Virus record (IMG/VR): IMGVR_UViG_3300044972_001210
Location: 1 to 31,742 of that record
Origin: a virus
Reading direction: 5' to 3' (one strand)
DNA: 31,742 bases
Positions 1 through 31,742 of the stretch are shown one piece after another. The translations under genes were made by a program, and so were the position numbers. Position 1 is the stretch's first letter. Each line of letters opens with the position of its first letter. The notes below the pieces were generated by a model that saw only the letters and a program-made list of their open reading frames with translations, did not search any database and was not told the DNA's origin.

Positions 1-283
1 TATTGTACAATTAGAGCACAGCAATACCCAAACTGGTATAAAGGCTTTGTACCCTAATCCAAATCAAAAAAATTTGAATTTACTAATTCAAGGACAATTA
101 CAAACTTATGAAACAATCTTAATTACTGATATTCAAGGAAAAACTATCCAAGAAATAGATTTGAGTCAATTTAACGGGGAATTAATAAAAATTAATACCG
201 AAGAATTACAAAAAGGATTTTATATCATCCAATTGGTTAAGAAAAGTGGATTAAGATTCTATTCCAAATTTATAAAAGACTAG
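1..283 (+). CDS. C-terminal end of a T9SS type A-sorted secreted protein (5' partial)
   Basis: The reading frame is open from base 2 and ends at TAG 281-283, so this is the last ~93 residues of a protein that begins outside the window. The segment starting YPNPNQ, followed by short beta strands (ILITDIQGKTIQEI), a hydrophobic-polar stretch and GFYIIQLV...KFIKD, matches the Por secretion system / T9SS type A C-terminal sorting domain (PNP motif, then 'L.D..G....', 'L..G.Y.....' and a short basic end). In Bacteroidota this domain targets proteins across the outer membrane and is normally cleaved off at the surface. It is the only gene seen on the plus strand and converges with the phage operon only 65 bp away. 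The cargo part lies outside the window, so its function is unknown. A methionine call at base 47 would be a TTG inside the domain and is not a real start. Confidence 0.85.
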   Translation, partial: IVQLEHSNTQTGIKALYPNPNQKNLNLLIQGQLQTYETILITDIQGKTIQEIDLSQFNGELIKINTEELQKGFYIIQLVKKSGLRFYSKFIKD

Positions 284-289
284 TTGAAT

Positions 290-310
290 AATCAATATTG
301 AACATTGATT
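290..310 (+). terminator. Weak hairpin between convergent genes
   Basis: AATCAAT (290-296) and ATTGATT (304-310) form a 7-bp inverted repeat with a 7-nt loop, just after the stop of the plus-strand T9SS gene. The stem is AT-rich and the downstream sequence is only partly T-rich after a G run, so it is at best a weak terminator. Its position between converging genes supports that role. Confidence 0.3.
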
Positions 311-348
311 CGAGGGGGTTTATTTTATTACCTTTGCCTGTTAGAGAT

Positions 349-879
349 TTATCGGATTTTGAATGCTCTCATACAATATTCATTAATCTTGCTCAATATC
401 TCATCAACTTCAAAGGTTGGATTTGTGGTTTCTAGATCGTAATCTGTAAAGTCGTAAAAATCCTGAAAGTCTGCTTCGAGTCTTCTGTTAACTGTGTCTG
501 CATCTCTTCTACCTTCTAATCTTTTTCTTCTGGTTTCCTCGTCAATGTTAATATAAAGAATTACAGACTCTTTTCTATCTTCAGGTTTTACCTTAGCTAT
601 TCCCTTCGGAGTCATGATAAAAAGATTAGAAGAATGGAATTCCTCAAGAGAGGTTCCATAGAACCAATCATTGAAATAAACTCCTTCGTAAAATTTATCA
701 GCCATTTCAGGGAGATCTGTTGCTTTGATATACCAATAATCCTTTCCGTTCTCTTCCCCATCTCTGATGGGTCTGGTTGTATGTGAAACACAATATTTAA
801 ACCCCTTTTCTTCTAGCATTTTTCTTAGATGGTCTTTACCTGATCCACCTTTGCCTACTAATATTAATCTCTTTTTCAT
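349..879 (-). CDS. Guanylate kinase-like nucleoside monophosphate kinase
   Basis: A 176-residue P-loop kinase. The Walker A loop is GKGGSGKD at residues 9-16. It is followed by SHTTRPIRDGEENGKDYW, which matches the GMP-binding signature of guanylate kinases (S.TTR..R.GE..G.dY), then FYGTSLEEF and RRL, which correspond to the lid and C-terminal region. The likely reaction is ATP-dependent phosphorylation of GMP/dGMP to the diphosphate for DNA synthesis. T4 uses the unrelated-looking gp1 dNMP kinase for this step, so substrate range is an inference. The ATG overlaps the clamp-loader stop codon (TAATG arrangement), indicating translational coupling as the last gene of the ligase/clamp-loader operon. 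It is slightly shorter than cellular guanylate kinases (about 200 aa). Confidence 0.82.
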   Translation of the reverse strand: MKKRLILVGKGGSGKDHLRKMLEEKGFKYCVSHTTRPIRDGEENGKDYWYIKATDLPEMADKFYEGVYFNDWFYGTSLEEFHSSNLFIMTPKGIAKVKPEDRKESVILYINIDEETRRKRLEGRRDADTVNRRLEADFQDFYDFTDYDLETTNPTFEVDEILSKINEYCMRAFKIR

Positions 880-1826
880 TAGTCTACTAATTTTTGAATT
901 GAATAAAATAAAGATAACAGTGAAACTACTGGATCTATCACTGTGGTTCTTTGTGCTTGGTGAGAAGCTACTAGAACAACCACTGCTGGAATAATCTTAG
1001 TTTTATCTGGATGATTAGTAACAATCCAATTGATAAATTCCTCTCCGAGAGAAGTCATGACATCATCAACCTTGGTTGAATATTGGCCAACTATAATTTG
1101 GTAATTTTTTACTGGATCCTTGGATTCGATTGCCATTTTGTACAAATCTTCGTAAGACCAGTGAGCTTCTTTAACCTTGGAGAGATCAATGTTAGAAACT
1201 CCTTCAATAGTCCACGATTGAATTCTATTCAAAGCAGATCTAAAGTCTGGAAAATATTCTCTTTCGAAAGCTGTTAATGACTCCTCGTCTATTGCAATAT
1301 TCAGTTTCTTTAGAATCAAATTTACTCTAGATTTCCATTCTTGTTTGATTGCTTCTTCTTCATCTGAGTTAGCCGGATCAAAATTGATAACCTCGAATCT
1401 ACTTTGGATAGCTTCAGGTACTTTGTTAATCCAGTTACAAGTTGCTACGAACCTGGTATTGCCTGCAAACTTCTCGATTGTTCCTCTTAGTGCTTTGTAG
1501 AACTGATCAGAAGCACCGTCAAACTCATCCAGGATAACTACCTTCTTAGAAGATCTGCCATCCAAGACACTGATGTTAGAACAAAAGTCGTTGATTTTAT
1601 TTCTGATAGTATCAACCGAGCTCTCGTCGGAAACGTTGATAAAAATGTGGGGGAGATCTTTTGCTAAGATCTTAGCTAATGTGGTTTTACCACATCCTGG
1701 AGAACCGGAAAGAAGTACATTTTGATTTAGTCCTTTGTCCTCAAATAGAACTCTAATTCTAGGAGGTAGGATCATATGCTTGATTTCTTTAGGCCTTAAT
1801 TTTTCTGTTAATAAGTCTTGAATCAT
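879..1826 (-). CDS. gp44: Sliding-clamp loader large subunit, AAA+ ATPase (T4 gp44-like)
   Basis: A 315-residue AAA+ protein. Walker A is GSPGCGKTT (41-49), Walker B is ILDEFD (98-103), sensor 1 is ATCN (128-131) and an SRF at 142-144 occupies the arginine-finger position (SRC in RFC/DnaX proteins). Length and motif spacing match T4 gp44, which with gp62 loads the gp45 clamp onto primer-template DNA. No gp62-like small subunit is visible here, so it must lie elsewhere or be dispensable. It follows the ligase with 35 nt between them and overlaps the downstream kinase by 1 nt, so the three form a replication/nucleotide operon. The leader carries ATATAAATA almost touching the ATG and has no Shine-Dalgarno. 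Confidence 0.9.
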   Translation of the reverse strand: MIQDLLTEKLRPKEIKHMILPPRIRVLFEDKGLNQNVLLSGSPGCGKTTLAKILAKDLPHIFINVSDESSVDTIRNKINDFCSNISVLDGRSSKKVVILDEFDGASDQFYKALRGTIEKFAGNTRFVATCNWINKVPEAIQSRFEVINFDPANSDEEEAIKQEWKSRVNLILKKLNIAIDEESLTAFEREYFPDFRSALNRIQSWTIEGVSNIDLSKVKEAHWSYEDLYKMAIESKDPVKNYQIIVGQYSTKVDDVMTSLGEEFINWIVTNHPDKTKIIPAVVVLVASHQAQRTTVIDPVVSLLSLFYSIQKLVD

Positions 1827-1861
1827 GTTATTTATATTGAAAATATGAGTTTAGTTTCCAT

Positions 1862-3202
1862 TTAGAATAAACTAGTGATGTCATCGGCTTCGGTTTTGTC
1901 CGATCTTACCTCTATAAACCTAGGAAGAAATAAACTTCTATTTCCAAATTTATCTGTGATAGGAACATTATATTGGATTGCTGCAATTCTACCAATTAGA
2001 GAGTCTGGGTTTACACTAAGTGTTTTTAGATCGTCCTCGGTAAAACCTGATCCTATTTTAACATCCAGAGTCTTAGATTTGTCAGTACAAATAAATCCTC
2101 CAATGTAACCTTCCCTCTTACCTTCGCCAGGATACCATCCTACGATCTCTAAATCAAGATCTTTTACTTCTTTTAACTTAACCCATGATTTAGATCTCTT
2201 ACACTCGTATACGTGATGTGAGGACTTTAAAATGACCCCTTCTCCACCTAGTGCAACTATCTCTTCGTAGATCTTATTTACCTCGTCCATGTTATTTGTT
2301 ACCCATTGGCGAGCAACTTTAACCGGGCTATCCAATTCCAAGAAGGAAAGAACAGATTCTAAATTTGACCTTCTTTCAAGATAGGTAGAAATACCCTTTC
2401 CTCTTTCGAGAGTTTCTGCAGATTCAAAATCAAATACATTATAAAGAAACTCATCGTCTATATTATCAGGAGCTGTTCCTTTTAAAATTTTAGTGACTTT
2501 GCCCGATACAGATTTTCTGTTATGATCAGTAAGCTCTCCGTCGAAGAAAATGTCTTCGGTTATCCCAGATTTTCTAAGAGAAGCTAACAAGTGAGATTCG
2601 ATCTTTGATAGCTTATTCTTATCCAGCTCGTTAAAAGATCTGGTGAAGAAAAGAAATCCATCTCTGGAATTCCCTTTTGCTATGACTCTAACTCCGTCAT
2701 ATTTTTCTTCGCAATAGATTTTATCCCAGCCTTCAATCTCTTTTTGGTCGTCCGAAGCAAGCATTAGAGAAGCATCTGGAATTAATTCTCTTCCTATTGC
2801 TTTATTGATTAGCTTAGCTCCGATTCCAATGTTCATTCTTTTGGTTAGAATCTTCATTAGAATAACTCTAAGTTCTATATCCTCCGCCAAATCATCCTCG
2901 TGTATAGTTGAATTTATCAAGGAATTAGCTCTCGATCTAAGTGAATCGTTAGCAGCGGAAGATTTTTTAAGATCTTCTACTAGTTCTTTAAAAGTACTAA
3001 ATCCTGGAAATTTGGGAACGTCTAGACTTTGATGTAAGTCTAGCTTATGAAGTTTAGTTGTGATGAAAGGGTTAAAGCAAACATCTAAGATGTAAAGCAT
3101 TTCTTCCGATAGATTTTCGGAAATTAGCCTTTGTTTTTCTTTCTGCGATCCGTTGCCCGTAAGGGACTCGACTGCTAATAGGACTCTGAGTTCTTGTTTC
3201 AT
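1862..3202 (-). CDS. gp30: ATP-dependent DNA ligase (T4 gp30-like)
   Basis: 446 residues, close to T4 ligase (487). The nucleotidyl-transferase motif I is EEKYDGVR with Lys167 as the expected adenylated residue. Further motifs are FFDGEL (motif III-like), GGEGVILK (motif IV) and SWVKLK (motif V), followed by an OB-fold-like region (LDLEIVGWYPGEGKREGYIGGF). The N-terminal ~150 residues are helical, like the DNA-binding domain of phage ligases. It seals nicks using ATP during replication, recombination and repair. It starts a cluster with the clamp loader and kinase downstream and has its own probable promoter motif (3223-3235) and a hairpin overlapping the start codon (3201-3223). It sits directly downstream of the portal genes, unlike the T4 gene order. 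Confidence 0.93.
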   Translation of the reverse strand: MKQELRVLLAVESLTGNGSQKEKQRLISENLSEEMLYILDVCFNPFITTKLHKLDLHQSLDVPKFPGFSTFKELVEDLKKSSAANDSLRSRANSLINSTIHEDDLAEDIELRVILMKILTKRMNIGIGAKLINKAIGRELIPDASLMLASDDQKEIEGWDKIYCEEKYDGVRVIAKGNSRDGFLFFTRSFNELDKNKLSKIESHLLASLRKSGITEDIFFDGELTDHNRKSVSGKVTKILKGTAPDNIDDEFLYNVFDFESAETLERGKGISTYLERRSNLESVLSFLELDSPVKVARQWVTNNMDEVNKIYEEIVALGGEGVILKSSHHVYECKRSKSWVKLKEVKDLDLEIVGWYPGEGKREGYIGGFICTDKSKTLDVKIGSGFTEDDLKTLSVNPDSLIGRIAAIQYNVPITDKFGNRSLFLPRFIEVRSDKTEADDITSLF

Positions 3203-3223
3203 GTAGAAGGTTATTATCTACAT
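3201..3223 (-). promoter_or_regulatory. Hairpin covering the ligase start codon
   Basis: On the coding strand ATGTAGA and TCTACAT form a perfect 7-bp inverted repeat with a 9-nt loop; the second arm contains the first two bases of the ligase ATG. If the leader is transcribed it could hide the start codon and reduce translation. AT-richness makes the stem moderately weak, so a regulatory role is inferred only. Confidence 0.4.
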
Positions 3224-3235
3224 AAATATACGGTC
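3223..3235 (-). promoter_or_regulatory. Probable early/middle promoter motif upstream of DNA ligase
   Basis: Coding strand reads GACCGTATATTTA, 20 nt before the ATG. The identical 13-mer occurs 18 nt before the dCMP deaminase start (17615-17627). The TATATTTA part fits the Bacteroidota housekeeping -7 box (TAnnTTTG) except for the last base. Here the motif also sits in a short palindrome, TACGG-GA-CCGTA (3229-3240). A promoter used by host-type or ECF-type sigma is inferred. Confidence 0.5.
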
Positions 3236-3240
3236 CCGTA

Positions 3241-4845
3241 TTATAAAGTGATAGATCCTGCTTCTGCTCCACCTTCTTCTGCTCCACCTGCTTCTTTCTT
3301 GGCTTTTTCTGCCTCTTTAGCTGCTTTTTCTTTATAAGACTTATTTTTTTCGAATTCGTCTCTAGATAGAGGAAGAAATCTTCTAATCAAAAAATCCTTA
3401 TCGAAATAAGGTTTTTCTTCCTCACCTTCCTTATATTTCATATCACCAAGAGCAGTAACGAAAGCTGTAGCTTTGGTTAGATGAGATAGATTTAGAAGTT
3501 CTTCGAATTGATTTTCGCTACAGAAGGAAAGGCCTAAATTAGATTTAAACATTCTATCTTTAGAAAGTTCAGGAAAATCTAGACACATTTGAATGTATAG
3601 GGGTTTTACTATTATTTCCTGAAAAATTGACCTTAATCTGACCAAGAATTTTCCAAATCTAATTTCATCCCTTTCTAATTGATCTATTGCAATTTGATAA
3701 TTTGTTGGTGCTGCTCCTCTTCCTGCAAATCTAGCATAAGGAATTTTAGAATCTAATTTCAATTTATTGTAGAAATAAATCACATTTTCCATTACGTTAA
3801 AGTCTGGCCCATTTGCGTTTAGAACATCTATCTGTGGGGATTGACCATCTTTTTCGGGGAATAGATAGTTTTTATAGAATTGAACCTTAGGGGCTCCATT
3901 AACTAGTAATTCCCCCGAGGTATCATTAATAGTAACATCTTCCTTATAAGAAGACATAAGCTGGCCTAGCGTTTGCATTGCTTTCTGCTGGGACTGAGTT
4001 CCAACTGGAATTACAAACTTAAGTCTATATGAAGCATTCATAACATTCCAGATAACTCTGGTATTTTCCATTACTCTTAGGATGTTATAAGATCTAATCA
4101 ATCTCTCTACATAACTTACTCTAGAAATAGAATTACCTTTAGCATAAGAAATATAGATGATTTGTTCAGACTTTAATGTTCTCATTAATTGGGTATCTTT
4201 TGGATACTGAACCCAGATTTGTTCGAAAGATCCATCTGGAGCCTTTTGGGTTGAAGGCTGCAACGAAGTTGGGTCCAATTCTTTAAAACCTACTATCTTC
4301 TTTCCGTCTGTAGAATACACAATTTCAAAAGAAAGGAATCCATCGATTAGAAATTGTTTGAATAATTGCCAAGCCAGGTTGTTCTGCTGAAATCCATACA
4401 ACATATAAATTGTTTTAAAATTCTCCTGTACCTTATCGAGAATTTTATCTTTGATATCTATATTGTTTAAAGCTGGATAAGCAAAGAAGTTCTTATCGTC
4501 ATAATTAATTGCTTCGTCTGAAATAGTCTCCAAAATAAAATCAATCTCCCCATTTAGGGAAAACTTTCTAAGAAAGTCTCTTTTACCAAGATAATCCTTA
4601 TCGAAATAAGCAATATATTTTCTTATTCTCGTATCTTGATATCCAAGGGTCCAATAAAAAGCACTGTCTTCAGTAAAACCAGTTCCCTCCTCAGTAAACA
4701 TCTGGGACTCTGTTTGCCCAATTGTTTGTGAGTTCTTGATAACCATATCCTCATATTGCATCCCAAATTTTCCTATTCGACTCAAATTTTTGTACATTTG
4801 AGTTAGAAATTTATTCTGTGGGTTAGCGTCTAAAAAACCTGCCAT
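3241..4845 (-). CDS. gp20: Portal vertex protein, copy B (T4 gp20-like)
   Basis: 534 residues, near T4 gp20 (524). Portal proteins form the dodecameric ring at the head vertex through which DNA is packaged and the tail attaches. It is plainly homologous to the gene immediately upstream (4869-6485): both start MAGF..NPQ, share KNSQ.IGQTE, FDKDY.GKRD.LRKFSLN, QIIYISYAKGN, SRVSY.ERLIR and RVIW.VMNAS.R. The motifs ERDEIRFGKFLVRLRSIFQEIIVKPLYIQMC and the following helices belong to the clip/stem part of gp20-like portals. The C-terminus ends in a Lys/Glu/Ala/Gly tail. It follows the other portal by 23 nt with an A-rich leader, so the two are co-transcribed. Which copy supplies the functional portal cannot be told from sequence. 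Confidence 0.88.
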   Translation of the reverse strand: MAGFLDANPQNKFLTQMYKNLSRIGKFGMQYEDMVIKNSQTIGQTESQMFTEEGTGFTEDSAFYWTLGYQDTRIRKYIAYFDKDYLGKRDFLRKFSLNGEIDFILETISDEAINYDDKNFFAYPALNNIDIKDKILDKVQENFKTIYMLYGFQQNNLAWQLFKQFLIDGFLSFEIVYSTDGKKIVGFKELDPTSLQPSTQKAPDGSFEQIWVQYPKDTQLMRTLKSEQIIYISYAKGNSISRVSYVERLIRSYNILRVMENTRVIWNVMNASYRLKFVIPVGTQSQQKAMQTLGQLMSSYKEDVTINDTSGELLVNGAPKVQFYKNYLFPEKDGQSPQIDVLNANGPDFNVMENVIYFYNKLKLDSKIPYARFAGRGAAPTNYQIAIDQLERDEIRFGKFLVRLRSIFQEIIVKPLYIQMCLDFPELSKDRMFKSNLGLSFCSENQFEELLNLSHLTKATAFVTALGDMKYKEGEEEKPYFDKDFLIRRFLPLSRDEFEKNKSYKEKAAKEAEKAKKEAGGAEEGGAEAGSITL

Positions 4846-4868
4846 TTATTCTATTTGTTTATCTTTTT

Positions 4869-6485
4869 TTAAGCTGCTGGTGGTGCCGGTTCTGCTGCTG
4901 GTGCGGCTGGTGCTGCTGGTGCGGCTGGTGCTGCTCCTGCGGCTGGTGCTGCTCCTTCTTTCTTTAATTTTTCTGCTTTCTTCTTAGCTTCAGCATTTGC
5001 TTTTATATCATCTGCGCTCAGCCCCAAGTAATTTTCTATTAAATAAGGAACAGAGAAAAATCCCCCTCCTGTGTCATCGGTTAAAGCTATTAGACCATCA
5101 ACTGCTTCTTTTTTCTTGGTGATAATTTCCATCTCTTGATTTCTAGTAAATGGATTGTCCGAAACATAATCTAACCCTAACTGGCTCTTGAACATGTAAT
5201 CTTTTTCCAGCTCAGGAAAATCCTTACACATTTGAATCCAGAGAGGTTTTATCAGAATGTCCTGGAAAGAAGTTCTTAATCTATTAATAAATTTAGCAAA
5301 TCTTATTTCTTGTTTATCAAGTCCTTCTGCGGCATTTGCATATTTACCCATAGTTCCTCCATCAGGACCGGTAAATCTGGAATTAGGAACTTTTGACTCG
5401 TTGATTAATTTATCAAAGAAATAAGCAAGAGGAGCTGGATCATTTAAGTTTGGACCCACGTTGTTTAAAGGTTCAATTGTAGGACTTCCATTAACTCCAG
5501 AAGGCATTAGGTAATTTTTGAAGAACTGAATCTTAGGTGCTCCGTTAACAAAAAGCTCTCCACTCTGGTCATTTAATGTAATATCCTCTTTATAGATACT
5601 CATTAACTCACCTAATGTTTGCATCCCTTTTTGCTGGGATCTGGTTCCGATCGGAACTGTCATCTTCATTCTAAATGAAGCATTCATTACGGACCAGATA
5701 ACTCTAGTATATTCTATAATTCTAAGAATATTGTAAGGTCTTATTAATCTTTCGGTATAACTTACTCTAGACACTGTGTTACCTTTCGCGTAAGAGATGT
5801 AAATTATCTGGGAATCATATAGCATTCTTTTCTTTCTAGGGTCTTTAAAATACTGCCACCATACGTTTAAATAGGTGCCATCCATTTGTTTCTCCACAGA
5901 AGGCATTAGGGTCATAGCATCAATTTCTTTAAACCCTATGATATTCTTTCCTTTGTCATCATAGATGATTTCAAATGCAATAAAACCATCAACTAAAAAT
6001 TGTCTGAAATACTGCCAAGCTGTGATGTCATCAGTAAATCCAAACATGTCATACAACTTCTTATAATTGTCGTTTATTCTGTTAGTTATATTTTCTTTTA
6101 ATCCAGTCAGATTTAAAAATGCAGGATAAGCAAAGAAATTATGAGTGTCATAGGATATTGCTTCGTCATTTACAGTATCCAGAATAAATTCTATTTCTGG
6201 ATTAAGAGAAAATTTTCTTAGATAATCTCTTTTTCCTTTATAATCCTTATCAAAATAAGAAACATACTGTTTTGTGGAGGTATCCTGTCTTGCTAAAGCA
6301 TATAGCATGGTTTCATCCTCAATTAGACCTTTCTTTAGAAAGGCTGCTTCGGTCTGACCGATAGCTTGAGAATTTTTTACTACCATGTCTCCATAATTCA
6401 GTCCGAAATTACTAAGGCCCTTAACTGAATCTCGAATTCTCTGAAATATTGGACTTCCTTGTGGATTTTCTATAAAACCTGCCAT
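4869..6485 (-). CDS. gp20: Portal vertex protein, copy A (T4 gp20-like)
   Basis: 538 residues, full length for a T4-type portal and a tandem paralogue of the next gene. Conserved blocks include KNSQAIGQTEAAF, YFDKDYKGKRDYLRKFSLNPEI, QIIYISYAKGNTVSRVSY, the helix EIRFAKFINRLRTSFQDILIKPLWIQMC and DFPELEKDYMFKSQLGLDYVSDN. The last ~35 residues are an Ala/Pro-rich low-complexity tail encoded by an imperfect GCTGGTGCTGCT-type repeat, absent from the other copy, which instead has a charged tail. Both copies keep the same core lengths, so neither looks like a decaying pseudogene. It lies downstream of the gp4-like nuclease and a 202 aa unknown, a head-assembly neighbourhood. Expected role: vertex ring, nucleation of head assembly and packaging channel. 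Confidence 0.9.
   Translation of the reverse strand: MAGFIENPQGSPIFQRIRDSVKGLSNFGLNYGDMVVKNSQAIGQTEAAFLKKGLIEDETMLYALARQDTSTKQYVSYFDKDYKGKRDYLRKFSLNPEIEFILDTVNDEAISYDTHNFFAYPAFLNLTGLKENITNRINDNYKKLYDMFGFTDDITAWQYFRQFLVDGFIAFEIIYDDKGKNIIGFKEIDAMTLMPSVEKQMDGTYLNVWWQYFKDPRKKRMLYDSQIIYISYAKGNTVSRVSYTERLIRPYNILRIIEYTRVIWSVMNASFRMKMTVPIGTRSQQKGMQTLGELMSIYKEDITLNDQSGELFVNGAPKIQFFKNYLMPSGVNGSPTIEPLNNVGPNLNDPAPLAYFFDKLINESKVPNSRFTGPDGGTMGKYANAAEGLDKQEIRFAKFINRLRTSFQDILIKPLWIQMCKDFPELEKDYMFKSQLGLDYVSDNPFTRNQEMEIITKKKEAVDGLIALTDDTGGGFFSVPYLIENYLGLSADDIKANAEAKKKAEKLKKEGAAPAAGAAPAAPAAPAAPAAEPAPPAA
4873..4953 (-). repeat. Ala/Pro-coding low-complexity repeat at the portal C-terminus
   Basis: Imperfect repeats built from GCTGGTGCTGCTGGTGCG-like units (plus strand) encode the AAP-rich tail of portal copy A. 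The region is much more GC-rich than its surroundings and is likely prone to length change by slippage. Confidence 0.7.
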
Positions 6486-6514
6486 TGTATTATTGTCTTT
6501 AGTTTATAGACCGA

Positions 6515-7123
6515 TTATTGATTTAATTTCGATCTATAGTTATTATATATCTCGTTAACAGGAATGCCCTGGACTTGAGTGTATTTTAGATAGGGTAGTT
6601 TGTGCCAATCTGAGTAATCTATCCCCTTAATGTCTCTCATGTATTTAAATTTAAATCCTGTGAAAGATCCAGTATAACCTGTTCCTTTAAAAAGAGAAGG
6701 TAAATCCTTTGAGGTTAATCTAATTTCATCGGGATTTCCCCCATCGGAGATTTTCTTTTTGTTATATTCAATAGAGCTTTGAAACTGATCCCAAAACTTC
6801 TGAAGAATTTCTAGTCTTTGCTCCGGAGGGGTTAAGGTTAAATCTATAGTCTTAACGATAATTTCTTCTCCTACTCTTTCAGAAGAGATATAAAGAACCA
6901 ACGGATTTCTGTTAATAAATCTTACTTTCTCGCTAAGCTCTGTGTTTGTTGGGTACGAAAAAAAATAAATATTTCCTGGGATTAAAATTCCTGAATATTT
7001 GAAATCCCCTCCCTTTTTATCGGTTCCATATTTATCTAGAAAATAAACATCCGTTTTGGAAGATAAAGCAGGAATAGAGGGTTCGGTTTTTCTATATTCT
7101 ATAATTTGTTCTTTAAAATCCAT
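6515..7123 (-). CDS. Conserved T4-like phage protein of unknown function, 202 aa
   Basis: 202 residues, no membrane segments. The middle has IPGNIYFFSYPTNTEL, then RNPLVLYIS, then TLTPPEQRLEILQKFWDQF. This order (hydrophobic 'G.iYFF.Y' strand, 'PLVLyi', then a helix starting 'P...R..iL') resembles a family I recall in T4-like phages near head-completion genes, but I cannot name it with confidence. It is not T4 gp53, whose sequence is different. Its ATG overlaps the stop codon of the gp4-like gene, and the portal follows 29 nt later, so a role in head completion, neck or packaging is inferred from position only. Confidence 0.7.
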   Translation of the reverse strand: MDFKEQIIEYRKTEPSIPALSSKTDVYFLDKYGTDKKGGDFKYSGILIPGNIYFFSYPTNTELSEKVRFINRNPLVLYISSERVGEEIIVKTIDLTLTPPEQRLEILQKFWDQFQSSIEYNKKKISDGGNPDEIRLTSKDLPSLFKGTGYTGSFTGFKFKYMRDIKGIDYSDWHKLPYLKYTQVQGIPVNEIYNNYRSKLNQ

Positions 7124-7605
7124 TATGAGCTCTTAAATAGGAAATTTTCGTCAACAACTCCAAAATTGTAATTTCTTTTGGCCGCCCATTCTCTAGCAGC
7201 TTTAAATTTAGACTGGTTGGTTATCCAGATCTGCATATTCCTATTATATGCTTTCACTTTTGGTAAAGTTTCCGGCTGGGTTAAAACTGGTTTTTTGTGT
7301 TGAGCTTCTGGTTTTATCTCTATGATCCATTCTGCTTCTTCCCCGTTTTCTTTTAAAACTTTAATATAAAAATCCACATTATAAATGTGATCTTTTTTAT
7401 CTAAAGGATTATAGTATGAAATTTGGAGTGGCTCGGATGACCACTTTAGAATGTTTTCGTTGGTGTCGCAATATTTACAAAATCTAAATTCCCAGGAAGA
7501 CCTGAAGATAATATTGTGAACGTCCCCGATATATTTCTCTGGATTTATTGGTTCATAAAGACCAGATTTATAAATCCCATTTGGTTTTACTTTTTTGATC
7601 GACAT
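7123..7605 (-). CDS. gp4: Head completion protein / TnsA-like nuclease (T4 gp4-like)
   Basis: 160 residues, close to T4 gp4 (150). The segment YIGDVHNIIFRSSWEFRFC, then NILKWSSEPLQISYYNPLDK, HIYNVDFYIK and WIIEIKPE follows the gp4 family (phage head completion protein, TnsA-like endonuclease fold) almost block by block. Expected catalytic residues are Glu39, Asp78 and the Glu96-Ile-Lys98 motif. In T4, gp4 is needed to finish filled heads before tail joining. The start lies 5 nt after the stop of the gp55-like sigma gene, and the stop overlaps the next ATG, so sigma, nuclease, unknown and portals are likely one transcript. Confidence 0.88.
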   Translation of the reverse strand: MSIKKVKPNGIYKSGLYEPINPEKYIGDVHNIIFRSSWEFRFCKYCDTNENILKWSSEPLQISYYNPLDKKDHIYNVDFYIKVLKENGEEAEWIIEIKPEAQHKKPVLTQPETLPKVKAYNRNMQIWITNQSKFKAAREWAAKRNYNFGVVDENFLFKSS

Positions 7606-7610
7606 AGAAC

Positions 7611-7967
7611 TTAAACGTTATATGAGTTTTCGTCTCCGGTAATATGCGAGAAAGGTATAGTTTTAGGTGATTTTGGTGGGTGAATTTTCTTCCATCCTTT
7701 AGCAAATCCGTTCTTTGCAATCTGAGTGTAATATGCAAACGGATTATTTGATTTCTCAGGATTGAATCTGTTCCAGTATTTGCAAAGATCCTCCATTGCA
7801 AAAGCCATACAGTCTTCTTTATCTTCTGGATCCTTATAAGACATTTTTTTAGATATCCCATGAATCATAAGGTAAAACATATCTATAGTTTCTGGGGTTA
7901 AAACTCCTTTTTCCTTAGATTCCATGATTGCTCTCATCAAATCTGAGTTTTTTACGTAATTTGCCAT
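7611..7967 (-). CDS. gp55: Late-transcription sigma factor (T4 gp55-like)
   Basis: 118 residues. It starts NYVKNSDLMRAIMESKEKG, continues with MIHGISKKMSYKDPEDKEDCMAFAMEDL and then FNPEKSNNPFAYYTQIAKNGF. This is the same order as T4 gp55 as I recall it (YVNNKELL.AI..WK, then a sigma region 2 helix, then FD..KYKNPHAYITQACFNAF). T4 gp55 is a minimal sigma factor that directs host RNA polymerase to TATAAATA late promoters together with gp33 and the gp45 clamp. The copy here is shorter than T4 gp55 (about 185 aa) and lacks its C-terminal tail, which in T4 ends with the clamp-binding motif. A recurring GATATATAA motif in this window is the natural candidate target. A terminator lies just upstream (7998-8037), so it has its own promoter or relies on readthrough. 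Confidence 0.82.
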   Translation of the reverse strand: MANYVKNSDLMRAIMESKEKGVLTPETIDMFYLMIHGISKKMSYKDPEDKEDCMAFAMEDLCKYWNRFNPEKSNNPFAYYTQIAKNGFAKGWKKIHPPKSPKTIPFSHITGDENSYNV

Positions 7968-7997
7968 TGTTTTTTAATTGATATTAGTGTAAAAATA

Positions 7998-8037
7998 AAA
8001 TCCGCACTTAATGTATTATATCACTAGGTGCGGATTT
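7998..8037 (-). terminator. Rho-independent terminator after the 215 aa gene
   Basis: A perfect 10-bp stem (AAATCCGCAC / GTGCGGATTT, 7998-8007 with 8028-8037) with a 20-nt loop is followed on the minus strand by TATTTTTA. It ends the transcript of the 8079-8726 gene and separates it from the gp55-like gene. The loop contains TATAAT on the minus strand. Confidence 0.85.
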
Positions 8038-8078
8038 GGTTTCGGGGGTTTTACCCGTATATTTCTAAAGACGTGGGA

Positions 8079-8726
8079 TTAGTCTTCGTATTCCATAGGC
8101 TCGTCAAACCAGCTTTTTTCTCCTTGTTCTGGAGCTTTAACTGCAGGTCTGTAAAGTCTATCGGTTTTTCCTGTAAGGATTTTGTTGATAGATTTATCGA
8201 TCGCATCGTAGTCAACACTAGAAGAAGCAGGAGGTTCTTGAGTAACTTTTCTCATGATCTGGTGATTAGCACCTAGCATTCTGGTTTTGATTAAAGTTCT
8301 TAAGTTTCCGTAGATTTGTCCGTCAGTTAATCCTGGCTTGTCTACACTCTTGTGCCAATCTAAAAGAAGATCTTTCAAAGTGAGAGAAATTAATTCATCA
8401 AATTGCTCTTCGCTTAGGTTAGGCCATCTTTTTCTGAATTCTCCATAAGCTATAGAATTAACCAAGTCCATGAATAGTTTACCTAATTTATGGGAAACAG
8501 TTCTAACCGGTCTGTGTGGGTTACCAACCATTTTAACATAAACGGTCTCTCCATCTGCAAGAGATTTTTTAACCTCTTTTGCAAGCTCTGCTTGATCTAT
8601 AAATTGTTTTGCTTCAAAGATTATACCTTCGAAATAATTATCGGGTTGAACATCATGGAAAATACTTTCTCCTAAAAATGTTCTTTTTTCGTTAAGGAAA
8701 TCCTCAAATGATCTAACGTTCTTCAT
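8079..8726 (-). CDS. Hypothetical phage protein, 215 aa
   Basis: Not recognised. It opens with MKNVRSFEDFLNEK, a short amphipathic N-terminal helix of a kind common in T4-like virion and assembly proteins. The centre is mostly helical (HKLGKLFMDLVNSIAYGEFRKRW, LISLTLKDLLLDWHKS), and the tail is charged and probably disordered, ending EPMEYED. No transmembrane segment or catalytic motif is visible. The gene begins 2 nt after the stop of the 99 aa gene upstream and ends before a strong terminator, so it closes the transcript that begins with the 953 aa protein. A structural or assembly role is inferred from position. Confidence 0.7.
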   Translation of the reverse strand: MKNVRSFEDFLNEKRTFLGESIFHDVQPDNYFEGIIFEAKQFIDQAELAKEVKKSLADGETVYVKMVGNPHRPVRTVSHKLGKLFMDLVNSIAYGEFRKRWPNLSEEQFDELISLTLKDLLLDWHKSVDKPGLTDGQIYGNLRTLIKTRMLGANHQIMRKVTQEPPASSSVDYDAIDKSINKILTGKTDRLYRPAVKAPEQGEKSWFDEPMEYED

Positions 8727-8728
8727 TC

Positions 8729-9028
8729 TTATTTTTTTAATTTTTTAGCCTCTTTTCTAGCTTCGTCTGCCACTTTAACTAAGAATTTAACATAGTCAAC
8801 TGACTTTGTTTTAGTTAACGGATATTCTCCAGTCAGATCGGATTTAATTCCAGAATCTTTAACTACGATAGTAGATTTAACACCATCAATATCTCTGCTT
8901 AAAGTTTCTCCGCTAAGTTTATAGCCGAAAGCTTTAGTAGCCATATCTAGAAAATTCTTTTTGAATAAAGGGTTAACTGCATTAGCAGGTCCTTTTCCAA
9001 ATGCTTCGTATAATTGTAAATTTTGCAT
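8729..9028 (-). CDS. Small hypothetical phage protein, 99 aa
   Basis: Not recognised. 99 residues, basic at the end (ADEARKEAKKLKK). The central part IDGVKSTIVVKDSG and TGEYPLTKTKSVDYVKFLVKVADE suggests a small alpha/beta fold. It lies between the 953 aa repeat protein (and its -1 frame extension, whose stop is only 4 nt before this ATG) and the 215 aa unknown, so it is part of the same late transcript. The 4-nt spacing suggests translational coupling to ribosomes finishing the shifted frame. Confidence 0.68.
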   Translation of the reverse strand: MQNLQLYEAFGKGPANAVNPLFKKNFLDMATKAFGYKLSGETLSRDIDGVKSTIVVKDSGIKSDLTGEYPLTKTKSVDYVKFLVKVADEARKEAKKLKK

Positions 9029-9032
9029 ATCT

Positions 9033-9236
9033 TTATTCTTTTTCTTGTCCTTCTTCTTCCTGATCTATAGTCTCCGCTTTCTTTTCTTTACCGTCTGGAG
9101 CTACACTCATTTTTCCTTCTGAACTTTCCACGTCTGGTTTTGTTTTCTTGGATTCTTCCTCCTCATTTTCAGGAGCAAAAGACCAAACTCTACTCAGTGC
9201 CGATTTTAATTTTTTTTTAATTCGGGACTTGGTCTT
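9033..9236 (-). CDS. -1 frame C-terminal extension of the 953 aa protein (candidate frameshift product)
   Basis: On the minus strand the frame at -1 relative to the 953 aa gene is open from 9236 (after a TGA at 9237-9239) to TAA 9033-9035. It has no plausible start codon of its own apart from an internal ATG for ~25 residues. If ribosomes slip back one base on the A9 run at 9210-9218, the protein gains about 58 residues after ELKKK. The extension contains VWSFAPENEEEE and MSVAPDGKEKKAE, which repeat the parent's LxxAPxxGK pattern and acidic composition, so this is coding sequence of the same protein. Options are programmed -1 frameshifting or transcriptional slippage, a real frameshift mutation, or a homopolymer sequencing error. 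Confidence 0.7.
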   Translation of the reverse strand, partial: KTKSRIKKKLKSALSRVWSFAPENEEEESKKTKPDVESSEGKMSVAPDGKEKKAETIDQEEEGQEKE

Positions 9237-12067
9237 TCAAAACCTTCTGTTAAGTTGTATCCCATTTCAGCATTAACTTCAATGTCAATTTGGGATTGAG
9301 TATTTTTAGCTGGAATTTCTGCTAGATTTGCAGTATCTAAATTATCGATGTCTGCATTTTTAGAAGATTTAACATCTAAGTATTCTACTTCATATCCTGC
9401 GTCTCCTTCTTCTTTACCTGGAGAGGTTGCGAAGTTAGGATTTGTAGAATCTTTAGTAGGTACTTTAGCACCTTTCTCAGGGGCTACTACTAAATTAGAT
9501 GTTGCTAAGTTATCGCTATCCGGGTTAGAAGCACCTGGGATATTGATTTTAATTTTGTAATCCGCTTCATGCGATCCTCCTGGAGCTTCAGCTAATTCTT
9601 GATTTGTTTTAGAAAGATCTGATGCTTCGTCCATTTTAGATTTACCTGATCCTGGAGCAGATGCTAAATTAGGGCTAAGTTTAGAAATCTCTGGGCTTTT
9701 AGAAGCTTTTGGATCTGGATATTCAATAGCATAATCAGCGTCACCTTCGGCTTTACCTGGAGCAGATGCTAGATTCATAGCTTTTAAACCTGATTTCTCC
9801 CATTCTGTAGCCATGTTAGTTCCTTTAGGTTTTCCTTCAGGAGCTGAAACTAGGGAATCTTGAGATTCACCTAAGTTATATCCAATTCCGTCTTCGGCTT
9901 CGTATTTAATTTCTTTGTTTTTATCTTCTGGAGCTTCTTCTAAGTTTGCATCTTTAAGATTTTCAACGTCTTTTTTTCCGTCTTTATCTTGATCTTTTCC
10001 TGTTGGAGCAGAGGAAGTGCTAGCTTTTAAAACCTGAGCTGGAGTTTTTCCGTGAACTGGTTTACCTGTTGAAGGAGCTTTAGACATAGTAACAGATTCT
10101 TTAACCTCTTCGCCTTCACCTTCTTCTGCATTTTCTTCAGAAGATTGTTTGAAAGCTTCTTCAAGATCTAAAATATCTTCTACACCATATTCTCCAGTTT
10201 TACCATTATCTAAAAGAACAGTGTAAGAACCTGAGCTACTATCTGAAGAAATAATTTTTCCAGTATTTCCGCTCTCTTTTACTTTTACATAGTCACCTAC
10301 TGTAAATTTAGAATCTTCCATTAATTCTTCAGAAATTTCTGTAGAGTTGTTATCCATAGAATCTAATTCTGCATTGATAGTAGACCATTTAGATTTAAGA
10401 GTTTGTAATTCCTTTTCTAATAGAGAGTAAGCTTCAGAAAGTTGTTTTGAACCTTTGTATAAAGGATTGGTAGAAACTAAAGCTTCGATCTTTTTCATTT
10501 CACCTTCTACTATCGAAATGTTATCGATAACCTGTTTTCTATCGTTAAGCATGATAGATTTAATTCTTCTTTCTCCGTCTAAGAATTCAGTTAGACCTTC
10601 AGAGATATCATATTTTAAGAAATCTCTTACCATACCAACTGCTTGAGATCCGTTAACGTTAAATAGAGAATTTTCTCTCATTGCTTCATTAACTCTTTGT
10701 AGGAATATTTTACCATCCCATTTAATCAAGCTAACAGATGCACCTTCGTAAACTTTAGAAACGATTGATTTTGCAAAATCCAATTCTACAATTTTATCAA
10801 AGTTTTCGTATAATCTGATTAAATCATTGATAACTTTACTTTCGTTAGCACCAAGTCCTCTAGAGATTTTGAAAGAAACTAATTTAGCAAGTTGATTGTA
10901 ATCACTGAAGTTAACTAGATCATTATTTAAATAAACTTTAGTCGATTCATTTTCTAAAACGATAGAAATTTTGGTATCCCCAGCGTAGATAGAAATACCT
11001 TTATCGTCAGCTTTAACATTTTCCGAAACGAAGGATTCTAATAAACCCAGGAAGTTTTTATCCATTATGGAAATGTCTCTCTGAGTTAGTTTTCTAACAC
11101 CAGCTGAACTTCCTTCAAATAGAGTTTTTCCTATTGCAAAGATAGTTTTGTTACCTTCAACTAATACTGGAGAGTAGATTTTCTTTACTTCAGAATTTCC
11201 GTTGATGGTTGGGATATTCATTTTAGAACCATTAGATTCTAAAACAGTTAGGGTGTTAATTAAATTTTTAATGATTGGATTGAATGACCAAACTCTAAGG
11301 TCTTTAGAAAGGGCAGCTGTAGATTTTCCTTCAGATACTAACCATTTAGTGATAGTTTCTGTTGCAGGAGAATAGAAAGATGAATTTCCAGTGTTAGCAA
11401 TTTGATATAAAGCTTTAGAAGCTTCGATTTCAGGTCTTAAGTTATTGATTGATTCAGTTACGGAATTAACTGCATTTTTTACAGAAGAATCCCAAGAATA
11501 ATTAGAGAATTCATTAACGAAAGACTCAGCAACTATGTATTCAGGTAAATTTTTATTCTTAATTAAATTAACATAATTCTCGCAAAGAATTTTAAAGCTA
11601 CCGTGATCGAAGATACCTTTCTTAGAAAAATCTAAGATAGATTCCATAATACCTAAATTTTCCACTCTGTTAGACTTCACAAATGAAGCAGCAGAAGGAT
11701 CGAATTGAGCCATGCTTTCAAGTGCTTCGTTTAGAAGACCTTGTTTTTGAGTTGGTTTAGCAACTTCATCTTTAGCTCCATCAACGTAAGAACCTGCATT
11801 CTTGTTAGCTAATTTATTTCCTAAACCACCCCAAGATTCAGAGATAGCTTGTGCTCTTGATCTGGATAAATCCATTTCTTCTCTTCTCAGAGCTTCCATA
11901 GGAGAGATTTTATTCTCTATTTTAGATTCTATCGCTTCGGAGATTTTAGATTCTGTGATTGTGTCGTTCCCGTTTTTAAGCTCATTAATATAAGCTTCAC
12001 ACAGATCTTTTACTTCTCTCGATTGAGTAGATTCTTTTAAGGTTTGCAATTTGTTTATTAAATCCAT
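9206..12067 (-). CDS. 953 aa virion/scaffold-like protein with repeat-rich acidic C-terminus
   Basis: Not assigned to a named family. Three parts are visible. The N-terminal ~550 residues are mostly helical (begins MDLINKLQTLKESTQSREV; VLESNGSKMNIP). Around residues 580-635 there is a small KOW/Tudor-like beta domain (KFTVGDYVKVKESGNTGKI, then SYTVLLDNGKTGEYGVEDIL). The rest is a disordered acidic tail with about ten degenerate repeats, each around a LA(S/E)AP(G/E)K motif (NLASAPGK, NLEEAPED, ELAEAPGG, NLAEIPAK). A late-type promoter lies 23 nt upstream and A9 near the stop opens a -1 extension. Size, acidity and position near portal and head genes suggest a prohead core/scaffold or internal virion protein; that is inference, and T4 gp22 similarity was not recognised. 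Confidence 0.75.
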   Translation of the reverse strand: MDLINKLQTLKESTQSREVKDLCEAYINELKNGNDTITESKISEAIESKIENKISPMEALRREEMDLSRSRAQAISESWGGLGNKLANKNAGSYVDGAKDEVAKPTQKQGLLNEALESMAQFDPSAASFVKSNRVENLGIMESILDFSKKGIFDHGSFKILCENYVNLIKNKNLPEYIVAESFVNEFSNYSWDSSVKNAVNSVTESINNLRPEIEASKALYQIANTGNSSFYSPATETITKWLVSEGKSTAALSKDLRVWSFNPIIKNLINTLTVLESNGSKMNIPTINGNSEVKKIYSPVLVEGNKTIFAIGKTLFEGSSAGVRKLTQRDISIMDKNFLGLLESFVSENVKADDKGISIYAGDTKISIVLENESTKVYLNNDLVNFSDYNQLAKLVSFKISRGLGANESKVINDLIRLYENFDKIVELDFAKSIVSKVYEGASVSLIKWDGKIFLQRVNEAMRENSLFNVNGSQAVGMVRDFLKYDISEGLTEFLDGERRIKSIMLNDRKQVIDNISIVEGEMKKIEALVSTNPLYKGSKQLSEAYSLLEKELQTLKSKWSTINAELDSMDNNSTEISEELMEDSKFTVGDYVKVKESGNTGKIISSDSSSGSYTVLLDNGKTGEYGVEDILDLEEAFKQSSEENAEEGEGEEVKESVTMSKAPSTGKPVHGKTPAQVLKASTSSAPTGKDQDKDGKKDVENLKDANLEEAPEDKNKEIKYEAEDGIGYNLGESQDSLVSAPEGKPKGTNMATEWEKSGLKAMNLASAPGKAEGDADYAIEYPDPKASKSPEISKLSPNLASAPGSGKSKMDEASDLSKTNQELAEAPGGSHEADYKIKINIPGASNPDSDNLATSNLVVAPEKGAKVPTKDSTNPNFATSPGKEEGDAGYEVEYLDVKSSKNADIDNLDTANLAEIPAKNTQSQIDIEVNAEMGYNLTEGFERPSPELKKN
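9210..9218 (-). other. A9 slippery run at the end of the 953 aa gene
   Basis: Nine consecutive A on the coding strand (codons TTA AAA AAA AAT TAA in frame 0) lie 1 nt before the stop codon and inside the 28-nt overlap of frame 0 with the open -1 frame. Such runs allow tRNA or polymerase slippage. No clear downstream stimulating hairpin was seen. Confidence 0.65.
9240..10090 (-). repeat. Degenerate protein-level repeats with LxxAP core
   Basis: About ten units of 20-36 residues, each with an [LF]-x-x-[AS/I]-P-x-x-K core and variable acidic spacers. Two related longer spacers occur (APGKAEGDADYAIEYPD and SPGKEEGDAGYEVEYLD), about 120 residues apart. The DNA repeats are diverged, so this is conserved at the protein level. 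The two further copies in the -1 frame (9033-9209) continue the series. Confidence 0.7.
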
Positions 12068-12088
12068 TTTCCTGTTTGTTTTTTTACA

Positions 12089-12099
12089 GTTTATATATC
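12089..12099 (-). promoter_or_regulatory. Late-type promoter motif for the 953 aa gene
   Basis: Coding strand GATATATAAAC, with the TATATAA core 23 nt before the ATG. It matches the motif seen at 14440, 19052, 25077 and 30304. A second, weaker match (AATATATAAG) lies at 12125-12134. Confidence 0.6.
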
Positions 12100-12164
12100 T
12101 TCCTTGTTTTAAGGAAATTTTTCTCTTATATATTCATTCGAGTTTTAAAAATAACTCAATTTTT

Positions 12165-12710
12165 TTATCTAGCCACTATTATTTCGAGTTTAACATCAAT
12201 AGCAGCGTGTGGGTTTGTGATAGTAATTCCTCCTCCGGGATAAACTAAATCCTGGCTTGATAAATTCCATCCAATTTCTTCTGAGTTTATCGATCCTGCA
12301 GGATTACCAGAAAGGATCATTAATTCTCCGATAGGATAAGTGTTCCCGTCATAAGTCCATGTTAAATACTTTTGGTTCTCTGGAGTTCCGTTAGTCGGTC
12401 TAGGTAAACCTGGGATAACTGGAAGAGCAGCATTGTATAAAATAGGGCTGATCGGAGCAGGATATTTAACCTTGATTGCAATCCATCTAGCAAATCCCTT
12501 GTCGTCGACTAGATCGTTCTGACTTATCATAACGGAAGTATTAGACTTTAAACTGATTCTCATTCTAGAATAAGCAGTTACCCCAATAAGTATAGAAGAT
12601 AGATCAAAAAAAGTTGTCTTGACATTAGATTCATCCAAGACAAATTTATCTTTGAAGAATATAAATCCAGGTATTGTTCCTGGAGGGCATATAATAGGTC
12701 TACTTGCCAT
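12165..12710 (-). CDS. Virion-like beta protein, 181 aa (paralogue of the upstream gene)
   Basis: Not recognised by family. 181 residues, beta-rich with many Pro/Gly/Asn. Its C-terminal half YLTWTYDGNTYPIGELMILSGN ... EIGWNLS ... GGGITITNPHAAIDVKLEIIVA aligns with the C-terminal part of the 224 aa protein encoded just upstream (YWNYKNSPRYAMGEFMVLTG ... FGWQVD ... PGFVFTNPTNYTVRITILTA), so the two are diverged paralogues. The ATG overlaps the stop of that gene by 1 nt. A small surface-exposed virion protein such as a decoration, fibre or baseplate-associated protein is plausible but inferred only from fold-like composition and the late-gene setting. Confidence 0.72.
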   Translation of the reverse strand: MASRPIICPPGTIPGFIFFKDKFVLDESNVKTTFFDLSSILIGVTAYSRMRISLKSNTSVMISQNDLVDDKGFARWIAIKVKYPAPISPILYNAALPVIPGLPRPTNGTPENQKYLTWTYDGNTYPIGELMILSGNPAGSINSEEIGWNLSSQDLVYPGGGITITNPHAAIDVKLEIIVAR

Positions 12711-13384
12711 TAGTTTGCTGTTAATATTGTTATTCTAACCGTGTAATTGGTTGGATTGGTAAACACAAATCCTGGTTCTATTCCGGTATAATCTGGATCT
12801 TCACCAGGATCAACCTGCCAGCCAAACCAAGGTGAAGTAGTTTTAACTGCTCCAGTCAAGACCATAAATTCTCCCATTGCATATCTAGGAGAGTTTTTAT
12901 AATTCCAATAAATAATATTTTCAGTATCAACAGTTAAATGTGGAAGATACTCAGCTTGAGCCATTAAAAGACTAACCTCCCCGTAGGTAGTTTCAAAATT
13001 ACCAACGTCAAAATTAATAGAGGTTAAAGCAGGAATATTAAAGGTTTGTTTTTGATAATTAGAAAAAGACTGAATTGGATGGAAAAAATCCACCAGACTC
13101 AAGGTTTCTTCCGTGTATTTCTGCCAAGATACATTTAATGCTGTATTATAAAATCTAATGTTATTCGGGTCGTTGAAATTGGAAAAAGTTAAATTTACTC
13201 TCCTTAAGGCAGTTTTATTTACTGCTATAATAGCATAGTCAACTAAAAACTCTGCAGATCCACCAGGAGGTAAAATTGAGGTACTGTTTCCGTCCCCAAC
13301 CACAAGGAGGGTTTGTTGATCAGAGGCGTTTCCTCCGTCGTAGTTATTTCCCCCTGTAGGTGCAGCATAGCTTATAGTTGTCAT
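12710..13384 (-). CDS. Virion-like beta protein, 224 aa (paralogue of the downstream gene)
   Basis: Not recognised by family. 224 residues, beta-rich; begins MTTISYAAPTGGNNYDGGNASDQQ, a flexible Gly/Asn start, followed by GSAEFLVDYAIIAVNKTALRRVNLTF and a C-terminal module shared with the 181 aa neighbour (GEFMVLTG, FGWQVD, GFVFTNPTNYTVRITIL). No signal peptide or membrane segment. It starts 1 nt after the stop codon of the membrane protein gene and its stop overlaps the next ATG, so it is co-transcribed with both. Probably a virion surface component; function unknown. Confidence 0.72.
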   Translation of the reverse strand: MTTISYAAPTGGNNYDGGNASDQQTLLVVGDGNSTSILPPGGSAEFLVDYAIIAVNKTALRRVNLTFSNFNDPNNIRFYNTALNVSWQKYTEETLSLVDFFHPIQSFSNYQKQTFNIPALTSINFDVGNFETTYGEVSLLMAQAEYLPHLTVDTENIIYWNYKNSPRYAMGEFMVLTGAVKTTSPWFGWQVDPGEDPDYTGIEPGFVFTNPTNYTVRITILTAN

Positions 13385-13385
13385 T

Positions 13386-14126
13386 TTATAAAAGCAGTGG
13401 ATTTATATTTACTTTCCCAGAGGAATCTATTTTCTTATTAGAATTCACAGGAAGTAAATTATTTTCTTCTATTTGGATTCTTCTATTTTGTATAGACTCT
13501 TCTAATTTTTCTTCTATTATAGATTCTAATTTTTCTTCTACTATAGATTCTAATTCCTCTTCTATATTTTCTGTCACTCCGCCAACAGAGTCAATAGACG
13601 AGGAGTCTCCTCCCTCTATATATTCATTGTCAGATGAAAGATATTCGGCAATAGTAGAATTTGAATCATCTATTTCCGGCTCTTTGGAATTGTTTTCAGG
13701 TTTTATATAATCTATTAGGGATTTAATAAATCCAAGAGCAACTAAAGGAAGTATTGCCCCCGAAACTGCAGCCAATATTCTTTTTTGATAAATTACATCC
13801 TCTTCAATTAGTCCAAAAAGTTCAGACCATCCTTGGAAATTCTCCATGTGAGAAAAAGCATAGTACATATTCCCCTGCATTTGCATCAGAGTAATAGCAC
13901 CAAATAGGATCCAAACCAGAGTTCTGTTCATTTTGTCTAGAATAACCAATGAAGCCAATGAAGCAGCAGCTCCAAGTTCAAATCCAATTGCTAAAGAAAC
14001 TGCAAGCCAGTAAGGATTGGACAACTGGAAGAAATCTATAACGTGAATCGTTGAAATAACACTTACCAGCAGATAAAGAGAAACAAAAGTTACTATAATG
14101 GATCTGTGTACAAATTTGTTCTTCAT
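13386..14126 (-). CDS. Membrane protein with four predicted helices and acidic coiled tail, 246 aa
   Basis: Not recognised. Hydrophobic segments at about residues 9-28 (IIVTFVSLYLLVSVISTIHV), 38-63 (PYWLAVSLAIGFELGAAASLASLVIL), 69-88 (TLVWILFGAITLMQMQGNMYY) and 116-138 (ILAAVSGAILPLVALGFIKSLI) point to an inner-membrane protein. The ~100-residue tail is acidic, Ser-rich and includes an octapeptide-like repeat EEKLESII encoded by a 24-bp tandem repeat (13491-13565), probably a coiled coil in the cytoplasm. It follows a single-helix membrane protein by 6 nt. Possible roles are lysis timing, superinfection exclusion or membrane attachment of virion assembly; none is shown by motif. Confidence 0.72.
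   Translation of the reverse strand: MKNKFVHRSIIVTFVSLYLLVSVISTIHVIDFFQLSNPYWLAVSLAIGFELGAAASLASLVILDKMNRTLVWILFGAITLMQMQGNMYYAFSHMENFQGWSELFGLIEEDVIYQKRILAAVSGAILPLVALGFIKSLIDYIKPENNSKEPEIDDSNSTIAEYLSSDNEYIEGGDSSSIDSVGGVTENIEEELESIVEEKLESIIEEKLEESIQNRRIQIEENNLLPVNSNKKIDSSGKVNINPLLL
13491..13565 (-). repeat. Three tandem ~24-bp units
   Basis: Units TATAGACTCTTCTAATTT.. (13491-13517, 27 bp), 13518-13541 and 13542-13565 (24 bp each, starting TATAGATTCTAATT) encode the repeated EE(K/E)LESI octapeptides of the membrane protein's acidic tail. Likely expanded by slippage. Confidence 0.75.
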
Positions 14127-14132
14127 TTTAAA

Positions 14133-14420
14133 TTATTTGGATTGTAATTTTTTTATTTCTTCATCAATCTGAGTTTGTCTATTAACATCAAGGATTTTTC
14201 TGTCCGTGGATTGAATCATTCTTTTTTCGGCTTTCAGTCCTTCAATCTCTAAATCCTTCCTGTTTGGGAGAGATTCGATGATAGATTTTTCTTTTTGTAA
14301 TTCTTTCTTAACTTTGTTTAGTTCAGAATTCACCCCACAGGATTTGAAGTAGATTAGGATCAACAAAACCAATATGATTTTAATCCCATGTTTAGATAAA
14401 AAATTGTCTAATTTGTTCAT
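14133..14420 (-). CDS. Small membrane-anchored coiled-coil protein, 95 aa
   Basis: 95 residues with one N-terminal transmembrane helix (IKIILVLLILIYF, about residues 13-25), then a Cys-Gly, then a charged coiled coil (LNKVKKELQKEKSII, GLKAEKRMIQ, DEEIKKLQ). This architecture, one inner-membrane anchor followed by a periplasmic coiled coil, is that of i-spanins and of other phage membrane proteins; no partner o-spanin with a lipobox was recognised. It has its own late-type promoter motif 22 nt upstream, just after a terminator, and is followed by the four-helix membrane protein, so it heads a transcript of membrane and virion-like proteins. Spanin function is only a possibility. Confidence 0.7.
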   Translation of the reverse strand: MNKLDNFLSKHGIKIILVLLILIYFKSCGVNSELNKVKKELQKEKSIIESLPNRKDLEIEGLKAEKRMIQSTDRKILDVNRQTQIDEEIKKLQSK

Positions 14421-14439
14421 TTTAATTTTAATTTAATTA

Positions 14440-14452
14440 GATTTATATATCC
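14440..14452 (-). promoter_or_regulatory. Late-type promoter motif for the 95 aa gene
   Basis: Coding strand GGATATATAAATC, 22 nt from core to ATG and directly downstream of the terminator at 14457-14488. It is nearly identical to the sheath-gene site at 25077-25090. Confidence 0.65.
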
Positions 14453-14456
14453 ACAA

Positions 14457-14488
14457 AAAAAAGCACCCATAAAAATGAGTGCTTTTTT
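14457..14488 (-). terminator. Strong bidirectional rho-independent terminator
   Basis: AAAAAAGCAC (14457-14466) pairs with GTGCTTTTTT (14479-14488), with extra pairs inside the loop. On the minus strand it is followed by more T, so it ends the transcript of the 173 aa gene (stop at 14505). Confidence 0.93.
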
Positions 14489-14504
14489 ATAAATTTATTT
14501 AAGA

Positions 14505-15026
14505 TTAAGCAGTTTCGATTCCTTGTTGAGCAGCTGCTAAATCCTTTTCAAGGTCTTGGATAGCTGAAGCATCTTTCTTAACTTCTTCCAAAGCTACTGC
14601 GATAGGTTTGAAAATAGAAATGAAGCTTTCTGCTGCCTTTAAACCTCTTCCTTTTGATTTAGAAAGGAAATAATGAGTAGCTTCCAATGGTAATGAGCCT
14701 AGAAAAATCGTATTGTCTTTAACTCCTTCTTGTTTGATTTTACTTAAAGTTTTGTGAACTTCAATAACACCTAAAGATTCAGTTTGAGACCATTCTGAAT
14801 TCTCCTCTACAAAAAGAATAAGATCTTCTAAAAGACCTGCACTCATTTTAACTGCGTAGACTTTCTTTGCAGTATCTTCTTTAAGTTTTTTAACCTGACT
14901 CTCTAGTGATTGGATTTTTTTAGTGTCCAAAGTATCAATAAAGGTGTCTGCAAGATTAGTAGAAGATCCAGCTACACTTGGAGTGATTTCGGATGCGGTA
15001 ATTGGGGTTGTTTTTGGATTTGCCAT
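14505..15026 (-). CDS. Hypothetical phage protein, 173 aa
   Basis: Not recognised. The N-terminal ~35 residues are Thr/Ser/Pro-rich and probably disordered (NPKTTPITASEITPSVAGSS); the remainder is helical with a likely coiled coil at about 36-52 (KKIQSLESQVKKLKEDTAKK) and another at the end (LEEVKKDASAIQDLEKDLAAAQ). No membrane segment or catalytic motif. A TATA-rich segment (minus strand AATATAAAAATAC near 15036-15049) precedes the ATG, and a strong terminator follows the stop, so it may form a single-gene transcript and be made in quantity. An abundant helical virion or assembly protein is possible. Confidence 0.72.
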   Translation of the reverse strand: MANPKTTPITASEITPSVAGSSTNLADTFIDTLDTKKIQSLESQVKKLKEDTAKKVYAVKMSAGLLEDLILFVEENSEWSQTESLGVIEVHKTLSKIKQEGVKDNTIFLGSLPLEATHYFLSKSKGRGLKAAESFISIFKPIAVALEEVKKDASAIQDLEKDLAAAQQGIETA

Positions 15027-15072
15027 TTATATTAGTATTTTTATATTCTTATATTTAAAATTGAGAAAAGTT

Positions 15073-15885
15073 TCAATTATTTACGTCAAAAATATCGAAA
15101 TCTTCTCTATTATTTTGAAGATAGACCCTTAGATGCTGTCTTAGATCTTTTGTTGGATAAATTTTAGCCGGTCCTTCTGGACCAATATGACATAGGAATC
15201 CTCCGTGAGTTTCTAAACCTATTTCATCCTCTAGCATCAGTCTATATAAACTTACCTGAATAGAATACTCATTTAAATGGTTTTCCCATAAATGAGAGAA
15301 AGGGTGAAGCAGTTTCTTATACTTTCCATTTGGATGATCATCAGACTTAAACTCTTTATTTGTTTTCCAGTCTCCTATTAAGAATAGGACTTTATTCTGT
15401 TTAGTATCCCACATTAAAAAAGGTTGGTCTATAGTTCCTGCTAATCTCCATTTCCGAGAAAATATTTTTAATTCGGAAGTTAGAGGAACTAGATTCTTAA
15501 ATCTGCTGTCATATAATTCCATGAATTTGCCAACTCTTTCTACTAATCTTTCCCCGTCTTTTTCTAGATCTAGTTCTCTCTTTTCTCCACCCCAGAAATC
15601 CTCAATCCATTTATGAACTTTAGTTCCAAGATCGTTAGCAACATTTGCTTTCCCTTGCCACTCTTCTAGAATGACAGAAACATCTACTCCCCTTTCCCTT
15701 GCTTTTCTATTTGACCAATATTCCCTGTCAAAAGGGACTTTGAATCTCTTGATAAAACCTGTTACAGAATCATACTTTATATCCTTATAGTGATAGGTGT
15801 GAGCCCCCTCCTCAAAGACGAAATTTGGATCTTTGAATACTGAAATTTTACTTAAAAATTCCTCTTTAGTTGAATTTGTAATCAT
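15073..15885 (-). CDS. RecB-like PD-(D/E)XK nuclease, 270 aa
   Basis: The catalytic pattern of the PD-(D/E)XK superfamily is visible: GTKVHKWIE (His91), SELK (Glu138), LAGTIDQPF (Asp153), GDWKT (Asp172-Trp-Lys174) and the RecB-type QVSLY motif (Gln210, Tyr214). The N-terminal FEEGAHTYHYKDIKYDSVTGFIKRF is typical of phage exonuclease-like members of this group. It should cut or degrade DNA in a metal-dependent way; whether it serves recombination, host DNA breakdown or replication cannot be told. It starts 2 nt after the stop of the 149 aa membrane protein gene and belongs to the transcript that begins near the sigma/deaminase genes. Confidence 0.82.
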   Translation of the reverse strand: MITNSTKEEFLSKISVFKDPNFVFEEGAHTYHYKDIKYDSVTGFIKRFKVPFDREYWSNRKARERGVDVSVILEEWQGKANVANDLGTKVHKWIEDFWGGEKRELDLEKDGERLVERVGKFMELYDSRFKNLVPLTSELKIFSRKWRLAGTIDQPFLMWDTKQNKVLFLIGDWKTNKEFKSDDHPNGKYKKLLHPFSHLWENHLNEYSIQVSLYRLMLEDEIGLETHGGFLCHIGPEGPAKIYPTKDLRQHLRVYLQNNREDFDIFDVNN

Positions 15886-15887
15886 AA

Positions 15888-16337
15888 TTAATTAAAAATT
15901 CCAACAATCCAAGATAATATTTCCGTTCTGTATGAAAATATAAAAGCCAAAGCAGTAACTTCAGCGATAAATCTTGCGATCCAGAGTAAGGACAATTCTC
16001 TAAATACAAAGTAGTAAATTACCAGATAAGACTCTTCGTCTGTTCCCTTAATTGGATTAATCAAAGGAGCAAGTAGTTCTTGCAAACTCATTTTTGTTAG
16101 ATAATCATTAATGGGTCTAATCTGGTCAAAAACAAACGATGGTCTAGCATATTTAGGGAAGTCTGGGGATTCAGTTACTTCAGGAGGAAGATTTACTACG
16201 GTAAATATTCTTCCAAACCAATCCTTTCTAAGTCTCAATTTCGACCATTCTGGTGAATCAAAAGACTCTTTTTTGATTGTGGAGAGGTATTCTCGATATA
16301 GTCTTATTTCTTTTATTACTTTAAAAAGTCTAAGCAT
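15888..16337 (-). CDS. Conserved T4-like phage membrane protein of unknown function, 149 aa
   Basis: 149 residues. The N-terminal half contains WSKLRLRKDWFGRIFTVVNLPPEV and SPDFPKYARPSFVFDQIRPINDYL, a well-ordered soluble segment with a pattern I recall from uncharacterised proteins of T4-like phages. The C-terminal ~45 residues are hydrophobic (SYLVIYYFVFRELSLLWIARFIAEVTALAFIFSYRTEILSWIVGIF), enough for one or two membrane helices. It lies between the ECF sigma factor (34 nt away) and the nuclease (2 nt away). Function unknown; an infection-time membrane protein is the simplest reading. Confidence 0.75.
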   Translation of the reverse strand: MLRLFKVIKEIRLYREYLSTIKKESFDSPEWSKLRLRKDWFGRIFTVVNLPPEVTESPDFPKYARPSFVFDQIRPINDYLTKMSLQELLAPLINPIKGTDEESYLVIYYFVFRELSLLWIARFIAEVTALAFIFSYRTEILSWIVGIFN

Positions 16338-16371
16338 AATTTTTTGGATTTCTTCATTATAGTGGAAAAAA

Positions 16372-16992
16372 CTATTTAATTTCCTCCATCTTTAATTTTA
16401 TTTTGTTTCTTGCTCTTCTGATCCTTGTTGCTATGGATCTCTTTTTAATTCCATACTTATCAGCTATGTCTTTATACTTCATTCCATTGATCTCTCTATC
16501 GATCATAATGTCTCGGTATAAGGTAGGAAGAGATCTTATTTCCTCGATGGCAGTTTCGTACATATCGTCTATACTGTCCCCGTCGTGAGCAAATTTCCAA
16601 AGTGGATCTTCTTCAATAGTGTAGGATGGATTCTTAACTTCCATTTTAGAAGAAGAATATTCCAAATCATCTAGGGATTGAGTTACGTATTTCTTTCTAG
16701 TCTTTAGAATCAGTAGGGATTCATTCCTTGCTATGTTATAACACCAGGTGGAAAAATTTCCTCTTGAGCTATCGTATTGGTCTATTTTTAGCCAGACCTT
16801 GGCCATTGTGTTTAGGAACGCATCTTCTGCAAGTTCCGAATCTTTTAAAATAGTGTAACAGTGATTTATCACTCCGGGTTTCACCCTTTCAAACAGATCT
16901 TTAAAACTTCTTTCGCTACGGAGCTCAATAAAACTGTTAGCAAGTACCTGAATGTTCTTTTCTTTCTTTTCTTTCTTCAATTCTTTTTCCAT
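16372..16992 (-). CDS. ECF-type RNA polymerase sigma factor, 206 aa
   Basis: A two-domain sigma-70 family protein. Region 2 is at about residues 29-95 (FKDLFERVKPGVINHCYTIL, ELAEDAFLNTMAKVWLKIDQYD, FSTWCYNIARNESL) and region 4 at about 145-200 (EEIRSLPTLYRDIMIDREING, KYKDIADKYGIKKRSIATRI), with an acidic linker. Region 3 is missing, as in ECF sigmas, which also predominate in Bacteroidota. It should redirect host RNA polymerase to a phage promoter class, separate from the gp55-like late factor encoded 9 kb away. The N-terminus has an additional Lys/Glu-rich ~15 residues. It follows dCMP deaminase by 25 nt and is probably in the transcript that starts at the GACCGTATATTTA motif. Confidence 0.92.
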   Translation of the reverse strand: MEKELKKEKKEKNIQVLANSFIELRSERSFKDLFERVKPGVINHCYTILKDSELAEDAFLNTMAKVWLKIDQYDSSRGNFSTWCYNIARNESLLILKTRKKYVTQSLDDLEYSSSKMEVKNPSYTIEEDPLWKFAHDGDSIDDMYETAIEEIRSLPTLYRDIMIDREINGMKYKDIADKYGIKKRSIATRIRRARNKIKLKMEEIK

Positions 16993-17017
16993 GTTTTCTT
17001 ATATTTCTTTTAATTTT

Positions 17018-17596
17018 TTATTCAATCTCTTTAATTCTGACAATTTCTATTCCTGCTTCATGGAGGAATTTTATTGAATCTGTCTTTCTATATAACTCCT
17101 TAAATACAACTCTCTTAATTCCAGCTTGAATGATTAATTTAGAGCACTCAAAGCAAGGAGAAAGAGTAACATAAATTGTAGCTCCGTCTGAGCTGTTAGT
17201 GCTTTTAGCAAGTTTTGTGATCGCATTCGTCTCCGCATGGAGAACATAAGGGAGTGTAACGTTGTTTTCGTCCTCACACTGATTCGGGAATCCTGACGGA
17301 CTCCCGTTATAACCATCCGAGATGATGGATTTATTTTTAACAACTAAGCATCCAACCTGGGTTCTTTTGCAGTGGGAATTTGTCGCCCACATTTCGGACA
17401 TTTTTAAATAGATTAAATCTGTCTTTAGGGTTTTCTCAGATTTTATAATTCTGATGAGATTCTCTTTCTGCTCAGAAGAAATAAATGTTCCTTTATTTCC
17501 ATCTTGCGGAAGTGACCAAAAGGGTAAATCTAATTTTTCCGGATGATTGGCCAGTACATATTCGGCCGTTTCCACATTTATTCCATTGTTTGTCAT
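17018..17596 (-). CDS. cd: Deoxycytidylate (dCMP) deaminase
   Basis: 192 residues, matching T4 Cd (193). Zinc-binding residues are in HAETNA (His120, with catalytic Glu122) and SPCFEC (Cys148, Cys151). RTQVGCLVVKNKSIISDGYNGSPSGFPNQC and the end HEAGIEIVRI are typical of the family. It converts dCMP to dUMP, feeding dTMP synthesis during phage DNA replication. About 60 residues precede the conserved core (starting near LIYLKMSEMWA), longer than in bacterial enzymes. It is the first gene after the exact GACCGTATATTTA motif (17615-17627) and is followed by the ECF sigma gene, so it begins an early/middle transcript embedded among late genes. Confidence 0.93.
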   Translation of the reverse strand: MTNNGINVETAEYVLANHPEKLDLPFWSLPQDGNKGTFISSEQKENLIRIIKSEKTLKTDLIYLKMSEMWATNSHCKRTQVGCLVVKNKSIISDGYNGSPSGFPNQCEDENNVTLPYVLHAETNAITKLAKSTNSSDGATIYVTLSPCFECSKLIIQAGIKRVVFKELYRKTDSIKFLHEAGIEIVRIKEIE

Positions 17597-17614
17597 AGTT
17601 TTCTTTGATACAAC

Positions 17615-17627
17615 TAAATATACGGTC
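17615..17627 (-). promoter_or_regulatory. Probable early/middle promoter motif upstream of dCMP deaminase
   Basis: Coding strand GACCGTATATTTA, 18 nt before the ATG and identical to the ligase upstream motif (3223-3235). A TTG lies 21 nt upstream of TATATTTA, matching the Bacteroidota -33/-7 layout (TTG ... TAnnTTTG). Confidence 0.55.
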
Positions 17628-17662
17628 GCCCAATTATCTAATCCAAAGAAATTTAAAAAAAA

Positions 17663-19036
17663 TTATTCCAAAATATGGGAATGTGGTCTATATGGCTTAT
17701 TGTCCCTTATATTCAAAGGTCCATTTAAGGCTGAATTCATAGAAGCAAGAAGAGCTTTTATATCAGCTATGTCCTGAGCAGTAATTTCTGTTGACTTGTC
17801 CTTGCTAGATTCATTCTTTTTTTCTCCAGCTTTAGATGCACTAATTTTCTCTGGCTCCTTAGATTCCATCGGTTTTTTCTCATCTGACGGGGTTGTGGTT
17901 TCCTTATTTACAGGGGTTTCTGTTTTTTCCTTAGCAGGTGACTCTTTTTTCTTTCCTCTTATCTTAGCTTTTAATTCAGTCCCGGCTTTTTCTATTTTAG
18001 CTTTAACAGATAATTTTTCAGGTTTATTTTCAACAGAAGCCGGAGAGGTAGAGGAATCCTCGGCTTTTTTCTTTTTTATAGCATCGGAAACCCCCTTAAT
18101 TGTAGACCCTAAAGTAGTTTTCTGAAAAATCCTCTTCGACATCTCTTTTAGATCGATATTTTTCTCTGCATTTTTTTCAGGGGTTATCCCAGGAGTAAGA
18201 GATTTTAAAGAAGGAGGTTCTTTTTTCTCCTGAACCCCAGCTACCGATGAATCTAAAGCTGAATCTTTCTGTACGATTTTTTCCTTCGACAGATCAGAAA
18301 GAGTGCCTTCCTTATTTGTATCTTTCCCCGATATTTTTTCTCTCAGCCTGCTAAGAAGACCTTTTCTTTCCGTTTTTTCTTCCGCAGTTTTTTCTTTCTC
18401 CGCCTCTATTTTTTCTTCCTTAGATTTCTTTTTAATGTTGAGTTTTTCTAGTATAGATTTCTTCTCTTTCTTTTCAGCTTCTTTAGATTTCTTTTCTGCA
18501 GATTCTTTTTCTGCCACTGCCGCTTCTTCTTTCTTAGCTTTTTCTTTTTCCTTAAGACCTTCTGTACTAGTAACCCCTTCAACTATAGTAGAATTTTTTT
18601 CTTCTTTTTTTCTTCTAATTGACTCTACTATACTACCGGCACTAGACTTTAAAACTCCGGAAATACCTGCTTTAGCAGCATCCTTCAAAGACTTTGTTTC
18701 CAGTAAAGTTTTTCCAGCATTTCTTATCCCTGATAATCCAGCTTTTTTGATCTCATTATTTCCTGCTTCTGAATTTTTCTTGAAAGTTTCAAGAAATTTA
18801 GAAAACATGTTATCTTGGCTTTTTTTAGTTTCTGCTATTACCTTTTGGGGATCCGAGGTTGATGATTTATTCTCGGTTTTATCAGGTGCAGCTTCTTTTT
18901 TCTCAACAGATTTAACAACAGCATCCTGGACCGATGAAGTCGTTTTGTTCATTGCTCTTATTTCTTTTACCAGAACATCTAGATTTCTGGTAAGGTCAGA
19001 AAGCTCTTTAAGTATTTTTTGGGAAGAATCTGCCAC
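17663..19036 (-). CDS. Lys/Glu-rich helical protein, 457 aa, unknown (possible tape measure or scaffold)
   Basis: The start codon is GTG (19034-19036), chosen because it is in frame with the N-terminal coiled coil (QKILKELSDLTRNLDVLVKEI) and 18 nt after a late-type promoter core. The protein is extremely charged: runs of KEKEKAKKEE and EKKSKEAEKKEKK link short amphipathic modules (KKSILEKLNIKKK, RKGLLSRLREKISGK, AGISGVLKSSAGSI, KAKIEKAGTELKAKI). The last ~45 residues look ordered (ITAQDIADIKALLASMNSALNGPLN). It lies right after the gp26-like and gp51-like genes. In many phages the tape measure follows the tail assembly chaperones, but the charge and lack of hydrophobic segments are unusual for one. 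Function is unknown; a disordered virion or scaffold protein is equally possible. Confidence 0.75.
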   Translation of the reverse strand: MADSSQKILKELSDLTRNLDVLVKEIRAMNKTTSSVQDAVVKSVEKKEAAPDKTENKSSTSDPQKVIAETKKSQDNMFSKFLETFKKNSEAGNNEIKKAGLSGIRNAGKTLLETKSLKDAAKAGISGVLKSSAGSIVESIRRKKEEKNSTIVEGVTSTEGLKEKEKAKKEEAAVAEKESAEKKSKEAEKKEKKSILEKLNIKKKSKEEKIEAEKEKTAEEKTERKGLLSRLREKISGKDTNKEGTLSDLSKEKIVQKDSALDSSVAGVQEKKEPPSLKSLTPGITPEKNAEKNIDLKEMSKRIFQKTTLGSTIKGVSDAIKKKKAEDSSTSPASVENKPEKLSVKAKIEKAGTELKAKIRGKKKESPAKEKTETPVNKETTTPSDEKKPMESKEPEKISASKAGEKKNESSKDKSTEITAQDIADIKALLASMNSALNGPLNIRDNKPYRPHSHILE

Positions 19037-19051
19037 TAAAAAAGTATTTTT

Positions 19052-19065
19052 CTTTTATATATCAG
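19052..19065 (-). promoter_or_regulatory. Late-type promoter motif for the 457 aa gene
   Basis: Coding strand CTGATATATAAAAG, core 18 nt before the GTG start, within the short gap after the small gp51-like ORF. Confidence 0.62.
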
Positions 19066-19069
19066 AATT

Positions 19070-19261
19070 TTACTGCTTAGACAAATTGAATATCTCCTTC
19101 TTACCAGACTCTTCTGCTATTTCTCTATTTTCCTCCTCAACAGCAAGATTCAATTTATCCAGCCAAATTTGGTATTCGTAATAAGGAATAGACTCAACCC
19201 AAACCGGATCAAGACCATGTTCCTTCCACATTCTGAACTTCAGATCAAAGAAGTTCTCCAA
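19070..19261 (-). CDS. Small tail-assembly (gp51-like) ORF overlapping the gp26-like gene, 63 aa
   Basis: 63 residues: FFDLKFRMWKEHGLDPVWVE, then IPYYEYQIWLDKLNLAVEEEN and a Lys-rich end. Small helical proteins with a 'P.yEY..w...L....e' pattern follow hub proteins in T4-like phages, comparable to gp51 or a tail assembly chaperone part; this is from memory and not certain. The only start in the useful region is TTG (19259-19261), 17 nt inside the gp26-like gene. Its frame stays open upstream to 19106 of the plus coordinates beyond that TTG (TAA at 19307-19309), so it could be expressed by a +1 (or -2) shift from the gp26-like frame as well as by re-initiation. Coding content looks real. Confidence 0.6.
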   Translation of the reverse strand: MENFFDLKFRMWKEHGLDPVWVESIPYYEYQIWLDKLNLAVEEENREIAEESGKKEIFNLSKQ

Positions 19262-20330
19262 AGATATTTGAAATAACGAAAAGAGATTTGAACCCGAAGG
19301 GAAACGTTATTGGTGCGGCGACCTCAGCACCGCAGGTTGGACAATTTAGTTTAATATCTAACTTTGTTCCGATTTTAATAGCTTCTGAAAGTTCGTAATA
19401 CAAAGAAAATTCCTCTTTAGACCAAGAATCCGATTCTTTCATTTTTTCGCTTATTGTTCTGTAATTAAGACCTCTCCATTCTTCGAAAATAAAAGGAGCA
19501 ATCTTGATAAAGCTTTCGTCAACTTCAACACCTTTTCTTTCTGATTCTACAACAAAAGAAGTAATCTCGTCCATGATTCCTATGGAAGGAACAGACATTC
19601 TAATTTCTTTTCCCAATTTCTTTACAGGTAAAATAAAGAGTCTATCCATCGGGGAATAGTATTTCATAATTTTTGAGTCTATCTCATAATCGGATAAAAT
19701 ACCAGTTCTTAGCTCTATTCCGTTTGATAGGGGACAAACGTTTTTATCTTCACAATTTGTATCTGGAGTTATAATTATTCTATTCTCACCTTGAACAAAA
19801 GTTAAATCCCGAATTGCCATAATCAAGAAGAATCTATCTTCCTGTTTTAAATCCTTGAACGAAACTACTCCTTCTCCTGGATAATGTATGGTACAGCATT
19901 TACTTAATATGAAATTAAGTTTCTCGTTTAAATCTATTAGATCATCCTCATCTATAGTCGAATAATGTCTAATCTCTTTAACTTCTGCTGCTCTAATAGC
20001 AATCTTTGTTCCGTCTGGATAAAACCATCCTTTGGAAGGAAGAATATTAAGAGGTAAATTTTTCCATCCAAAATCAAGACCTGGACTGAATTGAGGTTCT
20101 GGGTCAGGCCTACGAATTCTATTTTCTACTCTTCCTAGACTAATTGGTTCTTCCTGATAAACAGAGACTGGATCCATTGTATTTTGTGATTCCAAAGGCT
20201 CTTTAGGCTCTGACGGAGGGGCAGGTTCCAAAACAGGATCATCATAAACGATTCCACCTTCTCTTTCTTTCATAGAAAGTATTTCTTCTGGAGATAATCC
20301 TCCTAAAATTCCTTGATCTTCTAGTCCCAT
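19245..20330 (-). CDS. gp26: Baseplate hub/tail assembly protein (T4 gp26-like, T4_baseplate family)
   Basis: 361 residues. The first ~90 are disordered and Pro/Glu-rich (PVLEPAPPSEPKEPLE). The conserved domain begins at LPLNILPSKGWFYPDG, continues with VKEIRHYSTIDEDDLIDLNEKLNFILSKC, LKQEDRFFLIMAIRDLTF, a Cys-containing segment near residue 200 (CEDKNVCPL) and a C-terminal zinc-ribbon-like CPTCG (330-334) followed by FPFGF. This order is that of the T4 baseplate hub family (gp26; 'LPS.G..Y', 'D...fll..iR', 'CP.CG'). T4 gp26 is 208 aa, so this protein is longer at both ends. It should act in hub assembly or as a tail assembly chaperone. It has its own terminator-promoter pair upstream and overlaps the gp51-like ORF by 17 nt. 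Confidence 0.8.
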   Translation of the reverse strand: MGLEDQGILGGLSPEEILSMKEREGGIVYDDPVLEPAPPSEPKEPLESQNTMDPVSVYQEEPISLGRVENRIRRPDPEPQFSPGLDFGWKNLPLNILPSKGWFYPDGTKIAIRAAEVKEIRHYSTIDEDDLIDLNEKLNFILSKCCTIHYPGEGVVSFKDLKQEDRFFLIMAIRDLTFVQGENRIIITPDTNCEDKNVCPLSNGIELRTGILSDYEIDSKIMKYYSPMDRLFILPVKKLGKEIRMSVPSIGIMDEITSFVVESERKGVEVDESFIKIAPFIFEEWRGLNYRTISEKMKESDSWSKEEFSLYYELSEAIKIGTKLDIKLNCPTCGAEVAAPITFPFGFKSLFVISNIFGELL

Positions 20331-20350
20331 ATTAAATTATTCTTTATATT

Positions 20351-20360
20351 TTATATACCC
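20351..20360 (-). promoter_or_regulatory. Late-type promoter motif for the gp26-like gene
   Basis: Coding strand GGGTATATAAAATA, core 20 nt before the ATG, lying just after the terminator at 20375-20403. It has GT instead of GA before the core. Confidence 0.5.
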
Positions 20361-20374
20361 ACATACAATAAAAA

Positions 20375-20403
20375 ATGGATATTCTATATTTTAGAATATC
20401 CAT
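20375..20403 (-). terminator. Strong rho-independent terminator after the tail tube genes
   Basis: A perfect 12-bp stem (20375-20386 with 20392-20403, ATGGATATTCTA / TAGAATATCCAT) with a 5-nt loop is followed on the minus strand by TTTTTATT. It ends the sheath/tube transcript. Confidence 0.93.
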
Positions 20404-20431
20404 CTCGAAAAAGTTTCGGTTTATGAAATTA

Positions 20432-21010
20432 TTATAAGAATTGATCTTGCCAGTAATCTGCTTTCCAAGAAGTGTTTAATTCATATAAGGTTTCCCCCGC
20501 ACCATAATTTAAAGCCATTTCATTTATTGATTCAGTTAAGAAGCAATTGTTAAGACTAATTCTTCTGAATACGTCCCCTTGCTTATTGAAGATTGAAACT
20601 ACCATAGATCCAACGTAGTCTTTCTTCAGACCCATCGCACCAGTTAATGGATTGTAAATTAAATCCGCCCATTGTCTCATGATCTTATAGATGATCATCG
20701 AATTTTGTTCATTTAAATTTACTTCAAAATCTACGGAAAAAGTAACTGAAGTATCTCCAGGAGCTCCTCCTGCATATCTTCTTTCAGCAAATTTGTAATT
20801 CTGAACAGCTGCACCTGATGGTTGTATGTCTACTGCTAATCCTGATATTTTCTTTACCTGTTGGGTTAATATTCCCTCTCCTTTGAACCTTGTATTGGCC
20901 AAAGTAACAGCAGCAGGAGGGGTAATGATAACCTCGAACTGGTTTAAATAAACTGGTTCGTAAAGTTTAATACCTGCTGCGGAATTCGTAAAATGTGGTA
21001 GTCCTGCCAT
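20432..21010 (-). CDS. gp19: Tail tube protein, copy B (T4 gp19-like)
   Basis: 192 residues; T4 gp19 is 163. Forms the inner tube of the contractile tail. The family segments are FSVDFEVNLNEQNSMIIYKIMRQW, LIYNPLTGAMGLKKDY and GSMVVSIFNKQGDVFRRISL, ending in a Trp/Tyr-rich strand (NTSWKADYWQDQFL). It is a tandem paralogue of the next upstream gene: both start MAGLPH..NS..GI..YEPVYLNQFEV.ITPP. It follows that gene by 15 nt and precedes a strong terminator. Tube genes in T4 are single copy, so the second copy may supply a tail terminus, a hub-proximal ring or an alternate tube subunit. Confidence 0.9.
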   Translation of the reverse strand: MAGLPHFTNSAAGIKLYEPVYLNQFEVIITPPAAVTLANTRFKGEGILTQQVKKISGLAVDIQPSGAAVQNYKFAERRYAGGAPGDTSVTFSVDFEVNLNEQNSMIIYKIMRQWADLIYNPLTGAMGLKKDYVGSMVVSIFNKQGDVFRRISLNNCFLTESINEMALNYGAGETLYELNTSWKADYWQDQFL

Positions 21011-21025
21011 TTATTTTTATTTATT

Positions 21026-21577
21026 TTATAAGAACAGATCGTCCCAATAGTCTACTGCCCAAGTCATATTGATAGCGTATAGTTCAGTTGAAGTATAATC
21101 TAATTCCATAGCATCTATACCTTTCAAAGGAAAACAATCTCTACAAGTTATTCTTCTAAATACATCCCCTTGCTTATTGAAAACTGAGATGACAATAGTT
21201 CCTGTGTAGTCTCTTTTTAAACCCATTGCTCCTGTTATAGGATTGTAAATCAAATCTGTCCATTGTCTTAGGGTTTTAAAAACATACATAGAATTTGCAT
21301 CATTCAAGTTAACCGAAAATGAAATTCCCAAGTCAAATGTTGTAGTATCGGGTTTTGCTCCTGAATAGTTTCTAGTTGCAAATTTATACTTCTGTTCTAC
21401 AGGAGCCGGAGTTTTATCAACTGCCATCCCGTTTATATTTGTTACTTGCTCTAGTAGAATATTACCACCCAGAACTGGTCCAGGAGGGGTAATTAAAACC
21501 TCAAACTGGTTGAGGTAAACAGGTTCGTATTTGTTTATCCCAAACAGTGAATTTTGATAATGTGGTAATCCAGCCAT
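21026..21577 (-). CDS. gp19: Tail tube protein, copy A (T4 gp19-like)
   Basis: 183 residues. It shares with copy B the N-terminal MAGLPHYQNSLFGINKYEPVYLNQFEVLITPP, the central NLNDANSMYVFKTLRQWTDLIYNPITGAMGLKRDYTG and FNKQGDVFRRITC, and the ending TWAVDYWDDLFL. It immediately follows the sheath gene (59 nt), as gp19 follows gp18 in T4, so it is the likelier major tube subunit. The leader contains GGATAAATATAG, an off-consensus relative of the late promoter motif. Both copies appear intact, with no frameshift or lost conserved block. Confidence 0.92.
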   Translation of the reverse strand: MAGLPHYQNSLFGINKYEPVYLNQFEVLITPPGPVLGGNILLEQVTNINGMAVDKTPAPVEQKYKFATRNYSGAKPDTTTFDLGISFSVNLNDANSMYVFKTLRQWTDLIYNPITGAMGLKRDYTGTIVISVFNKQGDVFRRITCRDCFPLKGIDAMELDYTSTELYAINMTWAVDYWDDLFL

Positions 21578-21636
21578 TCAGTTTTTTCTTATTTTCTATA
21601 TTTATCCAACTTCTTTAATCTTTCAAAATTTTCAGA

Positions 21637-24600
21637 TTATGCGAACTGAATAAATCCTCCTGCTGCGATTCCTCCGGTTCTAGTAACAGTGATTCTGTTA
21701 ATGAACTTCTGGATTCCTCTTGCTGGCTCAAGGATAACGTCTATAATACCGATGTTTTGATCAATTACTGAAGGTGGATTGTTTGAAGCATCCATGATTA
21801 CTTGGTAAGCATAGATTCCGCCTCCTGATCTAACTCCATCAAGGTAATTGTCTACCAATGTTTTAATTTCAAGTCTGATAGAATCTTCGTTGAAGTCAAA
21901 CAGGTAGTTGGAAAGAATTTGTTCTACATCATTCTCAACACTGATTAAAAGGTCCCTAACGTGCACTAGGCTGAACGCTGAGTTAACTGTTTGATATCCG
22001 GTTTGGTTACCGAAGATAACAACGCCTAGGCCTCTCTTTTTGATTATAGGGTTGATACCGAAAGGCTCCAGATAAGATCTATCTTCTAAAGTGAAGTCAT
22101 ATTCAAGTCCTACTAAGTTTGTTCCTGCAATAGTTCCTCTCTTTTGTCCTGCTACGATTGCGTAAGGTTCTCCGTTTGCAAATTTAGCAACGAAATTGTT
22201 GGAAACAAATGCTGCTGGTGGAACGTTCACGTTTCTGTTGTTCTCTCTTAAAGTAACATAAGGAGCATAGAATGCTGCGAATGAAGCTCCTAAAGCTTGA
22301 GTTGGTAAAGAGAAAGTATATGATGGGTTCAGAGCTAAGTTACCTCCGTCTGCAATATATTGGGTTTGTAGTGCTGGATATGGATCAGCTGCAGTAGGTG
22401 CTGCTGTAAATCTAGGATCTACAGATTCTTGGAACTGAGCCATTGAAGGTGCATTAATAAATGCAAGTGCTTGTCCTCTCATCATTGCCAATTTACTCAA
22501 TTGGTATTTAGAGTTCGGAAGAATCACTCCACTAAATGTATCTACGATGTACCTGAATGAAATAACGTCTTTAGTTGCAAGAGTTGCTGCAATGTTAGTG
22601 TTGTACATAACATCTAAAATTTCAGTTATTCTAGCATCTTGACCATTAGGTCTGTGGAAGTCACTCAATTGAAATCCTTCAAGGTATGTGAAGTCAAATG
22701 AAGTTGTGAATTGAGGAATTGATTGGAATTTCTGTACTTGTAATCCTGTATTTCCACCTGAGTAGAAGTAGATAGGTCTTGCAGTAGTTACTGTTACTAT
22801 ACCAGAAAGAGATGTTGTAGCTACCGAGGTAACTTTGGTCAACCTTTGTTGTCTGTTAGCATTTCCAACTTGGCAAAGATCTAAGTCAGTAGAAACTAAT
22901 AGATCTCCAACTGAAACGGTGTAAAGGTTGCTGTCCAAACTAAAAGAAGTAACGCTAAGTTTTCCGTTTATCCCTCCTTGTACATCGATGTATTCGTTAA
23001 TACTTCCGATGGAAGATATAATATCCAATTTATTAGTAGCTGGATATCCTGCGATTTGTCCTGTACTTACAGAAGCATAAGACGCTCCAAAATTAACCAA
23101 AGGTTCTAAACTATTTGAAGATCTGGAAATGTTGCTATATCCAAAAGCATAGGTGATAGCATATTGATCTCTGTCTACGTCTTGTTTATAAGCTAAATAT
23201 TGAGGAGAAGATCCAGATGCATTATCATAGATGGTATCCCCGTCCTGAAGCTCTGCATACAGAACATTCTGATAGAAGGGAGTTGTGATTTGACCTAATA
23301 AAGCATTAGCGAATCCAGTAGGAGCTTGAGGGCCAGTAGCTGACGTTCCTCCTGGTCCTAGAGTAAATTGGATTCCTAAAGCATCGGAAGCACCGAATTG
23401 ATAGGATGCTGTACCCCCTAAGATTGCTCCTGTTATTCCATAAGGTGAATATGTTGATCCAGCAAAATCATCTGCTAAAGGTGTTACCGAGATTCCTAAA
23501 GCTCTATATTTAGAAATATCCAAAGGATGACTGAATGCAATTCTTAAACTTCCACTTACTTGTGCAACATTTGCAACTTTTAATTTTACAAGATCCCCAT
23601 TTGAGAATTGGTCGATTATAGAATCACTTCCAGTAAGTCCTGAAATTTGTCCTACTACGTAAGGATTTGAAGTAGAAGATGGGGTTAAGAAAGTTTGAAG
23701 ATCTAATAGATCTGCTGCACTTAGTCCCGCAAAAGATCCTGAAGCTCCGGTTACTGCTGTTAAGAAGTGTAATCCTCCAACATAAGCATTAGGATCGTAA
23801 GTATTAAATCCTAGTACATTAACACCAGCAGTACCACCCCAAGTTGTTGTAGCAGCTACGGAAGGTAAACAATATAAAGTACCTACATTAATAGCTCCGG
23901 TTGCTCCAGTGATACCTGCGTTATCTTGAAGATTAGAATAGTTTCTTGTGTACAAATAATCTTGTAAAAGATTCTGATCATAACTTAAGAAATTAAGCTT
24001 TGCATCTTCAATATCTCTATCTCCAGAAAGTTCGTCGATTAAGTGATTACCCACTAAGTCAACCTTATAAGGATTAGTACAAAGATTTTCTAAAGCATCT
24101 TCATCAATCGCACAGAATAAACCGTTTGAAGGGGTATTGTTGTTAATAAGAGTTTGGATGTATTCATTGTTGCCGTTTAGGTTAACAAAGTCAATAATTA
24201 AACATCCGGTAGTAACTGATACAATTTCAACGTCTTGCTGATTCAAGAAATTATTCATTTGGCTCTTAATGAATCCATTTGCAGTAAAGAAACTACTCCA
24301 TTTTGGATCTTGAGAAAGAGCTGCATAATCTGTCCAATCCCCAGAAACTGCTATCACATCGATAAACCAGTCCGAGATATAGTCATAAGGGTTAACATAA
24401 GAAGGAACGTTTCCTGCACCATACCAATCAATAGCAAAAATGTCATAACCTAATAAAGGAGGATTAGCATCTGTAGATTTTCTAACAATCACAGACATTG
24501 CATCTGAACCTAGATTTACTAGGTTGAAGATTCTTCCTTGGTCAATTATTGATCTAGTAGCTAGAAAATACTTTGTATCTGCATACCAGAATCTCTCTTT

Positions 24601-25008
24601 GTTATAATAAGAAGCATAAAGTCTCTCAGTAAGAACCCCGTTCTTCTGCTCTGTATCTACGGAATATCCAAAATAAGGAGTTTTATCTGCAGTTGGACTA
24701 TCTACATCATTATTCAATCTTAATAAATTAAGAGCGAATACTGGTCCTGCGTTTAAGCAGGTAAAGATAGATCTTTGAAAATAAGATCCTTTTGCTTCTA
24801 GAGTTTTATCTATGTCTCCAAAAATAGCTAACGCGGTAGTAACGTCTGGAATATAGACTGGTGCGTTGAATGGTCCTTTATTAGAAAATCCAACTACCAG
24901 ACGAATAGTCTGAGATGTTAAGATAACGTTTGCAGACGCATCGAATTCCAGGGTATAAACTCCAGATGCTTTAAATTGGGATAAATCAAGTTTGACTTTT
25001 TGTGCCAT
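21637..25008 (-). CDS. gp18: Tail sheath protein, oversized (T4 gp18-like)
   Basis: 1123 residues against 659 for T4 gp18. The N-terminus (IRLVVGFSNKGPFNAPVYIPDVTTALAIFGDID) and the C-terminal ~180 residues (GLGVVIFGNQTGYQTVNSAFSLVHVRDLLISVENDVEQIL, then GIIDVILEPARGIQKFINRITVTRTGG) are standard sheath domains. Between about residues 330 and 830 there is a long Gly/Ser/Thr-rich beta region with motifs such as GITGATGAINVGTLY that is not part of the T4 core and probably protrudes from the sheath surface. The protein contracts to drive the tube through the cell envelope. Two promoter-like motifs precede it, one of them the best late-type match in the window. Codon use is similar to that of neighbours. 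Confidence 0.92.
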   Translation of the reverse strand: MAQKVKLDLSQFKASGVYTLEFDASANVILTSQTIRLVVGFSNKGPFNAPVYIPDVTTALAIFGDIDKTLEAKGSYFQRSIFTCLNAGPVFALNLLRLNNDVDSPTADKTPYFGYSVDTEQKNGVLTERLYASYYNKERFWYADTKYFLATRSIIDQGRIFNLVNLGSDAMSVIVRKSTDANPPLLGYDIFAIDWYGAGNVPSYVNPYDYISDWFIDVIAVSGDWTDYAALSQDPKWSSFFTANGFIKSQMNNFLNQQDVEIVSVTTGCLIIDFVNLNGNNEYIQTLINNNTPSNGLFCAIDEDALENLCTNPYKVDLVGNHLIDELSGDRDIEDAKLNFLSYDQNLLQDYLYTRNYSNLQDNAGITGATGAINVGTLYCLPSVAATTTWGGTAGVNVLGFNTYDPNAYVGGLHFLTAVTGASGSFAGLSAADLLDLQTFLTPSSTSNPYVVGQISGLTGSDSIIDQFSNGDLVKLKVANVAQVSGSLRIAFSHPLDISKYRALGISVTPLADDFAGSTYSPYGITGAILGGTASYQFGASDALGIQFTLGPGGTSATGPQAPTGFANALLGQITTPFYQNVLYAELQDGDTIYDNASGSSPQYLAYKQDVDRDQYAITYAFGYSNISRSSNSLEPLVNFGASYASVSTGQIAGYPATNKLDIISSIGSINEYIDVQGGINGKLSVTSFSLDSNLYTVSVGDLLVSTDLDLCQVGNANRQQRLTKVTSVATTSLSGIVTVTTARPIYFYSGGNTGLQVQKFQSIPQFTTSFDFTYLEGFQLSDFHRPNGQDARITEILDVMYNTNIAATLATKDVISFRYIVDTFSGVILPNSKYQLSKLAMMRGQALAFINAPSMAQFQESVDPRFTAAPTAADPYPALQTQYIADGGNLALNPSYTFSLPTQALGASFAAFYAPYVTLRENNRNVNVPPAAFVSNNFVAKFANGEPYAIVAGQKRGTIAGTNLVGLEYDFTLEDRSYLEPFGINPIIKKRGLGVVIFGNQTGYQTVNSAFSLVHVRDLLISVENDVEQILSNYLFDFNEDSIRLEIKTLVDNYLDGVRSGGGIYAYQVIMDASNNPPSVIDQNIGIIDVILEPARGIQKFINRITVTRTGGIAAGGFIQFA

Positions 25009-25030
25009 TATTCAGTGGTATTTTTTGCTT

Positions 25031-25040
25031 TGTATATATC
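25031..25040 (-). promoter_or_regulatory. Second, weaker promoter-like motif before the sheath gene
   Basis: Coding strand GATATATACA, 23 nt from the ATG. It shares GATATATA with the late-type motif but lacks the final AA. Confidence 0.35.
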
Positions 25041-25076
25041 TAACTAACTCTATACAAATTAGAGCTTACTAGTTTT

Positions 25077-25090
25077 GATTTATATATCCG
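25077..25090 (-). promoter_or_regulatory. Late-type promoter motif for the sheath gene
   Basis: Coding strand CGGATATATAAATC, core 71 nt before the ATG, in the 97-bp gap after the terminase gene. Nearly identical to the site at 14440-14452. A short CTCTA/TAGAG hairpin (25048-25064) lies in the predicted leader. Confidence 0.65.
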
Positions 25091-25105
25091 ATAAAGAAAT
25101 CATTT

Positions 25106-26908
25106 TTAGAGAAGAGAATTGAACGAATCATAAAATCCTCCATCTTTAGTTTTCATCTTGCTATTATTTTCAGGGGAATTTCCTCCCACTAGTTTTTTTT
25201 CTATAATATTTCTATAGGAGGAATCAATTTCGTCATAAAGATCTTCAATTAAGTCAGAAAAATCACTAGAATCAAATAGAGCTGAGAGATTAACTAGGGT
25301 CATGGCAACATCATCGTGACCAGATTGGGAGGAGTATGTCCCCCTTCCATTCATTCCAAAAGAAAATAGCTCAGAGATTGTCCATTTTTTCTCATTTATA
25401 ATTGCCCGATTAACCCGAATAATTTGTCTTAGGGATTCACAATACTTTAATTTGTTATTTCCACTGTATTTTATTCCTGGTTTTTTAACTCTAGCAGTTT
25501 CGCTATGCTTAGTGTACACAAATACTTCTTCAGAAATACTATCGTTTGCTAGGATCTTATCCATCAAGAGCTCCCCTTTATAGTTTAATTCGAGAAGTAT
25601 TTTAACTCTATCAACACCAAACATGGTTATTAGGGTTTCTGGGATTTTTTTAAAGTCCTCAAGCTGAACCTCATTGTCTCTGTAAACCCCAACTTGAAGC
25701 AAACCAAAGAAATCTGATTCATCTTCGAAGTCTTCTAGTTCTTCTATAACTTTTTTAGGGAGAGGAACAACTTTAAACACATTCAGAACTGTAAAATCTC
25801 CTCCACCTCCTCCAGCAAGATCTATTGAAAGAACATATTTTTTTCCTGTCGGATCGACTACATTTGGATCAAATTTAGGATGCCATCTGAAATTTTTATA
25901 GTTTATTCCTAGATTATCAAACTCTTCAACTTCTTTCCAAACATATTCAGTTTCATTGCTCTTAATTTTTTGTAGCTCTTTTGATCCTAAAAGTAAAGTA
26001 GATGAACTTAAAAACTGATTTCCGTATTCTTGATTGAAAAGTTCTTCACTTCCCAAGTTGGCAATCTCATCTTTTTTCCACGCTTCGTCTCTTCCGGGAA
26101 CTTGCCACCAGTCAACCCTAATTGGATTAAAAGTATTATCTCCATTCAAAGCTCCTTGATAAATTTCCCAGAATTTATTCTGCCCGTTTGGGGTAGAAGT
26201 GATAATAATTCTTGAAACTTTTGAAGAAGAAACTGTGGGGTATGTTGATCTAAAGAAAGATTCTATGAAGTTCGGATGAATGTGAGCAAACTCATCCATG
26301 TATAAAAAGTGAATTGTAAAACCAATCGCTGAAGTTTTTGTTGTTGTTTTACCGATTGCTCTACATCCATTATCGAATTTAAGAGACATTACATTATTAA
26401 CAACTATCCCTGGTTTTAAAAACCAAGGAAGACCTCTGACAATTTCTTTCAATTTGGACATTAATTCTTCCGCTGTAGATCCAACGTTTGCAAGAATCAT
26501 TGCATTTTTCTCATGATTGAACACAAGATACCAAACTAAAATAATAGCTGACGTGATGGATTTACCAACCTGACGAGGTGCTAGAAAAACATTAAATCTG
26601 TGGCTTTGGTATTCTTTTAAAACCGAAGCTTGGTAATCTCTAAGCTTGATGTAATCTAGACCGTGGTCCATCATTACTTGGCAGTATTTAGCGAAGTAAG
26701 TTACATCTTTAGCACATCTTTCAATCTCTAGGATTTCTTCTTGGGTATATTCCCAAAGTATATTCGCCCTTTTTAATTCAGGATCTCCGTCGTGAAACGG
26801 GTTATCAACTTCTTTATAGTCCAGTCCTTGTTCTTCAATCTTCCAAAGAAGTTCGTTTACTCTATCGGTGGACCAATAATTACTTTCATTCTCTTCTATT
26901 TCTGGCAT
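25106..26908 (-). CDS. gp17: Terminase large subunit, ATPase and nuclease (T4 gp17-like)
   Basis: 600 residues, matching T4 gp17 (610). The packaging ATPase has Walker A APRQVGKS (110-117), Walker B FLYMDEFA (201-208) and the coupling motif IITSTPNG (235-242). The RNase H-like nuclease begins at LSIDLAGGGGGDFTV (Asp363) and has a late acidic motif HDDVAMTL near residue 550. It pumps and cuts DNA at the portal. Its ATG is 5 nt after the stop of the probable small subunit. Unlike T4, sheath and tube genes follow as usual but the portals are 19 kb further on. Confidence 0.95.
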   Translation of the reverse strand: MPEIEENESNYWSTDRVNELLWKIEEQGLDYKEVDNPFHDGDPELKRANILWEYTQEEILEIERCAKDVTYFAKYCQVMMDHGLDYIKLRDYQASVLKEYQSHRFNVFLAPRQVGKSITSAIILVWYLVFNHEKNAMILANVGSTAEELMSKLKEIVRGLPWFLKPGIVVNNVMSLKFDNGCRAIGKTTTKTSAIGFTIHFLYMDEFAHIHPNFIESFFRSTYPTVSSSKVSRIIITSTPNGQNKFWEIYQGALNGDNTFNPIRVDWWQVPGRDEAWKKDEIANLGSEELFNQEYGNQFLSSSTLLLGSKELQKIKSNETEYVWKEVEEFDNLGINYKNFRWHPKFDPNVVDPTGKKYVLSIDLAGGGGGDFTVLNVFKVVPLPKKVIEELEDFEDESDFFGLLQVGVYRDNEVQLEDFKKIPETLITMFGVDRVKILLELNYKGELLMDKILANDSISEEVFVYTKHSETARVKKPGIKYSGNNKLKYCESLRQIIRVNRAIINEKKWTISELFSFGMNGRGTYSSQSGHDDVAMTLVNLSALFDSSDFSDLIEDLYDEIDSSYRNIIEKKLVGGNSPENNSKMKTKDGGFYDSFNSLL

Positions 26909-26913
26909 AAATT

Positions 26914-27696
26914 TTAATTAAATAGACTGTCGTCTATTTCTAGTGTATTGTCCCCGTCCATAGTTATGTCATTTCGGGTAATTCCAAGTTCCTCTTTTCT
27001 TTTTGCATTGACTATAGAATTTTCATTTGTTTCATCTATAATAGCATCTTCGATTTCAGTTCCTAGAATATCCCTAAGTCCCTCCATTAGGCCTTTAGTT
27101 CCTCTAACTTTAATTCCCTCCTGTCTGTGAGAATGAATTCCTCCTTCTACCGAAGGGGATCCAGTTTGGGAATTGTAATCCATTGGCATTGCTCCAGCAT
27201 AGGCTTTTTGTTCTCCCTCAGCTCTAAGTCTGATGTAGCTGTCTTCCATTTTATTCATGTAGTGCTGATAATCTTTCGGCATCTGCATTATCTGGGATTG
27301 CAATTGGGCTAAAACTTCAAACATTCTAGGGTTAGCATTCCCTAGATCTATTTCTTCCAAAAGTTTTGTAATAGCGTGCTGAGCAGTTCTAAGCTGAAGC
27401 ATCATAGAAGACAAATTCATTGCATCTATCTTTTGCTTGTAAGCTACATAGTCCGTTTTTTCAATTAGATTCTCCTTTAAATAGAAATCAACAATTGAAG
27501 CCATGAGCATTCTCGCATCCGCACCCGTGTCCGACTTCGCAGAAGCAAAGTCCATAATGTCTGTTGTTTTTAATCTAGGAAGGTCCAAAGGATTAACTCC
27601 TTCATATTCTAGATTTTCCTCCATTAAAATTGAGTCAAGGGCATTTTTAATATTGTCCTGTACAACTTTTTCTGGTTTTGGTTTTCTTCTTGGCAT
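26914..27696 (-). CDS. Probable terminase small subunit (T4 gp16 position)
   Basis: 260 residues; T4 gp16 is 164. The identification rests on being immediately upstream of the large terminase with a 5-nt gap, and on a mainly helical composition with a central coiled-coil segment (MNLSSMMLQLRTAQHAITKLLEEIDLG, MFEVLAQLQSQIMQMPKDY) like the oligomerising helices of small terminases. The start is basic (MPRRKPKPEK) and the C-terminus acidic (DNTLEIDDSLFN). Expected role: recognising phage DNA and regulating gp17. No motif confirms it. Confidence 0.65.
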   Translation of the reverse strand: MPRRKPKPEKVVQDNIKNALDSILMEENLEYEGVNPLDLPRLKTTDIMDFASAKSDTGADARMLMASIVDFYLKENLIEKTDYVAYKQKIDAMNLSSMMLQLRTAQHAITKLLEEIDLGNANPRMFEVLAQLQSQIMQMPKDYQHYMNKMEDSYIRLRAEGEQKAYAGAMPMDYNSQTGSPSVEGGIHSHRQEGIKVRGTKGLMEGLRDILGTEIEDAIIDETNENSIVNAKRKEELGITRNDITMDGDNTLEIDDSLFN

Positions 27697-27716
27697 ATAT
27701 TTTTATGTTTAAGAAA

Positions 27717-30272
27717 TTACTTTCTGTTAGCAAATTTAGGCAATTTAAGTTTAGGCTGTGCGTTATCTATAATGTGTGCAAGCTGTGCATCTCTAACAAT
27801 AGACTGGTTCAGAACTATAGATTGCTTATCTATATCTATCATTTGTTTGAATAGTCTTATATTACTTAATAATAAAGGAGATGTAATAATCTTGTAGGAA
27901 TTGTTATCAGTTCCATAGTAAGGAGAATTTAGATCTTGATTTAAATCAGGTTCTGCTGCAAATGTATAGGTTGTAGAGAGAGATTTAACATACTCGTGAA
28001 TATTTTTCAGATTGCTCGACTGATCCTGTGGATTTGTTGGATCATAAGACATCTCCCAGAAATTAATAGCAACTTGTTTATATTTGTTCGAAACGTTAAC
28101 CACCACAGCATACCATTCCCCATAAATTGCTTTAAATTGGAGAGGAGAGTTAATTACCAAATCGTTCAAAACTACCTCGATACTTCCAACTCCTAGATAA
28201 CTAGAATTTGAAGGCTCGTCGGATCCGGAATGAATAATGTCGATTCTTGTTCCTTTTACGTCTCCGCTAGAAGCAAGGAAAAGACCGTCTAGTAAATTTC
28301 TAGCTTGTGCTTTTTGCATTCTCCAAGAACTTCTGTCGGATTCCATCGGAGTATTTGGATTTGCAACAGAGAATTGATAATCGTCTATTACATTTTTAAC
28401 TCTAAATCCACCGGTGTGATTAGCATCGGCAAGAATAGAAACATAACCTTCTGGATTCTGTGAATATGATATCCATCTCTGAAGGTTGTGTTTGTAAGGA
28501 TATGTTGTGTAAATTATTTCAGTAGCAGAAGAGGAAACAACACTTATAGCAAGTGAAGGGTATGCTCTCTTAGTAAGCTTGGATTGATCAAAATAATTTC
28601 TAATAGTAAACCAAGCAGTGTATGCTATCTCGCTAGTTGCTGTTAAAATAGGAAGGGTCTTATATCTGACTGCTTGTCTATATTCATTTGGATCGTAGAT
28701 GAACTCTGGGTCATATCTAAACGCTTCGTCCATATCGTAATAGTGATTGAATACTATTGTCCAGTTGTTGTTTAAATCGTATCCTACGATTGGTAAGCCG
28801 GAATATAAATATGATCTGATAGGATCTGGTGATCTATCTTGAGTGCTAGTAGAGTACTGCTGAGGTTTGGTCAATTGTTTTTCTTGATCGTTTATTTCAG
28901 CTCCAAATAGAGTTTGTGAATTTAAAGCAATACCATCAAGTTCCTCTTTGTAAGCAGGGTCCTTGTAGTAGGTATTTGATTTTGGTTGATATTTTTTTAA
29001 CTCGATTTTAAAATAAACCGGAGCATACATAAAATCTCTGAACAAATACATGGAATTTATCTCGTAAATTCTATTAGTTAGAGGAAAATAAATTATATCT
29101 CTTTTTCTAGGTTGTGCTCCTCTGCCAAAGAAAGATTCAAAATAAATCTTGTCAATGTGAATCTCAAAAGGTTCTTCAAATTGAAGTCCGAACGGATCGT
29201 AATTGATCTTGTTGTCGGGAAATTGGTTATTTGGAACCATTACCTTAACACACTTTTCATCAACCACATCATACAAAGTGTATTCTTTTAGAACAACGTC
29301 TTTGGATCTGGATTGTGCTTGGACTGAATAGTAATTAACTTCCCATCCAAATAATTTATTAACGGAAAGACTTAGATCTTGATAAAGATTTAAAGCTGTA
29401 TTAACTGCATAAGGATTGAAAGTTATAACTCCGCAGTCGTTATTAAAAACTACCGGTCTATTACTTTTTTCTTCCGAGCAGGTTGGAACTGGAGCTCTTA
29501 TAATGTCATTGGTTGGATCGTAAACAGAATTATAGGTTAGATCTAAATCAAAATTAACAATCGCAATCGTAGGAGAAATTGGTTCATTACCTGAATATGC
29601 TATAGATCCGTCGTTATTCTTTGCTGTAGAAGTAAATCTAAACTCCGGATAAAATGGATTAGTTGGATCTAAAGTAATTGAGAAAGGAATTGCTCTGTCA
29701 TTTGAAGTTGTGCTTTGGGATATTCCCGTTAAAGCAGTTCCAACGTTTGTCCATAGAGACCAGGTTTCTCCGTCTATGCTATATCTGAAATCAATCACAA
29801 TATCTTGTGCATCGAGATCAACAGGATTGGTCGAGGTGTTAACAGAATCAATTATCCATCCATTGACAGAAGAAACGTTAGTGTATGGTTTATCCCAGCT
29901 TAAAACCCTGTAACTTCCAATATAGGTAAAATTAAGGGCGGAATCTATTTGCTCTTGTCTTAGAGCTAACCACTCTTCCCCTGTAATATTAATGATATTG
30001 TCACCACAAGGGGAATAGAAATAAGCAGTTCCTCCATTGGGATCGGCAACCCCTTTGGTGTGATAACCATTACATCCTATCTGAGCAGCTCTCGCTAAAG
30101 CTCCTTCCGGTGTAGAAAAAAGATTATTTGTGCTCGAAGGTCCCGGTTTTGCTGTGTTAGCAAGACCATCCTGATACGCATATCTCGGGTCCGAGACGTC
30201 GTACTGTTCGCCGTTACCATTGTAAACTGGCTGTCCTTCTTTAGGAAATCTATTTTCTGGATAAAATGTCAT
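27717..30272 (-). CDS. Large virion protein, 851 aa, with possible neck-like and LamG-like parts
   Basis: Not assigned. It starts MTFYPENRFPKEGQPVYNGNG and has GALARAAQIGCNGYHTKG near residue 60. Around 380-430 QPRKRDIIYFPLTNRIYEINSMYLFRDF ... YFKIELKKYQP resembles the 'D.iyfP....iyeI......Y.......l..y' segment I associate with T4 gp14-type neck proteins, though weakly. Residues ~710-740 (GEWYAVVVNVSNKYKQVAINFWE) look like a concanavalin/LamG-type strand pair. The rest is beta-rich with many Asn/Thr/Ser. Its position upstream of the terminase genes is where T4 has gp13-gp15 (neck and tail completion). It may be a neck, tail completion or fibre protein, or a fusion of these. A late-type promoter and a hairpin precede it. 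Confidence 0.75.
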   Translation of the reverse strand: MTFYPENRFPKEGQPVYNGNGEQYDVSDPRYAYQDGLANTAKPGPSSTNNLFSTPEGALARAAQIGCNGYHTKGVADPNGGTAYFYSPCGDNIINITGEEWLALRQEQIDSALNFTYIGSYRVLSWDKPYTNVSSVNGWIIDSVNTSTNPVDLDAQDIVIDFRYSIDGETWSLWTNVGTALTGISQSTTSNDRAIPFSITLDPTNPFYPEFRFTSTAKNNDGSIAYSGNEPISPTIAIVNFDLDLTYNSVYDPTNDIIRAPVPTCSEEKSNRPVVFNNDCGVITFNPYAVNTALNLYQDLSLSVNKLFGWEVNYYSVQAQSRSKDVVLKEYTLYDVVDEKCVKVMVPNNQFPDNKINYDPFGLQFEEPFEIHIDKIYFESFFGRGAQPRKRDIIYFPLTNRIYEINSMYLFRDFMYAPVYFKIELKKYQPKSNTYYKDPAYKEELDGIALNSQTLFGAEINDQEKQLTKPQQYSTSTQDRSPDPIRSYLYSGLPIVGYDLNNNWTIVFNHYYDMDEAFRYDPEFIYDPNEYRQAVRYKTLPILTATSEIAYTAWFTIRNYFDQSKLTKRAYPSLAISVVSSSATEIIYTTYPYKHNLQRWISYSQNPEGYVSILADANHTGGFRVKNVIDDYQFSVANPNTPMESDRSSWRMQKAQARNLLDGLFLASSGDVKGTRIDIIHSGSDEPSNSSYLGVGSIEVVLNDLVINSPLQFKAIYGEWYAVVVNVSNKYKQVAINFWEMSYDPTNPQDQSSNLKNIHEYVKSLSTTYTFAAEPDLNQDLNSPYYGTDNNSYKIITSPLLLSNIRLFKQMIDIDKQSIVLNQSIVRDAQLAHIIDNAQPKLKLPKFANRK

Positions 30273-30290
30273 TTAATCTAACAATATATT

Positions 30291-30304
30291 GAGGGTTTCC
30301 CCTC
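30291..30304 (-). promoter_or_regulatory. GNRA-loop hairpin between T9SS gene and 851 aa gene
   Basis: Coding strand GAGGG-GAAA-CCCTC: a perfect 5-bp stem with a GNRA tetraloop, directly adjoining the late-type promoter. It is not followed by a T run, so it is a poor terminator; it may be a 5' leader structure or a partial terminator for the upstream T9SS gene. Confidence 0.45.
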
Positions 30305-30314
30305 TTATATATCG
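30304..30314 (-). promoter_or_regulatory. Late-type promoter motif for the 851 aa gene
   Basis: Coding strand CGATATATAAG, core 32 nt before the ATG and 14 nt after the T9SS gene stop. It places a phage promoter in the narrow gap next to the T9SS-type gene. Confidence 0.6.
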
Positions 30315-30324
30315 TCAGAATAAA

Positions 30325-31742
30325 TTATCTTAGTAGGGTTACCGTTCCTTCGTAATAATATACTTTACCATCATAAGCAGAAACCTTTACTCTCCAAACA
30401 TAAACGTCTTGTTGTGAGTCTTCTCTTTTGTAGGTACCGTCCCAACCTTCATTTTTATCTTTAGTTTTCCATAGAATTTCTCCCCATCTATTAAACAACA
30501 TAGCTTCGAATGTTTTTTCTCCGCTAACTGTAATGTAGAATTTATTATTTCTATCAGGTCCTGTTCTTTCAGGACTAAACGCTGTTGGAGCAAAAACAAT
30601 AACATCAGGACCTATAGTTAGTATATTTGAGGTTGAATCTAAACAAGTAACATCTTCATATGTAAAACTTGAAGTTAAGTTTACCCAATATCCTGAAGTG
30701 TCTGCTAGATAATTTTTAATTGGATTGATTTGAGTTGAAGTGTCTTCAGTATCAGGAAAGTCAAAAGACCATAAGTATTTAACACTATCTAATCCCCATC
30801 GAATCTGAGTTTGATTGATAAATTTAAATTTAGGAAATGCTACTGTTGTAAAATTAGGTTCATTAATAAACTGAGCATCAGGTACAGGTAGTATTTTTAT
30901 ATAATCTTCTTTTGTTAATACACTCTGACAAACACCTCCACCCCAATCATTTGTTACTATTAAAGTTACATCATACCAATTTCTATTAGCAGTATCATAT
31001 TTAATATTAATTGGATTAGCTATGGTTGATATACCGTTATTACCAAACTCCCATTCATATTTTATATTACTTAATGGTTTTCTAACTATTGAAGTAAAAT
31101 CAACTCTACCTGGTTCACACTGAATTAATGGATTACCAATAAAATTAAATTGTGGTAACGGTTCTATAATTAATTGAATATCATCTTTAGCTGAAGGACA
31201 AACACCTTCTTCAACACTTTCCAAAGTAATTAAAACTCTACCATTTCTAACATCTAATGATGTATCACCGATTCCATAATTATATAGTTGAATCAAATCA
31301 TTACCTTGTCTTACAAATGATCCATCACCATTAGTTTTCCAAATAATATCTTTAACCCATTTTTTATCACCATTTAATATAAATTGTTTATCTTCACATT
31401 GTTGGTATGGATTAGAATTTAGTATATCAATCTGTGGTTGAGTTTGTATTAATATAAGATCTGCTGTAGTATCTGTACATTTGGTTATTGGGTTTGTATA
31501 TTCAAATTTAACTCTATATTTTCCTTCATATTGTTTTGATTTAGGAGAAATACTTGGATCAAATTCATTTCCAACAACTCCTTCACCTGACCATTTACCT
31601 ACATTTCCTCCGGGTTGTATACTTGTTAATTCTAATGTAGATAAACTTGAACAAATAGTGTCAGGCAAATCTATTTTAACAATAGGTAAACCATTAACTA
31701 CTACCTCTATACTATCATCAACTAAACAACCACTTGAATTAT
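30325..31742 (-). CDS. T9SS type B / gliding motility-associated surface protein with Ig/PKD-like repeats (5' partial)
   Basis: The frame is open to the right edge; the Met-like start at 31668 is a TTG inside the protein and the reading continues upstream (SSGCLVDDSIEVVV). Several ~80-100 residue units, each with a 'C.(d/s)......i.i...P......' boundary, look like PKD/Ig-like repeats of Bacteroidota adhesins. The last ~90 residues, starting APTAFSPERTG, with EAMLFNRWGEILWKT, GWDGTYK and YVWRVKV...YYEGTVTLLR, match the gliding motility-associated C-terminal (T9SS type B) domain. The usual NxDGxND calcium-like motif is altered here (ERTGPDRNN). Such proteins are exported to the cell surface or medium. 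The promoter of the next phage gene lies 14 nt further on. Whether the gene is phage-borne cannot be proved from one window. Confidence 0.85.
   Translation of the reverse strand, partial: NSSGCLVDDSIEVVVNGLPIVKIDLPDTICSSLSTLELTSIQPGGNVGKWSGEGVVGNEFDPSISPKSKQYEGKYRVKFEYTNPITKCTDTTADLILIQTQPQIDILNSNPYQQCEDKQFILNGDKKWVKDIIWKTNGDGSFVRQGNDLIQLYNYGIGDTSLDVRNGRVLITLESVEEGVCPSAKDDIQLIIEPLPQFNFIGNPLIQCEPGRVDFTSIVRKPLSNIKYEWEFGNNGISTIANPINIKYDTANRNWYDVTLIVTNDWGGGVCQSVLTKEDYIKILPVPDAQFINEPNFTTVAFPKFKFINQTQIRWGLDSVKYLWSFDFPDTEDTSTQINPIKNYLADTSGYWVNLTSSFTYEDVTCLDSTSNILTIGPDVIVFAPTAFSPERTGPDRNNKFYITVSGEKTFEAMLFNRWGEILWKTKDKNEGWDGTYKREDSQQDVYVWRVKVSAYDGKVYYYEGTVTLLR

Follow-up and report, generated by a model that had tools for sequence, protein, structure and literature searches.

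Does a run of nine adenines at the very end of a phage head-region gene cause that gene to encode two proteins, and if so, by which kind of slippage and to what use? The window analysed here is the whole of a 31.7-kb virus record (IMGVR_UViG_3300044972_001210, positions 1 to 31,742; 31,742 nt), which has a block of T4-type head and tail genes on its minus strand, among them those for terminase, tail sheath, head closure and portal. The 953-aa gene that ends in the run, hereafter the parent, is placed in the head part of this block because the portal gene lies at 3241..4845 (-). Comparing the locus with its relatives, we consider it on balance somewhat probable that the run is a programmed slippage site acting mainly during transcription, that the parent is a head protein, and that a protease frees the short tail encoded by the shifted frame. 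The relevant features are:

9206..12067, minus strand: parent gene, 953 aa, a head-region protein with no PHROG or above-cut-off Pfam family
10166..10306, minus strand: SH3/Tudor-like domain, about residues 588-634, from a sub-threshold Pfam MSSS match (590-623), modelled beta strands and sub-threshold Foldseek Tudor matches
9245..10090, minus strand: C-terminal region of LxxAPxGK and GYN[LIV]xE units, about residues 660-941, from the alignment
9245..9253, minus strand: predicted prohead-protease site L939-T940-E941/G (the slash marks the putative cut), 12 residues before the zero-frame end
9210..9218, minus strand: A9 slippage run, A9 in 62/66 and A10 in 4/66 distinct contexts
9206..9208, minus strand: zero-frame stop TAA, immediately 3' of the AAY codon; TAA or TGA in relatives
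9033..9209, minus strand: -1 frame extension, 58 codons and a stop, from dN/dS and stop counts by frame
7611..7967, minus strand: Sigma-70 region 2 protein (Pfam Sigma70_r2), a syntenic neighbour of the parent family
7123..7605, minus strand: head-closure protein (PHROG 218, E 3.7e-43)
3241..4845, minus strand: portal protein (PHROG 213; phage matches)

The Sigma-70 region 2 protein presumably resembles a T4 gp55-like late sigma factor. The portal gene belongs to a tandem portal-like pair, at 3241-4845 and 4869-6485, similar in length and sequence; the PHROG 213 test covers the first copy.

The 3' end of the parent frame reads CCC GAA TTA AAA AAA AAT TAA, with exactly nine A at 9218-9210 that end, as the preliminary description of this DNA had stated, 1 nt before the stop (9208-9206). 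Relatives were collected from IMG/VR with the 953-aa protein as query (22 loci), then with an alignment (78 loci) and, in a second search independent of the parent, with the tail alone (122 loci); the site is thus found by two kinds of search, and the tail-only search yields 66 distinct frameshift contexts and three loci without a frameshift. Parent identity among the relatives falls to about 41%, and wherever a contig covers the gene end the same plan is seen, a zero-frame KKN and stop followed by a -1 tail of 52-64 codons. Over the 66 contexts the run is A9 in 62, A10 in four and A8 or shorter in none, and in the A10 contexts the extra A does not fuse the two frames. A regular-expression count with the run length left free (7-12) found A9 in 91/91 loci, 39 of them distinct (some being one contig fetched twice). 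These sequences are related and their counts are not independent trials, so the number of changes on a tree is the better measure: mapped onto a 34-parent tree, the run has zero changes at its nine positions, even though three of them are wobble sites of Leu/Ser/Val or Lys codons, whereas at conserved codons in the rest of the gene the wobble sites average about six changes. Similarly, the 12 conserved Lys columns elsewhere all mix AAA and AAG, with a minimum of three changes. A 348-kb contig contains ten A/T runs of nine, of which the parent's is the only sense-direction one found within a well-supported part of a gene. Selection acts at the nucleotide level to keep the A run as a shift-prone site.

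In the window, the -1 frame opens just 5' of the run, with no start upstream of the run; after the run it reads LKSALSRVWSFAPENEEEESKKTKPDVESSEGKMSVAPDGKEKKAETIDQEEEGQEKE (58 codons), the frame giving KKKLKSALSRVWSFAPENEEEESKKTKPDVESSEGKMSVAPDGKEKKAETIDQEEEGQEKE and ending with TAA at 9035-9033. In the first set of relatives this frame is open only 3-18 nt upstream of the run. The initial reading of a frame open to 9033, without its own start and about 58 residues long, therefore holds, and that such openness exceeds chance is borne out by mononucleotide-shuffled tails, which remain open about 1% of the time, and by the presence of the tail in every relative whose contig reaches it. Among 39 sequences, stops number zero in the -1 frame and interrupt both other frames in 39/39, while dN/dS is about 0.25-0.30 in the -1 frame and above 1.1 (about 1.25) in the other two. 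Substitution rates and stop counts alike show that selection acts on the tail as protein, and does so in the -1 frame alone. Together with the relatives themselves, they lend support to the proposed pair of forms, of about 953 and 1011 residues, as the likely outcome of a frameshift. In 10/39 tails, a whole clade, ATG, GTG and TTG are entirely absent, which excludes independent initiation there, rarer start codons apart; in that clade, frameshifting is plausibly the sole route of expression.

The preliminary description had also envisaged that the two frames might become one, through a changed A count or in relatives carrying the same residues in frame. Neither is seen: the 62 A9 contexts share one phase, the four A10 contexts are not fused, and the three contigs without a frameshift have a separate gene with its own ATG. 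Its remark that the tail ends 4 nt before the next ATG applies to the window (ATG 9028) but not to the relatives, where the gap is longer and variable and hence not part of the design. The tail motif is VWSFAP or NFYFAP, and the recurrence of VWSF in the protein body, to which attention had been drawn, is a coincidence; in the body these residues form part of a W-x-F-N-P motif that is invariant and lies in a folded region, with WQF or WSF at this position in other clades. The SFAP and SVAPDGK of the tail do continue the LxxAPxGK units of the parent in the window and in most relatives; the shortest parents hold few such units (two 'AP' dipeptides in L082).

Slippage by either ribosome or polymerase had been considered from the outset; the slippage site is kept in all 66 contexts, no conserved ribosomal stimulator accompanies it, and we judge polymerase the likelier agent, transcription being favoured over translation distinctly, if not overwhelmingly. 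Polymerase slippage is the better fit because nine to ten A are kept while ribosomal slippage at A_AAA_AAA needs seven, and because the site has no conserved hairpin or Shine-Dalgarno (SD)-like stimulator. Folding against shuffles revealed no conserved downstream RNA structure (median z -0.10 to -0.65), an Rfam search for an RNA stimulator gave no match, and an SD-like sequence occurs in some members only, one clade having an AGGAG-like stretch near the run. Nine A or T are enough for efficient slippage by bacterial RNA polymerase, a property that Thermus dnaX exploits (PMC5009743), and Antonov and co-workers class A runs longer than seven as transcriptional sites (PMC3711429); against this, E. 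coli RNA polymerase slips weakly on A compared with T runs (PMC6260861). A search of five long contigs for polymerase genes of the Rpb2 type found none, and the phages seem to rely on the host polymerase.

A programmed -1 ribosomal frameshift at A_AAA_AAA, or at the overlapping A_AAA_AAY, aided by the adjacent stop, would yield the same two proteins, and we regard it as a credible though less probable account. Both heptamers stand in phase in almost all members, with a stop codon next or nearly next to the slip heptamer, but seven A suffice for A_AAA_AAA whereas at least nine are retained. Such heptamers are known to shift, one IS cluster frameshifts without an established stimulator (PMC4066793) and known phage frameshifts are mostly ribosomal (PMC5009743). 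The lack of conservation of both hairpin and SD-like stimulator tells against the ribosome, although a stimulator is not strictly needed in all known cases. Moreover, the anti-SD sequence is reportedly sequestered in ribosomes of Bacteroidota, the probable hosts (according to a title cited in PMC9723584), which would disfavour SD-type stimulation.

That the tail is instead a separate small gene, or arises by internal initiation or re-initiation without any frameshift, is very unlikely, although three contigs do present it in detached form. In L256, L257 and L259, close relatives that represent one event, the parent ends early (...HGYNSTMNNEE) without the tail, which follows as a separate ORF of 74 aa with its own ATG (MSSNKILDFFSYINEENADVKKNLSRNFYFAP...; L257:1432-1656, also in L256 and L259). 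An internal ATG is likewise present in 29/39 tails, but initiation there would lose the conserved first half of the tail; the 10/39 tails without ATG, GTG or TTG refute such a reading for one major clade, barring rarer start codons, and a separate gene leaves the kept A run unexplained. The first 15 residues of the detached ORF end in INE (INE/E), a putative protease site of the kind predicted in the parent, 8 residues before the tail proper and much like the arrangement in the fused form. T4 internal proteins carry propeptides of 10-19 residues that target them to the core (PMC9026906), and by analogy the INE-ending leader suggests that the tail can function on its own once cleaved.

Phase variation, in which DNA slippage toggles the tail between genomes, is highly improbable: A9 is long enough for DNA polymerase to slip, but no contig fuses the frames via an altered run length and all contexts are off by one in a single phase, unlike a switch. 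Homopolymers are generally error-prone, but a sequencing or assembly error, or a decayed gene, has next to no probability given 66 distinct contexts with an identical out-of-frame phase, A8 nowhere and opposite selection between frames, comparisons by which sequencing error is excluded as the cause of the two frames.

The parent itself consists of a helical N-terminus, a beta-rich middle, long helices, a small SH3/Tudor-like domain and an acidic LxxAPxGK C-terminus. Searches of Pfam and PHROG with the parent and with the tail returned no family, and a search of genome contigs no relative. A structure model of residues 1-643, of moderate confidence (pLDDT 72, pTM 0.37), has no significant solved-structure match in a PDB fold search and matches uncharacterised phage proteins in BFVD, including a 442-aa protein of Tenacibaculum phage PTm1, whose gene is taken as the fold match by length and synteny and is missed by sequence profiles. 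LR756500 and other huge phages encode homologues of about 430-620 aa upstream of the portal gene, and a sigma-region-2-like ORF resembling that at 7611-7967 of the window comes after the homologue in both LR756500 and PTm1. These outgroup homologues have no LxxAPxGK repeats, A run or tail; the three are therefore additions in one phage group, and the tail is not essential to the basic role of the family. Comparison with T4 gp22 gave no PHROG, Pfam or solved-structure match, scaffold-like repeats being found instead in the downstream protease gene. Scanning the 348-kb relative for the AP-GK motif revealed no further protein with S-x-AP-x-GK; one ORF of 333 aa in it contains a simple repeat of PAPGK, but a relationship is not clear.

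A role in head maturation is suggested by the neighbouring genes and by the motifs of the parent. Contigs of 9/10 relatives carry genes for an S77 prohead protease and a gp23-type capsid protein, the latter with a conserved SLNE/SAG near its N-terminus. The proteases of T4 (gp21) and giant phages cleave after Glu within short motifs (PMC9026906, PMC5694885), and the motif [LI]xE[AGS] occurs 13-18 times per parent protein against about 3.5 in shuffles (18 against 3.6 for the window parent). In 66/66 distinct contexts, which are related sequences, [LIVM]xE is found 7-12 residues ahead of the zero-frame end, the window version being LTE/G at 12 residues; at a background of 0.029 per residue, chance would place the motif in a six-residue stretch in about 16% of unrelated sequences. 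We predict that this [LIVM]xE near the slip point is a prohead-protease site of the T4-gp21 type; against this, GYN[LIV]xE could be no more than a component of the repeat. LxxAP itself was considered as a protease site and dropped, most AP units being without the glutamate. In L134:2345-4309 and relatives, the S77 protease forms a fusion with a long, LxE-rich scaffold-like repeat (YLAENLDKGISYSEYLAEN...). On the same contig, a further A9 stands at L134:2331-2339 (302331-302339 in the contig of L082), immediately 5' of the likely start of the capsid gene.

Taken together, these observations lead us to propose that programmed frameshifting takes place at the A run and that the site is conserved for it. 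The majority product would be the 953-aa form with its KKN end, while the -1 tail would bring the minority product to about 1011 residues. The slip would occur mainly during transcription, the host RNA polymerase inserting one A in a manner comparable to Thermus dnaX. We hypothesize a place for the protein in the core or interior of the prohead, where the prohead protease would cut the conserved [LIVM]xE a few residues 5' of the slip point and release the tail peptide in the head; slippage would thereby set the dose of tail peptide relative to core protein. The fullest version of this proposal, in which polymerase slippage at A9 doses a prohead-carried, protease-freed peptide that one lineage has come to encode as a separate gene with a targeting leader, is advanced tentatively and falls somewhat short of probable.

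Set against known systems, the site resembles those of Thermus thermophilus dnaX and Shigella spa13/mxiE (PMC5009743) in having about nine A/T, an alternative C-terminus and no need for a ribosomal stimulator. Those, however, are cellular genes in which slippage has been experimentally shown, whereas here a phage head gene is concerned and slippage is deduced from its sequence; moreover, the longer product is the zero-frame one in dnaX but the -1 frame one here. A structural protein made in two lengths by a shift near the 3' end is also known from gene 10 of phages T7 and T3 and from the capsid and tail frameshifts of Listeria phages PSA and A118 (PMC5009743). In contrast to the present case, those shifts take place on the ribosome and lengthen capsid or tail proteins (with Ig-like domains in T3 and others), while here capsid and tail are separate genes and the shift combines an A9 run with a short acidic tail beside a protease motif. 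The lambda gpG/gpGT tail assembly chaperone (PMC5009743) shares a -1 shift near the gene end that is conserved across divergent phages, but is a different gene, and the one studied here lies in the head block. The S77-type protease and gp23-type capsid genes of the relatives recall T4, whose gp22, gp67, internal proteins and Alt have propeptides cut by gp21 (PMC9026906). Like T4 core and internal proteins, the parent is enriched in [LI]xE and the leader of the detached tail ends in IxE, but unlike them it matches no T4 protein in sequence or structure. We know of no frameshift in genes for T4 core or internal proteins. In the open-access literature we found no earlier account of a gene of this type, of slippage (transcriptional slippage included) in structural genes of phages, or of a frameshift behind a prohead-protease site.

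Most of the programmed frameshifts known in phages concern tail chaperones and capsid or tail proteins, and here one is conserved in the head block, where it would give two protein forms, which ordinary gene calling would miss, to a gene family without an assigned function. The natural exchange of a slippage-made tail for a stand-alone gene makes the role of the tail directly testable, and the mRNA at the run would reveal whether slippage of the polymerase serves phages for dosing.

The carriers of the slippage site are probably large phages of Bacteroidota, a host assignment based on domains of type IX secretion system (T9SS) type at both window ends and on Tenacibaculum and Prevotella phages among the terminase and portal matches, alongside phages of other hosts. 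The domains in question are C-terminal type IX secretion signal domains (Por_Secre_tail, CHU_C) at 2-283 (+) and 30325-31740 (-); unexpected in a phage contig, they may belong to phage proteins or be host-derived. Finally, ribosomal protein bS21 is encoded in 2/10 relatives' contigs (L139 and L140), and is also carried by published freshwater Bacteroidota phages (PMC9723584).
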